From Verrucomicrobiota bacterium (GTDB lineage Bacteria > Verrucomicrobiota > Verrucomicrobiia > Verrucomicrobiales > Verrucomicrobiaceae): 64,000 nt of DNA. Both the position numbers and the translations under genes were made by a program. Numbering within the stretch: position 1 is the stretch's first letter; each line of letters begins with the position of its first letter. Location: positions 62,001 through 126,000 of the forward strand of contig JANYCZ010000004.1 in assembly GCA_025360015.1 (NCBI GenBank). The letters run 5' to 3'. Shown in pieces: positions 1 to 64,000 of the stretch. Under the pieces are notes generated by a model. The model was not told the origin of the DNA. It did not search any database and worked only from the letters and a program-made list of their open reading frames with translations.

Positions 1-1
1 C

Positions 2-1264
2 TCGCACCAGATCATCGCGGAGCTGGAGAAAAAATGCCGCGCCATCTCGGGGGTGAAGCTGGAGTTTTACGAACCGCCGGCGGTGCCCGGCTACGGCGCG
101 GCGGGCGGCTTCTCCCTGCGGCTGCTGGACAAGACCAGCAGCGGCAACTACGACCGCCTGCAGGTGGTGAATGATGAATTCATGGAGGCGCTGAAGAAGC
201 GCAAGGAATTGCACGGCCTGTTCAGCTTTTTCAGCGCGAACTACCCGCAGATCGACATCGAGATCGACAACCAGATGGCCATGCAGAAAGGCGTCTCCAT
301 CAAGACCGCCATGGAAAGCCTCGCCATCCTGGTGGCGAGCACGTATGAGCAGGGCTTCGTCAGGTTTGGCCGCTTCTGGAAGCTGTATGTGCAGGCCGAC
401 CCGCGCTACCGCGAGATGCCGAAGGATCTGCAGGAAATGTACGTGGGCAATGACAAGGGGGAGATGGTGCCCTTCTCGGAATTTGTGGTCTTGAAGCAGA
501 AGCAGGGGCTCAATGAGATCACCCGCTACAATGCCTACCCGGCCCCCTCCATCCAGGGTGCGCCCGCAGATGGGTACAGCAGCGGCGATGCGATCAAGGC
601 CGTGCAGGAAGTGGCGGAAAAGACCCTGCCACGCGGCTTTGACATCGGCTGGGCCGGGCTCGCCTTTGATGAAGAGGCGCGCGGGGATGAGGCGGTGTAC
701 ATTTTCATCGTGGTGCTGATGTTTGTGTACCTCGTGCTCGTCGGCCAGTATGAAAGCTTTCTGCTGCCGCTCGCCGTCATTCTCTCCCTGCCCATCGGCG
801 TGATGGGCTCGTTTGTGATGCTGCACACCTTTGGTCTGGACAACGACATCTACGCCCAGGTGGGCCTCATCATGCTGGTCGGGCTGCTGGGGAAGAACGC
901 CATCCTGATCGTGGAATTTGCCACGCAGAAGCATCAGCAGGGACTCACCATTCTGGAGGCGGCCATCGAAGGCGCACGCGTGCGCTTCCGGCCCATTTTG
1001 ATGACCTCCTTCGCCTTCATCGCCGGGATGATCCCCCTGCTGCGCGCCTCCGGTGCGGGTGCCATCGCCAACAAGACCATCGGCGCCTCCGCCGCCGGCG
1101 GCATGCTGCTGGGCACCCTCGTCGGCCTGCTGGTCATCCCCGGCCTCTACTACCTCTTCGCCACCCTGTCCGACCGCCGCAAGCTGCTGCCCGATGAACG
1201 CAACATGCCCCTGAGCGAAGTGAAGAACCAGGGCAGCGGCGAGAGCGGTGTGGTGGAGATGTGA
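2..1264 (+). CDS. RND efflux transporter, inner-membrane subunit (C-terminal part)
   Basis: The reading frame is open from the first base, so this is the last 420 residues of a gene that begins outside the window. The first half has the periplasmic porter character of an RND pump. From about residue 230 come five hydrophobic segments that match TM8-TM12, including GLLGKNAILIVEFATQ and RFRPILMTSFAFIAGMIPL, the hallmarks of the HAE1 (AcrB/MexB) family. Such proteins are proton-driven trimers that export hydrophobic compounds with a periplasmic adaptor and an outer-membrane channel; neither partner is visible downstream. The tail after the last TM is short and charged. The family call is firm; the substrate cannot be read from the sequence. 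Confidence 0.93.
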   Translation, partial: SHQIIAELEKKCRAISGVKLEFYEPPAVPGYGAAGGFSLRLLDKTSSGNYDRLQVVNDEFMEALKKRKELHGLFSFFSANYPQIDIEIDNQMAMQKGVSIKTAMESLAILVASTYEQGFVRFGRFWKLYVQADPRYREMPKDLQEMYVGNDKGEMVPFSEFVVLKQKQGLNEITRYNAYPAPSIQGAPADGYSSGDAIKAVQEVAEKTLPRGFDIGWAGLAFDEEARGDEAVYIFIVVLMFVYLVLVGQYESFLLPLAVILSLPIGVMGSFVMLHTFGLDNDIYAQVGLIMLVGLLGKNAILIVEFATQKHQQGLTILEAAIEGARVRFRPILMTSFAFIAGMIPLLRASGAGAIANKTIGASAAGGMLLGTLVGLLVIPGLYYLFATLSDRRKLLPDERNMPLSEVKNQGSGESGVVEM

Positions 1265-1845
1265 GGAGGGGCGGGATTCGCAGGCCTAACCGCGTTCGCA
1301 GTTCTTGGTGCGAACTCCACGGTCAATCGTACTCCTACTCCTACTCGTCCTTGAACACAGCGTGTGGCTAGTACCGCAGGCTTATGGAAGCCCATCAAAC
1401 ATAGCTTTCATGCGGAGCCACCTTTCGAATAGTTCCTCCGCAGTGTAGCGCTTCGTGGTAGCGCTCACCAACCGATCTAAAACCTCAATGACGGGTCGCG
1501 CGCATGCGATGGCATGAGCCTTCTCACCGGCACTTGATTCAGACTCCGTGTCTTCAGTGTCTTCCGGTTGATCCACTCTCTGGCGAATGACCTCAAAATC
1601 ACCAACGCATTCACCACAGAGACACGATGACCTCAACGCCACCGAAGAAAAATCCCGGTTGGTGTCTCTGTGTCCATCGTGCCTCAGTGATTCAAAGAAA
1701 GGCTGCTGGTTTGCCTGCCAAACTTCTTTCGTCCGCAGCGCTGCTTGAGTCGTACTGATTCTGTTTTTGAAATGGAGTTGTTCTACCCGATCCTCTGACA
1801 ACACTGAACCTTGAACCTTGAATTTCCAGAGGTCGATCTGAGAGC
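1265..1845. other. Intergenic region with dispersed-repeat text and possible gene remnant
   Basis: This 581-base gap has no convincing gene. It contains an inverted pair CACAGAGACAC (1615-1625) and GTGTCTCTGTG (1662-1672) and a stretch rich in GTGTCTTC-type words near 1545-1570. A minus-strand open frame ends at 1382. Its last 80 codons (for example RYTAEELFERWLRMKAMFDGLP) look protein-like, but its upstream part is repeat sequence, so it is at most a decayed gene end. Confidence 0.4.
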
Positions 1846-2925
1846 ATGCCACGCGTGATCATGCACATGGACATGGATGCCTTCTTTGCATCCGTGGAGC
1901 AGCGGGACAATCCGGCGTACCGGGGGAAGCCCGTCATCGTGGGGTCGCCGCCGGATCAGCGGGGCGTGGTGTGTGCGGCCAGCTATGAGGCGCGGAAGTT
2001 CAAGGTGCGCTCGGCCATGCCCTCACGCACGGCGGGGCGGCTGTGCCCGGCGGGGATCTTTGTGCGGCCGCGCATGGAGGTGTATCGGGCCGAGTCGGCG
2101 CGGATCATGGCGATTTTGCAGGAGTTCACGCCGCTGATTGAGCAGGTGTCCGTGGACGAGGCCTACCTGGATGTGAGCGCGCATGCGGACCCAGATTTAG
2201 AAGTGGATGCTGCCATCGAGGCGGCGCGGCCAATGGCGGCGGCGATCAAGCAGCGCATCCGCGAGGTGTGCGGGCTGACGGCGAGCGTGGGGATCAGCGC
2301 GAACAAATTTCTGGCGAAGCTGGCGAGTGATTTCCAAAAACCGGACGGGCTCACGGTGATCTTGGACCGGGACAAGATCGACTTCTTGCGGCCGCTGCCG
2401 GTAAGCGCGATCCATGGCGTGGGTCCGGTCACCGCGCAGGGGTTGGAGGCGCTGGGGCTGCGCACCATCGGCGATCTGCAAACCACGGCGCAGCCCCTGG
2501 AGGGTGTCGCAGGCTCGTTTGCCACCCGGCTGCGGCAGCGTGCGTTGGGCAATGATGATCGTGAGCTGGATCTGAGCGAGGAGCGCAAGAGTATCAGCGC
2601 GGAGAACACGTTTCTCAATGACACGGACGAGCGCCCGAAGCTGCGCGCCGCGCTGAAGGAGATGGCGCTGGATGTGGCGCAGACGCTGGCGCGCCACGGC
2701 GTGGGCGCGCTGACGGTGCAGGTGAAAGTGCGCTACAGTGACTTCACCACGCTGACGCGCCAGCTCCGCCTGGAGGAGCCGGTGACCACGAACCGGGAGC
2801 TCTACCGCATGGCCTGCTACCTCCTGGCGCGGCACCGCCTAGTGACGGGACCGCTGCGGCTCATCGGCATCGGGGTTTCGACGCTGGTCGCTCCGGTGCA
2901 GCCACAGATGCGGCTGGGGTTTTAA
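1846..2925 (+). CDS. dinB: DNA polymerase IV (Y-family translesion polymerase)
   Basis: A 359-residue protein, the usual DinB length. The N-terminus MPRVIMHMDMDAFFASVEQ carries the first catalytic Asp (D9) and the steric-gate Phe (F14). VSVDEAYLD supplies D104 and E105. The thumb helix-hairpin-helix (IHGVGPVTAQGLEALGLRTIGDLQ) and the little-finger domain follow, ending at residue 359 in a short tail (QMRLGF) that could be a sliding-clamp motif, though it is not canonical. Y-family enzymes extend primers past damaged bases with low fidelity. The gene stands alone, with repeat-rich spacers on both sides. The start at 1846 is the only ATG that keeps the catalytic N-terminus, so it is secure. Confidence 0.96.
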   Translation: MPRVIMHMDMDAFFASVEQRDNPAYRGKPVIVGSPPDQRGVVCAASYEARKFKVRSAMPSRTAGRLCPAGIFVRPRMEVYRAESARIMAILQEFTPLIEQVSVDEAYLDVSAHADPDLEVDAAIEAARPMAAAIKQRIREVCGLTASVGISANKFLAKLASDFQKPDGLTVILDRDKIDFLRPLPVSAIHGVGPVTAQGLEALGLRTIGDLQTTAQPLEGVAGSFATRLRQRALGNDDRELDLSEERKSISAENTFLNDTDERPKLRAALKEMALDVAQTLARHGVGALTVQVKVRYSDFTTLTRQLRLEEPVTTNRELYRMACYLLARHRLVTGPLRLIGIGVSTLVAPVQPQMRLGF

Positions 2926-2979
2926 TGGGGAGGGGCGCTTGGTTCTTCACTGCGCAACCGCAGTCCAAAACGGGCGAGG

Positions 2980-3167
2980 AGCGCGGAATTTATTCCGCAG
3001 CACTCCGCCGAAGCGTCTGGCTCTTAGCCATGAATCACTCGCTTCAAGCCGAGGAGCACCTATTCTGCGGCATGCAGCATGTACCGCACGCGTGTTGGAG
3101 CGGCACCGTTGAGGGCTAAAGCGGAGGCGCGGGTGCTTGCGGAGCGCTGCGGAATAAATTCCGCGCT
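2980..3167. repeat. Palindromic repeat unit with 29-bp terminal inverted repeats
   Basis: Bases 2980-3008 and 3139-3167 are inverted copies of each other with one mismatch in 29. The core of each arm is GGAATTTATTCC / GGAATAAATTCC, itself palindromic. Weaker complementarity continues inward (TTAGCC near 3027 against GGGCTAA near 3114). About 130 bases lie between the arms and contain no credible gene. The structure fits a MITE-like or REP-like element; no transposase is present. Confidence 0.6.
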
Positions 3168-3422
3168 CCAGTGGCGCTTGAAAATGCAACAGGGCGTCTC
3201 CGGGTCTGCATGCGCCGACCAACCCGCGAAAAAAGCACCGCCTCCACCCGCTTGGCTGCCTCCGTCTCGCCGGATGGATCAAACCTCCGCCCTGCGGGGG
3301 GGGGGGGACGGACAAACGGCGCACGCAGGGCCTGCCGGGCTGCGATTTATGAGAGACAAAGGGGCTGCGGGTGGTTTATGCTGCTGGCGGTTCACACTGA
3401 ATTTCCCAACCCTGACGCTTTT
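3168..3422. other. Spacer with a 12-G homopolymer
   Basis: No convincing gene is seen. The spacer holds a run of twelve G at 3296-3307, about 115 bases upstream of the lipoprotein start at 3423. No clear Shine-Dalgarno or promoter motif was recognised. Confidence 0.5.
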
Positions 3423-3935
3423 ATGAAACATCCTCTCTTTCTCCTTGGCGCATTTGCGGTGGCCTGCGGCGGCGTGTCCTGCACGGGCGATCTGTATAGC
3501 CGCACGGTGCCCGCCGTGACAACGGCCACGACTCCCCGCGCGGCTCCGCCGGCGTATGGATCGCCGTACTATGAGACGAGCCTGCGGCCGTATGGGCCGC
3601 CGTCTGAGCGGAGCACGTTTTTCCCGTACAGCATGTCCCACCCGGGTGGGATGGGATACTATGACCGGGTGGCATCGCCCCGGGGCTCGTATGACTACAT
3701 CTACCATGATCTGGAGGCCCCGCACCCGGCACCGGGCACGGCGCTCAAGGAGAAGACCGTGCGCTACACCTCCCGCTATCCCTCAGCGTGGGGCGCGCCC
3801 GTGTGGGTGACGACGTACAAGCCACGCTCCGTGATGCGTGAGGACGCCGGTGCAAACGCCAGCGCCAGCACCACGGCGCTGCGCACCAATGCGCCGCCTC
3901 CGCAAGGAATGCCATTTGCTCCGGGGGCGGAGTGA
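3423..3935 (+). CDS. Putative lipoprotein, function unknown
   Basis: A 170-residue protein. The frame is open upstream, but the ATG at 3423 was chosen because it begins a typical export signal: MKHPLFLLGAFAVACGGVSC. Cys20 is the likely lipidated residue (lipobox GVSC, slightly atypical). The mature part is rich in Pro, Tyr and Gly (for example YGSPYYETSLRPYGPP and RYPSAWGAPVW), with no recognised domain or catalytic motif. It would be anchored in the inner or outer membrane facing the periplasm. I do not recognise a family and infer only the location. Confidence 0.7.
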   Translation: MKHPLFLLGAFAVACGGVSCTGDLYSRTVPAVTTATTPRAAPPAYGSPYYETSLRPYGPPSERSTFFPYSMSHPGGMGYYDRVASPRGSYDYIYHDLEAPHPAPGTALKEKTVRYTSRYPSAWGAPVWVTTYKPRSVMREDAGANASASTTALRTNAPPPQGMPFAPGAE

Positions 3936-3954
3936 GGGGCCTCAGCTTCAATGA

Positions 3955-4030
3955 AAGTACTCCAGGAGCTTTAGCTCGTTCTGGAAGGTGTGCTGCGGCT
4001 CCCAGAGCGAGCTAAAGCTCGGGAGTAGCT
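3955..4030. repeat. GAGCTTTAGCTCG palindromic repeat, hairpin copy
   Basis: AGTACTCCAGGAGCTTTAGC (from about 3956) and its near-complement (CGAGCTAAAGCTCGGGAGT, ending near 4026) form a long imperfect hairpin just downstream of the lipoprotein gene. A third arm of the same sequence follows the next gene at 4498. The copies resemble a dispersed REP-type repeat more than a terminator, since no T-run follows. Confidence 0.6.
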
Positions 4031-4103
4031 TCAGGGAGTAATCTGGGGACGTGTTTTTTTAACGGCATTTTACACGCCTGCCTGCCCGGGTTATCTCCCG
4101 CCC

Positions 4104-4478
4104 ATGGATGCACCGCCGTATTTCGAGCAGACCGAGGGCCATGCTGTGTTGCGCCCGCAGGGCACGCTGAAGCTGGCGGAGGTGGTGGACCTGATCACTC
4201 ACGCCATCGAGTTTGCGCGTGAGACGGGAGTACGCCGGCTGTTGGTGGTGCTGACGGAGGTGACGGGCCTGATTTCTCCGGGAGCGGCGGCGCGCTATGA
4301 GTTCATCCGCGAATGGGCGCGTGTGTCTGGCGGGCTGGTGCGTGTGGCGATCGCCACGCACGTCGAGATCTTGGACGGCGAACGGTTTGGCGTAACGGTG
4401 GCCACGAATGCGGGCATGGTGGCGAATGTCTTCGAAGATGAGAAGTCAGCGCGGGAGTGGCTGCTAGGAGACGGGTGA
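4104..4478 (+). CDS. SpoIIAA/STAS-like small protein
   Basis: A 124-residue soluble protein with no signal or membrane segment. The pattern HAVLRPQGTLKLAEVVDLITHAIEFARETGVRRLLVV... followed by FGVTVATNAGMVANVFEDEKSAREWLLGDG suits the alternating beta-alpha fold of the SpoIIAA-like (STAS/SEC14-type) families, whose members typically end with an 'F-D-x-x-A-x-x-WL' helix. STAS proteins act as phospho-switchable partners or ligand binders. No serine kinase or sigma factor lies next to it, and no conserved phospho-Ser motif was assigned, so the role is open. It is bracketed by two copies of the same palindromic repeat. Confidence 0.6.
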   Translation: MDAPPYFEQTEGHAVLRPQGTLKLAEVVDLITHAIEFARETGVRRLLVVLTEVTGLISPGAAARYEFIREWARVSGGLVRVAIATHVEILDGERFGVTVATNAGMVANVFEDEKSAREWLLGDG

Positions 4479-4497
4479 GGAGTGGCGTGCTTCAGCA

Positions 4498-4560
4498 GAG
4501 TACTCATGAGCTTTAGCTCGCTCTGGGTGCGTTCGCATCTCCCCGGCGCGAGCTATACTT
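4498..4560. repeat. Second copy of the GAGCTTTAGCTCG repeat
   Basis: AGTACTCATGAGCTTTAGC (from 4499) continues with TCGCTCTGG and matches the repeat at 3956 nearly base for base. A degraded inverted arm (GCGCGAGCTATACTTTCGCG) follows. It lies directly after the STAS-like gene. Confidence 0.55.
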
Positions 4561-4610
4561 TCGCGCATCATAAGCTTTCATTTTGAGAAGGTGGAGGCAC
4601 CGCATGAATA

Positions 4611-4835
4611 GACTTGTTCCCAAATAGCGGGAGCGCTCTTCACGTAGGTTGGGCGTGTTTGGCGTCGAGGGCCGCGCATGCTCCAACGTAAGCTCCGCCA
4701 AACCGCCCGACTGCGAGGGCGTCCGTACGCCTTGGTGGGTTGCAGCACGCTCACTGACGGGCGGGCTGTCGCATCGCCCATCTACAACCGCGAATGCCCC
4801 GGCAGATATGGAACCCCTCTATTCGGGAACAAGTC
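4611..4835. repeat. MITE-like element with 21-bp terminal inverted repeats
   Basis: Bases 4611-4631 (GACTTGTTCCCAAATAGCGG plus G) and 4815-4835 are inverted copies with two mismatches in 21. The 183 bases between them have no credible coding sequence. Size and structure suit a non-autonomous insertion element, but no target-site duplication could be confirmed. It occupies most of the gap from 4479 to 5005. Confidence 0.6.
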
Positions 4836-5005
4836 CAATGGCGCGCAGGTAAGGCGGTGCTTCATTCGTTTTCTCGCCCCCTGCCAACCCCAAGGCTCCG
4901 CATAAAAAAACGGGGCCTGCGTCGCTCGATTCCGTGACGACCCCACTTATGAGCCGGGCCAGAGCGGCGGTGCGATCATAGATCATGCGGTGCAGGGGCG
5001 GGCGC

Positions 5006-5326
5006 TCAGAGGAGATTCAGTGCTTTCTCAATTCGGATGGTGAGGGCAAAGAGGAGCCCGCCGAAGAGGAGCAGGATCTGAGCGATGCGCAGGCCGCGCT
5101 TCAGCCGATCCCAGCCTTCTTCAAAGGACCAGAGCCATTCGCCCAGGATGGTGAGGGAGAAGGCCAGAAACGCCAGGAATCCAAAGTCGCCCAAAAGCTT
5201 CCACGCGGTGATGTGCGGCGCTTTGCCAAGAATTTCAAACGTCTGGCTGGCGGAGAGCCAGGTGCTGCCAAGGCAGAGGCCCAGGCCGAGGACGCGGGCG
5301 ATGGAGGCGGGCTGCTGAAAGATCAT
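5006..5326 (-). CDS. Small integral membrane protein, function unknown
   Basis: The 106-residue frame starting at MIFQQPASIARVLG contains three hydrophobic segments: about residues 8-25, 43-62 (FGFLAFLAFSLTILGEWLW) and 80-97 (IAQILLLFGGLLFALTI). A longer start 15 codons upstream exists but adds only polar residues. A highly charged frame on the opposite strand covers the same bases; the membrane-protein frame is the more protein-like, so I take it as real. Several Trp residues flank the second helix. No family was recognised. Confidence 0.5.
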   Translation of the reverse strand: MIFQQPASIARVLGLGLCLGSTWLSASQTFEILGKAPHITAWKLLGDFGFLAFLAFSLTILGEWLWSFEEGWDRLKRGLRIAQILLLFGGLLFALTIRIEKALNLL

Positions 5327-5467
5327 GGAGGAAAAGAGAACATGGAACCCTGATCGCTCAACTTTGCACATTGAATCTCGAAGAGAAAAAGCTGCCGGGG
5401 AAAGGCCTGGATGCTGGATGCTTGCGGGGCGGAGTGGGGATCGAGAAGGGACAAGAGGGGGCCGCTG

Positions 5468-6334
5468 TCAGGGAGGCGGGGGGTGTTTGAGGAAGTCGAG
5501 CATCGGCGTGCGGAGCTCCATCCAGGCGGCGGGGGTGAGGCCGTGATTGAGGCCGGGGAGCATGATGAGGCTCACCTGCGTGTTGCTTGAGGACAGGAGC
5601 GCCTCATGCATGCGGAGCCCCTGCGAGGGGGGCACGGCGGCATCGGCATCGCTGTAGATGAGCAGGACGGGACAGTGAATGGCGGCGGCGACAAACAGCG
5701 GGGAGCGCTCGCGCCAGGCGGCGGGGTGCTGCTCGGGCGTGCCGCCAACGATGAGGTGCAGGCCGGCCAGCGGGGCGATGCCCGGCTCCGCACGGTGCGC
5801 CACCCAGTGCGCATAGCATTCCGCGAGATCCGTGGGGCCCTGCACGGCGATGACGCCCTGGATGGCGGGCTCGCGCGCGGCGGCCAGGAGGGAGAGCGCG
5901 GCGCCGTGGCTGAAGCCGAAGAAGTACACGCGCTTCGCATCCGCACAGTGCAGGCGCTGCGCGTAGCGCATGGCATTGAGCACGTCGTTCACCTCGCCTT
6001 TGGCCAGCTCGTGCTTGCCTGCGGACTTGCCGCAGCCGCGATAGTCCGGCGCGAGCGCGAGGAAGCCGGCGGTGGCAAAGAAGTCGGCAAAGGCTGCGAC
6101 TTTTTCAGCAGGATCGAACCCGCCGTGATTGACGATGAGAATGGGGAAGGGGCCGGCGCCTTCCGGCTTGCTGACGAGGCCGCGGATGCGGAGGCCATCG
6201 CTCTCGTAGGTGATGGGCACGCGATTGCATTTCGCCGGGGCCTCCAGATCGGTAGCACTGGGCTGCCGCCGACAACTGGCGAGGACCAAGGCTGCGACGA
6301 GGGTGGTGAGGAGAGCTGGAAGCGGGAGAGTCAC
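5468..6334 (-). CDS. Alpha/beta hydrolase lipoprotein (S9/dienelactone-hydrolase-like)
   Basis: A 288-residue protein with a lipoprotein signal, MTLPLPALLTTLVAALVLASC, where Cys21 is the predicted lipid anchor. The alpha/beta hydrolase core shows VNHGGFDPAEK (oxyanion region), the nucleophile elbow GFSHGA (Ser142), YSDADAAVPP (Asp229 or Asp231) and GLNHG (His264), so the catalytic triad is complete. YRGCGKS around residue 98 is typical of the dienelactone hydrolase/peptidase S9 branch. It probably hydrolyses an ester or small peptide in the periplasm; the substrate is not evident. It lies upstream, in transcription order, of the membrane protein at 5006-5326. Confidence 0.85.
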   Translation of the reverse strand: MTLPLPALLTTLVAALVLASCRRQPSATDLEAPAKCNRVPITYESDGLRIRGLVSKPEGAGPFPILIVNHGGFDPAEKVAAFADFFATAGFLALAPDYRGCGKSAGKHELAKGEVNDVLNAMRYAQRLHCADAKRVYFFGFSHGAALSLLAAAREPAIQGVIAVQGPTDLAECYAHWVAHRAEPGIAPLAGLHLIVGGTPEQHPAAWRERSPLFVAAAIHCPVLLIYSDADAAVPPSQGLRMHEALLSSSNTQVSLIMLPGLNHGLTPAAWMELRTPMLDFLKHPPPP

Positions 6335-6573
6335 GCGGAGTACTACGGCGGGGGTGCAGGGTGGTTACAATGAGTGTCGGCGGACGCCCGGCAGCCCAAG
6401 CCTGGAGGCACTCAGCACGGCGGACTGGAAACGGGCAGGAGTGAAATGCGGCGGCTCGCGGCGGTGAACTCTTGGCGAAGCGGACTCAGACAAATGGCAG
6501 GCTCCAGTTTTCGGCGCAACGGGGCGACTTGATGCGCATCATATGACATACCACGAAGAAGCTTTCCCCACCA

Positions 6574-7881
6574 TCACGGCTCCGCTTTGAGGGAATAGCA
6601 CACGACTTCTTCGTCGTTGCGCACGAAGAGGTGGCCGTTGGCGATGGACGGCGGGGTCCAGGCCATCTTGGGGCCGTTGAAAGGGGTGGTGGGGTCGATG
6701 ACGTGGGTGCGGCTGAGCTCGGTGTAGCTTTGAGGCGTGAGCTTGGCGTGGATGAAGTCCCCCTGATCGGTGAAAAGGTACATGGCGTCACCACAGGGAA
6801 TGAGGTGGATGCTGGAGCCGTTGCGCAGTTGAGTGAGGCTTTTCACTTCCCAGAGTTCGTTGCCGGTGGTGGCATCGAGGCAGACGAGCTCGCCATGGGA
6901 GCGCGCGGAGTAGATGTGGCCGCCTTGCAGCACGGGAGTAGCGGTGTGGGTAAGGATGCGCTTCATGCCCACGAGGTTCTTCGGCCACCGCACGGTGGCG
7001 GCAGGCGCATCGCTGCTGAGCTCCAGCATGAGGCCGGAGATGAGCAGGTGATTGCCCTCAAGCACGGGCGTGGAGATGGTGCTGGTGGTCATGGGCACAC
7101 GCCAGTAGGTCGCGCCGGTGGCTGGATTGAGCGCGGTGACGGAAGCGCCCGTCCAGAGAATGAGCTGCCGCGCGCCGCCGGCTTGGATGATGACGGGCGA
7201 GCTGCTGGCGACGCCTTCATCCAGCGCCTTCCACACGTCTTTCCCGCTGGCTTTGTCGAGTGCGACCAGCGCTGCGCCGGGCTTGCCATAAGCAGGGACG
7301 ATGAGCAGGCCGCCATCGATCAACGGCGACGCCCGGCACTCGAGCACGCGGATGCTGTACTCTTTGCCCAGATCCCGCTGCCAGAGGAGCGCGCCGGATT
7401 TCGCATCCAGGCAGTGGACTTCGCCGCTGCTGCCGGTGGCGTAGATTTGGCCGTCCTCCACCACCGGTGTGGCACACGGGCCGATGCCGGTGCCGTGGCT
7501 GAAAGCCCAGTCCGGAAAGCTCACGTCATAAGCGTAGCTCCACAGCAGCGCGCCGGTGCTTTCATCAAAGCAGAGCACCCGCTCCTGGGCCGCAGGTGCG
7601 TGCAACTCCACATCCATGACATAGACGCGGCCGACCGCGACGACTGGCGTGGTGATGCCCCAGCCCACGAGCCTGCGCCAGCATGCCTTGAGGCCTGCGG
7701 GTGGAAAAGTTTGCAACAGCCCCGTCTCATGCGACACGCCATCGCGGTTCACGCCACGAAATTGCGGCCAGTCCTCAGCCTGTGCTGCGAGGTGTGTGAG
7801 CCGCCAGACCACAAAGAGGAGGAGCACGCCGAGAGATCTCGTGGCGTAGGCCGTGGGCGCGCGCGTGCAGGTTGAGTGCAT
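6574..7881 (-). CDS. Exported PQQ-type beta-propeller protein
   Basis: A 435-residue protein with an N-terminal hydrophobic export segment (about residues 16-35), followed by the sequence EDWPQFRGVNRDGVS that opens many Verrucomicrobia/Planctomycetes propeller proteins. Blade motifs repeat through the protein: DESTGALLWSY, DAKSGALLWQRDLG, DKASGKDVWKAL, NPATGATYWRVP and DATTGNELWEV. These are PQQ-enzyme-like repeats, also seen in BamB, that form an eight-bladed propeller. There are no quinoprotein active-site residues that I can identify, so a binding or scaffold role is as likely as a dehydrogenase. The 500 bases upstream are shared with the divergent sulfate operon. Confidence 0.85.
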   Translation of the reverse strand: MHSTCTRAPTAYATRSLGVLLLFVVWRLTHLAAQAEDWPQFRGVNRDGVSHETGLLQTFPPAGLKACWRRLVGWGITTPVVAVGRVYVMDVELHAPAAQERVLCFDESTGALLWSYAYDVSFPDWAFSHGTGIGPCATPVVEDGQIYATGSSGEVHCLDAKSGALLWQRDLGKEYSIRVLECRASPLIDGGLLIVPAYGKPGAALVALDKASGKDVWKALDEGVASSSPVIIQAGGARQLILWTGASVTALNPATGATYWRVPMTTSTISTPVLEGNHLLISGLMLELSSDAPAATVRWPKNLVGMKRILTHTATPVLQGGHIYSARSHGELVCLDATTGNELWEVKSLTQLRNGSSIHLIPCGDAMYLFTDQGDFIHAKLTPQSYTELSRTHVIDPTTPFNGPKMAWTPPSIANGHLFVRNDEEVVCYSLKAEP

Positions 7882-8382
7882 GGGGAGATGTCAGGCGCGG
7901 GGCGGTGGGATGCAAGGAGACAGATGGGGGTTCAACAAAAGCGCGAAGATGAACAAGAAGGAGATCGACGGGTTCAGCATTTGAATCAGTGCAAGCATGC
8001 GGGGGAGGGGCAAACAATCCCAACGCGTCCGTCTTCAATCCTATGGCAGACCTGGGCCCTCGTCTGTGTGTGAAAAAGCACGAGGCACAGTTTGTGTCAT
8101 GCAGATGGCAAGATGGGATGAGTTTTTTTGACAGCGTATAAAACCGCCAAAGAATTTTTAATTCCTACTTGCCGTATGTATTATTGTTCGATACACATCA
8201 GACACATGGCCGCAGGCGTTCGCTTCCCGAATGCCCCGCCACTCAAAGCGACTGACCGCACCAGCGGAACTGTTCGGGGCATGAGTCACATCTGCCATGA
8301 TCATCCGCGATGCTGCTCCAATGCAGGATCAGCTCAGTCACCCTGCTAAAACACCGGCCCCTCTCCCCTCAGCCGCCCGAAC
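7882..8382. promoter_or_regulatory. Divergent intergenic region and leader of the sulfate operon
   Basis: There is no gene in these 501 bases. A TTGACA hexamer at 8128-8133 is followed by AT-rich sequence (TATTAT at 8179-8184), suggesting a promoter for the rightward sulfate operon, although spacing to a good -10 is not ideal. The leader contains an inverted pair ATGCCCCG (8231-8238) and CGGGGCAT (8275-8282). No riboswitch class was recognised with confidence. Confidence 0.35.
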
Positions 8383-9840
8383 ATGAAAAAGCCCCTCTCA
8401 ACAACAACACCGGATCGTCTCTTCAAAGCACACGCGCTTGGCCTCTTGCTTCTGGCCGCTACCGCCGCCGCTTTTGGGGCGGATGCCACGCCGAAGAAAA
8501 TCACCCGCGGGACCTATTATCAAAACCCGCTGAGCTTTGGCACCCAGCGCGCTACGGACCCGCCGAATTATGCACGTAATGCCAGCGAGATCGGCATCGA
8601 CTCGCTGCTGAACAAGAAGTGGCTCGACATCGGCTTGGACTACCGCTTCCGCTATGAATACCGCGATGACGACCTGCGCCGCGTCAATGCCTCGCTCGAT
8701 CAGCCGATGCTGCACCGCACACGCGCCTACATCGGCATCAAGGACATCCTGGACCCCTTCCGCTTCGCCTTTGAAATGCAGGACTCCCGGCGTGAAAACA
8801 GCCAGTATGTGCGCGACAACCGGGATGTGAATGAGTTTGCCGTCACCCGTCTCTATGGCGAGCTCTACTTCAAACACCTCTTTGGCCACGACCCCATCGG
8901 CAACAACCGCCCGTTCAACGTGCGCTTCGGCATTCAGAACTTCGATTTCCTGGACCGCCGCCTGATCTCCAACAACGATTGGCGCAACACAGCCAACACC
9001 TTCAAGGGCTTCCTCTCCAGCATCGGCCAGGAGAGCAATGACTGGCAGGTGGACTTCCTGGCCGTGCAGCCGCTGAACCGGCAGAAGTATGACTGGGACA
9101 ATGCCGTGCCCAAGCAGTGGGTCTATGGCATCATCGGTCACTTGCGCACCTGGTCGGACGTCGTCACCATCGAGCCCTACTACCTGGCGCTGAACCAGTC
9201 TCCCCTGCCCGGCATTGTGGACTATCAGGTGCACTCGCCCGGCCTGCGCCTCTACGGCGTCGTGGGCAGCACCGGGCTGGACTACGACTTCAGCGCCACC
9301 TACCAGACCGGCAGAAACGGCACTCGCACCGTGCAGGCCTACGCCGGCACCTTTGAAGTGGGCTACACAATCCCCTCCAATCCTTGGAAGCCGCGCTTCA
9401 GCCTCTTCTACGGCTTCGCCAGCGGTGATCACAGCCCCAACGACAACAAGGACAACCGCTTCCAGCGCTTCTACGGCTTTGGCCGTGCGTGGTCCGCCAA
9501 TGACTACATCACCTACCAGAACGTCAGCACGCCCACCGTGCGCCTGGAGCTCAAGCCGCACCAAAACCTGCGCCTGGACATGAACTACAGCGCCTACTGG
9601 CTGGACAGCGCCACCGATGTTTACTCCGTGGGCAATGTCATCCAGGTGCAGGACAAGACCGGCGCCAGCGGCAAGTTCCTCGGCGGCGAGTATGACATCC
9701 GTGCCCGCTACACCTGGGACTCCAAAACCGAGATCACCATGGGCTACTCCTACTTTCAGTCCGGCGGCTACGTGAAGAAGCTGCTCCACCGCGACCACAC
9801 AAACTTCGCTTACTTCCAGCTCAGCCGCCGGTTCTTCTAA
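8383..9840 (+). CDS. Outer-membrane porin, alginate-export-like, of the sulfate locus
   Basis: A 485-residue protein with a signal peptide ending near AFGA (about residue 27) and many alternating aromatic/polar strands ending in a C-terminal Phe (SRRFF), as expected of an outer-membrane beta-barrel. [18 protein letters not shown] and [18 protein letters not shown] resemble the alginate-export (AlgE-like) porin family. [20 protein letters not shown] closely matches the porin at 53169-54605, so the two are paralogs. The gene is first in the sulfate operon, 61 bases before sbp, which suggests it admits sulfate or an organosulfur compound. That substrate is inferred from position alone. Confidence 0.8.
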
Positions 9841-9901
9841 AGCAAAAAGTGGCCAAGAAAAAAGCCTTCTTCCCTCCTTCCTCATTTCCCAATTCAACAT
9901 C

Positions 9902-10891
9902 ATGAAAACCCGCCTCCCCATCCTCACCGCCGTCCTCCTCGGCTTCACCGTACACGCAGCCGACTTTGAGCTGCTGAACGTCTCCTACGATCCCACCCGC
10001 GAACTCTACTCGGAGTTCAACAAGGCCTTCGCCAAGCACTACAAGGAAACCACCGGCAAGAAAGTCAGCATCGACCAGTCGCACGGCGGCTCTGGCAAAC
10101 AGGCACGCGCCGTCATTGATGGCCTGGACGCCGACGTGGTGACACTCGCACTCGCCGGGGACATTGACGTGATCGGCCAGCAGGCTGGCTTGATCGCCAA
10201 GGACTGGCAGAAGCGCCTGCCCAACAGCAGCGCGCCTTACACCAGCACGATCGTGTTTGTCGTGCGCAAGGACAACCCGAAGAACATCCAGGACTGGGGC
10301 GACCTCGTCAAAGAAGGCGTGAACGTCATCACTCCGAATCCAAAAACCTCCGGCGGCGCGCGCTGGAACTACCTGGCCGCGTGGGCCTATGCGCTGAAGA
10401 AAACTGGCAGCGAAGCGAAGGCAAAGGAGTTCATCGCCGCGCTCTTCAAAAACGTGCCGGTGCTGGACTCCGGCGCGCGTGCCGCCACCACCACCTTCGC
10501 CCAGCGTGGCATCGGCGATGTGTTCCTTTCCTGGGAAAACGAAGCCTGGCTCATCCAGCGCGAGTTCCCCGGCCAGACGAAGATCATCGTGCCTTCCATC
10601 AGCATCCTCGCTGAGCCGACCGTGGCCGTGGTGGACAAGAACGTCGAGAAAAAAGGCACCGCCGAAGTCGCCAAAGCCTACCTCGAATACCTCTACTCCC
10701 CCGAGGCGCAGGACATCATCGGCAAAAATTACTACCGTCCGCGTGACGCCGCAGCCGCTGCCAAGTACAGCGCCCGCTTTCCAAAGCTGAATCTCGTCAC
10801 CATCGACAGCGACTTCGGCGGCTGGGGCAAGGCGCAGAAAAAGCACTTCGACGACGGCGGCATCTTTGACCAGATTTATTCAGGGAAGTAA
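9902..10891 (+). CDS. sbp: Periplasmic sulfate-binding protein
   Basis: A 329-residue protein, the same length as E. coli Sbp. The signal peptide [19 protein letters not shown] is followed by [18 protein letters not shown], the family signature. [25 protein letters not shown] and [19 protein letters not shown] carry the Ser, Gly and Trp residues that hydrogen-bond dehydrated sulfate in this family. It delivers sulfate (or thiosulfate) to CysTWA, encoded immediately downstream. A short hairpin follows the stop codon, which may keep sbp mRNA more abundant than that of the membrane subunits. The family call is firm; Sbp versus CysP cannot be decided. Confidence 0.94.
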
Positions 10892-10922
10892 ACGAACTAC
10901 CCCTACTTCAGACCTCATTGAG

Positions 10923-10946
10923 TGCGCTTCATTTGCATGAAGCGCA
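10923..10946 (+). promoter_or_regulatory. Intra-operon hairpin between sbp and cysT
   Basis: TGCGCTTCAT, a TTGC loop, then ATGAAGCGCA form a perfect 10-bp stem in the 98-base gap after sbp. No T-run follows, so it is not a simple terminator. Such hairpins often stabilise the upstream mRNA of a binding-protein gene. Confidence 0.6.
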
Positions 10947-10989
10947 TTCCTGTTGAATATCGCGACCCTTTAAAACCTGCCGCTCCCTC

Positions 10990-11814
10990 TTGTCCCGACC
11001 ACGCCACATCCTTCCCGGCTTCAAGCTCTCGCTCGGCTTCACCATCACCTACCTGAGCCTCCTCGTGCTCTTTCCGCTGTCCATGCTCGTGTGGAAGGCC
11101 ACGAGCGGCGGGTGGGAGCACATGCTGGCCACGCTGACGCAGGCACGCGTGATCGCATCGCTGAAGCTCAGTTTTGGCACGGCCTTCACCGCTGCGCTGG
11201 TGAATGGAGTTTTCGGCCTGCTCACCGCTTGGGCGCTGGAGCGCTACAACTTCCCCGGCCGCCGCCTGCTGGATGCCATGGTGGATCTGCCCTTCGCACT
11301 GCCCACCGCCGTGGCGGGCATCGCCCTCGTCACCCTGTATGCACCCAATGGCTGGATCGGTGCCTGGCTCGCGCAGCATGACATCAAGGCCGCCTACGCA
11401 CCGCTCGGCATCACCATCGCTCTCACCTTCGTCGGTTTTCCCTTCGTCGTGCGCACCTTGCAGCCCGTCATCGCGGATCTCTCCATGGATGTGGAAGAAG
11501 CCGCCGCCTGCCTCGGTGCGAACCGCTGGCAGACGCTCACCCGCATCGTGTTCCCTGCCCTGCTCCCCTCCATGCTCGCCGGCATGACGCTGGCATTTGG
11601 CCGCGCTGTGGGTGAATACGGCAGCGTCGTCTTCATCTCCGGCAATCTTCCCTTCAAGACCGAGATCGCCCCCCTGCTCATCACCATGCGCCTCGAAGAG
11701 TACGACTACTCCGGCGCCGCCACGATTGGCGTGGTGATGCTCGCTGCCTCCTTCACCATCCTCGTTCTCTCCAACTTGCTCGCCCAATGGAGCCGCAAGC
11801 GCACCGGGAGATAA
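10990..11814 (+). CDS. cysT: Sulfate ABC transporter permease CysT (CysU)
   Basis: A 274-residue membrane protein with about six transmembrane segments, starting LPGFKLSLGFTITYLSLLVLFPLSMLVW as in CysT proteins. The EAA loop that docks the ATPase is EEAAACLGANRWQTLTRIVFPALLPS. The start is a TTG at 10990: no ATG precedes the first transmembrane helix in frame, and the family length (about 277) supports it. It forms the inner-membrane channel with CysW, powered by CysA. It lies 17 bases before cysW. Confidence 0.93.
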   Translation: MSRPRHILPGFKLSLGFTITYLSLLVLFPLSMLVWKATSGGWEHMLATLTQARVIASLKLSFGTAFTAALVNGVFGLLTAWALERYNFPGRRLLDAMVDLPFALPTAVAGIALVTLYAPNGWIGAWLAQHDIKAAYAPLGITIALTFVGFPFVVRTLQPVIADLSMDVEEAAACLGANRWQTLTRIVFPALLPSMLAGMTLAFGRAVGEYGSVVFISGNLPFKTEIAPLLITMRLEEYDYSGAATIGVVMLAASFTILVLSNLLAQWSRKRTGR

Positions 11815-11831
11815 TTCGTCATTTCTAAAGC

Positions 11832-12692
11832 ATGGCCGCCATCATTGACATCGCCCCCACCAACGCCTCCCGTCCCCGCAAGGCGACCTCGGACTCCCTC
11901 GTCTCGCGCGTGCTCATCATCGGCACCGCCGTGGGCTTCATGGGCCTCATGTTTGTGCTGCCGCTTGTCGTCATTTTTCAGGAGGCCTTCCGCAAAGGCT
12001 GGGAGGGCTTCGTCGAGGCCTTTGATGATCGCGCCACCATGCACGCCATCTGGCTCACGCTGAAAGTGGCCGCCATCACCGTGCCGCTCAATACACTTTT
12101 CGGCCTCGCCGCAGCGTGGTGTGTTTCACGCTTTCAGTTTCGTGGCAAGCGCCTCCTCACCTCGCTCATCGAGCTGCCGCTGTGGGTATCCCCCATCATC
12201 GCGGGCATGGTTTATGTGCTCCTCTTTGGTGCGCAGGGCTTGTTTGGTCCCGCGCTGAAAGAGCACGGCATCAAGATCATCTTCGCGCTGCCGGGCATCG
12301 TGCTCAGCACCATCTTCGTCACCTTCACCTTCGTCGCCCGCATCCTCGCTCCGCAGATGGAGGCGCAGGGCCAGGCGGAAGAAGAAGCCGCCATGACTCT
12401 GGGTGCCAATGGCTTCCAGATGTTCTGGCGCGTCACGCTGCCCAAGATCAAATGGGGCCTGCTCTACGGCATCATCCTGTGCAATGCGCGCAGCATGGGC
12501 GAGTTCGGCGCGGTCTCCGTCGTCAGCGGCCACATCCGCAACAAGACCAACACCGTCCCCCTGCACATCGAAGTTCTCTACAACGAATACCAGTTTGTCC
12601 CCGCCTTTGCCGTCGCCTCCATGCTGGCCTTGCTGGCGCTGGTGACCCTGATTTTGAAAACTCTGACGACCACCCGCCGAGGAGCAGCATGA
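11832..12692 (+). CDS. cysW: Sulfate ABC transporter permease CysW
   Basis: A 286-residue membrane protein with six hydrophobic segments after a roughly 25-residue polar N-terminus. The EAA-loop motif is [60 protein letters not shown] is highly characteristic of CysW and separates it from molybdate permeases. It pairs with CysT. Its stop codon overlaps the cysA start (ATGA), implying translational coupling. Confidence 0.94.
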
Positions 12693-13423
12693 GCATCCAC
12701 ATCCACCACATCTCCAAAACCTTCGGCAGCTTCCAGGCGCTGAAGAACGTCGATCTCGAAGTCAAAACCGGCGAACTCGTTGCTCTCTTGGGCCCCAGCG
12801 GCAGCGGCAAGACCACGCTCCTGCGCATCATCGCCGGACTCGAATTCGCCGACGCTGGCGACGGCAGCATCCAGTTTCACGGCACCGATGTCACCAACCA
12901 CAGCGCCTACGAGCGCAAGGCCGGCTTCGTCTTCCAGAACTACGCTCTCTTCAATCACATGACCGTCGCCGAAAACATCGCCTTCGGCCTGCGCGTCATG
13001 CCCCGTGCCACTCGACCCGACCGCGAAGACATCGACAAAGCCGTCACGGAGCTCCTGCGCCGCATCGCTCTGGAAGGCTACGGCTCACGCTATCCCTCCC
13101 AGCTCAGCGGCGGTCAGAAGCAGCGTGTCGCCCTCGCCCGCGCCCTCGCCGTCGGCCCGCAGGTCCTCCTGCTCGATGAACCCTTCGGCGCGCTCGATGC
13201 CAAGGTGCGCAAGACTCTGCGCAAATGGCTGCGCCAGTTTCACAACGAAACCAAAGTCACCACCCTCTTCGTCACCCACGATCAGGACGAAGCCTTCGAG
13301 CTCGCGGATCGCGTCGTCGTTCTGCACGAAGGCGACATCCAGCAGATCGGCTCACCGCAGCAGCTCCGCGAGCATCCGAAAAATGAGTTCGTCGCGGACT
13401 TCCTCGATTGCGTGATGATTTGA
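12689..13423 (+). CDS. cysA: Sulfate ABC transporter ATPase CysA, short form
   Basis: A 244-residue ATPase starting at the ATG that overlaps the cysW stop, with GAGGAG just upstream as ribosome-binding site. It has Walker A (GPSGSGKTT, about residues 32-40), the signature [15 protein letters not shown], Walker B ([12 protein letters not shown]) and the H-loop [28 protein letters not shown] is typical of CysA. The protein ends at [11 protein letters not shown], where longer CysA proteins (about 350 residues) continue into a TOBE-like regulatory domain; that domain is absent. It energises CysTW. Confidence 0.93.
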
Positions 13424-13442
13424 GGCTCTGGCTGGACCCTCT

Positions 13443-13940
13443 TCATCCCCGGCGTTTTTTGCCTTGGGCGAGTTTCGTTCCGCTGGCGATGATCTGCTCG
13501 TGCAGCCGTTGCAGGCAGGCCTTCCAAGTGGCTTTGTCGATGGGGATGTAGCGTTCGGAGCCGTCCGGGAAAATCCGGGTTTCAAAGATGTTGCTCGGCT
13601 GCTGGATGATCTCGTCGTAGAGACCGTGGATGAAAAACGTGCGGGCATCCGCCCCGTCCGGCCAGGGGCTGGGCTGCCCTTCCGCCTCCTTGATGGCAGC
13701 CCCAATAGCCGAAAGAATTTCGATGGGATTCAATACGATACCGATGGGTTTGCCACCTTCGAGGTAATCGGCCATGACGACACTGATCTTGGCAAGGACA
13801 CTTGCCGTCTGCCTGGTGTCTGCTTTGCCCTTTCCTGCGATGAGCTTCTTCAGTTCGCTTTCGGTACGGATCGCGGGCAGGGGCGCGGCTGGCGCTTCCG
13901 CCGGGTAGATACTCTGGGTCTCGCGTCGAGGTGCACGCAT
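13443..13940 (-). CDS. Hypothetical protein
   Basis: A 165-residue soluble protein. The ATG at 13940 (MRAPRRETQSIYPAEAPAAP) is chosen over a start 16 codons upstream because the extra residues are poorly protein-like. The body has a Lys-rich region (ESELKKLIAGKGKADTRQTASVLAKISVVMADYLEGGKPIGIVLNPIEILSAIGAAIKEAEG), an acidic centre and a basic C-terminus (KLAQGKKRRG). No signal, membrane segment or known motif is present. It is convergent with cysA, 19 bases away, and divergent from the L,D-transpeptidase gene. Confidence 0.6.
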   Translation of the reverse strand: MRAPRRETQSIYPAEAPAAPLPAIRTESELKKLIAGKGKADTRQTASVLAKISVVMADYLEGGKPIGIVLNPIEILSAIGAAIKEAEGQPSPWPDGADARTFFIHGLYDEIIQQPSNIFETRIFPDGSERYIPIDKATWKACLQRLHEQIIASGTKLAQGKKRRG

Positions 13941-14040
13941 GGAGAAAGTTAGCACGAAATCCACACCGCCAAACTTTTCCTGGCACATTCACGCGGGATT
14001 CGCGCACAGCCGCTTGCCAAGGCACCGCCGAATGCATGGC

Positions 14041-15282
14041 ATGAATCCCCCTGTTCTTCGTTTGCTGCCTTTGCTCGGCTTCATCTTCAGCCTGCTCTGC
14101 GGGCTTTCTCTCCCCGCTGCGGCCGCTGACAAAAAACCGGCCAAGGAGAAGGCTGCCGCCAAGCCTGCTGCCACCGCTGAAAGCGAAAAAGCCACGCCCT
14201 CCATGCCCGCCGACCGTGAGGCGGCAACGCGCCTGCAGGTGTTTCTGGACCGCGCCAACTTCGGCCCAGGCAAGATCGACGGGCGCTTCGGCGGCTTTTC
14301 CGAGAAGGCGCTGGGCTTGTACCGTGAAGCGCACAGCCTCCCTCCCCTGCCCGCCGCCCCCGCTCCCGCCAAGGTCGCAGGCCAGCCCGAGAAAACGATC
14401 CCGCTGCCGGATCTCTCCGACATGGACCTCGCCAGCGTGAAGGACGTCTTCATCGAGTACACGGTGACGGAGGCCGATGTGAAAGCCACGGGCACCGTGC
14501 CGAACGGCGTGCCGGAGAAAGCGAAGCTGAAATGGCTGCCGTACGCGACGGTGACGGAGGCGGTGGGAGAGAAATTCCACGTGGATGTGGATTACCTCAA
14601 GGAGCTGAACCCAGGCAAGTTGGAAGCCGTGAAAGCCGGGGACACACTGAAGGTGCCCAATGTTGAGCCCTTTGACATCGCTGGCGTGAAAACGCTGCCC
14701 CTGCTGGATCAAATCGCAGCCAAGGATGCGGCTGCGACCGCTGAGCACGAAAAGGGCAAGAAAAAGCAGACCGCCGACAAAAAACACGACAAGCCAAAGC
14801 CCAAAGACGCCAAGCCCGTGAAGCAGCCCGAGACTGCTAAAACAGAAGCCGCCAAGGTGACCCCGCTGTCAGCCGACCAGATCTCCATCAAGGTGGATAC
14901 CAAGGACAACATGCTGCGTTTGTTTGAGAAAGAAAAACTCGTCGCCGCGTATCCCGTGACCATCGGCTCCGCGCAGACGGAGTCCCCGCTGGGCGAATGG
15001 AAGGTGCAGAGCATCGCCCGCCTGCCGGACTTTCGCTATGATATCTCTTTCCTGAACACGGGCGAGCGCGGCAGCAAGACCTACCTGCTCGCCCCCGGCC
15101 CCAACGACCCCGTCGGCGTGGTCTGGGTGGCGCTGAACAAGCCCGGCATCGGCCTGCATGGCACAGAAGATCCGGACGACATCGGCCGCAACGCCAGCCA
15201 CGGCTGCGTGCGCCTGGCCAACTGGGACATTGTCCGCCTGGCCACGCATGTACGCGCGGGTGTGGCGGTGTCGATTCATTGA
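14041..15282 (+). CDS. L,D-transpeptidase (YkuD) with peptidoglycan-binding and LysM-like modules
   Basis: A 413-residue protein starting at the ATG of MNPPVLRLLPLLGFIFSLL, which gives a clean signal peptide cleaved near residue 27. Next comes a peptidoglycan-binding-like segment (about 58-95, TRLQVFLDRANFGPGKIDGRFG), then a LysM-like module (about 140-205, ending LKELNPGKLEAVKAGDTLKVPNV). A Lys/Ala/Pro-rich linker leads to the YkuD catalytic domain (about 280-413). The active site is HG(T)...SHGCVR, with H373, S386, H387 and nucleophile C389. These enzymes form 3-3 crosslinks in peptidoglycan or attach proteins to it, acting in the periplasm. It is probably a single-gene unit. Confidence 0.92.
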   Translation: MNPPVLRLLPLLGFIFSLLCGLSLPAAAADKKPAKEKAAAKPAATAESEKATPSMPADREAATRLQVFLDRANFGPGKIDGRFGGFSEKALGLYREAHSLPPLPAAPAPAKVAGQPEKTIPLPDLSDMDLASVKDVFIEYTVTEADVKATGTVPNGVPEKAKLKWLPYATVTEAVGEKFHVDVDYLKELNPGKLEAVKAGDTLKVPNVEPFDIAGVKTLPLLDQIAAKDAAATAEHEKGKKKQTADKKHDKPKPKDAKPVKQPETAKTEAAKVTPLSADQISIKVDTKDNMLRLFEKEKLVAAYPVTIGSAQTESPLGEWKVQSIARLPDFRYDISFLNTGERGSKTYLLAPGPNDPVGVVWVALNKPGIGLHGTEDPDDIGRNASHGCVRLANWDIVRLATHVRAGVAVSIH

Positions 15283-15348
15283 GGTGACCTTGAGCTTTTC
15301 CGCACTAACGGGCTGGTTATTAGGTGAAATCTGAATAGAAAACGCCCC

Positions 15349-17241
15349 TCACTCAGCCACCTTGGCACCCTCTCGGCCGTTCTGACTGCGAAACATGCCG
15401 AGGGCTTCGAAGGGCACGGAGACACCTTCGCGGAGGACCAGGCTGCTGAGCTTGGCGGTATTGTTGAGGACGCTTTTCGCCGCGCCGATCAAACCCAGAG
15501 GGGCGACTTTGATGTCGTCAAACGGGCCTTTCACCTGCATCTCCATAAACGCGACACTGATGGGCGAGATGATCACCCCCAAGACGCCGCGCACGTTGGC
15601 GCGGCCATGCCCTTCCACCGTACGCTTGTTCAGATTCACGGTGCCACGGGCGGTGACGACGATCGACTGCCCCAGCACCTTCATCGGCTCCACCATGGCG
15701 ATGCCGTTGGTCATGATGAAGGTGGCGCGCACCTCCCCGGTGTCATGCGGGCGCTCGTGGTGCAGGATGTTGGGAAAGAGCTGATAGGCCTGATCCAGCA
15801 GGGGCACATGCACGATGGGCGCATTGATAAGGTCCAGCTTCCCCGTGCCGGTGGAGGTGCCAGGGTCATCGCCAATGACGCCACGATAAGTGAGCGTCAT
15901 CTGGGCATCCTCCAGCTTCGCGCTGAGCTTGCCCACCCAAGGTGTGAGGGTGTCGAGATGCAGGGTCTCCAAGGCGATATCCCCGCTGAGTTTTTTGCTG
16001 TCGTAGCTGGCCGTGAGCGCGAAGCTGCCGCCCAGCAGGTTTCCTCTCAAGCCATCAAAATGCCAGGTGCGGTGATCGTAGGAGACCTTCCCCTGGAGGT
16101 GAGTGATGACCAGCGGATGCTGACGCACGGCGACCACGAGGGCGGCGGCGCTGCGGATCTGCATGGAGCCGAGCGTCCACTCCGGCGGATGAGCCCCGGC
16201 ATGGAAGACGAAGTTCTCTGCGATGATGTCTGGAAAGGTGGTGACCTTGACGTCCTTCGGCAGACCTGCCGCGAGCACCGGTATGTTCTGCGCGAGTTCC
16301 AGGAGATTGGCCGCACCGCTGAGGTGGGAGATGGTCAGCGTGTCGTTCTTGCTCACGCGCTGGCCTTTGAAGGTGTCTTTGCGGCCGGCGGTGTCGATGA
16401 GCGTGCCGGAGAGCAGCAGCGGCTGATCGTTCCAGCCTGCAAGAGAGGCCTCCACCTCGGCGCTGCCCTGCGCGAAGGCGATCTTGGAAGTCAGCTTCAA
16501 ATCGGACTGGGAGATCTGGGCATCCACCTCCGCCTCCGCCATGGGCACGCCATGCAGTTCCAGCTTGGGGCCGCCACCGCGCAGTTTGGCGCTCCATTGC
16601 GCAGCAGCGGGCCGCAGATCCAGCGAGAAGCCGCCGGTGATGGCAAAGGTGCCGCCGCCGGGTTTGAAGGCGAGCATGTCCAGCACGGAACGCACGGGCT
16701 TCAGGCTCAGCTTGAAGGCCTCCTCCGGCTGCTGGGTGGCGGGGGTCTTGGCGGCGGCGGTGATGATCTCGCCGGTCACGCCAAAGGAGACCGGACCATG
16801 GACGGTGTCGAGCTGGGCGATCTCGATCTTGTCGTCCTTCACGGAGATGTCGGTGGTGAAATGCTCAAAACTCACCGCCCCGTCCTGATCGTGCAGGGTA
16901 AGGGTGCCGTCCGTGATGTGCCAGCGCGTGACGGCAGTGCGTGTCTTCCACACTTCATGCCACAGAATGTCCACATGCACGGCGCTGATCTCGATCAAAG
17001 GCTCATTGCCCGGCAGCCCGCACAGCGCCGCGTTGTTGAGCGTGATGCCGCCCAGCAGGGACCAGGACTCGCTGCTGCTGGTGAGGTTCAGCCCATGCTC
17101 CGTGAGCCTCTGCCGCAAAGTGGACTTGGCGGTGCTGACCAGCCAGTGATAAGCCCCGAACAAGACCACCACGAGCACCCCCATGACGATGAGAGCCACG
17201 CGGAGCCTGCGGTGGGGTGGATGAGCGTTTGAGGAAGACAT
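15349..17241 (-). CDS. AsmA-like membrane-anchored protein
   Basis: A 630-residue protein starting MSSSNAHPPHRRLRVALIVMG; the frame is open further upstream but that part is Pro-rich and lacks a plausible signal. One transmembrane anchor (about residues 12-33, VALIVMGVLVVVLFGAYHWLV) is followed by a long periplasmic region of beta-rich repeats. It ends in the AsmA-C type segment: GTVNLNKRTVEGHGRANVRGVLGVIISPISVAFMEMQVKGPFDDIKVAPLG. AsmA/TamB-like proteins are bridge-like lipid-transport or outer-membrane-homeostasis factors. Which subgroup this belongs to is not clear from sequence alone. Confidence 0.75.
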   Translation of the reverse strand: MSSSNAHPPHRRLRVALIVMGVLVVVLFGAYHWLVSTAKSTLRQRLTEHGLNLTSSSESWSLLGGITLNNAALCGLPGNEPLIEISAVHVDILWHEVWKTRTAVTRWHITDGTLTLHDQDGAVSFEHFTTDISVKDDKIEIAQLDTVHGPVSFGVTGEIITAAAKTPATQQPEEAFKLSLKPVRSVLDMLAFKPGGGTFAITGGFSLDLRPAAAQWSAKLRGGGPKLELHGVPMAEAEVDAQISQSDLKLTSKIAFAQGSAEVEASLAGWNDQPLLLSGTLIDTAGRKDTFKGQRVSKNDTLTISHLSGAANLLELAQNIPVLAAGLPKDVKVTTFPDIIAENFVFHAGAHPPEWTLGSMQIRSAAALVVAVRQHPLVITHLQGKVSYDHRTWHFDGLRGNLLGGSFALTASYDSKKLSGDIALETLHLDTLTPWVGKLSAKLEDAQMTLTYRGVIGDDPGTSTGTGKLDLINAPIVHVPLLDQAYQLFPNILHHERPHDTGEVRATFIMTNGIAMVEPMKVLGQSIVVTARGTVNLNKRTVEGHGRANVRGVLGVIISPISVAFMEMQVKGPFDDIKVAPLGLIGAAKSVLNNTAKLSSLVLREGVSVPFEALGMFRSQNGREGAKVAE

Positions 17242-17587
17242 GGGATGGGAGGGCGGTTGCCCCTGGAGAGGTCGCGGCCCGTGCGGAGGCCGAAAGTTTA
17301 GAGCAGAGTATATCGTCACTCTTATCGGTACTGAAGGCGGTGGCGGTCCTGTCATTCACGGAAGGGGCGTGGGTGCGCCCTCCAGTTGGCATTTGCAGCC
17401 CTCTATAAAGTTCCCTGACTCAGCCGACCTGTGACCCGGCAATAATGCGTGGTGTGATGGCGGGATGCCGCATCGCGGCGAACTTCAAGCGGATGATCCG
17501 TAGGACCTGTGGCCCGCTGAAAACTTCAAAGCTGGGTGTTTCCCACTTTCCCCCAAACCTCACACACTCCCTTGGACTTCAAGAAAG
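17242..17587. other. Spacer upstream of the AsmA-like gene and downstream of tmRNA
   Basis: No gene or strong motif was seen in these 346 bases. The tmRNA 3' end at 17588 is followed, in the leftward direction, by no recognisable hairpin plus T-run. Confidence 0.5.
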
Positions 17588-17936
17588 TGGAGGCGAGGGG
17601 AGTTGAACCCCTGTCCGAATAGTCGTTGCCCGAAGCGTCTCCATGCTCAGTCTCATGTTTGGTCTCGGTGGGAGGCGGCGTGAGACAGCCTACTCTTCAC
17701 CCAGCGTCCTGTTTGATCTCGTTTGTGACCCGGTCGCCCGGCCAACAAACCAGCCTGGTAGTGGCATCGTTCAGGCTACCAGACATTGCCTGAAGGATGT
17801 CGCAGGGCTTAAGCTGCGAGTGCTAGCTCGTTAGAGTTTGCATTTGTGTTTTTGATCCGGTGTTTAACGAGGCCAACGAATCATCCTCGGCATGCAGCTC
17901 CGAACTAAGGCTACCCGTCGAAACCAGTACGCCCCC
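17588..17936 (-). ncRNA. ssrA: tmRNA (trans-translation RNA), tag ANSNELALAA
   Basis: Read leftward, the 5' end GGGGGCGTACTGGTTTCGAC pairs as a 7-bp acceptor stem with the 3' CGCCTCC followed by discriminator A. The T-arm GGGGTTCAACTCCCC and the conserved GGTTTCGACGGG are diagnostic. The tag frame lies at 17809-17841: GCA AAC TCT AAC GAG CTA GCA CTC GCA GCT TAA, giving Ala-Asn-Ser-Asn-Glu-Leu-Ala-Leu-Ala-Ala. CCA is not encoded; the genome reads CTT after the discriminator, so it must be added. The RNA is 349 nt, a normal one-piece tmRNA that rescues stalled ribosomes with SmpB. Confidence 0.97.
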
Positions 17937-17952
17937 GTTTTGGAGAGGACCC

Positions 17953-17980
17953 ATCATACGCGAAGGCGGGGCGGGGTCAA
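17953..17980 (-). promoter_or_regulatory. Promoter of ssrA
   Basis: On the minus strand TTGACC (17975-17980), a 16-base spacer and TATGAT (17953-17958) form a strong sigma70-type promoter, 16 bases ahead of the mature 5' end at 17936. The short leader would be removed by RNase P. Confidence 0.75.
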
Positions 17981-18069
17981 GGGGCATCGGAGGGGGATGC
18001 TGGATGCTAGCGGCTCGATGCTGGATTGAAGCCTTTCGCGAGCTAGCTCTGGTGCGGTGCCTTACGGGT

Positions 18070-18190
18070 CCAGCATCCAGCATCCAGCATCCAGCATCCA
18101 GCATCCAGCATCCAGCATCCAGCATCCAGCATCCAGCATCCAGCATCCAGCATCCAGCATCCAGCATCCAGCATCCAGCATCCAGCATCC
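18070..18190. repeat. 7-bp minisatellite CCAGCAT, about 17 copies
   Basis: CCAGCAT repeats perfectly in tandem for 121 bases. Degenerate copies of the same word on the other strand (GGATGCTGGATGC) occur at 17997-18012 and at 5408-5421. Because 7 is not a multiple of 3 the array is open in several frames and yields spurious MLDAGCW-type or SSIQHPA-type translations. It lies between the ssrA promoter and cysS, starting 90 bases upstream of the ssrA -35 box and ending 42 bases before the cysS ATG. Confidence 0.95.
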
Positions 18191-18232
18191 CGCGCTCGAC
18201 AATCCGCATTCACCATTCACTTTCCCCGCCCC

Positions 18233-19636
18233 ATGCCTGCCGCTTTGAAACTCCACGACACCCTGACCCGCACCGACCGTGAGGTGACGCCGCTCGACGG
18301 CAAGACGCTGCGTTTCTACTGCTGCGGCCCCACGGTCTATGGCCCGGCGCATATCGGCAACTTCCGCACCTTTGTGGCGCAGGATGTGATGCGCCGTGTC
18401 GTCGAAGCCTCCGGCACAGCGACTCTTCACGTGCGCAATATCACGGACGTGGACGACAAAACGATCCGTGATTCGCAGAAGGCGGCGCAGACGCTGCTCG
18501 ACTTCACCCAGTGCTGGACGCAGAAGTTTCACACCGACTGCGCTGCGCTGAGCCTGCTGCCGCCGCACATCGAGCCGTCTGCCGTGGCTCACATCTCGCA
18601 GCAGGTGGCGATGATTGAAAAGCTCATCGCTGGTGGGCACGCCTATGCGGCAGCGGATGGCAGCGTGTATTTCCGCGTCTCCTCCTTCAAAGACTACGGC
18701 AGACTCAGCCACCTGGAAGATCGGGAGCTGCGCCTGGGTGCCAGCGAAGCCGCCAGCGCGACCGACAGCGATGAGTACACCAAGGATTCCCTCACCGACT
18801 TCGCCCTATGGAAGGCGCGCAAGCCGGAGGATGGCGAGAATTTCTGGCCCAGCCCCTGGGGGGAAGGCCGGCCTGGCTGGCACCTGGAATGCAGCGCGAT
18901 GATTCTCGAATACCTCGGCGAAGATTTTGACCTGCACAGCGGCGGCGTTGATTTGATCTTCCCGCATCACGAAAACGAGATCGCCCAGAGCTGCTGCAGC
19001 ACGCATGGAAAATTTGCCCACCACTGGATGCATGTGGCGCACCTCATGGTGGATGGCGGCAAGATGAGCAAGAGCATCGGCAATCTCTATACGCTCGAAG
19101 ACCTGGCCAAACGCGGCTACTCGGCGGCGGAGGTGCGCTACGTGCTCATCTCCGGCCACTACCGCGCGCCGCTGAACTTCACCATGCACAGCCTGGATTC
19201 CGCACGGCAGGCGCTGCAAAAGCTGGCGAAAGCCGACAAGGCGCTGGAGCGCGGCACAGCCCCCCTTCCCGCCTCTCCCGGCCCTTTTGCCGAGGCGTGG
19301 GAAACCTTGCTCAACGACCTCAATGTCCCGGGTGCCATCGGTTCCATCTTTGGCGTGCTGAACAAACTCAAGCCCGCAGCGCTCTCCGCCGAGGAAGCCA
19401 CCGCCACGCGCAACGGCCTGCATTTCATGCTGCAGGCCCTCGGCCTCACGCTGCCCGCCATCGCCGATGAAGCCGCTGCTGATGTGCCCGCCGATATCCA
19501 GGCGCTGGCACAGCAGCGCTGGGATGCGAAGCAGGCGAAGGACTGGGCTGCTGCCGACATTTTGAGAAAGCAGCTCGAAGCCGCCGGCTGGCTGATCAAG
19601 GACAGCAAGGAAGGCTTCACGATCATTCCGAAATAA
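18233..19636 (+). CDS. cysS: Cysteinyl-tRNA synthetase
   Basis: A 467-residue class I aminoacyl-tRNA synthetase. [20 protein letters not shown] holds the zinc ligand region (Cys30/31) and the HIGH-type motif HIGN (about residues 40-43). GWHLECSAM and [11 protein letters not shown] supply the remaining zinc ligands, and KMSKSIGN (277-284) is the second ATP-binding signature. The C-terminal part has the DALR-like anticodon-binding helices. It charges tRNA-Cys with cysteine. The ATG lies 42 bases after the minisatellite, so repeat-length changes could affect its 5' untranslated region. Full length and intact. Confidence 0.97.
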
Positions 19637-19649
19637 GCCAGCCCCCGCC

Positions 19650-21734
19650 TCACGGTGGCGCGGTGATTGAAAGACGCACAAACAGAGCCGTGGCACCATT
19701 GATGGGGATCACGGCCTTTACTTGCTGCGTCGTGCCATTGTCGCTCTGCACGGTCTGCGTCACTCCGGTGTTGCTCCAGCTTCCCACCACCAGCGTGGTG
19801 CTCCACTGCACGGTAAAGACGGTTCCGGCATTGAGCGCGCCCACGCTGCGCGTGTAGGTGTACTCAAAGTTCGTGCCGTTGATCGCAGTCGTCGTCCCCA
19901 GCGTGCTCTCCACGGTGGGATTGAGACCCAGGGCATACTCGACCAGATTGGGGATGCCATCGTTGTCGTAGTCAGCGGTATCGGCGGCGCTGCCACTGTT
20001 GGCCGTGGTGCCGAAATAGGTCTGCCGCCAGTTCTGCAAAGAGGTGAGCGTGGTGAAGGTGGCAACTGGGGTGTACGTGGTGCCAATGCTGTTGGTGGCA
20101 TACGCAGCGAAGGAGTAACCGCTGCCCGCAGTCAGGCTGGAGACGCTGGCAGTGAAGACGCCGGTGGTCCCGCTCGCGGTGACCTTGGCCACTCCAGTGC
20201 CACCGATCTGCGGATTGCTGTTGGTGCTGGTGGGCGAGTAAACAACCCCGCGCTCTGTGATGGTGGAGCCGCCATTGCCCGTCACATTGCCGCCAAGGGT
20301 GGCCGTGGTCGCTGTGATGCTGGCACTGCTGGGAGAGGTCACGGTCGGCGCAGTGCCCGTGCTGAAGGTGGAGACCGGGGTGGTATAGGTGGTGCCGATG
20401 CTGTTGGTGGCATACGCAGCGAACGAGTAGCCGGTGGCCGCAATCAGGCTGGTGACGCTGGTGGTGAAGACGCCGGTGGTGCCGGTTCCGGTGACCTTGA
20501 CCACCCCCGTGCCACCGATCTGCGGATTACTGTTGGTGCTGGTGGGCGAGTAAACGACCCCGCGCTCCGTAATGGGGGAGCCGCCATCGCCCGTCACATT
20601 GCCGCCGAGGGTGGCCGTGGTCGCTGTGATGCCGGCACTGGTGGGCGAGATCACGATCGGCGCATTGACCGGCAGTCCCTGGCTGATGCGTTGGTTGCTG
20701 GAATCCGCGATGAAGAGATTGCCGCTACCATCCACCGCCACTGCGGTGGGCAGGAAAAATCTGGCAGCGGTGCCGAGGCCTGCCGCGCTGCCGCTGCTGC
20801 CTGCAGTGCCTCCGATGGTGGTTACCACGCCCCCAGTGGCGATTTTGCGGATGGTCTCGTTCACCGTATCCGCCACATAGAGAGTGCCGCTGCTGTCCAC
20901 CGTCACTCCGTCGGGACTTTTAAAGCGTGCGCCGCTGCCTGTGCCATCCAGGCTGCCACTCAAGCCTGCCGTTCCGGCCACCGTGCTGGCCACTCCGCCG
21001 CTGGTCACCATGCGGATCGTGTGATTGCCGGTGTCAGCCACATAGACATTGCCGCTGCTGTCCACCGCCACGCCGCTGGGGGAACTAAACCGCGCTAGGC
21101 TGCCGGTGTTGTCTGAGCTGCCCGTTTGCCCCGCGAAACCTGCCAGCGTGCTCACCACTCCTGCACTGGTGATCATGCGGATCGTGTGATTGCCGGTGTC
21201 GGCCACATAGACATTCCCGTTGCTGTCCACCGCGACTGCCGAGGGGGAGCTAAACCGTGCGGCGGGACCGGTGTTGTCCGTGCTGCCTGTAAAGCCCGCC
21301 TGACCCGCCAGGGTGGTGACCGCGCCGGCGCTGGTAATCTTTCGAATGGTATGATTGCCGGTGTCCGCCACATACACGGTGCCGTTGTGATCCACTGCCA
21401 GACCAAAAGGAGCCTTGAACCGGGCGGAGGTGCCAGTGGTGTTGTCATTGCTGCCAGTAAACCCCGCAAAACCGGCCATGGTACTGGACGTCCCACCACT
21501 GGTGATCATGCGGATCGTGTTGTTGCTGGTGTCAGCCACATACACGTTGCCGCTGCTGTCCACCGCCACGCCGCAGGGGCCTTTAAAACGCGCCGAGGTG
21601 CCGTTCCCATCCACACTACCAGAGAAGGTTGGGGAGCCGGCAAAGTTGTTCCATTGATATTGCTGGGCTTGGACGGCAGGCGCCCCAAGGAGGCTTAAAA
21701 TCAGAAACACTGAAAGTTTGAGATAATTCTTCAT
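19650..21734 (-). CDS. Secreted NHL-repeat propeller protein with Fn3-like duplicates
   Basis: A 694-residue protein with signal peptide MKNYLKLSVFLILSLLGAPAVQA. Six NHL repeats follow (about residues 25-350), each with a GVAVDSSGNVYVADTGNHTIR-like core; they form a beta-propeller. Two near-identical modules of about 104 residues come next (from about 365 and 469; core TATTATLGGNVTG..ITERGVVYSPTS). The C-terminal region has DYDNDGIPNLVEYALGLNP, the tail common on verrucomicrobial secreted proteins, and ends RLSITAPP. The duplicates are also very similar at DNA level (period about 312 bases), so they are recent. It is probably a surface or extracellular binding protein; the ligand is unknown. 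Confidence 0.85.
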   Translation of the reverse strand: MKNYLKLSVFLILSLLGAPAVQAQQYQWNNFAGSPTFSGSVDGNGTSARFKGPCGVAVDSSGNVYVADTSNNTIRMITSGGTSSTMAGFAGFTGSNDNTTGTSARFKAPFGLAVDHNGTVYVADTGNHTIRKITSAGAVTTLAGQAGFTGSTDNTGPAARFSSPSAVAVDSNGNVYVADTGNHTIRMITSAGVVSTLAGFAGQTGSSDNTGSLARFSSPSGVAVDSSGNVYVADTGNHTIRMVTSGGVASTVAGTAGLSGSLDGTGSGARFKSPDGVTVDSSGTLYVADTVNETIRKIATGGVVTTIGGTAGSSGSAAGLGTAARFFLPTAVAVDGSGNLFIADSSNQRISQGLPVNAPIVISPTSAGITATTATLGGNVTGDGGSPITERGVVYSPTSTNSNPQIGGTGVVKVTGTGTTGVFTTSVTSLIAATGYSFAAYATNSIGTTYTTPVSTFSTGTAPTVTSPSSASITATTATLGGNVTGNGGSTITERGVVYSPTSTNSNPQIGGTGVAKVTASGTTGVFTASVSSLTAGSGYSFAAYATNSIGTTYTPVATFTTLTSLQNWRQTYFGTTANSGSAADTADYDNDGIPNLVEYALGLNPTVESTLGTTTAINGTNFEYTYTRSVGALNAGTVFTVQWSTTLVVGSWSNTGVTQTVQSDNGTTQQVKAVIPINGATALFVRLSITAPP

Positions 21735-22061
21735 GGTATGAATCAGGGCAAAGCTCGGGGCGAGCAGACCATCCAGCCATGGCGGCAGCGGTTGGGGCTA
21801 TGCGATCGTTCGCCTGCTTTCCATATACGTACCATCTGCGACCAATAGCACGACGAAGCTCCACACACTTCAATAGGCATCCATCCTATGATAAAAGAAC
21901 CCGCCCGCCATTTGCTTGGACGCATCCAAAAAATCAGGCCTCCATGGCACTGAAGACAAATCGCTACGGCAGCTTCACGTCTCTGGGGCTCGTGGTGATT
22001 TTTGTTTTGCTTTTTTCGGCTGGGCGGAAGAAAAATCTTCATTAATTGCTCCTGCTTTACC

Positions 22062-22664
22062 ATGAAACACATCGCCCTGCTCCTCGCCCTCGCCGTTTCC
22101 ACCCTCCATGCCGAAGACTGGCGGCCGGAGAAGGGATTCACCTCGCTGTTCAATGGCAGGGATCTCACTGGCTGGTGCTTCCGCGCCAAAACGGACAAGA
22201 AAGACCCGAACCCCGGTGAGATCATCGAGAAGCTTGATGGCAAGGCCGAGGCCGCCGATGCAGGCCGCTACGTTGTTAAAGAGGGCGTCATCGCCGTGAC
22301 CTTCCCCACGGAGATGGACAAGCTCACCGGACAGATTTACACCCAGGCGGAGTTCCCGAAGGACTTCATCCTGAAACTGGAATTCCGCGCCAGTGTGAAT
22401 GCGGACAGCGGTATCTTCATCCGCAAGCCGCAGCTCCAATGCCGCGACTACCTGGTGGCCGGTCCTTACAAGAATCTGAAGAAGTACAAGCCGCAGGAGT
22501 GGAACCAGATCGTCATCGAGGCCAAGCACGGCTTCGCGCATTGCACCTGCAACGGCGAAGATCTCGAACTCGCACTGCTGCTGCCGCCGCACGGCCCCAT
22601 CGGCCTCGAAGGTGATCGCGGCGTGATGGAGTACCGGCATATTCAGATCATGGAGCTGGAGTGA
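22062..22664 (+). CDS. DUF1080 (3-keto-disaccharide hydrolase-like) secreted protein
   Basis: A 200-residue protein. The start at 22062 is preferred to the upstream ATG because it opens the signal peptide MKHIALLLALAVSTLHA. The mature part GFTSLFNGRDLTGWCFRAKT is the DUF1080 signature, followed by jelly-roll strands (FILKLEFRASVNADSGIFIRK, EWNQIVIEAKHGFAHCTCNGE). The domain is concanavalin-like; some members hydrolyse 3-keto-glycosides and others only bind carbohydrate. It is very common in Verrucomicrobia and Planctomycetes. It is divergent from the NHL gene across a 327-base spacer in which I see no other feature. Confidence 0.88.
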   Translation: MKHIALLLALAVSTLHAEDWRPEKGFTSLFNGRDLTGWCFRAKTDKKDPNPGEIIEKLDGKAEAADAGRYVVKEGVIAVTFPTEMDKLTGQIYTQAEFPKDFILKLEFRASVNADSGIFIRKPQLQCRDYLVAGPYKNLKKYKPQEWNQIVIEAKHGFAHCTCNGEDLELALLLPPHGPIGLEGDRGVMEYRHIQIMELE

Positions 22665-22676
22665 ATCTGGGGCGGA

Positions 22677-22741
22677 TGATTTATGATTTACGATTGATGA
22701 TTTGGACGAGGCCATGCGCTCCGCCTCATAAATCATAAATG
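22677..22741. repeat. Miniature ATTTATGATT inverted repeat
   Basis: ATTTATGATTTACGATT (about 22679-22695) continues with GATGATTTGG and is followed, after about 22 bases, by the inverted arm CATAAATCATAAATG. The left arm matches the ends of the four-helix-bundle element at 56441 and the repeat at 46191, so this may be an internally deleted copy. It lies just after the DUF1080 gene. Confidence 0.65.
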
Positions 22742-22815
22742 CCCGCGCCTCTGTGCTAGATAGGCTCTCCTGGGGTAGTATAATACGGAGCTTCTCAGAC
22801 AGCCTGCCCCCCTCA

Positions 22816-24132
22816 ATGAAACAACTTCACCGTCGTCAATTCCTGCGCGATCTCGGCATTTCCGCCGGGGCCCTGCCCTTCCTTGCCGGACTGCCGAGCA
22901 TCACGGGGGCCCCTGTCCCGCAGCGGAAGCAGCGGCTGATCATCATGTTCTCGCCGAACGGGACGCTGCCGAATGAGTTCTGGCCGGATCAGGAAGGCGC
23001 GGATTTCAGCTTTAAATCCATCCTCAAGCCGCTGGAGCCGTTCAAGCAGCAGATGCTCGTTCTGCACGGCATCGCCAACAAAGTGCAGGGCGATGGCGAC
23101 AGCCACATGCGCGGCATGAGCTGCCTGCTCACCTGCGATGAACTGCTCAAGGGCAACATCATGGGCGGCGGCGGCAATCCTGCGGGCTGGGCCAGCAACA
23201 TCTCGATCGATCAGGAGCTGAAGAACTTCCTGCAAAGCCGTGCGGAGACGAAGACGCGCTTTGGCTCGCTGGAGTTTGGCGTGGCGGTGCCGGAGCGCGC
23301 GGACCCGTGGACGCGCATGAGTTATGCCGGTGGGAACCAGCCCGTGGCGCCGATTGATGATCCGCATCAGATTTTGAAGAAAGTCTATGGTCGAATGAAG
23401 GACAAGGACAGCCTCGTCAGCATCCTGGATGATGTGCGCGAAGATTTGAAACGGGTGTCGTCAAAACTCAGCGCGCGTGATAAGGCGCTGCTGGACCAGC
23501 ACATGACGCTGGTGCGCAGCATGGAGCAGGACCTGGCCGATGCCGACAAGCAGGGCAAGCTGGCACATGCCGTGCCGCAGGTGGACCCGAGCATCGAACT
23601 GGTGAACGACAATACGCCGCAGATCAGCCGCATCCAGATCGACCTGCTGGTGAACTCGCTGGCCAATGACATGGCGCGCATCGGCACGCTGCAGTACATG
23701 CGCTCCGTGGGCATGGCGCAGATGCGCTGGCTCGGCATCCAAGAGGGGCACCACTCTCTCTCACACGATCCAGACGACAAGAAGGAGAGCTACGACAAGC
23801 TCATCAAGATCAACACCTGGTTTGCCGGTGAGTTTGCCTACCTGGCCAAGCGTCTGAGCGAAACGCCCGAAGCCACGGGCGGCGGCAGCATGCTGGACAA
23901 TACTCTCCTGGTCTGGACGAATGAACTCGGCAAGGGCAACAGCCACACGCTCGACAACATTCCCTACATCATGATCGGTGGTGGCAGCGGCTTCAAAATG
24001 GGTCGCAGCCTGAAATTCACCAAGGCCGCGCACAACCGCCTCTGGATGTCCGTCGCCCAGTCGATGGGCCACGATTTGCAGACCTTCGGCAAGAAGGAGC
24101 TATGCGAAGGCGGGGCGTTAAATCTGGCTTAA
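22816..24132 (+). CDS. DUF1552 Tat-exported protein
   Basis: A 438-residue protein starting at the ATG of MKQLHRRQFLRDLGISAGALP, which contains a twin-arginine export motif (RRQFL). The frame is open 21 codons upstream, but that would bury the signal. The body matches the DUF1552 pattern: RLIIMFSPNGTLPNEFWP, LHGIANKVQGDGDSHMRGMSCLLT, GWASNISIDQEL, HHSLSHDPD and WTNELGKGNSHTLDNIPY. The family belongs to the alkaline-phosphatase/sulfatase-like group and usually accompanies DUF1592 or DUF1588 cytochrome-type genes in PVC bacteria; none is beside it here. The conserved His and Asp residues suggest a metal site. Function unknown. Confidence 0.9.
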   Translation: MKQLHRRQFLRDLGISAGALPFLAGLPSITGAPVPQRKQRLIIMFSPNGTLPNEFWPDQEGADFSFKSILKPLEPFKQQMLVLHGIANKVQGDGDSHMRGMSCLLTCDELLKGNIMGGGGNPAGWASNISIDQELKNFLQSRAETKTRFGSLEFGVAVPERADPWTRMSYAGGNQPVAPIDDPHQILKKVYGRMKDKDSLVSILDDVREDLKRVSSKLSARDKALLDQHMTLVRSMEQDLADADKQGKLAHAVPQVDPSIELVNDNTPQISRIQIDLLVNSLANDMARIGTLQYMRSVGMAQMRWLGIQEGHHSLSHDPDDKKESYDKLIKINTWFAGEFAYLAKRLSETPEATGGGSMLDNTLLVWTNELGKGNSHTLDNIPYIMIGGGSGFKMGRSLKFTKAAHNRLWMSVAQSMGHDLQTFGKKELCEGGALNLA

Positions 24133-24243
24133 ACAGCCTGCCGATAAACTCCGAAATCAATCCACCTCCGTCCGCCTCAAGCGCGGGGGGCCTCGAACCG
24201 GCGCTTGCAAAGCACGCCAAACTCGCCAAGGAAACACGCTCTT

Positions 24244-24813
24244 ATGCCAGCCACCCCAGTTATCAATCTCCGCAAGGGACATGCCGTCCGCCACAACAAC
24301 GACGTCTGCGTCGTCACCGACACGGAACTCAAGACGCCGCCTCGCATGGCTTCGTTCGTGCAGATGTCCGTCCGCAGCATCACCATCGGCAAGATGTACA
24401 ACCTGCGCATGACTTCCAATGAGTCGCTCGAATCCGTAAACCTCGTCCGCGACAACCACGAATTCAGCTACAAGGACGGCGACGGCTACCACTTCATCCA
24501 CCCGGAAACGTTTGAAGACGTGCTCATCGGTGAGGACAAGCTCGACGCCAAGACCCGCGGCTACCTCATCGAAGGCCAGAAGTACCTCGTCGTCTTTGCC
24601 GATGACGTCGTCGCTGGCATCGAGCTGCCAGCCAACATCATCATGGAAATCACCGACAGCCCTGCCGGTGTGAAGGGTGACTCCGCCAACAACGTGTATA
24701 AGGAAGCCACCACCGAGTCCGGCATGCGCGTGCAGGTCCCTCTCTTCATCGGCCCTGGCGACAAGATCAGCATCAAGACCGAAGACGGCACCTACCTCGG
24801 CCGCGCGAACTGA
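24244..24813 (+). CDS. efp: Elongation factor P with arginine at the tip (R34)
   Basis: A 189-residue protein, start MPATPVINLRKGHAVRHNND. The three beta-barrel domains of EF-P are present, ending in MRVQVPLFIGPGDKISIKTEDGTYLGRAN. EF-P relieves ribosome stalling at polyproline. The residue modified in E. coli (Lys34 in KPGKGQAF) aligns with Arg34 here (KTPPRMASF). Arg-type EF-Ps of proteobacteria are rhamnosylated by EarP; no modification enzyme (EpmA/B/C, EarP, YmfI) is encoded in the window. An in-frame start 13 codons upstream was rejected as it adds unrelated residues. A strong terminator follows. Confidence 0.95.
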   Translation: MPATPVINLRKGHAVRHNNDVCVVTDTELKTPPRMASFVQMSVRSITIGKMYNLRMTSNESLESVNLVRDNHEFSYKDGDGYHFIHPETFEDVLIGEDKLDAKTRGYLIEGQKYLVVFADDVVAGIELPANIIMEITDSPAGVKGDSANNVYKEATTESGMRVQVPLFIGPGDKISIKTEDGTYLGRAN

Positions 24814-24839
24814 GTTGAACTGAGTTCATTGAATCAACG

Positions 24840-24872
24840 AACGCCTGAGTGTGAAAACGCTCAGGCGTTTTT
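24840..24872 (+). terminator. Intrinsic terminator after efp
   Basis: AACGCCTGAG (24840-24849) pairs perfectly with CTCAGGCGTT (24860-24869), and a run of T follows to 24872. The stem also faces the convergent ABC exporter gene. Confidence 0.9.
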
Positions 24873-24884
24873 GCGTTCGGAGGC

Positions 24885-26636
<1,752 letters not shown>

Positions 26637-26671
26637 GAAGGTGAACTAGACGAGCCAGGTGGCGGATTGAT

Positions 26672-27973
26672 TCAACCAACGAGATGCACCTGCGGCATGG
26701 GCACCACGAATTTGCCGCCACGGGCGAGGAAGTCCGTCTCACGCTTGAGGAACTCGGGCATGAAGTGCCATGGCAGCACGAGGTAGTAGTCGGGCTTGGC
26801 GGCGCGGGATTCTTCTTCGGAGATGATCTTGATCTGGGTGCCAATGGTGTAGCTGCCCCACTTGATCGGATTGCGGTCTGCGATGGCAGATACGAGATCG
26901 GAGGTGACGTTGCAGAACTGCAGCGTGGTGCTGCCCTTGGTGGAGGCACCGTAGCCGTGCACCACTTTGCCTTCGGCTTTGGCCTTCTTGAGGAAGGTGG
27001 TGAGATCAAGGCGGATGCGCTCGATGTTGTCGCGGAAGACGGCGTAGGGTGCGTCGGAATCCAGCGCCATTTCAAACTCGCGGATGCGCAGGTCCTGCAC
27101 GCGGGCGGCGGCTTCGGCGGAAGGCTTGACCTGGCCGGCATTGGCCACCACGAGGCGGAAGCTGCCGCCGTTCACGTCGTTGAGATGCACGTCGATGACT
27201 TCGAGGCCGTGGTCGCCAAAGAGTCGCTCCAGCACGGCGAGGGAGTAGTACTCCAGGTGCTCGTGGCAGATGGTGTCGAAGCTGTTGATGTCGAGCATCG
27301 CAGGCAGGTAGCTCTGCTCCAGGATCCAGATGCCATCGGTGGCAAGGACATCGGCGATGTCCTGCACGAAGGCGTGGGGATTCTCCAGGTCATAGAACAT
27401 GGAGATGCTGGTCACGACGCGGGCCTTCTCCGTGGCGTGCACGCTTTTGAAAGCATGTGCGGTGAAGAAATCGTTCACGACTTCAAAGCCCTTGGCGCGT
27501 GCCTTGAGGGCGACGTCTGAGGGATCAATGCCGATGTGCCGCAGGCCCTGCGTCTTGTAGCTGGAAAGCAGCGTGCCGTCGTTGCAGCCGATGTCGAGCA
27601 CGATGTCCTTGGCACGCAGGCTGACGGTCTGCTCCACCAGCGCGGTGATGCCCGTGAGATTGTCGATCATGGACTGATTGATGCCGGACTCGTAGTAGTA
27701 GCGGTGGTAGAGCACCTTCGGCGGCACGGAGTGGCGCATCTGCACCAGGCCGCAGGCGTTTTCATCCTGCGAGGGGTCGCAGCGCACGAGATCGAGCGGG
27801 ACTTTGCGCTTGATGAGCGCGCTGCCATCCGCACTGGCCAGCACCCCGCCGATGAATTGATCCCCAAGGCTGACGACAGGAGTGAGGCTGCGTGAGCCGC
27901 AAATACGACAGGTGTTGCGAGTGATGAGGACGGGGCGGAAAGCTTGGATGGCCATGGGTGCCTCAATTGGCAT
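26672..27973 (-). CDS. NDP-sugar C-methyltransferase-like protein (zinc domain + SAM domain)
   Basis: A 433-residue protein in three parts. The N-terminal zinc-binding domain has Cys22, Cys25, Cys65 and Cys74. The SAM-binding domain carries VLDIGCNDGTLL (125-136). The C-terminal domain contains VHGYGASTKGSTTLQFC and PDYYLVLPWHFMPEFLKRE. This architecture is that of TylC3/NovU-type sugar C-methyltransferases, which methylate keto-deoxy sugar nucleotides; many glycan-cluster homologs have other sugar substrates. It lies between the fcl gene and the ABC exporter, all leftward, supporting a role in making an unusual surface sugar. The start is either 27973 or six codons later (MAIQAFRP). Confidence 0.87.
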   Translation of the reverse strand: MPIEAPMAIQAFRPVLITRNTCRICGSRSLTPVVSLGDQFIGGVLASADGSALIKRKVPLDLVRCDPSQDENACGLVQMRHSVPPKVLYHRYYYESGINQSMIDNLTGITALVEQTVSLRAKDIVLDIGCNDGTLLSSYKTQGLRHIGIDPSDVALKARAKGFEVVNDFFTAHAFKSVHATEKARVVTSISMFYDLENPHAFVQDIADVLATDGIWILEQSYLPAMLDINSFDTICHEHLEYYSLAVLERLFGDHGLEVIDVHLNDVNGGSFRLVVANAGQVKPSAEAAARVQDLRIREFEMALDSDAPYAVFRDNIERIRLDLTTFLKKAKAEGKVVHGYGASTKGSTTLQFCNVTSDLVSAIADRNPIKWGSYTIGTQIKIISEEESRAAKPDYYLVLPWHFMPEFLKRETDFLARGGKFVVPMPQVHLVG

Positions 27974-28013
27974 GGCTGTGCTGGCGTGTCCAGCCAGACT
28001 TCACGCGGTGAGA

Positions 28014-28958
28014 TCAGACCCGGGCGGTCGCGCGGTTGTCAAGAAACCACTGGTAGGTGCTGGCCACGCCTTCACGGAAGTCGGTGCTGGCCTTCCAGCC
28101 CATCTTTTCCATGCGGCTGACATCCAGCAGGCGCCGCGGATTTCCGTCCGGCTGCGTGGTGTCCCAGCAGATCTCACCATGATAACCGACGATCTCGCTG
28201 ATCATCTCCGCCAGTTCGCGGATGCTCACCTCCCAGCCGCAGCCGATGTTGACGATGTCCGGGCTGCTGTAGTTTTCCAGCAGGAAGGCGCATGCGGAGG
28301 CCAGATCCTCCACAAAAAGAAATTCGCGCTTGGGATTGCCACTGCCCCAGAGGGTGACGCTTGGCTTGTTTTGCAGCTTGGCCTCATGAAAGCGCCGGAT
28401 CAGGGAAGGCAGCACATGGGAGTGCTCCGGGTCAAAGTTGTCGTAGGGGCCGTACAAATTCGCCGGCATGCCGCAGATGAAATCACGCCCATGCTGATGG
28501 CGGTAGCCCTGGCAGAGCTTGATGCCCGCGATCTTGGCGATGCCATATGGCGCATTCGTCTCCTCCATCGGCCCGGTGAGCAGGCTGTCTTCACGGATGG
28601 GCATCTCCACCACCTTGGGGTAGATGCAGGTGCTGCCCAGAAAGAGAACCTTCTGCGTGTCAAAGCGGTGCGCCGCAGACAGCACGCTGTTTTGAATCTG
28701 TAGATTGTTGAGAAGGAAATCGACCGGATGCGTGTAGCTGGCCTTGATGCCGCCCACCGTTGCCGCTGCCAGGATCACCTGATCAGGCCTCTCTGCCGCA
28801 AAGAAAGCATCCGTGGCATGCGGGTCACGCAGATCCAGCTCCGCACGCGTGCGGGTGATGATCTGCCATTCCGGCTTGTTGGCGTAGTGACGCAGCAACG
28901 CACGTCCAACAAGCCCCTGATGCCCGGTGATGAAAAGTTTGCCGCGTGATGAAGCCAT
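28014..28958 (-). CDS. fcl: GDP-L-fucose synthase
   Basis: A 314-residue short-chain dehydrogenase of the WcaG/Fcl type, starting MASSRGKLFITGHQGLVGRA, where Gly12, Gly15 and Gly18 bind NADPH. The catalytic residues are Ser109 (GSTCIYP), Tyr138 and Lys142 (YGIAK). NLYGPYDNFDPEHSHVLPSLIRRFHEAK is typical of Fcl. The enzyme epimerises and reduces GDP-4-keto-6-deoxymannose to GDP-L-fucose; the preceding enzyme Gmd is not in the window. The open frame extends 38 codons upstream but without homologous sequence. It is the first gene of the leftward glycan set. Confidence 0.93.
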   Translation of the reverse strand: MASSRGKLFITGHQGLVGRALLRHYANKPEWQIITRTRAELDLRDPHATDAFFAAERPDQVILAAATVGGIKASYTHPVDFLLNNLQIQNSVLSAAHRFDTQKVLFLGSTCIYPKVVEMPIREDSLLTGPMEETNAPYGIAKIAGIKLCQGYRHQHGRDFICGMPANLYGPYDNFDPEHSHVLPSLIRRFHEAKLQNKPSVTLWGSGNPKREFLFVEDLASACAFLLENYSSPDIVNIGCGWEVSIRELAEMISEIVGYHGEICWDTTQPDGNPRRLLDVSRMEKMGWKASTDFREGVASTYQWFLDNRATARV

Positions 28959-29128
28959 GCATTCATGCCTAGCGGATGAGGTTGCACTGTCCAGCAGAGC
29001 TTCATTTTCCAGCGACAATGACGTGAGCGTGAAGTCGCATACGCGGCACCACGTCAGGATACATGATGCCATTCAAAACAGTTCTAAACTTTGCTGAACT
29101 GCCCCGGCCACCACTCTCATGATGAGAG

Positions 29129-29203
29129 TGGCGACCCCTACGAGAATCGAACTCGTGTCGCATCCGTGAAAGGGATGTGTCCTAACCGCTAGACGAAGGG
29201 GTC
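29129..29203 (-). tRNA. tRNA-Glu (anticodon TTC)
   Basis: Read leftward: acceptor GACCCCT, D-arm with TCTAGCGGTTAGGAC, anticodon loop CTTTCAC with TTC, T-arm ACGAGTTCGATTCTCGT, 3' acceptor AGGGGTC, discriminator G and encoded CCA. A palindrome CCACTCTCATGATGAGAGTGG (29111-29131) overlaps the CCA end and may aid termination or processing. Confidence 0.97.
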
Positions 29204-29690
29204 GTTTGCTCGGATTGAGCGGGCGGGGATATTGCTTTCAACGCGTGATTCCGCAAGAGAAAAAATCATGTTGTTTGAAATTCATTTTGAGGACACCGGG
29301 CAGCATGAGTCCATGGCGCGGGCGTCAAACAAGAATGCCCAAGGAGGAAGGAGCCGCGAACAGAGCGTTTCCCGAAACTGATTTCCGGAAAGCGTGCATG
29401 GAAACGCTCGCCTCCCTGTTGTTTGGAAGTCGCAGGGACCGTCGAATTTGCCGCAGATGAGCCAAAAGGAAGAGGCAGCAGAGAATGGATTCAATCTCTG
29501 CCACCTCTGCTCCTTTGCCCCTCTGCGGCAAACCGGTCCCCGCCGGGGGCGGCACTCCACCCGCTGCCCGCCAACTTTGGAACAAAGTCGCTGCCAACTT
29601 CGTGACAAGACCTCACCAACCAGGACTGGGACTGAAGATCATTCCATGGTCTGTTTGGCGCGAAGGTTGCTGAACAAAGCTTCAGATGTG
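29204..29690. other. Gene-poor spacer with an imperfect 34-bp inverted repeat
   Basis: No credible gene was found between tRNA-Glu and the AT-rich promoter zone. Bases 29451-29484 and 29495-29528 are inverted copies with about 25 of 34 matches around a 10-base loop, a possible decayed repeat or hairpin. The short open frames here have unusual Cys/Arg/Trp-rich composition and look spurious. Confidence 0.45.
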
Positions 29691-29730
29691 TGAAAACCAT
29701 GAAAAAATCTTGAAGTATGTGGCAAAATAC

Positions 29731-29776
29731 TTAACCTCGGTTAAATAACTCGAATGGTGAGGTATTTGTTTATAAT
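29731..29776 (+). promoter_or_regulatory. Candidate promoter and operator of the SPF/FG-MglA operon
   Basis: The 29690-29833 stretch is clearly AT-rich compared with its surroundings. It contains the perfect palindrome TTAACC-TC-GGTTAA (29731-29744) and an exact TATAAT at 29771-29776. No good -35 hexamer stands 16-18 bases upstream of that -10, so an activator binding the palindrome (25 bases ahead of the -10) is a reasonable guess. The first ATG follows 57 bases later. Confidence 0.45.
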
Positions 29777-29833
29777 TACTAGATTTATCACACAGACTTG
29801 CTACCTTGCAAAGTCGGGTCGCTTCATTAGCCG

Positions 29834-32800
29834 ATGAGTTTTTCGTTCCGAAATTTGTTCCAGCGTGGAGCCGGTTCCAATGAACCGGGGCAAAGCGCTC
29901 AACATTATTTCGAGGCGGGAGCCCATCCTCAGAGAGCGCCTGGCACAGGCCCCCACAGTCTCTCCCCCATGCAAGCGTTACCTCCACAACAGTTCCCTGC
30001 GGGTGCATCCCCCTTTCAAGTCGGGGGCAATCCACTTTTCAAAACAGCGGGCAACGAATCCATTGCGGCACCGCCGATCAATTCAGCCACAGGCATGTCC
30101 CCGTTCAGTGTCATTGGAGCCACGCCCACAAATGCCCCTCTCACCGTAGGAGATGTGATTCATCAACTGCCGCCCGAGGAGGTGCGCATGGGAGCCCTGC
30201 CTGCGGAGCAGCCGCTTTCCCTGCCCCCTGCCCTGCTGGAAAATGCCTTGCGCAGCGGTCAGGCGGCCTTGCCGTTGTTTGAGCTGTATCGTGTCTGTCC
30301 GGCGCTGTTCCAGGTGCCCATCTCTCCGCAGGATCCACGTCTGGTGGCACTGCCCGCCACGAAACTTCCAGGCCTCATTGCGCAGGCACGGGAAGGACAT
30401 GCCGCAGCACCGACTCCTGCCGCTCAGTCTGCAGCGCCCTCGCCGTTTTCGCTCGTTCAGCCTGCCACACCTCCGCCAGTTCCCATGGGTTCGCCGTTCC
30501 AAATGGCGCAACCGACTGCGGAGCCTGCCCCGCAGCAGCAGCCTGCCTCGCCCTTCACCCTGGGCGCAGCCCCCGGTGCTTCGCCTTTCGGCATGCCTCA
30601 GCAGTCCGCCGCAGCACCTGCCTCGCCTTTCTCCTCATTGGGTGCCAGCCCTGTTGGCTCGCCGTTCAGCATGCCGCAGCAGGCAGCGGCAGAAGCACCC
30701 GCCGCAGCGCCGCAGGCATCGCCGTTCACCTTAGGTGCGGCTTCCGGCGGCTCCCCTTTTGGCATGCCCCAGCAATCCGCAGCGGCTGCACCGATGGCAG
30801 CACCCGCCTCCCCTTTCGGCATGCCGCAGCAGTCCGCCGCAGCACCTGCCTCGCCTTTCGCCTTGGGTGCCAGCCCGGCGGGATCGCCCTTCAGCATGCC
30901 GCAGCCATCCGCAGGGGGAACTCCCGCCGCATCGCCTTTCAGTTCAGGTGCAGCCGCAGGTGGCTCGCCTTTCGGCATGCCGCAGGCATCCGCATCGCCA
31001 TTCCCCGCCGCGCCACCCGAAAGCCAGCTCGCACCCGCTGTGGCGGCTCAGCCGCAGGCATCCATTTCCGTTTTATTCACACCTCAGGCGCAGCAAAGAG
31101 CCTCCACGCCTTCAGACATGGCGACGGCACCCGGGATGCCCTTTGGCTCCCCCTTTGTCTCGGCCATGCAAGAGGCCGCACCTCAGGCGGAATCACCTGC
31201 GCCGAGCGCCTTTGCCCAGCAGCCTCCCTCAGCGGGTGCTGCCTCCGGCCTGGCCAAGCTGGGCTTCGCGGCGGTGCTCAGTGGTTACAGCGTGGAAGAA
31301 CTCGGGTTCAATCCCACCACCCTGCCAGCGTGGATCACCACCAGCGTGCAGGCCAGCACCCTGCACGAGCAAATTCCCTCCGGCAATGTCATACTCGAAC
31401 TCGGCATGCTCGTGGATGGCATTTCCGACCTCGGCTTCCGCAACACCTTGGGCAACGCCAAACGTGATTTCAAAATCAAGGTGCCGCAGAATGAGGTGTT
31501 TCATGCGCTGACCCACCTTTCGGCGGCACCCGCAGCAGCCGTGGCCTCCTTCGGCAGCCCCAGCCCGGCGGCAGCCCCTGCGCGCCTTTCCGTACAGCCC
31601 AATCCTGCGCAGCAGCCGGCCCAGAATGCGCAGCCCATGTTTGCGGCTCCTCAAGCCCAGGCCCCCGCAGCACCATCGCAGATGCCGATGTTCGGTGCCT
31701 CCTTGACTCCTTTTACCCAGGCAGCAGCGCCCGCCCCAGTACCGGGCTTTGGCTCTGCGCAGCCCGCCGGTGGACCGGCGCCGTTTGACTTTTCTGCTCC
31801 CGCTGCCGCAGCACCGGTGTCGGTTTTCGGTTCCGCTCAGCCTGCCAGTAACGCCGCGCCGTTTGCGTTTTCTGCTCCCGCTGCAGTTCCAGCGCCTGGG
31901 TCGGTTTTTGGTTCTGCTCAGCCCGCCAGCAACGCCGCGCCGTTTGCGTTTTCTGCTCCCGCTGCAGTTCCAGCGCCTGGGTCGGTTTTTGGTTCCGCTC
32001 AGCCCGCCAGCATTCCCGCGCCGTTTGCGTTTTCTCCTCCCGCTGAGGCCCCTGCCCCGGCACCGGTCTCAGCGTTCGGCGCGGCTCAGCCCTCGAACGG
32101 TCCGGCTCAGTTTGGGTTTTCTCCTCCTGCGGCCACCCCGTCACCCGTGTCAATCTTTGCCACGGTGCAGCCTGCCAGTGCTCCAGCGCAGTTCTCTTTC
32201 TCTCCTCCGGCAGCCCTTGCGGAGGCAGCACCGCCTCCGGCTTCACCCCCGCCCTTTTCGGCCGCACCGTCGGCGGCTGCCGCGCCGGCAGCACCGCTGC
32301 AACCCCTCGCCAGCGCGTTCTCACCCTTCGGTGCTCCGCAGCCCCTCGCGGTGAGCCAGCCAGCGGCCCAACCGAGCTCACCGCTCGCCGGGACCACCAA
32401 ACCGTTCGATCCCTTTGCCTCGTCCTCCACCGGACCCCTGGCAGCCAAAGCACCTGCGGAATCAGGCTTTAGCAGCGCCCAGTTGCTCGGACATGCTCCT
32501 GCACCGCAGCAGCATGCCACGCCATTCGCGCCAGCACCTGAGATTCAACCTGTTGCCAGCCTGTTTGCCGCACCGGCACCCGCGCCTTTTCAGCCCACGC
32601 CCTCGTTCGCCCCGGCCTTGGAGGAAATACCGTCGTTTTCCACGCCCGCAGCTCCTGCTCCTCAGCCTGCTTCGCGAGGATTGTTCAGCACCCAGGCGGT
32701 GAACGTGCCGCTGTTTGCAGAATCGGCGGCACCGCCGCAGGCCAGGCCAGAACCTCAACCTGCGCCAGCCGCCCCAGCGCCTCCTTCCACCTCTCAGGCC

Positions 32801-33268
32801 GCACCCTCAGCAGCGGCCCCAGCCAAAATGGAGGCGGTAAAACATTCCTTCCTGGGTCTTTCCCCGCTCGATACCCAAACAGATCAGCTCCTGCTGCGCG
32901 CACTGCTGGGCACCGAGGAGAAACTCGCCGCGCCACGCGTCGTCGAGCTGCTGGCCCTCCAGCAGGGCCTGAGCGCCTGTGTCTGCCTGCACGGCTCCCA
33001 TGTCCTCAGCCATGCGGATTCAACCAAGCCTGACGCCGCCGAATTCCAGCGGCAGGCACCGGACATCGCCCGTCAGTTGCGCGGCCTCGCTCCGCTCATC
33101 GGCATTGAAGGCGCGGAAACTTTCACGCTCAATGCCGGCGGTCGCTTGCTCACCTTCTGCTTCCCGGGGGACTCCATCATCGGCGTGCTGCACGATGCCG
33201 AACCCTCCACCGGCATGCGCGACAAGATCACTCTCATCGCCCGCGAACTCGCACGCATGCTCGGCTAA
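29834..33268 (+). CDS. Giant SPF/FG-repeat disordered protein with C-terminal Roadblock/LC7-like domain
   Basis: A 1144-residue protein without signal peptide or membrane segment. After a polar head, residues about 102-187 form a compact domain (TVGDVIHQLPPEEVRMGALPAEQPLSL..ALPLFELYRVCPALFQVPIS). Residues about 203-460 are low-complexity Ala/Pro/Ser/Gln with many SPF and SPFG motifs (ASPFGMPQQSAAAP). A second folded-looking segment spans about 470-562 (LGFAAVLSGYSVEELGF..DFKIKVPQNEVFHAL). Residues 636-790 repeat VFGSAQPASNAAPFAFSAPA with a 27-residue period. After more disordered sequence, residues about 1003-1144 resemble a Roadblock/LC7 domain (QLLLRALLG..VELLALQQGLSACVCLHGSHVLSHAD..RDKITLIARELARML). 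The next two genes encode an MglA-type GTPase and another Roadblock protein, so this is probably a cytoplasmic GTPase partner or scaffold. Its function is unknown. Confidence 0.85.
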   Translation: MSFSFRNLFQRGAGSNEPGQSAQHYFEAGAHPQRAPGTGPHSLSPMQALPPQQFPAGASPFQVGGNPLFKTAGNESIAAPPINSATGMSPFSVIGATPTNAPLTVGDVIHQLPPEEVRMGALPAEQPLSLPPALLENALRSGQAALPLFELYRVCPALFQVPISPQDPRLVALPATKLPGLIAQAREGHAAAPTPAAQSAAPSPFSLVQPATPPPVPMGSPFQMAQPTAEPAPQQQPASPFTLGAAPGASPFGMPQQSAAAPASPFSSLGASPVGSPFSMPQQAAAEAPAAAPQASPFTLGAASGGSPFGMPQQSAAAAPMAAPASPFGMPQQSAAAPASPFALGASPAGSPFSMPQPSAGGTPAASPFSSGAAAGGSPFGMPQASASPFPAAPPESQLAPAVAAQPQASISVLFTPQAQQRASTPSDMATAPGMPFGSPFVSAMQEAAPQAESPAPSAFAQQPPSAGAASGLAKLGFAAVLSGYSVEELGFNPTTLPAWITTSVQASTLHEQIPSGNVILELGMLVDGISDLGFRNTLGNAKRDFKIKVPQNEVFHALTHLSAAPAAAVASFGSPSPAAAPARLSVQPNPAQQPAQNAQPMFAAPQAQAPAAPSQMPMFGASLTPFTQAAAPAPVPGFGSAQPAGGPAPFDFSAPAAAAPVSVFGSAQPASNAAPFAFSAPAAVPAPGSVFGSAQPASNAAPFAFSAPAAVPAPGSVFGSAQPASIPAPFAFSPPAEAPAPAPVSAFGAAQPSNGPAQFGFSPPAATPSPVSIFATVQPASAPAQFSFSPPAALAEAAPPPASPPPFSAAPSAAAAPAAPLQPLASAFSPFGAPQPLAVSQPAAQPSSPLAGTTKPFDPFASSSTGPLAAKAPAESGFSSAQLLGHAPAPQQHATPFAPAPEIQPVASLFAAPAPAPFQPTPSFAPALEEIPSFSTPAAPAPQPASRGLFSTQAVNVPLFAESAAPPQARPEPQPAPAAPAPPSTSQAAPSAAAPAKMEAVKHSFLGLSPLDTQTDQLLLRALLGTEEKLAAPRVVELLALQQGLSACVCLHGSHVLSHADSTKPDAAEFQRQAPDIARQLRGLAPLIGIEGAETFTLNAGGRLLTFCFPGDSIIGVLHDAEPSTGMRDKITLIARELARMLG

Positions 33269-33333
33269 AGGGCCCGGCGTTCTGCGACAGGCTGCGGCAT
33301 TCACCTTCCTTCATTCGTCACTCCTCCCCTGCC

Positions 33334-33987
33334 ATGCCCAGCATCAATCACGACGAACGCACCGTCAGCTTCAAGGTCGTCTATTGCGGCACACCGCTGA
33401 GCGGGAAGACGTCCAATCTCCAGCAAATCCACGCCAAGCTGGACCCCAATGGCTGCAGCGATCTCGTCTCGCTCTCCACCGCACAAGACCGCACCCTGTT
33501 CTTCGACTTCCTCGCTGTGGAGGCGGATGCTCTGCCCGGCTACAAGACCACCTTTCACCTATACACCGTCCCCGGCCAAGTCACCTACAATGCCACGCTG
33601 CAGCTCGTGCTGCGCCAGGCCGATGGCGTAGTTTTCGTGGCAGACTCCCAGATGGACCGCCAGCGCGACAACCTGCAGTCCCTGCAAAGCCTCGATGCCA
33701 ACCTGCGCATGAACGACAGCTCGCTCGACCGCCTGCCCATCGTCATTCAATACAACAAACGCGACCTGCCCAACGCCGCGCCCGTAGAGTATCTGGAATA
33801 CCTCTTCAACAACCGGCCCACGCCCTTCCTCAGCTTTGAATCCGACGCGCGCAGCGGGCGCAATGTGCTGGCCACCCTGAATGCCATTTCCCAGGCCGTG
33901 CTGCATCAGTTCCGCCTTCGCACTGCGCCAGCGGACAGCACCGCAGCCATGCCGCACGAACTGCCCACCCACGCTCTGGCTGCCTAA
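33334..33987 (+). CDS. mglA: MglA-type small GTPase
   Basis: A 217-residue Ras-like GTPase strongly resembling Myxococcus MglA. The P-loop is GTPLSGKTSNLQ (Lys25, Thr26). The switch I region is QDRTLFFDFL (51-60), switch II is YTVPGQV (Gln82), and the guanine-specificity motif is NKRDLPNA (141-148). FVADSQMDRQRDN matches the family loop after beta strand 4. MglA with its Roadblock partner MglB sets cell polarity in gliding and twitching bacteria. About 20 extra residues (RTAPADSTAAMPHELPTHALAA) extend the C-terminus. It lies 65 bases after the repeat protein and 23 bases before a second Roadblock gene, so the three are probably co-transcribed. Confidence 0.93.
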   Translation: MPSINHDERTVSFKVVYCGTPLSGKTSNLQQIHAKLDPNGCSDLVSLSTAQDRTLFFDFLAVEADALPGYKTTFHLYTVPGQVTYNATLQLVLRQADGVVFVADSQMDRQRDNLQSLQSLDANLRMNDSSLDRLPIVIQYNKRDLPNAAPVEYLEYLFNNRPTPFLSFESDARSGRNVLATLNAISQAVLHQFRLRTAPADSTAAMPHELPTHALAA

Positions 33988-34010
33988 ACTCATTCCCCTC
34001 CACCTTGACC

Positions 34011-34409
34011 ATGCACCTCACCTCTATCGCCTCCCTTCCTGATGTCATTCAGGCCGCCATCGCCGATGACGCCGGACGCCTGCTCGACTGTGCGGGCGAG
34101 GCCGAGCTGCCCACCGCCGCCATCCTGGTGCTGGCCCACGCCACTCTCTCCGCCGCCTCCGAACTCGGCCGCCGCTCCGGCAGTGGCGACTGCCTGGAAA
34201 TCATCCAGCAGCACGACGCCGGCGTCATCTACCTCCACGGCCTGCCGCAGCGCCGCGTGCTGCTCGTCCGCTGCCAAAGCACCGCTCCCATCCCGGCCAT
34301 CCGCGCGGCTTGTCAGGAACTGGCCAAGCCCATCACCACACGCATCCGGCCCGTCTCGGTGCCATCCTTCGATCTCTCCGACGCGCTGCACGCCGAACCG
34401 GCCTGGTAA
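34011..34409 (+). CDS. Roadblock/LC7-like protein (MglB-like)
   Basis: A 132-residue protein starting at ATG 34011 (a TTG two codons upstream is also possible). LTSIASLPDVIQAAIADDAGRLLDCAGEAELPTAAILVLAHATLSAASELGRRSGSGDCLEIIQQHDAGVIYLHGLPQRRVLLVRC has the alternation of the Roadblock/LC7 fold: helix, two strands with 'd-x-x-G-x-l', long helix, then strands. MglB-type Roadblock dimers are GTPase-activating proteins for MglA, encoded directly upstream. A strong terminator follows, closing the operon. The family call is by pattern rather than by one diagnostic motif. Confidence 0.75.
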   Translation: MHLTSIASLPDVIQAAIADDAGRLLDCAGEAELPTAAILVLAHATLSAASELGRRSGSGDCLEIIQQHDAGVIYLHGLPQRRVLLVRCQSTAPIPAIRAACQELAKPITTRIRPVSVPSFDLSDALHAEPAW

Positions 34410-34446
34410 AAGGGCGCAGAAACACGGCGACGTAGCCCTCCTCTAC

Positions 34447-34472
34447 CCCGGCCTTTCCAAGGCCGGGTTTTT
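34447..34472 (+). terminator. Intrinsic terminator closing the MglA operon
   Basis: CCCGGCCTT, loop TCC, AAGGCCGGG form a perfect 9-bp GC-rich stem followed by TTTTT (34468-34472). It separates the Roadblock gene from apbE. Confidence 0.92.
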
Positions 34473-34493
34473 CGTCGATACAATGCTTTCGTT

Positions 34494-35444
34494 GTGAATC
34501 CTTTGTCGTTCGTCGTTTCCCTCTTTCTGCTCATCTGCGCCCTCCCCGCGCAGGCGCTGGAGCGCTTTGATTTCTCCGCGCCGCTGATGGCCACCACCTT
34601 CCGCATCTCCCTGCATGCGGAAACCCAGGTGCAGGCTGAAGCCGCTGCCGATGCGGCCTTCAAACGCATCGCCGCGCTCAACGCCGTCTTCTCCGACTAC
34701 GAGCCCAATAGCGAGCTCATGCAACTTTGCAGCGCCGGACCCAACCAGCCCTTCCAAGCCAGCGACGATCTCTTCACCCTCATCTCACGCTCCCTCGAAT
34801 TCGCCCGCCTCACCGAAGGCTCCCTGGACATCACCTGCGGCAATCTCACCCACCTCTGGCGGCGCTGCAAACGCACCCACCAGCTCCCGCCCGCCGACCG
34901 CCTGCAGCAGGCCCTGGCCGCCACCGACTGGCGCTCCGTGCAGATGGATGAAAAAGCACACACCATCACCCTTCTCAAACCCGGTATGCTGCTCGACCTC
35001 GGAGGCATCGCCAAAGGCTACGCTGCCGACGCCGGCCTGAAAGTGCTGCGTGAGCACGGCCTCACCCGCGCCCTCGTCATGGCCGGCGGAGACATCGCCA
35101 TCGGCGATCCCCCGCCCGGACAAGACGCCTGGGAGATCAAGCTGCGCCAGTTCGCCAGCGCGCCATCGCAGGAGGAAAACCTCCCCACCGTCCGCCTGCA
35201 CAACTGCGGCGTCTCCACCTCCGGAGATCTCTACCAGTTCACCGAGATCGAAGGCACTCGCTACTCGCACATCGTCTCCCCACAAACCGGCCTCGGACTT
35301 ACCCAGCGCATCGCCTGCTCCGTGATCGCCCCCGACTGCACCACCAGCGACGCCCTGGACACCGCCATCTGCGTCATGGGCAAAGAACGCGGCCTGAAAA
35401 TGGCCGCGCAGGTGCAGGGCGTGACGGTCCGGTTTGCGGAGTGA
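34494..35444 (+). CDS. apbE: FAD:protein FMN transferase (ApbE)
   Basis: A 316-residue protein starting with GTG at 34494, just after the terminator. A signal peptide (NPLSFVVSLFLLICALPAQA) directs it to the periplasm. MATTFRISLHAE, TEGSLDITCGNL, DLGGIAKGYAADAG, VMAGGDIAIGD and YSHIVSPQTG are ApbE motifs, and SDALDTAICVMG holds the metal-binding Asp/Thr region. ApbE attaches FMN to Thr residues of exported flavoproteins such as Nqr or Rnf subunits; no such target is in the window. The gene has no evident operon partner. Confidence 0.95.
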   Translation: MNPLSFVVSLFLLICALPAQALERFDFSAPLMATTFRISLHAETQVQAEAAADAAFKRIAALNAVFSDYEPNSELMQLCSAGPNQPFQASDDLFTLISRSLEFARLTEGSLDITCGNLTHLWRRCKRTHQLPPADRLQQALAATDWRSVQMDEKAHTITLLKPGMLLDLGGIAKGYAADAGLKVLREHGLTRALVMAGGDIAIGDPPPGQDAWEIKLRQFASAPSQEENLPTVRLHNCGVSTSGDLYQFTEIEGTRYSHIVSPQTGLGLTQRIACSVIAPDCTTSDALDTAICVMGKERGLKMAAQVQGVTVRFAE

Positions 35445-35547
35445 AAAGCGCAGCATGCCTCGGCGGGATTAGCGCTGAACCGCAAACTAAAAAACTGGGA
35501 ACTGAAATTGTAAATTGCCGCCATCCTCTCGCCGCGCATGCTGCCGC

Positions 35548-36021
35548 ATGACCTCATCCGGCCTTCGCAAAAGTCTTGATATCGTGGCTGCCATTGAAGC
35601 AGCGAAGGGCATCGTGGTGCTGCTGGCAGGCTTCGGACTGCTAAGCCTGCTCCACCGGGATCTGCATGCGCTGGGGGAGGAACTGGTGGCTCAGCTCCAT
35701 CTGAATCCGGCCCGAAAATATCCGCGCATTTTTACCGATCTCATGTCTTCGCTCAATGACACCCGGCTGTGGTCGCTGGCTGGCATGGCGCTGCTGTATT
35801 CCACCATTCGTCTGGTGGAAGCCTACGGGCTATGGAAACAAAAAACCTGGGCGGAGTGGCTGGCCCTGGCGGGTGGCTGCATCTACCTGCCCATCGAGGT
35901 GTATGAAATCTACGCCAAAGTCACCTGGGTGCGGGTGTCGGCACTGGTCTTCAATCTCCTCATCGTACTGCTGATGACGCGGGTGCTGCTCCAAAAGCGG
36001 CGCAACGCCCATCCTCAATAG
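35548..36021 (+). CDS. DUF2127 membrane protein
   Basis: A 157-residue protein starting MTSSGLRKSLDIVAAIEAAKGIVVLLAGFGLLSLLH; an upstream ATG adds only 11 Arg/Cys-rich residues. About four hydrophobic segments are present, with RLVEAYGLWKQKTWAEWLALAGGCIYLPIEVYEI as the recognisable DUF2127 core. The family has no established function. The gene lies 103 bases after apbE and is followed by a long spacer with a terminator. Confidence 0.82.
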   Translation: MTSSGLRKSLDIVAAIEAAKGIVVLLAGFGLLSLLHRDLHALGEELVAQLHLNPARKYPRIFTDLMSSLNDTRLWSLAGMALLYSTIRLVEAYGLWKQKTWAEWLALAGGCIYLPIEVYEIYAKVTWVRVSALVFNLLIVLLMTRVLLQKRRNAHPQ

Positions 36022-36039
36022 GCAGCGCGCCGCCTGAAC

Positions 36040-36203
36040 AGCCGCTGAAAATTTCATCTTCCTTGCGAAGGTTTTACACCGTTCTGACACATCGCTCCCG
36101 AGGTGTGCGAATCTAGCACCAGACAACGAGAGCGGCGCAAGGCCGCCAGTCGCAATTTTCAGATAGTGGTTCCTGCATGGCTGTTGGTACACACTTCAAA
36201 GAA
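36040..36203 (+). other. Non-coding spacer, possible small RNA ahead of an orphan terminator
   Basis: The 318-base gap between the DUF2127 gene and the gene at 36340 has no credible frame of its own. A very strong terminator at 36204 lies about 180 bases after the nearest stop codon. The sequence before it (TTGCGAAGGTTTTACACC near 36063, then GACACATCGCTCCCGAGG) could hold a promoter and a small RNA of roughly 100-150 nt, or simply a long 3' UTR. Confidence 0.3.
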
Positions 36204-36240
36204 CCGGGGCGGATCGAGTGATCCGCCCCGGCTCTTTTTT
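36204..36240 (+). terminator. Strong intrinsic terminator
   Basis: CCGGGGCGGATC (36204-36215), loop GAGT, GATCCGCCCCGG (36220-36231) form a perfect 12-bp stem followed by CTC and six T (36235-36240). Confidence 0.93.
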
Positions 36241-36339
36241 GGCTGCAAGCTCGGCTGCAAAAAGCTTCCAGAATTCCACTTGCGGACAAATCCACGTCCT
36301 CGTTTGTTGCGAATTGCAGTGCCAAGACACTCCATCCCC

Positions 36340-36843
36340 ATGAAAAACACCCTCATCGCCGCCACCCTCGTTCTCACCCTTTTCCCTGCGCTGGCTCCGG
36401 CCGCCACGGTCAAACTGCCGGAGGATAAACCGGCGATGACCGCGAGCATTCCGGACGACTGGGAACCGGAAGAGTCCGACGACGGCATCCTGGCCGAGTC
36501 CCCCGACAATGTGGCCACGATCTACCTCGAAGTGGTTGCCAACGAAAAGGAAATGGACGGTGTCATCGAGGAGAGCCTCAAATGGCTGACAGAAGAACAC
36601 GCCGTGAAGGTGGACGCCGCCACCAAGGCAACCAAAGACTTTGAAGAAGGCGGCCGCAAATGGAGCCGCATCTCCTGGGATGGCGACAGCAAGGAGTGGG
36701 GCCCGGCGGTGATCGGCTTCCTCTTCACCGAAGTGGGCGACGGCAAGGTGCTGACCATCACCTACTGGATCTCCAAGAAAGACAGCGAGAAGAGTCTCGA
36801 AACCCTGGGCAAGATCTTCTCCAGCGTGAAGTCCGTCCCGTAA
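36340..36843 (+). CDS. Exported hypothetical protein
   Basis: A 167-residue protein beginning at ATG 36340 with signal peptide MKNTLIAATLVLTLFPALAPAA. The mature part (TVKLPEDKPAMTASIPDDWEPEESDDGILAESPDNVATIYLEVV...) is acidic and reads like a small alpha/beta domain of the kind that evaluates 'IPxxW' proteins (PsbP/DUF1795-like shape). That resemblance is weak. The protein ends TLGKIFSSVKSVP, which also occurs at the end of PsbP-like domains. It should be periplasmic. A terminator follows directly. Confidence 0.7.
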   Translation: MKNTLIAATLVLTLFPALAPAATVKLPEDKPAMTASIPDDWEPEESDDGILAESPDNVATIYLEVVANEKEMDGVIEESLKWLTEEHAVKVDAATKATKDFEEGGRKWSRISWDGDSKEWGPAVIGFLFTEVGDGKVLTITYWISKKDSEKSLETLGKIFSSVKSVP

Positions 36844-36866
36844 TCAGACGTTCAAGCATTTCTCAG

Positions 36867-36898
36867 GGCGGGTCCGGTTCACCGGGCCCGCCTTTTTT
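36867..36898 (+). terminator. Intrinsic terminator
   Basis: GGCGGGTCCGG (36867-36877), loop TTCA, CCGGGCCCGCC (36882-36892) form an 11-bp stem with one G-T pair, followed by six T. Confidence 0.9.
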
Positions 36899-36939
36899 CT
36901 TGCCGTAGTGGGAGGGCTTCAGTTAAAGCATGCCACATC

Positions 36940-37452
36940 ATGCGTCACGAATTCGGCAATACTTGGAAACAGCTTCGCTCCGTCCTCATCGTCGGCCTGA
37001 TCATCGGTGCGGTGGCAGCCGTGGCCATTGGCGTCATGAATCATAACCAGGGGCGGCCGCTGGATCTGAAGCTCCTGCTGGGAATCTGTGCGGGAATGGG
37101 CTGCATGCTCCCGGTCTTCGTCCTGCCAACCCTGCTGGTGTCCATCCGCATCGAAGACGGCGTGATATCCCACTGGCTGTGCCGCCGGTGGAAACTCAGT
37201 GAAGGCCGCGTGGAGGATCTGACCAAGGTGGAGATTGCCGTGGGCGCTGGCGCGAAGTTTTATTTTGCCAACCGCAAGCCCATCTCCTTCACCGGCGCGG
37301 ATCTGATGATCCTGCAAGCCATGTGCCTGCACCTCATGGAACTGCGCCCCGGCTTCAACAATTTCATCATCGGCTCCCGTGCTGGAATGATTCTCAAGGC
37401 CGTGAAGCTCTTCCACGCGAAGCAGCAGCCTCCAGCCTCTCCGCATTCTTAA
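36940..37452 (+). CDS. Hypothetical membrane protein
   Basis: A 170-residue protein with two transmembrane segments (about residues 15-33, VLIVGLIIGAVAAVAIGVM, and 44-68, LLLGICAGMGCMLPVFVLPTLLV). A cytoplasmic beta-rich part follows (IRIEDGVISHWLCRRWKLSEGRVEDLTKVEIAVGAGAKFYFANRK). The layout resembles small bacterial PH-like membrane proteins, but I cannot name a family. Its stop overlaps the convergent regulator gene by 4 bases. Confidence 0.65.
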   Translation: MRHEFGNTWKQLRSVLIVGLIIGAVAAVAIGVMNHNQGRPLDLKLLLGICAGMGCMLPVFVLPTLLVSIRIEDGVISHWLCRRWKLSEGRVEDLTKVEIAVGAGAKFYFANRKPISFTGADLMILQAMCLHLMELRPGFNNFIIGSRAGMILKAVKLFHAKQQPPASPHS

Positions 37453-38678
37453 ATCACCGCCCTCTGCCGCCGAAACTCCCCCGGCGTCATGCCTGCGCGT
37501 TTCCGAAACGCCTCCGCCATGTACTGCGGGTGAGTGAAGCCGCAGCGCGCAGCGATGGCATCCAGCGTGAGGTCGGTCTGCGTCAGCAGTTTCTCCACGG
37601 CGGCAAAGCGGATGCGGTTGATCTCCTCCCCAGGGCTGCGGCCAATGAGCGCCTTCATCCGGCGCTCCAGCACACTGCGTGACAGCGCCGTCTCACGCGC
37701 CACGCGCGTGACATCGATCTGCTCCGTGGCATGCTGGCGGATGAAGCGCAACGCTGCGGCAATGCGTGGATCTTCCACCGCGACGATGTCGCTGGACTGG
37801 CGCACCACGATGTCTCCCGGTGCCAGCAGATGCCTCTCGCCCGCCTTCGGGATGCGCTTCTTTGCCATCCATTCGTCCAGGATGCGCGCGGCCTCATACC
37901 CCACGGCCTGCCCACGCAGACGCACGCTGGAAAGCGGCGGCGAGGCGGTGTCACACAGCATGTTGTCATTCTCCGCGCCAACCACGGCCACCTCCTCCGG
38001 CACAGCGATGCCCGCACGCCGCGCGGCATCCAGCAGCCAGAAGCCGAGCTGGTCATTCACCGCAAAGACGCCCACGGGCTTCTCCAGAGACATCAGCCAT
38101 TCAGCCAGCGCACGCTGGTGCTCATCCCAGCGCAGCCGTGGGCTTGACTTGAACACAGCGCAGTCGAATCCATGGTCGCGCAAGGTCTGCGCAAAGCACT
38201 CGCTGCGTTCCACAAAGAACGCCTCCGCAGTATCCAGATAACACGCGAAGCGCCGAAAACCACGGTTGCGCAGATGCTCCGCCACGCGCGTCCCGACCAT
38301 GCGGTTGTCCATGCCGACAAACGGAAACGAATGCTGCAGCACCGTGGTGCGCAGTTCGATCACCGGCAGCTTCGTGGCCTTGAGCTGTCGCAGCAGCGCA
38401 TCATCCACGGTGCGCGAAAGAATGCCATCCCCAGGCCAGTCTTTGAGCCACGCGGGGAAGCGGCTGTGCAGATCTCGCGGCTCCAGATACAGCGACCACG
38501 GGCCATGCTCCGCCACATAGCGCCGGATCCCGCGCACGATGTCACGCCCGTACGAGCGCGAGGTATCGACGAGAACGGCGACCTGCGGAATGCGGGCGGG
38601 TTTGGAACGTGGAGCCTGCGGCATGACGGGATGCAAACCGGAATCCATGCCTGTAAGCAAGCTGGAATCGTCAAACAC
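37449..38678 (-). CDS. XylR-type transcriptional regulator (LacI-like sensor + AraC HTH)
   Basis: A 409-residue protein. Residues about 30-285 form a periplasmic-binding-protein-like sugar sensor (VAVLVDTSRSYGRDIVRGIRRYV, FPFVGMDNRMVGTRVAEHL, VFAVNDQLGFWLLDAARRAGIAVPEEVAVVGAEND). The last 105 residues are an AraC-family double helix-turn-helix (VARETALSRSVLERRMKALIGRSPGEEINRIRFAAVEKLLTQTDLTLDAIAARCGFTHPQYMAEAFRKRAGMTPGEFRR). This matches XylR/RhaR-like regulators of sugar use, common in Verrucomicrobia. No sugar catabolic operon adjoins it; the divergent YHYH gene starts 53 bases away. The start is 38678 or ten codons later (MDSGLHP). Confidence 0.9.
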   Translation of the reverse strand: MFDDSSLLTGMDSGLHPVMPQAPRSKPARIPQVAVLVDTSRSYGRDIVRGIRRYVAEHGPWSLYLEPRDLHSRFPAWLKDWPGDGILSRTVDDALLRQLKATKLPVIELRTTVLQHSFPFVGMDNRMVGTRVAEHLRNRGFRRFACYLDTAEAFFVERSECFAQTLRDHGFDCAVFKSSPRLRWDEHQRALAEWLMSLEKPVGVFAVNDQLGFWLLDAARRAGIAVPEEVAVVGAENDNMLCDTASPPLSSVRLRGQAVGYEAARILDEWMAKKRIPKAGERHLLAPGDIVVRQSSDIVAVEDPRIAAALRFIRQHATEQIDVTRVARETALSRSVLERRMKALIGRSPGEEINRIRFAAVEKLLTQTDLTLDAIAARCGFTHPQYMAEAFRKRAGMTPGEFRRQRAVI

Positions 38679-38731
38679 TGCGCCAAATTATTCTTGTAAC
38701 ACCACCGCCCTCACAGGGTACCTTCGCCGAC

Positions 38732-39712
38732 ATGAGATTTTCCCGTTTCTCTGCCACTCCCGCCGTACTGCTCAGAGCGAGCGGTGCGCTTTTCGTTTCC
38801 GCATGTCTCGCGGCCTCATCGCAACTGCCACCGAGCCAGGTGAAAATCACCACGGATGACAGCTACCGCCACATCCAGGCCAACGGCATTCCCAACCATG
38901 AGCCCGGCCAGTTTCCCAATCGGCACAATCCAAACGTGATCGCGCCGCAGAGCTACGACTACAAAGTGCCGCTGCACCCAAAGCTCGCAGAGAAGCCGGT
39001 GCCCTTTCACATGCAGCCCTTCGGCATCGCGGTGAATGGCGTCCTGTTTGATCCCTTCGCCGCCGAGTGGTGGCAGGGCAATCCCGCCTGGCAGTATGAG
39101 CCCCATGGCGGCGCGATCGATCTCGGGCTCGATTCCAGCAACGCGCACGTGCAGCCCAATGGTGCTTATCATTACCACGGCATCCCGAATGGCCTGGTCA
39201 AAAAAATCAGCGGCGATGAACACAAGGTGGTCCATGTCGGCTGGGCAGCCGATGGCTTCCCCATCTATGGCCCCTGGGGCTACAGCACGGCGAAGGACCC
39301 CAGCAGCGCGGTGAAGAAGCTCGACTCCAGCTACGCCTTCAAACAAGGCACGCGCCCCGCAGGCTCCCCCGGCGGCAAGTACGACGGGGCTTTTGTGCAG
39401 GACTACGAATACACCGAAGGCAGCGGCGATCTGGATGCCAGCAACGGCCGCTTCGGCGTGACCCCTGAATTTCCCGAGGGCACCTACTACTACGTGCTCA
39501 CGGACGAGTATCCCTACGTACCGCGTCAATTCGCCGGCACGCCGGATGCCAGCTTCGCGCGCCGTGGCCCTCCCGGCAGTGGCCTCGGCCCACCCGGGCG
39601 CGGCCGCCGTGGCGGGCCTGGGAGGCCTCCTCCTGGAGGCCCCCCCGGCATGCGCCCACCACCACCCGGCTTCGGTGGCCCGCCGCCCGGTTTCGGACCT
39701 CCACCGTTTTGA
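38732..39712 (+). CDS. Exported YHYH-domain protein with Pro/Gly-rich tail
   Basis: A 326-residue protein with an N-terminal export segment (about residues 8-30). The YHYH domain fills about 40-270, with GIAVNGVLFDPFAAEWW, NGAYHYHGIPNGLV, VHVGWAADGFPIYGPWGY and FVQDYEYTEGSGDLDASNGRFGVTPEFPEGTYYYVLTD. YHYH proteins are found across PVC bacteria and bind metal through the His cluster in some views; no enzyme activity is established. The last 50 residues are almost only Pro, Gly and Arg (RRGGPGRPPPGGPPGMRPPP), suggesting a flexible or surface-attached tail. Confidence 0.88.
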   Translation: MRFSRFSATPAVLLRASGALFVSACLAASSQLPPSQVKITTDDSYRHIQANGIPNHEPGQFPNRHNPNVIAPQSYDYKVPLHPKLAEKPVPFHMQPFGIAVNGVLFDPFAAEWWQGNPAWQYEPHGGAIDLGLDSSNAHVQPNGAYHYHGIPNGLVKKISGDEHKVVHVGWAADGFPIYGPWGYSTAKDPSSAVKKLDSSYAFKQGTRPAGSPGGKYDGAFVQDYEYTEGSGDLDASNGRFGVTPEFPEGTYYYVLTDEYPYVPRQFAGTPDASFARRGPPGSGLGPPGRGRRGGPGRPPPGGPPGMRPPPPGFGGPPPGFGPPPF

Positions 39713-39797
39713 TCCTGCGGCAGCAAAGTTGTCCCGTTGCGCCGCAACTCGACTCCTTCATTGCCGCAGCTTGCGTGCTGGGCCATGAGTGCGCTGC

Positions 39798-42329
39798 ATG
39801 ACCGACCACCCGCTGCTGCGCCGACTGCCCAAATCCACCGACTGCTCCAATGACGAGCTCCTGGCGGCGTTTCTTGATTACGTAGCGGAGAAAAATCTGG
39901 AGTTGTACCCCGCGCAAGAGGAGTCCATTTTGGAACTGTTTGATGATCGCAATGTGATCCTCAACACGCCCACGGGCTCCGGCAAATCGCTGGTCGCACT
40001 GGCCATGCACTTCCGCTCTCTGGCAAAGGGGCGGCGCTCTGTGTACACCTGCCCCATCAAGGCGCTGGTAAACGAAAAATTCCTCGCGCTCTGCCGCGAC
40101 TTTGGTCCTGACAACGTGGGCATGGCCACGGGTGATGCGACGGTCAACCGCTCCGCACCGATCCTCTGCTGCACCGCAGAGATCCTCGCGAACTACGCCC
40201 TGCGAGACGGTGCCCAGGCTCCCTTCCGCGAGGTCATCATGGACGAGTTCCACTACTACTCGGACCGCGAGCGCGGCGTGGCCTGGCAGGTGCCCCTGCT
40301 GACCATGGGCGACTCGCGCTTTCTACTGATGTCCGCCACCATGGGCGGCTCCGAGTTTTTCAAAGAAGGCCTCACGCGCCTGACTCGCACGGAAACCTCC
40401 ATCGTGGCTGCGTATGAGCGCCCAGTGCCGCTGGAGTTCAGCTACGCGCAGACGTCGGTGGATGTGACGCTGCAGGAGCTGATGGCTGCCAGCAAAGCGC
40501 CCGTGTATCTCGTTCACTTCACGCAGAATGAAGCCGCGCAGGCAGCGCAGGATTTGATGAGCCTGAACTTCTGCACGTCAGCCGAAAAGGCGACCCTCAA
40601 GGAGGCCATGGTAGGTGCAAAGTTCACCAGCCCCTATGGCAAGGAAGTGAAGAAATATCTCAGCCATGGCGTCGGCATTCATCATGCCGGGCTGCTGCCA
40701 AAGTATCGCGTGTTGGTGGAAAAACTCGCGCAGCGCGGCCTGCTCAAGGTCATCTGCGGCACGGACACGCTGGGCGTCGGTGTGAATGTACCCATCCGCA
40801 CCGTGCTGCTCACGCGCCTGAGCAAGTATGGCGGTGAGAAGGTGGCCACGCTCAGCGCGCGTGATTTCCACCAGATCACCGGCCGTGCCGGACGGCGAGG
40901 CTTTGATGATGTGGGCTTCGTCGTCTGCCAGGCACCGGAGCACGTGGTGGAGAATGCGAAGATGGAGGCGAAGGCCGCCGGCGATGTGAAGAAGATGCGC
41001 AAGATGGTGAAGAAGAAAGCGCCGGAAGGTTTCGTGGGCTGGAATGAAGATACCTTCAAGAAGCTGCAAAACGCCACGCCCGAGGCGCTGACCTCCCGCT
41101 TTCAGGTCTCGCATGGCATGCTCCTGCAAGTGCTCAGCCGCAAAGGCGACGCCTGCGCTGCAATGCGTCAGCTCATTGCAGATTCGCATGAAACTGCCAA
41201 CGCGAAGAAGCAGCACGAGAAGCGCGCGTGGCAGTTGTTCAAGGCGCTGGTGCAGCGCAAAATCATCGAGATCATTCCACCCAAACAACGCGCAGCCGAC
41301 GGCACCAAGCTGCGGCTTAATGTGGAGCTTCAGGAAGACTTCTCGCTGAACTACACCCTCTCGCTCTACCTCATCGACACCCTCGCGCTCATTGATCCCG
41401 CCTCCCCCACGTATGCGGCGGATGTGATGACGCTATGCGAATCCATCCTCGAAAACCCGGACATCATCCTGCGCCGTCAGCTCGACCAGATGAAGGACGA
41501 AGCCATGGTGGCCATGAAGAATGAAGGCCTGCCGTTTGAAGAACGCATCGCCAAACTGGAGGAGCTGGAATACCCGAAGCCCTGCCGCGATTTCATCTAC
41601 AATACCTTCAATGCCTTCAGCGAAGCGCATCCGTGGATCGGCCAGGAGAACATCCGGCCCAAGAGCATCGCCCGCGAGATGTTTGAGAACTTCCGCACCT
41701 TCAGCGACTACATCAACGACTACGAATTGCAGCGCGCGGAAGGCGTGCTTCTACGCCATCTCTCCGGCGTGCACAAAGTCCTGGCACAGACCGTGCCGGA
41801 GAGCTTCAAGACCGAGGCCGTGCAGGAGATGGAGGCCTGGATCGCAGGCGTGCTGCGCGGCACGGACTCCAGCCTGCTGGATGAATGGGAGCGCATGCGC
41901 GACCCCAACTTCAATCCCGATGCGCAGGAGGAAAAGCCGGCGGAAGCACCCGACATCACGCGCAACAAGCGTGAGTTCACCGCGCTCATTCGCACGGAGA
42001 TCTTCCGCTTCCTGCGTCCCTTCTCGGTGGAAAACTACACAGCCGCTGTCGGCACCCTCAGCAGTTCCTTCACCGCCGAAACCCTGGCCGCCCTCATGGA
42101 GCCCTACTACGCCGAGCATGAGCTCATCCGCCTCGACAACGAAGCCCGCAACGGCCGCCACACCTACGTGGAACCCAGCGCAGACAACACCTCCTGGCGC
42201 ATCTGCCAGGTCTTGATCGACCCCGAAGAACTCAACGACTGGCAGGCAGAGTTCACCGTCGATCTGGCACAAGCCCGTGAGGATGGCAAGCCCACGCTGA
42301 AGCTGACCACCGTGCGAAAAATCGAGTAA
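39798..42329 (+). CDS. Ski2-like DExH helicase (DUF3516 type)
   Basis: An 843-residue superfamily 2 helicase; start ATG 39798, with a GTG three codons upstream as the alternative. It has Walker [10 protein letters not shown] (about residues 55-63), motif II DEFH (about 149), motif III SATMGG and motif [18 protein letters not shown] long C-terminal half contains the DUF3516-type helical region. Ski2-like enzymes unwind RNA, in some cases tRNA or exosome substrates. No partner gene is adjacent. Two tandem hairpins separate it from the convergent nitrate reductase gene. Confidence 0.92.
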
Positions 42330-42335
42330 AGTTGT

Positions 42336-42379
42336 CCTGTTCCTGCGGAACAGGAATCCCTTGTTGCGCAGCAACAAGG
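42336..42379. repeat. Two tandem perfect hairpins between convergent genes
   Basis: CCTGTTCC-TGC-GGAACAGG (42336-42354) and CCTTGTTGC-GCA-GCAACAAGG (42359-42379) abut the nitrate reductase stop codon. A related word (AAAGTTGTCCCGTTGCGCCG) lies at 39726 after the YHYH gene. They may act as a bidirectional transcription block, but look like a dispersed repeat. Confidence 0.6.
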
Positions 42380-44587
42380 CTACTTTTCCACCCGCACCGC
42401 CGAGTGCTTGTAGCTCGGCTGGCGGCTCTGCGGATCATAAGACGCATGCGTGAGCTGGTTCACGCGGCTGTCATGCATGGGCAGAAAGACTTCACCCGGA
42501 GAAACCGTGGTCGTTAGTCGCGCCTTGGCGGTGAGTTCAGCGCGCTTTGAAATAACACGCACATGCATGCCATCGCGCACTCCGAGGCGCTCAGCATCCT
42601 GCGGATTCAAATCCAGCATCAGCTCCTCTGGCCTCATTTTGGCCATCACCGCGGACTTCCCAGTGCGCGTCTCCGTGTGCCACTGCGCGCTCGTGCCACG
42701 TCCGGTGATCAGGATCAGCGGATACTCATCGCTGCGCCGCTCCGGCGCGGCTACCGGCTCACTGAAGATAAACTTCGCACGCTGGTCCGGCGTGAAAAAT
42801 TTCCCATCCTCGAACAACCGCCGCTCCTTCCAACTTGAAACTTCAAACTTCAAACTTTCAACTCTCGAAAGCGGCCACTGCACCCCGCCGGATTTGCGCA
42901 GCATCTCATGCCCGTCGATGCCGGTGATGTCACATGGCTGGTCTTCCGTGCAGCGCTGCAGCACGCGGAAGACCGCCTCCGGACTGCTCCAGCCACGGAA
43001 CAAATCCTCGCAGCCCCAGTAATGGGCGATGAGTCGGAAGATATGAAAGTCCGCCAGCGCCTGACCGGGCGCACGACGCACCTTGGGACTGTAGCCAATG
43101 CGGCGTTCACTGTTGATGAAGCAGCCTTCCTTCTCGCCCCAGCCCGCTGCAGGCAGCACCAGATGCGCTCGCTTCGCTGTCTCCGTGCTGCAGTACATGT
43201 CCTGCACCACCAGGAAATCGAGCTTGTCGAGAATGCGGTTGATCTCGTTCTGGTCGATCCACGAATGACTAGGGTTCGTGGCGACGAACCAGATAGCCTT
43301 CACGGTGCCTTCATCCGCAGCTTTGAGAATCTGATCATACGCCAGGCTGGGTCGATCAGGGATGCGCTCCACCGGAATGCCGGTGGCAGCGGCGACTTTC
43401 TCACGATGCCGTGGATTGCGGAAATCATGGCCGCCCAGCAGGTTCGTGGTGTTGGAGAAAAGGCGCGAGCCCATCGCATTGCACTGCCCCGTGATGGAAT
43501 TGGCCCCACTGCCCGGCTTGCCAATGTTCCCCGTCATCAACGCCAGATTGATGATCGCCTGCGCGGTGCGCGTGGCCTCATGCCCCTGGTTGACGCCCAT
43601 CGTCCACCAGAAGGAAACACGTGGCGTACCTGAGATGATGGTTTGAGCGAAGTGGACGAGACGATGCACGCTGATGCCGGTCTCCTCCGCGACACGCTGA
43701 GGATGAAACGCGGCCACGAACAAAACAAACTCGTCAAAGCCCGTGGTGGACTCTTCCACAAAAGCGGTGGCCACGCCGCCATCCCGGATGATGAGATGTG
43801 CGAGACCATAGAGCAGCGTGAGATCGCTCTTCGGCTTGATGGCGTAATGCTGCGTGGCCGCCATCGCCGTTTCCGTGGTGCGCGGGTCCACCACGATGAT
43901 CTCCGGCTGGCGCTTGTTGCGCAGCACGCGCTGCCACATGATCGGATGCGCGATGCAGGGGTTCGCACCGATGAAGACCAGCACCTCGCTCTCTTCAAAA
44001 TCAGCATAGCTGAACGGCGGCGCATCAAAGCCAAAGCTCTCCTTGTACGCGGCCACGGCGGTTGCCATGCACTGCCGCGTGTTGCCATCACCATGGATCA
44101 TGCCCATGCCAAACTTCGCCAGCGCACCAAGGTAGGCCATCTCCTCAAACATGATCTGTCCCGTGCTGAGATAGGCTGCAGCTTCAGGGCCGTGCTTGTC
44201 GAGCACCGCGCGCATCTGGTCGCAGAAGTACCGCAGCGCTGTGTCCCAATCGACTTCTTTGCCATGCAGAATGGGCATCCGCGCGCGATCCGGCGCGTCC
44301 AGCACGCTGAGTGCCTCCCAGCCCTTGGGACAGGCCGTGCCAAGGTTCACCGGGTAGTCGGGATCCGGCGTGAGGTTGACCGCCGCCCCGTCCTTCAAAT
44401 GGATTTTCAAACCGCAGCCAGTGGAGCAAAAGCCGCAGATCGCAGTCGTCGTCGCATCCGGCAGCAGATGCGATGGCACCTGCCCCAGGCCAAACTTGCC
44501 AGGCTCGCGCACGAGATCGGCCGTCAGCGGGCCGTCCCACTCGCGCAGAGTCATGGCAGGCAGCTTGATGGCGGGAATTTTCATCAT
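42380..44587 (-). CDS. nasA: Assimilatory nitrate reductase, molybdenum catalytic subunit (NarB/NasA type)
   Basis: A 735-residue molybdopterin oxidoreductase. The N-terminal [4Fe-4S] ligands are Cys51, Cys54, Cys58 and Cys86 ([16 protein letters not shown]). [18 protein letters not shown] carries the Cys expected to ligate Mo. [49 protein letters not shown] is the classic assimilatory signature. The C-terminus binds the molybdopterin guanine dinucleotide ([18 protein letters not shown], ending [10 protein letters not shown]). There is no C-terminal [2Fe-2S] BFD domain as in Klebsiella NasA, so it is NarB-like in length. It reduces nitrate to nitrite in the cytoplasm. It is the last gene of the leftward nitrate operon, 2 bases after the Fe-S gene. 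Confidence 0.95.
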
Positions 44588-44589
44588 GG

Positions 44590-46206
44590 TCAGTTACCCG
44601 GCATTTTGGTGCCTGCGGAGGCGGTGAAGAAATGCAGCCGCTCCATCAGCTGGCTGCCAAACAGGAGCAGCAGAGACAGGCTGAGCATCCAGTGCGCATT
44701 AGCACCAGCAGCGATCAACACAGGAATCAACAGTCCCGTGGCAATGAGCAGCAGCGCGCGCATTTCGATCTGCACCCCAAGATGCTTCTGCATGATGCGT
44801 GCGGATTTGTGCCAGGTGCAGCTCTCATCTTCCAGCGCCAGACGGTATTTCGAAATCTCCCAGACTGACAAGCTCCAGCGGCACAGCAGCGTGAATGCCA
44901 TGGCCCCGGTTGCCACCTCCAGGCCGGCCCAGCTCCACACGGCAGTGCACAAGGCAGCGCCCAGCAGCAGCAGGGTGCCGAGGAATTTGACCGCCACATT
45001 CTTCAGCGACCAGAACGGCCTGCGCGTGTCCACATACACCATCACGGAGCACCACACCGCCACCACGGCCGCTGCGGCGGTGCCCGTGACCGCCAGTTTC
45101 ATCCATTCCATGTTCCCCAGCCACCACGTGGCAAAGATGGCCTGCCCTCCTGCGGGCAAAGCACTAAAGGCCATGATCTCGCGCGAGAGCCAGGATTTCC
45201 GCCAGCCAAGAAAAGCGCGCCAAGCTTTCAAAGGCTGCCCCAGATGCAGCGTGCTCAAAGCAACACCCGCCAGCCCCACCGCGAGAGCTGCCGCACTGGT
45301 GAGCGCGGCCTGCGTCAGCGTGAGCCAGTTCATCCACATGGCGATGGCGCAGCCGATGAATCCACCCGCGCTCATCTGTGTGAGCACCAGCATCCACGCC
45401 AGCGGATCATGATGCCCTGGATCAAGATCCAGCCGCCCGGCATCCGCAGGTCTGGCGGCTGTGGGCACAGGCTGTGAGGAGACATAAGTCGTCGTAGGGC
45501 GCGTATAGCTCGAATCAAACGCACCGGCGATGATGCTACCACGATCTGGCACCGCATCTAGCTTCACGACCTTGATCTTGATGGCCTCGTTCGGGCAGGA
45601 CTGCACGCAGGCCGGCGCCTCGCCTTCCGCCAGACGCCCCTGGCACATGTCACACTTCCGCACGATGCCTCGTTTCAGATTGAACTTCGGCACCTCATAC
45701 GGACATTTGAGAATGCAGTAGCTGCAGCCGATGCACTGATCATCCAGATGCCGCACGATGCCGGTCACGGCGTCTTTGTCATAGGCCAGCACCGGGCAGC
45801 CCTCCGCACAGGCCGGGTCAGCACAGTGGTGGCAGGCCGTGGTGACCGTCTGCAAATACGGCTGCTTCCGCGTGCCAACGAGCAGACCCATGTCGCGCCA
45901 GCTCTCGCCGTCATCGAGTCCATTCAACGAATGACAGGCCGCCACGCAGGCCTTGCACCCAGTGCAGGCGTCCAGATTTACCTCAAAAGCATACTGCTCA
46001 CCAGGAACCGGTTTGCTCAGCGGAATAAGATGCGTAAAACGCTCTCGGACCGATCTGGCATCGTACTCATCTGAGAACAGCGCCACAGGCGTACGCAGTG
46101 TCTGCTGCTCACGCAGCGCTTCATCAATAATTTTTGACCGTTGGCTTATGATTCCACCGACAGCGCTCCCGCTGCCTGTGATTGGATCTTCCAAATCATA
46201 AATCAT
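44590..46206 (-). CDS. Four-cluster ferredoxin fused to DmsC-like membrane anchor
   Basis: A 538-residue fusion. Residues 81-204 hold sixteen Cys in four groups (C81/84/87/91, C125/128/133/137, C158/161/164/168, C185/188/200/204), the DmsB/NrfC pattern for four [4Fe-4S] clusters. From about 265 on there are about eight transmembrane helices of the DmsC/YnfH quinol-oxidising type. It probably passes quinol electrons to the nitrate reductase encoded 2 bases downstream, an unusual donor for an assimilatory enzyme. The only in-frame ATG before the conserved region (at 46206) lies inside the dispersed ATTTATGATT repeat, so the first ~20 residues ([18 protein letters not shown]) are probably not ancestral. 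Confidence 0.88.
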
Positions 46207-46225
46207 AAATCGTAAATCATAAATT
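46191..46225 (-). repeat. ATTTATGATT repeat arm between nirA and the Fe-S gene
   Basis: On the minus strand this reads ATTTATGATTTACGATTT followed by ATGATTTATGATTTGGAA. It is identical over about 35 bases to the left end of the element at 56441. Only one arm is present here. It fills the 27-base nirA to Fe-S gap and runs into the Fe-S coding start. Confidence 0.85.
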
Positions 46226-46233
46226 CCCCCGCC

Positions 46234-48003
46234 TCACGCCGCCGCATCAAACACCACCTGCAGTTCCCCCACTGTGTGCCGGTTGCAGAAGGCATGAAAG
46301 GTTTCTTCCGCGCTACGCTTGTCCAGATAGCCCTTGAGCATGGCCTCCAGAGTGGGGCCAAGAGATTCAAAGGCCACGCCACTGAAAATCTGTCGGCCGA
46401 TCTTGCGGTTCTCACCGAAGCCACCACCGACGGTGATGTGATAGCCTTCGCCGCTTTCGGATTTCACCTTGGTTCCGAGCAGACCGATGTCTCCCATGAA
46501 GTGCTGGGCGCAGGAGTGCGCACAGCCGGTGAAGTGGATGTTCACGGGCTTGTCGAGCTTCACCCGCTTGTCGAGATACTCCATCATGGCGATGGCGTGT
46601 CCCTTCGTGTCGCTTGCGGCAAATTTGCAGTACTTGTTTCCCGTGCAGGCCACGAAGCCGCTCTTGAGATTCGACTGCTCACTAGGAAAACCGAGCTTCT
46701 TCAATGACTTCGCCACCGTGGTCGCATAAGCGGCCGGGACATTCGGGATGATGAAGTTCTGCCACACGGTGAGGCGGATCTCCCCCGAGCCGTAGCTGTC
46801 CGCCAGATCGGCGATGCGGGTGAGCTGCTTCGCGGTCATCTGTCCCACGGGCACACTCGCACCGATGTACACCAGCCCGTCCTGCTTTTGCGGAAAGGTG
46901 CCCACGTGTGAATGACCCTGCTGGGAAAACTCACGCTTTGCCTGGCATGGCGCATCTGGCGCGAGGCGTGTCAGCTTGAATTTCAGCAGCTTCTCGGTTT
47001 CCACGAGGACTCCATCCAGCCCCTTGTCTTCGATGACATATTTGAAGCGCGCTTTCTTGCGGTTCGTGCGGTCACCAAACTGGATGAAGACTCGCAGCAG
47101 AGCGACCATGACATCGTTCAATTGGTCAGGCTTCACCAGCACCCCCCAGTCACTGGCGAAGGTCTGATGCCCCGTGACTCCGCCAAGTGCGATGCGGAAG
47201 TACACCCCCGGCTCGATGCCTTCACTGTTCTCCACAATCTTCACCGCGCTCGCGCCTATGTCATTGGTGTCTTCGACCGCCGAGATAAGCCCGCCGCCGT
47301 CATAGGCGATGTTGAACTTGCGCGGCAGATCGTAGAACTCCTTGGAGGCAATGATGAGCGTGGCGAGTTCGTTCACCAGCGGGCGCACGTCGATGATTTC
47401 ATGCGGGTCATATCCTGCACATGGGTTCATCGTGATATTGCGGATGTTGTCCGCGCCCGCGCCTTTGGAGTGCAGCCCGCAGCCCTGGATGCGCCGCAGC
47501 ACCTCCGGACAGTTCTTCGGCTCGATGAGACGAATTTGAAAATTGTTCCGCGTGGTGATCTGAATGTAGCCTGTGGTCAGTTCCTTCGCGATGGCAGCGA
47601 GCTCGCGCAGTTGATAGCTCTTCACGATGCCGCCGGGAATGCGCAGCCTGCACATGTAGCCATCCTTCACCGGATTGAGCCAGAAGAGGCCGTTCCACTT
47701 GTAGCGAAACACGGACTCCGGCTCCGGCTTGGAGTTCCACCGCGCATCCATCACAAGCTGCTCGATGGCATCAAAGGGATGCAGTTCGCGCTTGATGCGC
47801 TCCTCCTTGGTCAGATCATCCAGCGCAGGTCCGGCTGGCGCGGCGGCTGGCGCAGGTGCCATGTCTCCGAATGACACTCCGCCAGCGGCGATGCCGGCAA
47901 AAAAGCCTTCGAGGTAGCGCTTCTGCTCACCGGAGAAATCCTGTTCTACCGAGGTGGCCGTAATGGGAGTGCTTGCTTTAGGGGTGGTGGCGGCAATATT
48001 CAT
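46234..48003 (-). CDS. nirA: Ferredoxin-type nitrite reductase
   Basis: A 589-residue siroheme reductase starting MNIAATTPKASTPITATSV; a longer open frame upstream runs through hicB and is rejected. YMCRLRIPGGIVKSYQLRELA and TTGYIQITTRNNFQIRLI are ferredoxin-domain motifs. The four cluster/siroheme Cys lie in ACTGNKYCKFAASDTKGH and TGCAHSCAQH. It reduces nitrite to ammonia with six electrons. It lies between the diflavin reductase (beyond hicBA) and the Fe-S gene, all leftward, and its start lies only 3 bases from the hicB start on the other strand, so its own promoter would have to lie inside hicB. Confidence 0.95.
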   Translation of the reverse strand: MNIAATTPKASTPITATSVEQDFSGEQKRYLEGFFAGIAAGGVSFGDMAPAPAAAPAGPALDDLTKEERIKRELHPFDAIEQLVMDARWNSKPEPESVFRYKWNGLFWLNPVKDGYMCRLRIPGGIVKSYQLRELAAIAKELTTGYIQITTRNNFQIRLIEPKNCPEVLRRIQGCGLHSKGAGADNIRNITMNPCAGYDPHEIIDVRPLVNELATLIIASKEFYDLPRKFNIAYDGGGLISAVEDTNDIGASAVKIVENSEGIEPGVYFRIALGGVTGHQTFASDWGVLVKPDQLNDVMVALLRVFIQFGDRTNRKKARFKYVIEDKGLDGVLVETEKLLKFKLTRLAPDAPCQAKREFSQQGHSHVGTFPQKQDGLVYIGASVPVGQMTAKQLTRIADLADSYGSGEIRLTVWQNFIIPNVPAAYATTVAKSLKKLGFPSEQSNLKSGFVACTGNKYCKFAASDTKGHAIAMMEYLDKRVKLDKPVNIHFTGCAHSCAQHFMGDIGLLGTKVKSESGEGYHITVGGGFGENRKIGRQIFSGVAFESLGPTLEAMLKGYLDKRSAEETFHAFCNRHTVGELQVVFDAAA

Positions 48004-48006
48004 GGC

Positions 48007-48231
48007 ATGAATGATCTTGAACTGGTTTTCCGGGTGCGTCCGGCAGAAGAAGGCGGCTTCACGGCCAATTGCCGTATGCCGGATGGCTTGATCGTCACCC
48101 AAGGCGACTCATGGGAGGAACTGGAACTCATGGTTCGTGACGCCGTAAGCTGCCACTTTGCAGAATCCACCTTGAAGCCGGGGCGGATCAGGCTGCATCT
48201 GGAGGAAGACCGAATTCTAGAAGCAGCATGA
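48007..48231 (+). CDS. hicB: HicB-family antitoxin
   Basis: A 74-residue protein. ELVFRVRPAEEGGFTANCRMPDGLIVTQGDSWEELELMVRDAVSCHF is the HicB pattern: two beta strands with a 'GF.A' turn, the GDS/GDT motif, then a helix ending in DAV. The partial RNase H-like fold binds and masks HicA. No ribbon-helix-helix or HTH C-terminus is present, so it is a short HicB and autoregulation by DNA binding is uncertain. Its last codon overlaps the hicA start (ATGA). It is transcribed opposite to the surrounding nitrate genes. Confidence 0.9.
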   Translation: MNDLELVFRVRPAEEGGFTANCRMPDGLIVTQGDSWEELELMVRDAVSCHFAESTLKPGRIRLHLEEDRILEAA

Positions 48232-48470
48232 AGTTGCCGCGCGATGTGACGGGCGAAGAACTGCTGCGCGGACTGCGACGGATCGGCTACGTTTTCGAAC
48301 GGCAGGCTGGCAGTCACATGATCCTGCGCAGTGAATCCCCCAGGATGCACTCGGTGACCGTGCCGAACCACAAGCCCCTCAAGGTGGGTACGCTGTCCTC
48401 CATCCTGCATGAAATCGCGCTTCAGCGCACCATGAGCGTGGAGTCCTTGCTCGGAGAGATGAAACTGTGA
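48228..48470 (+). CDS. hicA: HicA-family mRNA interferase toxin
   Basis: An 80-residue protein beginning MKLPRDVTGEELLRGLRRIGYVFERQAGSHMILRSE, the double-stranded-RNA-binding-like HicA fold. His30 in GSHMIL is the conserved catalytic residue. PNHKPLKVGTLSSILHEIAL completes the family pattern. HicA cleaves mRNA when free of HicB. It ends 4 bases before the convergent diflavin reductase stop, so hicBA fills the whole spacer between two nitrate genes. Both partners look intact. Confidence 0.93.
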   Translation: MKLPRDVTGEELLRGLRRIGYVFERQAGSHMILRSESPRMHSVTVPNHKPLKVGTLSSILHEIALQRTMSVESLLGEMKL

Positions 48471-48474
48471 GAGT

Positions 48475-50148
48475 TCAATAGACATCGCGGGCATAGCGTT
48501 TCTCCTTTTTCATTTGGTTCACGTAGGCGGCGGCTTCCTCAACGGATTTGCCACCGGCGGTTTGGATGATGCTGTGCAGCGCCTCATCGACATCTTTGGC
48601 CATGCGCTTGGCGTCACCGCACACGTAGAAGTACGCACCCTCCTCCAGCCATTGCCAGAGTTCGGTGGCGGCCTGCAGCATGCGGGTCTGCACGTAGATC
48701 TTTTCCTGCTGGTCACGGCTGAAGGCAGTGTCCAGGCGTGTGAGGTGCCCCTTCTGCACCCATTCGATGATTTGATCGTGATACAGAAAGTCACTGGCGC
48801 GTTTTTGATCGCCGAAGAAGAGCCAGTTTTTACCGGAGGCCTGCGTCGCTTCACGTTCTTCGAGGAAGGCACGGAACGGTGCGATGCCGGTCCCGGGGCC
48901 GACCATGATGACGGGTTTCGTGCGATCCGCAGGCAGGCGAAAATGATTCGCCGCATGGAAGTAGATGCCGGTGGTTTCACCGAGCGGCAGGCGATCCGAC
49001 AGAAAGGTGGAAGCCACGCCTTTATGCGGCACCCCATCGGTGCTGTAGCGCACCGCCGCGATGCAGAGATGCACTTCATCGGCATGCGCCTTCACGCTGG
49101 AGGCGATGGAATACAGACGGGGCTGCAGCTTGCGCAGATTTTCCATAAATGCTTTGAGGGTGATGCCCGCCTCCGGAGCTTTCCCGTAGAGATTTCTCAC
49201 CTCATAACTGGTGATCAGCGCGTCACGCAGAAGGGCGGAGCCGCCGTCCGGCAGGGCCACCACCGTCTGCGGGTCAAAGGCGTGCGCAGCGATGACGGCG
49301 TCCACCACCGCAGGGCAGTTCTGTACAAACACGCCGAGGGCATCTCCCACTTCATAGGTCAGCCCGCTGCCGGCGAGCGAGAAACCGATGTGACGTGTGT
49401 CCTTGCTGCTGCCCCGGGCATTGAGCGACATGTTGACGATCAACTTCGCAGGGAATGGATTTTTCTTGGTGTAGCCCGTCTCTTCTTCCAGTTCCACGGT
49501 TGTCTCGGGCACCGCTGTCACGGTGGCCATGGCAGCACCGCCGCTCAGGGCCGTGAACGCGCTGGCGCTCCACGTCTTCGCGAGGTCCTCAAACTCCACA
49601 TCGCAATCGACTCGATCCACAATGCGCTTGGCTCCCAGCTCGGCGAGACGTTCATCCAGCTTTCTCCCTGCCAGGCAGAAGGTGTCGCCATAGTTTTTGT
49701 CTCCCAGCGCCAGGACGCTGAACTGCACGCCCTCGAGCTTCGGACTGCTGCCGTTTTGATTGATGCTGTCCCAGAAAGACACCGCATTGTCGGGCATGTC
49801 CCCTTCCCCCCAGGTGCTGGTGATAAGCAGGACGTTTTGCTCCTTGATGAGATCGGCGGGTTGCAGCGAGTCGAGGCCCGCAGCTCGCGCTGCGAAACCC
49901 CGACCCGATGCTTCCCTGGCCAGCCGCTTGGCCAAACTTTCCGCGTTGCCGCTCTGGCTGCCGAACGCGATGAGGAGCGTGGGTTTTGCCGCCTGCGACG
50001 CTGCCATGCCGGCAGGTGCGGCTCCACGATTGAGAACACCGGCGAGGAAGCCATTGAGCCAGGCTCGCTGCTCGGTGGAGAATGGGGCGTTTTCAGGAAT
50101 GAGGGGGACGGATGTCATTGCGGCGGTGGGGGAAAGAAGATTCATCAC
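48475..50148 (-). CDS. CysJ-like diflavin reductase (sulfite reductase flavoprotein alpha-like)
   Basis: A 557-residue protein. After about 50 residues comes a flavodoxin-like FMN domain (TLLIAFGSQSGNAESLAKRLA, from about residue 57). An FAD domain (RLYSIASSVKAHADEVHLCIAAVRY) follows, and then a NADPH domain (GPGTGIAPFRAFLEEREA, WLFFGDQKRASDFLYHDQ, YFYVCGDAKRMAKDVDEALH). The order is that of CysJ and cytochrome P450 reductase. Beside nirA it probably moves NADPH electrons to nitrite or nitrate reductase in place of ferredoxin, although no sulfite reductase hemoprotein gene is nearby. Its start overlaps the stop of the kinase gene. Confidence 0.92.
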   Translation of the reverse strand: MMNLLSPTAAMTSVPLIPENAPFSTEQRAWLNGFLAGVLNRGAAPAGMAASQAAKPTLLIAFGSQSGNAESLAKRLAREASGRGFAARAAGLDSLQPADLIKEQNVLLITSTWGEGDMPDNAVSFWDSINQNGSSPKLEGVQFSVLALGDKNYGDTFCLAGRKLDERLAELGAKRIVDRVDCDVEFEDLAKTWSASAFTALSGGAAMATVTAVPETTVELEEETGYTKKNPFPAKLIVNMSLNARGSSKDTRHIGFSLAGSGLTYEVGDALGVFVQNCPAVVDAVIAAHAFDPQTVVALPDGGSALLRDALITSYEVRNLYGKAPEAGITLKAFMENLRKLQPRLYSIASSVKAHADEVHLCIAAVRYSTDGVPHKGVASTFLSDRLPLGETTGIYFHAANHFRLPADRTKPVIMVGPGTGIAPFRAFLEEREATQASGKNWLFFGDQKRASDFLYHDQIIEWVQKGHLTRLDTAFSRDQQEKIYVQTRMLQAATELWQWLEEGAYFYVCGDAKRMAKDVDEALHSIIQTAGGKSVEEAAAYVNQMKKEKRYARDVY

Positions 50149-51776
50149 TTTCTGGCAAGCAGTTTGAAGACCAGCCAGATCGTGGTGAGCAGAAAGATGA
50201 AGAAGCCGGTCTTGTAGAAGGCGACCGGATTGCGCTCGATCAGCGGTGTGTCCGCCTCATAAAAGGGCTGCACGCGCTCAGGATGATTGAGGTCATGCGC
50301 CAGTTCGGAGTAGTGCTGGTAGCGGCGCGCGGGCTTGATGGCGATGGCACGGTGAATGACGGCCTCCAGCCATGAGGGGATGTTAGGATTGATTTTCGAA
50401 AGCCGCTTCGCCGGATGGAAGACGGGTGTCTGAAAGCGCTCGATCTGGCCATAGGGCAGCCTGCCCGTGAGCGCCTGATACAGCGTGATGCCGAGCGCAA
50501 AGATCTCCGTGCGCTCACTGATCGGCGCACTGTGAAAACGCTCCGGCGCAAGATAGCTGGCGGTGCCTGCACGCGATGAGATGGAGAAGATGGCGGCCGC
50601 GCTGCCGAGATCCACGAGTTTGAAAGTGAGGCGCGTGTAATCGCCGATGCAGAGGATGTTCTCCGGCTTGATGTCACCATGGACGAGTTCGAGACGCAGC
50701 AGTGTCTGCGAGGCTTCCGCGAGAAATCTTCCCAGCGCGATGGCGGAGTCCACCGAGAGCACGCGCTCACGCAGCACGGCGGCGAGGCTGGGCGCGTCCG
50801 CAAACTCCATGAGGTAGTAGCGCATGGTCTGCCCCGGCGGCTCATAGGAACGAACGAAGTGCGCAGACCGCGCGCGTGTGGCGTTCCAGATCTCGTGGGT
50901 GAAGGCTTCGAGATGCTTTGGGCTGTCCACCGCCTCCACCGGGGCAAATTTCATGACCACGCGGTGTCCGTCCTTTTCCGCCAGCCAGACACGGCTGGTG
51001 CCATGAAAGGAGCGCACCAGTTCATACCCGTCGATTTCGTCGCCTTTGTTCAGCACCGCGGGAATGGTGAGCGTGCGTGCATTCATGGCGTGCAGCCTGC
51101 CCGTTTGCTGAATATCCAGCACCAGGGCGCTCATGTCATCCAGCGTTTCCTCCTTCGCCTGCTGGCGCGCCGTCATGACGATGCTGCGGGCGGAGCTGTG
51201 GCGGGAGAGCGCCGTGGCGATCTCATCCTCAGGCACATGATTGGACACACCGTCAGAGCAGAGGAAGGCCACGTCGCCGTCTTGCAAGGTGAGCGTGAAG
51301 CACGCGGGCTCAATCTCCACGCTCATGCCCAGCGCACGCGTCAGGATGTGGCTGCGCTCCGTCTCCACATGCCGGGTGGAAAGCGTGTTCAGCCTCCCCT
51401 CACGCCAGAGACAGACAGAAGAGTCCCCGAGATTGATGCCATGCAGCGTGTCTCCTTCGATCACCACCGCAGCCAGCGTGGCCACCATCTCCGTGCGCTC
51501 ATAGCGCACTTGTGATTCCTGATACAGAGCTTGATTGAGGATGCGGGCAAAAGTCGTGAGTGCCTGCTGAGGCGTCCAGGAGCGCGGACGTGCGCTGTAA
51601 TGCTCAATGAGCGAACTCACCGCGCGTTGCGCCGCCTCGCGCGCGGGTTCGCCGCTGCCGGCACCGTCACTGAGCACGGCAATGACCGTTTGATCCCATG
51701 CACGCACGTCAAAAGCGTCAGAAGAAGGAATCCCTTCTTCTCTCGCGATGCCGTGGCTGGTGGTGAGTACCTTCAT
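50145..51776 (-). CDS. PP2C phosphatase - Ser/Thr kinase fusion, membrane anchored
   Basis: A 543-residue protein. Residues 1-220 are a PP2C phosphatase (LSDGAGSG with Asp37, NLGDSS at 116-120, CSDGVSN with Asp175, DDMSALVL at 213-220). Residues about 245-500 are a protein kinase (Lys276 in VVMKF, HGDIKPENIL with Asp368 and Asn373). The DFG motif is DLG (389-391) followed by a TASYLAPERF activation segment. A single transmembrane helix (about 517-538) ends the protein. Similar fusions occur in other nitrate assimilation operons, where the target is not established. It lies between the NarK-like transporter and the diflavin reductase, overlapping the latter by 4 bases. Confidence 0.93.
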   Translation of the reverse strand: MKVLTTSHGIAREEGIPSSDAFDVRAWDQTVIAVLSDGAGSGEPAREAAQRAVSSLIEHYSARPRSWTPQQALTTFARILNQALYQESQVRYERTEMVATLAAVVIEGDTLHGINLGDSSVCLWREGRLNTLSTRHVETERSHILTRALGMSVEIEPACFTLTLQDGDVAFLCSDGVSNHVPEDEIATALSRHSSARSIVMTARQQAKEETLDDMSALVLDIQQTGRLHAMNARTLTIPAVLNKGDEIDGYELVRSFHGTSRVWLAEKDGHRVVMKFAPVEAVDSPKHLEAFTHEIWNATRARSAHFVRSYEPPGQTMRYYLMEFADAPSLAAVLRERVLSVDSAIALGRFLAEASQTLLRLELVHGDIKPENILCIGDYTRLTFKLVDLGSAAAIFSISSRAGTASYLAPERFHSAPISERTEIFALGITLYQALTGRLPYGQIERFQTPVFHPAKRLSKINPNIPSWLEAVIHRAIAIKPARRYQHYSELAHDLNHPERVQPFYEADTPLIERNPVAFYKTGFFIFLLTTIWLVFKLLARK

Positions 51777-51790
51777 AAAAGTAGTGTGAA

Positions 51791-52996
51791 TTAGATGCGT
51801 GCTTCAGCCAGCGCGCCCCAGGTGGTGCGCCAGCGCAGCTTGACGAAATTGAGGCCGATGAGCGCGAGGATGCACAGCGTGGAAAAAGCGAGCAATCCCG
51901 CGAGATAGCTGCCCGTCAGCCCCTTGGAATACCCCAGCGCACTGGCAAGCATGAAGCCCCCCAGTCCACCACCACACCCCACCAAACCGGTCATCACACC
52001 AATGTCCTTGGCAAAGCGCTGTGGCAGCAGTTGGAAGACAGAGCCATTGGCCATGCCGAAGGCGCAGGAAGCCAGGAAGAAACCGAAGGCGCACAGGCCG
52101 ATCGTTCCCGCACAAGCCGCCAGCACCAGAGCCAGTGCGGCAGCAAGGAAGAAGACATGCAGGGCGCGGATGCCACCGAGGCGGTCCGCCAGCGCGCCAC
52201 CCACCGGCCTGCCCAGAGCACCCACCAGCGTACACATCGCCGCCCAGGTGCCAGCCTCTACCGGCTGGAGATGAAACTCCGAGGTGAAGTAGATGATGAG
52301 CGATGCGGCGAGGCCGGAAAAACCACCGAAGCTGATGGTGTAGAAGAAGCAAAACCAGTGCGCGTCCTTCTCCTTCAGCAGGTTCACGTAATCCTTGAGC
52401 GTCTTCTTCTTCACCTTCACCTGCGCTTCCTTGGAAAACACGATGTAGATGATAAGCACCAGGAACAGCGGGATGAGTGCCAGACCAAAGACGGCATTCC
52501 AGCCGTAGATGACCGCGAGCCGGGGTGCCAGGATGGCATCAATAACCACGCCGACATTCCCCGCTCCTGCGAGGCCCAGCACCAGACCCTGCATGTGCGG
52601 CGGATACCAGCGCCCCGCCTGCGGCAGCGCCACGGCAAAGCTGGCACCGGCCACGCCCAGTACCACTCCCAGCATGAGCGTGTGGGAAAACTGATGCAGC
52701 CCCGTGAGCCAAGCCGTGGTCATGCCCGCGATGACGATGAGCTGCGCCATGATGCCGGTGTTCTTGGCACCCAGGCGGTCCACCAGCATCCCGAGGAGGA
52801 TGCGGATGAACGCACCCGACAAATAAGGCACCGCGACCATCAGCCCCTTCTCCTGCGGCGTGAGACCGAGCGAGATCCCGATCTGCGCACCGAGCGCGCC
52901 AAGGATGGTCCAGACCATGAAGCTGACGTCAAAGTACAGAAACGAGGTGAGAAGGGTGGGCCAGTGTCCGGAGTTTTTTAGATCGGCTAGTTTCAT
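51791..52996 (-). CDS. NarK-like MFS nitrate/nitrite transporter
   Basis: A 401-residue protein starting at MKLADLKNSGHWPTLLTSFLYFDVSFMVWTILGALG; the frame is open 23 codons further but those residues are not family-like. There are twelve hydrophobic segments. GMLVDRLGAKNTGIM is the MFS A-motif, and PYLSGAFIRILLGML plus the two nitrate-signature-like Gly-rich helices (GVAGASFAVALPQAGRWYPPHMQG and GCGGGLGGFMLASAL) identify the NarK/NasA transporter branch. It imports nitrate (or exports nitrite) across the inner membrane. It sits downstream of its own palindrome and the porin terminator, so it likely starts a second transcription unit. Confidence 0.92.
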   Translation of the reverse strand: MKLADLKNSGHWPTLLTSFLYFDVSFMVWTILGALGAQIGISLGLTPQEKGLMVAVPYLSGAFIRILLGMLVDRLGAKNTGIMAQLIVIAGMTTAWLTGLHQFSHTLMLGVVLGVAGASFAVALPQAGRWYPPHMQGLVLGLAGAGNVGVVIDAILAPRLAVIYGWNAVFGLALIPLFLVLIIYIVFSKEAQVKVKKKTLKDYVNLLKEKDAHWFCFFYTISFGGFSGLAASLIIYFTSEFHLQPVEAGTWAAMCTLVGALGRPVGGALADRLGGIRALHVFFLAAALALVLAACAGTIGLCAFGFFLASCAFGMANGSVFQLLPQRFAKDIGVMTGLVGCGGGLGGFMLASALGYSKGLTGSYLAGLLAFSTLCILALIGLNFVKLRWRTTWGALAEARI

Positions 52997-53094
52997 GAGA
53001 GGGCTTGTGAAGGTTCTTCCATTCTCATGAGCCGCACGCGTGCCAAGTGGGCCAATGCAATCCAAGAACGTATTGAATCTTTTTTATGTTATTG

Positions 53095-53109
53095 ATGAAT
53101 ATAATTCAT
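53095..53109. promoter_or_regulatory. Candidate operator ATGAAT-N3-ATTCAT upstream of the NarK-like gene
   Basis: The perfect palindrome ATGAAT-ATA-ATTCAT lies 98 bases upstream of the transporter ATG, in an AT-rich stretch. The same 6-3-6 palindrome occurs at the lysR start (60264-60278). This suggests a shared regulator; it is an inference. Confidence 0.5.
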
Positions 53110-53112
53110 GCT

Positions 53113-53153
53113 AAAAACCGAGCGCCTGCCGCCTTGAAATTTGCCGGCAGGCG
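53113..53153 (-). terminator. Terminator after the nitrate-locus porin
   Basis: Read leftward, CGCCTGCCG, a 13-base loop, and CGGCAGGCG (arms 53145-53153 and 53123-53131) are followed by GCTCGG-like bases and TTTTT at 53113-53117. It ends the Nrt-porin transcription unit ahead of the NarK-like gene. Confidence 0.75.
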
Positions 53154-53168
53154 GCGGACCCCGGCGGA

Positions 53169-54605
53169 TCAGAAGTCGATCTGCATCTGCAGGTAGCCGA
53201 ACTGGGCGTTGCTGCCCGCGCCGGTCTGCTTGAGATAATCACCGGCAATGAAGTAGCTGTAGCCGCTGAGAATATTGACGTGCGGCGTGACCTTGTAGCT
53301 CACGGTGAAGTCCAGCTCCTGGCCGCGAAAGCTGCTGGCGTTCAGGGCGGCGGTGTTGACGGGGCGCACCTTGGTGGTGCCATTGGAGCGGTACCAGGAG
53401 TCAGCGTTGTTGGCGTTCCAGAAAAGGTGATAGTCCAGCATGACCTTCATCTTGGCGGTGGGCATGAAGCTGAAGTTCACCTGGGGATTGTACATGTTCA
53501 TCCACGCCGTGGTGTCCATGTAGCCGTAAAAGAGGTGGTTGGTGGGGAAGAGATTCTGGAAGGTGCCCACCTTCTTGTCATTGGGGCTGCCATCGCCGCT
53601 GGCATAGTTGAACTGCAGGCCGAAGCGTGGCTTCCAAGGGGACTTGAGCCAGTTATAGCCGGAGCCCAAATGGCCCGCGTAGGCGGTGAGGGAGCGGCCA
53701 CCCACCTTGCCAGTCTGGAAGTCCAGTTCCAAATCGTAGTCAAAGCCGTTGAGTTTTTTGGGGTCGCCCTTCCAGAGGGTGCCCAGATTGACAAAGCTGG
53801 TAGAGCCGATGGGTGGACCGAAGTTCGCCTGGCCGTCATCGCGGTAGTGGAGGGCGTAGAAGTCGGTGGTGGTGTTGAAGGGCACGAAGAGCGTGCTGAA
53901 GTAGAGGCCGCTGATGAAGGCATTGCGGTGGTCCGTCTGGTCGAGGAGGTCTGACTTGTTCCACTTGTAGGTGTTGAAGTTCACCGGACTGGCGGTGAAG
54001 AGATCCGCAGACCATTTGCTGCCGGTGTAGCGGAACTTGAAGGCGTCGAAGGTGCGTGCCTGGTTGGCCCATTCCAGCGGCCCGATCAGACGCTGGTCCC
54101 CGAAGGCGAGAAACTGGCGGCCAAGGGTGGAGCTGAAGCCCTTTTTGAGATTGCCGATCTGGACGTAGGCCTTGAGAATATCGAAGAGATCATCACCCTC
54201 GGCGCCGTTGACGCCGATCGTGTGGCCGCGGTCGCCGCCGATCTCACGAACGTCCTGCCCCTGCACGTAGAGCTTGATCCAGGGATTGACATCATAGCCC
54301 ACGCCGAGGCGGAAGCGCTGTAGGAGCCAGGCGGCATCCTGCACACCGTTGACGGCGCTGTTGAAGTCGAAGTTGTTGTCGCGCATCTCGTAGCGCATGC
54401 GCTCCTGCACATCGAAGGTGAAGTTGCCCACCTTCATCGGCGCATAGGCGGGAGGTGGCGGGGCCAGCGTGTAACCAGGCACCGGTGCCGGTGAAGTGGT
54501 TTTGGGGACTGAGCCCTGGGGGACAGGCTGCGTGATTGGGGAAACTGAATTCTGGGCGAACGCGAGCGATGTGGTCGCCAGCATCAGCGTGAGGATTTTT
54601 TTCAT
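53169..54605 (-). CDS. Outer-membrane porin, alginate-export-like, of the nitrate locus
   Basis: A 478-residue protein with signal peptide MKKILTLMLATTSLAFA and a Pro-rich linker (about 20-55). A long beta-barrel follows, ending in Phe (QMQIDF). FTFDVQERMRYEMRDNNFDF, LGRQFLAFGDQRLIGPLEWANQARTFDAFK and WKPRFGLQFNYASGDGSPND match the porin at 8383-9840. It is the last gene of the Nrt transport unit, 32 bases after the ATPase gene, so nitrate is the likely solute. That specificity comes from context only. Confidence 0.82.
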   Translation of the reverse strand: MKKILTLMLATTSLAFAQNSVSPITQPVPQGSVPKTTSPAPVPGYTLAPPPPAYAPMKVGNFTFDVQERMRYEMRDNNFDFNSAVNGVQDAAWLLQRFRLGVGYDVNPWIKLYVQGQDVREIGGDRGHTIGVNGAEGDDLFDILKAYVQIGNLKKGFSSTLGRQFLAFGDQRLIGPLEWANQARTFDAFKFRYTGSKWSADLFTASPVNFNTYKWNKSDLLDQTDHRNAFISGLYFSTLFVPFNTTTDFYALHYRDDGQANFGPPIGSTSFVNLGTLWKGDPKKLNGFDYDLELDFQTGKVGGRSLTAYAGHLGSGYNWLKSPWKPRFGLQFNYASGDGSPNDKKVGTFQNLFPTNHLFYGYMDTTAWMNMYNPQVNFSFMPTAKMKVMLDYHLFWNANNADSWYRSNGTTKVRPVNTAALNASSFRGQELDFTVSYKVTPHVNILSGYSYFIAGDYLKQTGAGSNAQFGYLQMQIDF

Positions 54606-54637
54606 GATGTGGTATTGTGGGTGTGTATGGGTTTCGG

Positions 54638-55516
54638 CTAAGCGGCGGCTGCAGGGAAAGGAGCGGCATGGGCGGCCATCTCGGCGGCCATGTCAGGAGA
54701 CGGGACAAACTTCGGATCCCGGCTGGGCCGCATGTGCGACTTGTCGTTGAGGAAGGTGATGAGGTGCTCGCGCAGCTCGTAGTAGCGCGGATCTTCCATG
54801 ATCTGTTTGCGGTTGCGGGGGCGCTCGAAGGGGATCTTCAGGATGTCACCCACCTCCGCTTCGGGTCCGTCCGTCATCATTATCACGCGGTCGGAGAGGA
54901 AGATCGCCTCATCGACATCATGCGTGACCATGAGGGTAGTGATGCGGTTGCGCCGCCAGAGGTCGAGCAGGACTTCCTGCAACTCGTAGCGCGTGAGCGA
55001 ATCGAGCATGCCGAAGGGCTCGTCGAGCAGCAGCATCTTCGGCTGGAGAGCGAAGGCGCGCGCAATGCCAACGCGCTGCCGCATTCCCTGCGAAAGTTCA
55101 CTCGGGTGTTTGTGCATCGCATCGCCAAGACCCACGATGGTGAGGTAGTACTCCGCCATCTGCCGCCGCTCCGTGTTGCTGGCGGTGTAATAGACTTGGT
55201 TCACGCCGAGCATCACATTTTCAAAGGCCGTCATCCACGGCAGCAGGCAGGGAGACTGAAACACGATGCCCCGGTCCGGGCCCGGCCCGCATGCCTCACG
55301 CCCCGCGAGGATCATGTTCCCCTGGCTGAGATCACTCAGGCCAGCCACCATCATGAGCACCGTGCTTTTGCCGCAGCCGCTGTGGCCGATGAGCGTGGCG
55401 AACTCGCCTTCCTTCAATTTGAGATTGAAGTTTTTGACGATGGTGGCCGGGCCTTTCGGCGTGTCGTACGTCTTCCATAGACGATCCAGTTCCAGCATGG
55501 GAAGCAGGGAGCTCAT
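54638..55516 (-). CDS. nrtD: Nitrate ABC transporter ATPase (NrtD-like)
   Basis: A 292-residue ATPase. Walker A is GHSGCGKST (about residues 42-50), the signature [15 protein letters not shown], Walker [13 protein letters not shown], and the H-loop THDVDEA. Sequences such as [34 protein letters not shown] and [29 protein letters not shown] are typical of NrtD/TauB/SsuB. It overlaps the other ATPase gene by 4 bases; the two probably form a heterodimer. There is no C-terminal NrtA-like domain of the kind NrtC has in cyanobacteria. Confidence 0.92.
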
Positions 55517-56433
55517 ACGGCCACCTCCACTTCTTCGCGTTTGCTGTCAGAGCGGCGTTTGGGACCGGAACGATTGAGAAACTGCAGTGAGTTCACGTGC
55601 GTTAGATCTTCAGGCAGAATGTCCGGCAGCGTGAGTTTGACGCTGGCCTTCGGCTTCATTCGACCCTTGGCATCCAGCAGGGTGTTGATGAGCTGAGTGC
55701 GGAGCTTTTTAAATTTGGGATCGTGGTTGAGCGTCTTGCGATCACGTGGCCGCTCGAGATCGACCAAAATCGGCTCACCCAAAGTAGCAGGAGCGGTGGG
55801 CAGCAGCGGGATGACGCGGTCTGCGAGCAGCAGTGCTTCATCAGGATCATTCGTGATCCACACCACCGTGGTCAGATTCTGCCGCCAGATCTCGCTGATC
55901 TCGTCCTGAATCGTGGCGCGCGTCAGCGCATCCAGAGCGCTCAGCGGTTCATCCAGCAGTAGCACTTTGGGGTTCATCGAAAGCGTGCGAGCCACGGCCA
56001 CACGCTGTCGCATGCCGCCGGACAGTTCCTTGGGCAGCTTGTGCGCCGCAGGCTTCAACTTCACCATGTCCATGTATTTCCACACATGCTCTTTGCGCTG
56101 AGCAGCCGTCCAGTCTTTGAAGACTTCATCGACTGCCAGGGCAATGTTTTCCTCCACCGTCAGCCAAGGCAGCAGCGAGTAGTTTTGGAAGACCAGTCCA
56201 CGATCCGGCCCCGGCCCGGTGATGGTTTCACCAGAAATCGTGGCCACACCTGCATCAGGCTTCACCAGGCCGGAGATGAGATTGATCAACGTGCTCTTGC
56301 CAGAGCCCGAGTAGCCCACGATCACGACGAACTCCCCTTCCTCGATGGCGAGGTTGATGTCTTTGAGCACTTCCGTGCGTGCACCCGCAGGCCCAAAGCC
56401 TTTGGCGGCACCTTTGATTTCGATGAGAGACAT
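55513..56433 (-). CDS. Nitrate ABC transporter ATPase (NrtC/D-like)
   Basis: A 306-residue ATPase starting [55 protein letters not shown]. It has Walker [10 protein letters not shown] (about 39-47), signature [15 protein letters not shown], Walker [13 protein letters not shown], and an H-loop where the usual THD reads TND (ITNDPDEA), a conservative change with His replaced by Asn. [36 protein letters not shown] is the Nrt pattern. The C-terminal tail ([20 protein letters not shown]) is longer than usual. The gene is split from nrtB by the four-helix-bundle element. Confidence 0.9.
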
Positions 56434-56440
56434 ACGAAAA

Positions 56441-56880
56441 ATTTATGATTTACGATTTATGATTTATGATTTGGAATAAGAGCCTATGAACTCGAATGAG
56501 CTTAAGGAACGGACGATGGACTTTGCTGTGCGAATCCTGAAGATGGTTGATGCGCTGCCCAAGACGACGGCGGGAAGAACGGTGGGTGGGCAAATCGCTA
56601 GAAGTAGTACTTCGGTGGCGGCTAATTATCGCGCGGCTCTTCGAGCCAAATCCGATGCTCACTTTATCAACAAGATCACCATTGTTTTGGAAGAGGCTGA
56701 CGAAAGTGGGTTCTGGATTGAGCTGGCCGAACGCGCCGGTTTGCTTCCACCCAAACGACTCAAAGCGCTTCTTCAAGAATCCGAAGAACTTACCAAGATC
56801 TTCAACGCCACGCGAACCACGACGAAGCGCCGCGCTCGAACAAATCCTAAATCGTAAATCATAAATCATAAATCATAAAT
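56441..56880. mobile_element. Four-helix-bundle element bounded by ATTTATGATT inverted repeats
   Basis: The left end (56441-56473) reads ATTTATGATTTACGATTT followed by ATGATTTATGATTT. The right end (56842-56880) is its complement: CTAAATCGTAAATCATAAAT plus two more ATAAATC units. Between them lies one intact gene on the plus strand, opposite to the Nrt operon. The element lies precisely between nrtB and the ATPase gene. The same end sequence recurs at 46191 and 22679. No transposase or reverse transcriptase is present. Mobility is inferred from the repeats and position. Confidence 0.6.
56486..56857 (+). CDS. Four-helix-bundle protein (23S rRNA intervening-sequence / Avd-like family)
   Basis: A 123-residue helical protein. 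MDFAVRILKMVDALPKTTAGRTVGGQIARSSTSVAANYRAALRAKSDAHFINKITIVLEEADESGFWIELA is the diagnostic pattern of the S23/TIGR02436-type family: 'F', 'LP....G....qi.RS..SV.aNy.Ea' and 'K...v.EEa.E...WL'. These proteins are encoded in 23S rRNA intervening sequences and resemble Avd of diversity-generating retroelements; they form pentameric basic barrels that bind nucleic acid. The C-terminal tail is basic (TTTKRRARTNPKS) and its end is read through the right repeat. No reverse transcriptase or rRNA is near. Confidence 0.9.
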   Translation: MNSNELKERTMDFAVRILKMVDALPKTTAGRTVGGQIARSSTSVAANYRAALRAKSDAHFINKITIVLEEADESGFWIELAERAGLLPPKRLKALLQESEELTKIFNATRTTTKRRARTNPKS

Positions 56881-56888
56881 AGCTCCGG

Positions 56889-57773
56889 TTAGGCTGTCTT
56901 GAAGCGCGACTCGACCACGCTCATCAGGCGGTCCAGCACGTAGCCGACGACGCCGATGGTGAGAATGCAGAGAATGATGTGGGCATAGCTATTGGCGTTG
57001 TATTGCTGCCAGAGGAAGCCGCCCACGCCGGGTCTGCCGGTCAGCATTTCCACCGCCACGATGACGAGCCAGGCGATGCCGAGGCTCAGACGGAAACCGG
57101 TGAACATGTAGGGCAGCGTGGCAGGCACGAGCACCTTCCAGAGGGTCTTGCTCTTGGAGAGCTTGAGCACCTTGGCCACATTCAGGTAATCCTGCGGCAC
57201 CGCACGCACCCCGACGGCGGTGTTCATGACCGTGGGCCACATGGCGCAGATGGCGATGGTGAAGAGGGCGGCGGCATCCGAGGCCCCAAAGATCGTGCGA
57301 CCTTCGCCATTCACAATTTTGACGCCGCTGAAGAGAATCATGCCCAGCGGCAGCCATGCGAGGGGTGAAACCGGTCGCAGCACCTGAATGATCGGATCAA
57401 AGGCAATGGTGAATTTTTTCGAGAGCCCCAGGAAGAAACCAATCGGCGTGCCAATGACGAGGGCGATTATGTAGCCCTGCACCACCAGCACGAGGGACAT
57501 CCACGTGAACCGCAGAATGCCCTGATCCAACTCTCCACGCTTCGCGAAGGGCTCCTCGATGTAGAGCTTGCTTGCCTTCCAGGTCTCGACCGGGGTCGGA
57601 AGATCAGCGGAAAGCCCGGCGCGTTTGGTGACTTTGATCTTGTCACCGAAATCGTCCACCTTTTCAGTGATTATGGATTTTCCGGCAACTAAATACCATA
57701 AAAGACCACAAACTAATATTGCACTAAATGGCAGAAGGATGGACTCGAGCTTGAAGCGTTGGATCAGGTGCAT
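56889..57773 (-). CDS. nrtB: Nitrate ABC transporter permease
   Basis: A 294-residue membrane protein with about six transmembrane segments. The EAA-loop region is PQDYLNVAKVLKLSKSKTLWKVLVPATLPYMFTGFRLSLGIAWLVIVAVEML, characteristic of NrtB/SsuC/TauC permeases. GVGGFLWQQYNANSYAHIILCILTIGVVGYVLDRLM ends the protein. A loop of about 50 polar residues after the first helix (KVDDFGDKIKVTKRAGLSADLPTPVETWKASKLYIEEPFAKRG) is a typical NrtB insertion. Two copies form the channel with the paired ATPases. The gene is 23 bases after nrtA and is cut off from the ATPase gene by the inserted element. Confidence 0.93.
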   Translation of the reverse strand: MHLIQRFKLESILLPFSAILVCGLLWYLVAGKSIITEKVDDFGDKIKVTKRAGLSADLPTPVETWKASKLYIEEPFAKRGELDQGILRFTWMSLVLVVQGYIIALVIGTPIGFFLGLSKKFTIAFDPIIQVLRPVSPLAWLPLGMILFSGVKIVNGEGRTIFGASDAAALFTIAICAMWPTVMNTAVGVRAVPQDYLNVAKVLKLSKSKTLWKVLVPATLPYMFTGFRLSLGIAWLVIVAVEMLTGRPGVGGFLWQQYNANSYAHIILCILTIGVVGYVLDRLMSVVESRFKTA

Positions 57774-57796
57774 AATGCGGCTATGCGGTTTTGGGG

Positions 57797-59080
57797 TTAA
57801 GCTTTGAGCGTTTTCACCGCGAAGGAAGCGGCATAGGTTTCGAGATTGGCCTTAGGATCGAAGGTGACGCCATCAAACAGCGTTTCGGGCTTCTCATCGA
57901 GCCCGCCATGGGCGTAGCCGATTTCCTTCATGGCCTCTTCGTAGATGTCAGAGCGCATGACCTGCCTGGCCACGCCTTCGTAGTCGGGCGCGCCCTCCAC
58001 AAAGCCCCAGCGGCGGAGTTGCGTCAGCCACCACTTGGCATACTTGGCCTGCGGGTAGTTGCAGTTGCGGTCGCTGAAGATCATGTAGTTGGGGTCCTTG
58101 AACTTGCGGCCGTCCCCCATGTTGTACTTGCCCTGCAGACGGCCCAGAATCGCCTCAGGCGGACAGTTGATGTAGGTCGCCGCGCTGACGATGTTTGCCT
58201 GTTCTTCGCGGTTCTCCATCTTGTCCAGCCAGACACTGGCCTCATGCAGTGCCTTGAGCACCGCTTTGACAGTCTTTGGATTCTTCGCGGCGAATTCTTC
58301 GGTGAAGGCGCAGACCTTTTCCGGATGATCCTTCCAGATGCCTTGTGTGGCGATCGAAGTATAACCGATCTCCTCAGCGATGGTCTTGGCGTTCCAGGGT
58401 TCACCCACGCAGAAGCCGTCCATCTTGCCGACCTTCATGTTAGCCACCATCTGCGGCGGCGGCACGGTGATGAGGGAAACATCTGCGCCCGCGCCTGCGG
58501 CGTCGCCGGGATTGATGCCACCGGCTGCTAGGTAATAGCGCATCCACATTGCATGCGTTCCCGGCGGGAAGGTCATGGCAAAGGTCAGCGGATTGCCCTT
58601 GGCCTTGGCTTCATCCACGAAGGGTTTCAGTGCCTTCGGATCGTCGGCGACTTTGCCTTTGAAGGTGTTGGCAAGTGTGATGGCCTGCCCGTTGCGGTTC
58701 AGAATCCATGGCACAACCATCGGCTTCTTCGGCGCACCGCCCAGCCCCATCGTGCTGGCGATGGGCATGCCCAGCAGCATGTGCGTGGCCTGGATGTCGC
58801 CGTTGGTCAGAGAGTCGCGGATGGCGGCCCAGCTGGCTCCTTTGCTGACGGTGGAATTGATGCCGTATTTTTTGAACAGGCCTTTTTCATGCGCCACCAC
58901 GATGCTGGAGCAGTCAGTGAGCGCGATCATGCCAAACTTCATGTCGGGAGATTCAGGGGAATCATCGGCATAGGCGGAGCCGATCCAGCCCTGCGGCAGG
59001 CCGGAAAAGAGAGCACCGAGACCGGCGGTGGCACCAGTGCGGAGGATGGAGCGACGGGTGAGCGGAGATGTGGGATTCAT
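57797..59080 (-). CDS. nrtA: Nitrate-binding protein NrtA-like, Tat-exported
   Basis: A 427-residue protein with a twin-arginine signal (MNPTSPLTRRSILRTGATAGLGALFSGLP). The mature part has FGMIALTDCSSIVVAHEKGLFKKYGI, ATHMLLGMPIASTMGLGG, FAMTFPPGTHAMWMRYYLAAGGINPGD, PPPQMVANMKVGKMDGFCVGEPWNAKTIAEEIGYTSIATQGIWKDHPEK, all NrtA/CmpA signatures. It binds nitrate (or nitrite) in the periplasm, and would be lipid-anchored or free. It overlaps the second SBP-like gene by 4 bases. Confidence 0.94.
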   Translation of the reverse strand: MNPTSPLTRRSILRTGATAGLGALFSGLPQGWIGSAYADDSPESPDMKFGMIALTDCSSIVVAHEKGLFKKYGINSTVSKGASWAAIRDSLTNGDIQATHMLLGMPIASTMGLGGAPKKPMVVPWILNRNGQAITLANTFKGKVADDPKALKPFVDEAKAKGNPLTFAMTFPPGTHAMWMRYYLAAGGINPGDAAGAGADVSLITVPPPQMVANMKVGKMDGFCVGEPWNAKTIAEEIGYTSIATQGIWKDHPEKVCAFTEEFAAKNPKTVKAVLKALHEASVWLDKMENREEQANIVSAATYINCPPEAILGRLQGKYNMGDGRKFKDPNYMIFSDRNCNYPQAKYAKWWLTQLRRWGFVEGAPDYEGVARQVMRSDIYEEAMKEIGYAHGGLDEKPETLFDGVTFDPKANLETYAASFAVKTLKA

Positions 59081-60183
59081 GCGTTGGCGTGTTGGGGGCG
59101 TTTGTTTGATTTTGTGGGTTTGCTGGCGGCGGCTGCTTGGGGAAATGGGAGGGCACTGGCGGTCCAGCAGTCGCGTAGGATCTCTGCTGCCTCCGTGCGT
59201 TGGGCGGCGGTCAGCAGTCCGTGGGTGATGAACTGCTCCAGCAGCCAGCGACCCCGCTCACTGGTGGGCTCATTGGCGTCACGCCGGTGGAAGACGTGAA
59301 AGCTGGCGGCGTCAGCAGTCTGACCGGTGCCGAGATCCAGCGGCCCGATGAGCGAGCGCTGCAAAATTTTCTCGTTGCCTTGGAAGTAGCCGCTGGCAGC
59401 CAGGATGTGCGCCACTTCATGGCGATTTTCCTTCTTATCACAGAACTCGCAGGCTTCTTTCAGAGCTGCGACGATGGCCAGCGCTTCTTCCGGATGACCG
59501 GCGATGAACTTCTCCGTCGTAAGCAGCACCTTTTCAGGATGACCTGGCGCGAGCTGTTCGCTGGTGGCCGCGATCCAGCCGATGCCACGCTCCACGGCGA
59601 CGGAGTTCCACGGCTCGCCGACACAGTAGCCATCGATCAAACCGGCAGCGAGATTGGCCACCATCTGCGTGGGGGGAAGCACCACAATGCGCACATCACT
59701 GTCCACATCAATGCCGCCAGCCGTCAGCCACTGGCGCAGTAGGAAATTGTGTGAGGAGCAGCGCGCCACCACGCCAAAGGTGAAGAGACGGCTGGTGGTG
59801 CTGCGGATGAGCTTTTTCAAGCTCGCGGCATCACGCACACCGCGGTTCCAGAAATCGCGGCTCAGGGTGATGGCATTGCCATGCAGATTGAAGATAAACG
59901 GAGCCACCACATTGCAGGGCGGCGTGCTCAGCCCCATGCGCATGGCCAGCACGAGGCCAGCAATGGCATGGGCTGCATCCAGCTGCCCGTAGAGCAACTT
60001 TTCCCGGATCGTGGCCCAGCCGACTTCACAACTCAATTCGACCCCCACACCATGACGGCGAAACATGTCACGCTCCCGGGCCACCAGCAGCGGCGCACAG
60101 TCCGCGAGGGGAATGAACCCAATGCGCACAGGCTGAACGACACCGCTTAGGGCGGTTTTGGAAGAGTGAGAAGCATTCATCAT
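59077..60183 (-). CDS. Cytosolic NrtA-homolog (NasS-like nitrate sensor)
   Basis: A 368-residue protein of the same NrtA/CmpA/NasS fold: RIGFIPLADCAPLLVARERDMFRRHGVGVELS, GLVLAMRMGLSTPPCNVVAPFIFNLHGNAITLS, VLPPTQMVANLAAGLIDGYCVGEPWNSVAVERGIGWIAATSEQLAPGHPEK. It has no signal peptide. Without export it fits NasS, the cytosolic nitrate sensor that in Azotobacter and Paracoccus sequesters the ANTAR antiterminator NasT; no NasT gene is visible in this window. It is the first gene of the transport unit, facing the lysR gene. Confidence 0.78.
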   Translation of the reverse strand: MMNASHSSKTALSGVVQPVRIGFIPLADCAPLLVARERDMFRRHGVGVELSCEVGWATIREKLLYGQLDAAHAIAGLVLAMRMGLSTPPCNVVAPFIFNLHGNAITLSRDFWNRGVRDAASLKKLIRSTTSRLFTFGVVARCSSHNFLLRQWLTAGGIDVDSDVRIVVLPPTQMVANLAAGLIDGYCVGEPWNSVAVERGIGWIAATSEQLAPGHPEKVLLTTEKFIAGHPEEALAIVAALKEACEFCDKKENRHEVAHILAASGYFQGNEKILQRSLIGPLDLGTGQTADAASFHVFHRRDANEPTSERGRWLLEQFITHGLLTAAQRTEAAEILRDCWTASALPFPQAAAASKPTKSNKRPQHANA

Positions 60184-60234
60184 GACACCCTTCTCATCAG
60201 CAGCAGGGGTGCCAGCACGATAGTTTCATGCATA

Positions 60235-60278
60235 AATAAGGCGCAAACTTATTCACTTGGTGTATGAATTGCATTCAT
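60235..60278. promoter_or_regulatory. LysR/nitrate intergenic palindromes
   Basis: AATAAG-N7-CTTATT (60235-60253) is an inverted repeat with a LysR-box-like layout. ATGAAT-TGC-ATTCAT (60264-60278) overlaps the lysR ATG and equals the palindrome upstream of the NarK-like gene. The spacer between the divergent genes is only 93 bases, so the regulator likely controls both directions. Confidence 0.5.
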
Positions 60279-61191
60279 GGAAGCCCCCATCGATACCCGC
60301 CAACTCCGCGCCTTCGTATGCCTCGCCCGCAGCGGCAGCTTCACCCAGGCAGGCCGTGAACTGCATCTCACGCAGAGCGCCATCAGCCATGCGATCAAGT
60401 CACTCGAAACCGATCTCAGCAGCCTGCTGTTCCACCGCCAGGGCAAGAGCGTGCACCTCACCCATGCCGGACGCGAACTGCTGCCGCACGCGGAAACCAT
60501 CCTGCAGTCCATGCACCATGCGCGCGCCGTGCTCGGCACGCTGGACCAGTCACCACGCGGCAAGCTGCGCATCGGCTGCACCACGGCGGCCGCACAGTTC
60601 ATTCTGCCCACCGTGTTCCGCGAATTTAAGGAAAGCTTCCCCGCCTATGAGATCAAAGTCGTCTGCGGCGAGACGCCGGACACCATTGAAAAACTGCTCC
60701 AAAACCAGGTCGATCTCACAGTCAGCCTGCGGCCTCCAGAAGTGGCACGCCTGAACTGCCATGCGATCTTTGATGATGAACTGGAGTTCCTTGTTTCACC
60801 GCTGCACCCCTGGGCACAAAAAGCACCCAAGCTGAAGGACGCTGCGGACGAGACTTTCATCGTGGCAAGCCGCAACAGCCTGAACTTTGCCATGATCCAG
60901 GAGTTCTTCATGAAGCAGGGCGTGCGGCTGCATTCGTTCATCGAACTCGGCAGCTCCGAAGCAACCAAGGAACTGGCCAAGCTCGGCATCGGCGTCGCCA
61001 TCGCCGCAAGCTGGATCGCACGCGCCGAAATCGAGGCCGGGCAGTTGATCGCGCTGCCATTGCCAAAGGCGAAGCTGAAACGCCGCTGGGTGGTTTCCAC
61101 GCTGAAAGGCCGCCCTTTAAATCTGCCGGAGCGCACCTTCATCGGCCTCTGTGAAGAGGTGGGCCGCCGCATGGTCGATGTGAGAAAGTGA
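60277..61191 (+). CDS. LysR-family regulator of the nitrate cluster
   Basis: A 304-residue LTTR. Residues 8-66 form the winged HTH (QLRAFVCLARSGSFTQAGRELHLTQSAISHAIKSLETDLSSLLFHRQGKSVHLTHAG). The effector domain starts GKLRIGCTTAAAQFILP and contains the ligand pocket region TVSLRPPEVARLNC. It is encoded divergently from the NasS-like gene. Nitrate-responsive LTTRs such as NtcB or Nac/Cbl are known in other groups; its inducer here is not known. Palindromes at its start suggest autoregulation. Its 3' end overlaps the next gene, on the opposite strand, by 75 bases. Confidence 0.92.
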   Translation: MEAPIDTRQLRAFVCLARSGSFTQAGRELHLTQSAISHAIKSLETDLSSLLFHRQGKSVHLTHAGRELLPHAETILQSMHHARAVLGTLDQSPRGKLRIGCTTAAAQFILPTVFREFKESFPAYEIKVVCGETPDTIEKLLQNQVDLTVSLRPPEVARLNCHAIFDDELEFLVSPLHPWAQKAPKLKDAADETFIVASRNSLNFAMIQEFFMKQGVRLHSFIELGSSEATKELAKLGIGVAIAASWIARAEIEAGQLIALPLPKAKLKRRWVVSTLKGRPLNLPERTFIGLCEEVGRRMVDVRK

Positions 61192-62052
61192 TTCGCAGCA
61201 GGCGCGCAGCCGTTCCCGCAGCCCTCTGGCGCGCGCAGCCAACTCACGCTGCTCCTGCTCATATTGAGCGCGGCCCTCAGGGGTTTCTATTCTCACTGGC
61301 ACATAGCCCATGGCACTGAGGTCATAAGGACTGGCGCGCATGTCCAGATCACGGCCCATAAGCGCAAGCTCGAAGCATGCGCCGATCAAATCAGACCCTG
61401 TCCAGGGCCAGAGCTTGGAAGACCATTTGTATAAATCCATGTTGGCATGCAGGCAGGCGGCCTGCTCCAGATCAGGACGTCCATCCAGCGTGGGTTGCAG
61501 CACATTCAAAGGCCGTGCATCCGGTGTGAAAAAACGAAATGCGTCATAGTGCGAGCAGCACACGGGCAGCGACTCCACGAAGGCGGCGAGTTCTTGGGGC
61601 GGCATCCGCAGTTCATACCCCTGATGCCGCACCTGCTGCGCGGACTGTCGATAGACCATGGCCCATTCATGCAGTCCGTAGCAGGTGAACCTCCCCGGCC
61701 TGCTGAGAATGCGCGCGCACAGCATCGCGACCCAGGTGGCAAATTCGCGCTCGCGCGGCATGAAGCGCCGCGCATCGAGGTGCAGCATACCCCCTTCACA
61801 AATGAACCGTTCGCTTTGCAGCCATGGGCAGGCGGCAAGATCATCCGCCGTGATTTCCAGGCTCACGCCGAAAGGAGGCACCCATTGCTTGAGCTTCGCG
61901 GGCGCAAAGCTGTAATAGGTAAAGAGGAAATCATGCACCGGATGTTTCGCACCACGGCTGCGGCGGTCCACAAAAGCGTCCGCATGCGCTGCCACGCGCA
62001 CCGCATGCTCCTGCATGCGCTGCCGCCACTCTGCACGATCCCACACCGTCAT
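61117..62052 (-). CDS. Conserved protein labelled 3-methyladenine glycosylase-like in actinobacteria
   Basis: A 311-residue soluble protein. WDRAEWRQRMQEHAVRVAAHADAFVDRRSRGAKHPVHDFLFTYYSFAPAKLKQWVPP resembles the start of an actinobacterial family named '3-methyladenine DNA glycosylase' in databases; I recall that name but see no HhH-GPD or AlkA motif, so the activity is doubtful. LHEWAMVYR, HYDAFRFFTPDARPLNVLQPTLDGRPDLEQAACLHANMDLYKW and DLIGACFELALMGRDLDMRASPYDL are conserved-looking. It overlaps mgtE by 4 bases, suggesting co-transcription. Function unknown. Confidence 0.7.
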   Translation of the reverse strand: MTVWDRAEWRQRMQEHAVRVAAHADAFVDRRSRGAKHPVHDFLFTYYSFAPAKLKQWVPPFGVSLEITADDLAACPWLQSERFICEGGMLHLDARRFMPREREFATWVAMLCARILSRPGRFTCYGLHEWAMVYRQSAQQVRHQGYELRMPPQELAAFVESLPVCCSHYDAFRFFTPDARPLNVLQPTLDGRPDLEQAACLHANMDLYKWSSKLWPWTGSDLIGACFELALMGRDLDMRASPYDLSAMGYVPVRIETPEGRAQYEQEQRELAARARGLRERLRACCESLSHIDHAAAHLFTEADEGALRQI

Positions 62053-63251
62053 GGCACCAGCCAGGTCGCGAGCCCCAGAAATGTCCCCATGCTGATCACG
62101 TCCGTGGCCGTGGTGAGGAAGATGCTCGACGCCGTGGCCGGATCAGCGCCGAATTTTCTCAGCACCAGTGGAATCAAAGCGCCACTCAGGCCACTGACAA
62201 CGCAGCTGAAAGTCATCGCGATCCACACCACCAGTGCCAGCGTGCCAGGGTTGGGATTGTGGTTCATGCGGGCATAGACCCACATGCCGATGCCGGCGGA
62301 AATGCCGACGAGCATGCCATTGTAGAGACCAAGCAGGCCTTCCTTGATCACCAGACGGCGTTCATCACCCGCTTTCAAATCCCCCAGCGTCATGCCACGC
62401 AAAGTCACCGCAAGTGCCTGGCAGCCCGTGTTGCCGGACTGCCCCGCCAGCACCGGCAGAAAAGCAGCGAGCAAAACCAGGCGGCCCAGCGTCCCCTCAA
62501 ACACCCCGACCACCGCCGCAGCGATGAAGCAGGTGACGAGATTGACCTGCAGCCATGGATGGCGATATCGCAGGCTGCGCAGCAGCGGTGTGGCCAGGCG
62601 CTCTTCCTTTTCCACCCCCACCATGGATCCGACCTGGGCGCTGATTTCAATGGCACGCGCCTCAAACAACGTCTGACCGCGCACCAGCCCCAGCAGGATG
62701 CCGTCTTTGCTGCACACAGGGTACACGGGGTAGTGCTTGTTCACGACAAGCTTCATCGCGTCCGTGAGTTCCATGTCAGGCTCGAGCCGGAAAGGATCCC
62801 GCACCATCACTTCCGCGAGTCTGGCATCCGGCTCGGCCAGCATGAGATCACGCATTACCAGCAGGCCCAGCAGGCGACCCTTTTCATCCGTGATGTACCC
62901 ATAGGTGATGAAGGCCTTCTTCGCCAGCTTGCGCACCTCCTCAATGGTGTCACGGGCGGTCGCGTCTGGGCGAAATACCGCCACCGGTGCCTCCATCAGC
63001 CAGCCGACGCTGTCTTCAGGGTGTTCGCGGTTGCTGGCCCACTGCCGGGATTTTTGCAGCGGGACAAACGTCAGCGCGGCGGTCCGCTGCTCCTCCTGCA
63101 TTTCTCCCAGCACCTGCTGGGCCACCAGGGGATTCAGCTCCTGCAGCACCTTGGCGGCGTCCTCGCCCGAGGCCTGCTCCAGCAGATCGGCAGCGTCATG
63201 CGCCCCGCTTTGGGAAACAGCATCAAGCAGGGAGTCAGAGGACGATTTCAT
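62049..63251 (-). CDS. mgtE: Magnesium transporter MgtE
   Basis: A 400-residue protein starting MKSSSDSLLDAVSQSGAHDAAD (an ATG three codons upstream is also possible). The N domain (ASGEDAAKVLQELNPLVAQQVLGEMQ) is shorter than in the model MgtE. Two CBS domains follow (about 85-200, VMRDLMLAEPDARLAEVMVRDPFRLEPDMELTDAMKLVVNKHYPVYPVCSKDGILLGLV). The membrane part carries the conserved PVLAGQSGNTGCQALAVTLRG and GLSGALIPLVLRKFGADPATASSIFLTTATDVISM. It is an inner-membrane Mg2+ channel gated by cytosolic Mg2+. A riboswitch was not recognised in the 95 bases upstream. Confidence 0.95.
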   Translation of the reverse strand: MKSSSDSLLDAVSQSGAHDAADLLEQASGEDAAKVLQELNPLVAQQVLGEMQEEQRTAALTFVPLQKSRQWASNREHPEDSVGWLMEAPVAVFRPDATARDTIEEVRKLAKKAFITYGYITDEKGRLLGLLVMRDLMLAEPDARLAEVMVRDPFRLEPDMELTDAMKLVVNKHYPVYPVCSKDGILLGLVRGQTLFEARAIEISAQVGSMVGVEKEERLATPLLRSLRYRHPWLQVNLVTCFIAAAVVGVFEGTLGRLVLLAAFLPVLAGQSGNTGCQALAVTLRGMTLGDLKAGDERRLVIKEGLLGLYNGMLVGISAGIGMWVYARMNHNPNPGTLALVVWIAMTFSCVVSGLSGALIPLVLRKFGADPATASSIFLTTATDVISMGTFLGLATWLVP

Positions 63252-63346
63252 GCAACGCATAAATCGTAACCGCAGCGGGGTCGGTTGTCATCGCCAACGC
63301 GAAAAAAACCTCGCGCTGGACGCATGGAAAGGGCACATTCCCGGCC

Positions 63347-64000
63347 ATGGCTCTGTACGACCGCGACTACATGCGTGAAGGATCGCCCCGTTCTGTTACC
63401 GGAATGGTGCGGGAGATCACGGCATTCCATGTGCTCTTTGGCATCAATGTGATGGTGTTCGTCATGCAGTTCCTGTTTGAAACCGGTGGGATCCGGCACC
63501 CGCTGACAGGAGAGTTCATTCCGCTGGGCGGTGTGAGCGTGGATGAGCTGACGCGCGGCAATGTCTGGACGCTGTTCACCTATATGTTTGTGCATGGCAG
63601 CGTGGTCCATTTTGTGCTGAACATGATGCTGCTGTGGTTCGCCGGACGTGGGGTGCAGGAGCTCTTCGGCAGCCGTCATTTCGCCCTGATCTACCTGTTC
63701 TCCGGCATTGTGGGCGCCTCTGCGGAGATGGCGGTGAATGGTTTTGTGCTGGGAGACACCTCCACGCCGCTGGTGGGTGCCTCGGCTTCGGTTTTTGGTT
63801 TGCTCATGGCGCTCGCCGTGGTGCTGCCGGATGAAAAAATCACCGCGTTCATTTACTTCATCATTCCTGTGAAGCTGCGGCTGTGGACACTGGCCAAAGG
63901 GCTGTTCATCATCCAGCTCGTCTTCGGTCTGGCCGGGGTGTTGTTTCACATCCTGCCCGAGGGGATGAAGATCGCCTACTTTGCCCATCTGGGTGGCGCG
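63347..64000 (+). CDS. Rhomboid-family intramembrane serine protease (5' part)
   Basis: The frame runs off the window end, giving the first 218 residues. Start ATG 63347: MALYDRDYMREGSPRSVTGMVREITAFHVLFGINVMVFVMQFL. Rhomboid motifs are present: HFVLN (His88, Asn92) after a helix ending TYMFVHGSVV, the nucleophile GASASVFG (Ser146), and AHLGG with His214, the second half of the dyad. At least five hydrophobic segments are visible. These proteases cleave transmembrane substrates within the bilayer; the substrate is unknown. It is divergent from mgtE across a 95-base spacer. Confidence 0.92.
   Translation, partial: MALYDRDYMREGSPRSVTGMVREITAFHVLFGINVMVFVMQFLFETGGIRHPLTGEFIPLGGVSVDELTRGNVWTLFTYMFVHGSVVHFVLNMMLLWFAGRGVQELFGSRHFALIYLFSGIVGASAEMAVNGFVLGDTSTPLVGASASVFGLLMALAVVLPDEKITAFIYFIIPVKLRLWTLAKGLFIIQLVFGLAGVLFHILPEGMKIAYFAHLGGA

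Follow-up and report, generated by a model that had tools for sequence, protein, structure and literature searches.

Within the 64,000-nt stretch of verrucomicrobial DNA analysed here (hereafter the window), a single run of three genes occupies positions 29834–34409 of the forward strand: ORF1 (29834–33268; 1144 residues), mglA (33334–33987; a Ras-like GTPase of 217 residues) and ORF3 (34011–34409; an MglB-type Roadblock protein of 132 residues). This order of long protein, MglA and Roadblock protein had been proposed in the initial annotation, and all three frames are open as described there and separated by short spacers, of 65 nt between ORF1 and mglA and 23 nt between mglA and ORF3. For ORF3, the ATG at 34011 is a better start than the TTG at 34005. 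The terminator expected at 34447 corresponds to an intrinsic-terminator-like hairpin of nine pairs followed by TTTTT (34447–34467, forward strand), which has the second-longest stem among nine such sites in the region scanned, where shuffled sequences gave 7.7. No PilB-type gene adjoins the operon in the 64-kb window. ORF1 itself comprises two folded modules of ~90 residues each, long disordered stretches rich in Ala, Pro, Ser, Gln and Phe, and a C-terminal Roadblock domain.

The identity of the GTPase is clear, as the window protein matches solved MglA with a phmmer E-value of 1e-50 and retains G19, K25, T26, R53, T54, D58, Q82 and the NKRD motif at 141, so that the intact P-loop and NKRD first reported hold good. 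These motifs are near-invariant among 56 Verrucomicrobiaceae-type loci (DRT..FDF in 55, PGQ and NKRD in all 56). The predicted structure of a 94% identical orthologue, from locus L007, superposes on MglA 6h17 with Z 28.1 and rmsd 1.5 over 190 aligned residues, and the same search returned Ras and Rab entries at Z ~18–19.

We regard ORF3 as an ordinary MglB-type partner of MglA. On its own, the window copy falls below threshold for Robl_LC7 (17.1 bits against a cut-off of 23), but the ORF3 family profile matches solved MglB at 2.9e-12 and 34 of 38 family members match Robl_LC7 at E ≤ 1, which bears out the small Roadblock-like third protein of the initial annotation. At positions 61, 64 and 65 of M. 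xanthus MglB (MxMglB), which we take to face MglA, both MglBs and ORF3 proteins carry mostly small residues: in the 38 ORF3 sequences, helix 2 has Ala at 65 in all, Ala at 61 in 35 and Ala, Ser, Thr or Gly at 64 in 36, with deviations at position 60 (His in 27) and position 57 (Val in 28). ORF3 ends in a conserved C-terminal tail (..LSDALHAEPAW), a pattern present in 27/38 members; in the fused L007 model described below, AF2 predicts a short helix (520–524) between stretches with pLDDT < 50.

The gene trio recurs in other Verrucomicrobia. Of 56 Verrucomicrobiaceae-type loci, 55 have ORF1 upstream of mglA and the remaining one sits at a contig end; among 68 genomes of the family module 1 of ORF1 and MglA occur together in 51, are both absent from eight and are found singly in three and six (Fisher p 5e-5), all nine discordant genomes (G016 among them) being contig-end cases. 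Outside the family, an ORF1 relative with one to three modules followed by a Roadblock domain adjoins mglA in 19/27 loci, and an MglB-type gene follows mglA in every one of the 27. Linkage of ORF1 to mglA is thus kept across the phylum in two different gene orders, which, together with joint absence, already disfavours a chance neighbourhood in which ORF1 has no relation to MglA; that two near-complete class relatives (G191, G394) have ORF1-like genes in which company neither MglA nor MglB was found speaks for it, and we consider it highly improbable. The MglB-type gene is less constant: in one clade it is located elsewhere than beside mglA, in three genomes (G061, G064, G067) it gave weak or broken matches only, and in five that have MglA and module 1 (G012, G060, G062, G063, G065) two profile searches gave no match.

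ORF1 as a whole matched nothing in Pfam or NCBIfam. It begins with a motif conserved among relatives (MSFSFRNLFQR, 29834–29866), in which a membrane-targeting amphipathic helix proved unsupported, as the helical moment equals or exceeds the family mean in 8 of the 28 control ORFs in the window, a set that takes in ORF1 and probably some spurious frames. Module 1 (residues ~101–188; 30134–30397) and module 2 (residues ~470–564; 31241–31525) are predicted to fold with pLDDT mostly > 90, so the 'low-complexity' label first given to this protein applies to its extreme composition and not to these two regions. Elsewhere in the genome module 1 has no counterpart, and sequence comparison gives it no relative of known structure. 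Module 2 appears to be a divergent copy of it: direct comparison with hhalign is weak (E 0.032 over 28 columns), but with an iterated module-1 model 19 of the 34 module-2 copies score E < 1e-3 (only 0.0054 for the copy in the window), and modules related to module 1 are present in all 19 ORF1 relatives outside the family. Against known structures, the best Foldseek hit of the predicted structure of both modules had E 3.8, and none of 49 chains reached Z ≥ 2 in a VIA fold search; as this model has 570 residues, mostly disordered, a structural match could be missed, and we make no claim of a new fold. The modules point to a conserved domain family, one matched by no Pfam or NCBIfam model in the proteins scanned.

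Between the modules lies an SPF-rich disordered stretch (residues 203–441; 30440–31156), and further downstream the disordered part contains an 81-nt tandem repeat of 3.3 copies with 90% matches (31778–32045). SPF occurs 18 times in ORF1 against 1.5 in shuffles and FG 14 times against 4.5, so that the description as an SPF/FG-repeat protein fits the window copy but not its relatives at large: SPF exceeds the shuffled mean in 37/37 sequences counted and is the consistent motif, whereas FG varies from 1 to 15 among 36 family relatives, and the 19 relatives outside the family have only 0–4 [TVAS]PF motifs. We likewise rejected a nucleoporin-like FG-repeat protein, given that FG density is not conserved in those 36 relatives. 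Two disordered stretches are very poor in charge (2.5% and 4.1%) and Phe is spaced mostly every 10–25 residues in residues 191–470, a composition that, with the SPF excess, would suit arms that phase-separate and trap MglA and MglB, composition then being the function. Since only members of the family have SPF-rich arms, the core function must lie elsewhere; such repeats can also arise simply by recent tandem duplication, and no computational support for condensation of ORF1 was found beyond composition. We therefore hold condensation as the primary role to be improbable.

That the long protein ends in a Roadblock-like domain, as had been suggested, is supported by three lines of evidence for the segment at 32873–33265: its profile scores 36.0 against independent MglBs, where the best of 60 column shuffles gave 23.1; AF2 predicts the same helix–strand order as in ORF3; and Robl_LC7 is matched above the Pfam cut-off in two of eight ORF1 relatives scanned. 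Against four Gemmatimonadetes MglBs only, the tail showed no match (probability 0.3), and a search of plasmids with the tail gave no match. The iterated profile used for the loci outside the family absorbs MglBs in later rounds, so we do not count its late E-values as independent evidence for the fold.

The same tail differs from MglB in ways that leave the GAP-type role first attributed to it unsupported. In an alignment of very divergent sequences, where Ser57 alone among the helix-2 positions compared is an MglA contact named for MxMglB (Ser54/Ser57, in the available part of PMC7949163), the small residues of MglB mostly give way to charged or bulky ones in 51 ORF1 tails: Arg, Lys or Gln at 57 in 42, Asp or Glu at 61 in 36, Arg, His or Gln at 64 in 39, and His or Gln at 65 in 39. 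In the 19 relatives outside the family, position 57 is small (Ala in 17), with Gln or Arg at 61 in 14, Arg, Lys or Gln at 64 in 15, and Arg, Gln or Lys at 65 in all 19. Furthermore, in the family proteins the chain stops at helix 3 or a little beyond it, leaving no C-terminal helix beyond the Roadblock core. The tail is thus probably, to judge from these alignments, a pseudo-MglB that keeps the fold and has lost the MglA-binding face. The MglB GAP residues Asn37 and Arg98 were discarded as diagnostic, for ordinary verrucomicrobial MglBs vary there too in an alignment in which two of 27 rows are short fragments.

The tail could alternatively be half of an asymmetric MglB that is split over two proteins, forming a mixed dimer with ORF3 on one MglA, with ORF3 contributing the C-terminal helix on the exchange side and ORF1 the GAP side, a proposal close to the initial annotation. 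Myxococcus MglB is described, in the accessible part of PMC11016934, as working in the form of an asymmetric dimer whose two protomers play different parts, the conserved C-terminal tail is present in ORF3 and has no counterpart after the ORF1 core, and ORF1 and MglA are retained together in genomes without detectable MglB. The altered helix 2 of ORF1 nevertheless argues against such a division of labour, as does the coexistence of ordinary MglBs with ORF1 relatives in other lineages. Neither is it helped by an AF2 model of the L007 ORF1 tail, MglA and ORF3 fused as one chain, with the natural stop codons read as Gly, in which the individual folds are good but the pTM of 0.46 supports no complex. 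Matches listed in fold searches with this model were MglA and other GTPases, with Rag GTPase chains, which have a Roadblock domain of their own, aligning in one of the searches over ~340–355 columns at a TM of 0.27–0.30 of the query; no MglB chain appeared among the best 50 rows of either search, which says nothing about the tail because a single domain can fill such a list. All considered, we find a split MglB unlikely. With the fold kept and the MglA face probably lost, the tail would most likely pair with the true MglB, ORF3; in genomes that keep ORF1 and MglA without detectable MglB, it must do something else.

As to output, 6 of the 27 mglA loci outside the family have a neighbouring gene for a PilB/GspE-type ATPase, which immediately precedes the ORF1 gene in four of five class loci and follows mglB in two of 22 further loci. 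Three of these ATPases, when scanned, scored below the PilB cut-off and one passes that of GspE, which makes secretion as possible an output as pili. We found no signal for co-loss of MglA with pili; PilT-family ATPases are present in 68/68 family genomes, including those without MglA, so presence or absence is uninformative on this point. Roadblock domains commonly dimerise. ORF1 might then be an effector of MglA-GTP or a pilus adaptor, its modules and arms acting on a PilB-type ATPase and its tail merely dimerising ORF1, as the ATPase neighbours would suggest; the window operon has no such neighbour, module 1 occurs once in the genome without a solved relative by sequence, and the known Myxococcus effector SgmX, which acts with MglA-GTP and matters for PilB localisation, is a TPR protein (PMC7519303, available part). 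We rate this role as likewise unlikely.

From the linkage, sequence motifs and predicted folds we infer binding partners, localisation and output as follows. At a probability of roughly 0.45, still short of even odds, ORF1 would serve a verrucomicrobial MglA/MglB polarity module as its localising scaffold, the tail pairing with ORF3 and the output probably being type IV pili. The folded modules and long SPF-rich arms may offer several weak binding sites for a landmark in the cell envelope or pilus; with MglB concentrated by ORF1 at a single site, MglA would be held there in its GDP form, leaving MglA-GTP free elsewhere to switch on its effector, probably extension of type IV pili. ORF1 would in this way probably position the MglA switch rather than turn it off. 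A broader version makes ORF1 a phylum-wide, undescribed Verrucomicrobiota scaffold (one to three modules, a disordered arm and a tail of pseudo-Roadblock type) that does the work of both RomR and MglC, gathers MglB at a site in the cell, or regulates MglA itself where MglB is missing, through multivalent SPF repeats that might form condensates, and so determines where type IV pili or the prostheca are placed; so much taken together is doubtful, if worth considering.

MglA polarity control is best worked out in Myxococcus, where scaffold, adaptor and GAP are three distinct proteins, RomR, MglC and MglB. The Verrucomicrobiota, a large phylum that has been little studied, would offer an independent design with scaffold and adaptor in one gene fixed to mglA, which would make GTPase localisation in bacteria directly testable and open a way to study how prosthecate Verrucomicrobia place their pili and become asymmetric.

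Among known systems, MglA/MglB of M. xanthus and Thermus thermophilus is the closest, with the same GTPase, catalytic residues at the same numbers and an MglB-type protein encoded in the same gene run. It differs in that the order here is scaffold–mglA–mglB, with an extra long component bearing its own Roadblock tail, and in that the MglB-type gene of one clade lies apart, while searches of some genomes gave no match for it. In eukaryotes, the wrapping subunit of Ragulator, p18, is presumably not itself a Roadblock protein. As an analogy only, the Ragulator/Rag system also provides a Ras-like GTPase with a wrapping subunit and a Roadblock platform (PMC5680233, available part). Roadblock-type regions within larger bacterial proteins are known from response regulator–Roadblock fusions and the HGbRL globin of Methylacidiphilum, which have a receiver or globin N-terminus, and the available parts of these accounts describe no mglA-linked scaffold with ORF1 modules (PMC4316618, PMC4476040). 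MglC of M. xanthus shares with the ORF1 tail a Roadblock fold without a C-terminal helix after the core; according to the portions available of PMC7949163 and PMC12719032, it lacks the N- and C-terminal extensions of MglB, has lost MglA binding, as the ORF1 tail probably has through its changed helix 2, and binds MglB and RomR. Unlike MglC, the ORF1 Roadblock is the tail of a ~450–1200-residue protein; a profile search of solved structures returned no MglC chain, in a superfamily that is very divergent. RomR, a protein of the Mgl polarity module, resembles ORF1 in its long disordered region (PMC12719032, available part). Its N-terminal receiver domain was not found with Pfam or NCBIfam in ORF1, which has modules and a Roadblock domain instead, and whereas RomR binds MglC non-covalently, the Roadblock of ORF1 is part of the same chain, so that ORF1 would amount to a single protein joining MglC to the RomR disordered linker.

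The run of three genes proposed in the initial annotation is present as described, with all three on the plus strand: ORF1 (29834–33268, 1144 aa), which encodes a disordered scaffold-type protein, mglA (33334–33987, 217 aa) and ORF3, which encodes a small MglB-type protein. The spacers are 65 and 23 nt, and a GC-rich, 9-pair terminator-type hairpin with a T-run at 34447 is followed by an ApbE-family gene. ORF3 itself stands, with its start moved from the TTG at 34005 to the ATG at 34011 (34011–34409, 132 aa counted from the ATG). A tRNA-Glu gene lies before ORF1 on the minus strand (29129–29203), and C-methyltransferase-type and NAD-dependent sugar epimerase-type genes occupy the same strand at 26672–29072, just before the operon. 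The window MglA matched the solved Myxococcus MglA at 1e-50 in a sequence search and has R53, T54, D58 and Q82, numbers that active-site and magnesium residues of Myxococcus/Thermus MglA bear (PMC6785124). An orthologue (locus L007) was modelled and superposed on 6h17 with Z 28.1 and rmsd 1.5 over 190 aligned residues. The window copy is the single MglA match at E≤1 in its genome, and its closest relatives (94–96% identity) bear labels such as Prosthecobacter sp. or Verrucomicrobiaceae bacterium.

ORF1 matched no Pfam or NCBIfam family. Along 37 full-length sequences (the window and 36 loci), conservation is confined to an N-terminal MSFSFRSLFQ-like motif and residues ~101–182, 478–560 and 1010–1144, set in a fast-changing background rich in A/P/S/Q/F/G. 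AlphaFold2 on residues 1–570 (33-sequence alignment) gave pLDDT mostly >90 at ~101–188 (module 1) and 470–564 (module 2) and mostly <50 elsewhere. Module 1 matched no solved structure by sequence, and the two-module model matched no known fold, a weak negative in a 570-aa model that is mostly disordered. SPF occurs 18 times in the window ORF1 against 1.5 expected by composition, exceeding the shuffled mean in 37/37 sequences, and the second disordered part holds an 81-nt tandem array of 3.3 copies. In three loci (L008, L012, L015), module 1 and the tail are split over two open frames, through either a broken gene or a repeat assembly error.

Direct sequence searches of the ORF1 tail for Roadblock relatives found nothing, but its profile aligned with ORF3 in hhalign (E 1.3e-4), improving with relatives added to 9.8e-7, and to 3e-5 against independent MglBs from the phylum and Gemmatimonadetes. 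The latter alignment scored 36.0; 60 column-shuffled controls reached at most 23.1, and the reversed profile 8.9. The predicted order of the tail, H-H-E-E-H-E-E-E-H, is that of ORF3 bar one extra N-terminal helix, and residues 21–150 of the model have block mean pLDDT of 84–97, with one block at 65. Moreover, four of eight scanned ORF1 relatives from other lineages have a C-terminal Robl_LC7 match with E≤0.01, above the Pfam cut-off of 23 in two (27.0 and 23.6). Profile comparison, predicted topology and these matches thus uphold the initial proposal of a Roadblock-like C-terminus, and a Roadblock fold for the tail is well supported by inference. The window ORF3 alone matched Robl_LC7 below threshold; across its family set (the window plus 37 loci), 34/38 members matched at E≤1, and the family profile reached 2.9e-12 at best against MglB chains and 97% hhalign probability against Gemmatimonadetes MglB. 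A conserved short tail ends ORF3, with AL[HYN][AV] within the final 14 residues in 27/38 copies.

Of 82 loci collected, 66 remained after removal of identical mglA copies, 56 of Verrucomicrobiaceae type (a few labelled Verrucomicrobia only) and 10 from other phyla. The trio recurs in other Verrucomicrobia, a check that the initial annotation had suggested: ORF1 with its conserved tail lies directly upstream of mglA in 55/56 loci, several of them cut by a contig end, and ORF3 downstream in 38/56. The exception, L028, starts 240 nt before mglA, and ORF1 is short (312–315 aa) in L040–L042. ORF1 was found in 0/10 other-phyla loci; an ordinary short MglB precedes mglA in four of the six from Gemmatimonadetes (L046–L049). 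The 18 loci without ORF3 comprise L042, which ends after 172 nt, nine of the Brevifollis/Prosthecobacter clade and eight others. In that clade an MglB-like ORF occurs elsewhere in 8/9 genomes (the match in G016 is partial, with a stop inside), and the four that were read resemble ORF3 in their tail (SLADALN or similar). At L174, L176, L177 and L178, from Brevifollis-like genomes, the MglB-type gene away from mglA follows a gene resembling, by eye, DNA polymerase I. Among the eight others, two profiles found no MglB in five genomes (G012, G060, G062, G063 and G065), and matches were weak or broken in the remaining three (G067, 0.001; G064, 0.013; G061, 6e-6 with a stop inside).

Among 68 family genomes, MglA occurs in 54 and module 1 in 57 (both in 51, MglA only in three, module only in six, neither in eight). 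Each of the six module-only cases reaches a contig end before its tail; of the three MglA-only cases, two start within ORF1 at a contig end and the third is L028, so that no separation of MglA from module 1 free of contig ends was seen in the family. MglA and ORF1 are both missing from at least three genomes of 93–96% completeness (G028, G043, G058). These three are smaller genomes (4.0–4.4 Mb) that keep PilT-family ATPases.

Across the phylum, MglA was found in 35/337 genomes, 28 of them outside the family, and 27 of these loci were analysed, leaving out a fragment (G284). An MglB-type gene follows mglA in 27/27. In 19/27, mglA has a neighbour whose open frame spans at least 451 aa and encodes a Roadblock domain at the C-terminus; it lies upstream on the same strand in all five same-class loci (four families) and is divergent in 14 of the other 22. 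Of the eight loci without an ORF1 relative, five come from a single family (f37) and one sits on a contig of just 3.2 kb. All 19 relatives have one to three module copies (28 in total), and in six of eight scanned a ComEA-like helix-hairpin-helix precedes the Roadblock domain (L160, L165, L167, L169, L181, L186; Pfam HHH_3, 5e-15 to 4e-19). SPF-like motifs are rare in these relatives (0–4 per protein), which points to the SPF arms as a family-level elaboration; class relatives have [ST]PF after several modules (e.g. ..DQIVPEKGPEIPTPF), from which the SPF repeats may derive. Several other-class mglAB loci (among L160–L170) have neighbouring genes that we take to resemble the DUF4388/PATAN signalling domain. 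In two near-complete genomes, G394 (L156, 5573–7186) and G191 (L157, 4924–6582), ORF1-like genes with a Roadblock tail occur and MglA and MglB were not found, which suggests that the scaffold can exist without the switch. The gene beside that of L156 resembles dnaX by eye.

Six of the 27 outside-family mgl loci have a neighbouring PilB/GspE-type ATPase gene: in L151, L152, L153 and L155 it is the gene immediately upstream of ORF1, and in L161 and L162 it lies on the downstream side of mglB. No pilus gene lies beside the window's own operon. Three ATPases scanned fell below the PilB cut-off (630–671 bits versus 675.65) and that of L162 exceeded the GspE cut-off (633.5 versus 630.25), leaving pilus and secretion indistinguishable. 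Myxococcus MglA-GTP is reported to promote pilus formation together with SgmX, which is important for polar PilB localisation (PMC7519303). Less certainly, the output of the ORF1/MglA/ORF3 module would be a pilus or secretion. A survey of prokaryotic Ras GTPases includes Group 5 MglA in Verrucomicrobia and receiver–Roadblock domain fusions (PMC4316618). No protein like the ORF1 scaffold appeared by title and start of abstract in a partial coverage of the literature on MglA/MglB/Roadblock, Verrucomicrobia and Prosthecobacter. The GTPase and MglB are of known kinds; within that coverage, the scaffold family is undescribed.

MglB positions 64 and 68 are presumably important (Myxococcus numbering). 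The alpha-2 helices are described as the grip of MglB on MglA (PMC6785124), and Ser54 and Ser57 are named as contacts (PMC7949163). In a joint, difficult alignment of 27 ordinary MglBs (two rows fragments), 38 ORF3 proteins, 51 ORF1 tails and 19 outside-family relatives, on which the helix-2 changes rest, ordinary MglBs have Gly/Ala at 61 (27/27), Ala/Gly/Ser at 64 (22/27) and Ala at 65 (24/27), and ORF3 has Ala at 61 (35/38), Ala/Ser/Thr/Gly at 64 (36/38) and Ala at 65 (38/38). ORF1 tails have Arg/Lys/Gln at 57 (42/51), Asp/Glu at 61 (36/51), Arg/His/Gln at 64 (39/51) and His/Gln at 65 (39/51); in the outside-family relatives 61, 64 and 65 are mostly Gln/Arg/Lys and 57 is Ala in 17/19. Several points weigh against the reading given below: modelling the tail, MglA and ORF3 as one chain supported no complex, ORF1-like genes occur in G191 and G394 with no MglA or MglB found, the helix-2 changes come from a difficult alignment, and in genomes with ORF1 and MglA in which MglB was not found, the tail may have a different mode of action on MglA. 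ORF1 tails end without a C-terminal helix, the source of MglB exchange activity (PMC11016934). Myxococcus MglC is likewise reported to lack these MglB extensions and to have lost MglA binding; its reported partners are MglB and RomR, which is partly disordered (PMC7949163, PMC12719032). Together, the changed helix-2 positions, the absent helix and the parallel with MglC argue for a reading, from sequence and by analogy, in which ORF1 would unite a scaffold and an MglC-like adaptor in one chain, with ORF3 as the putative GAP.
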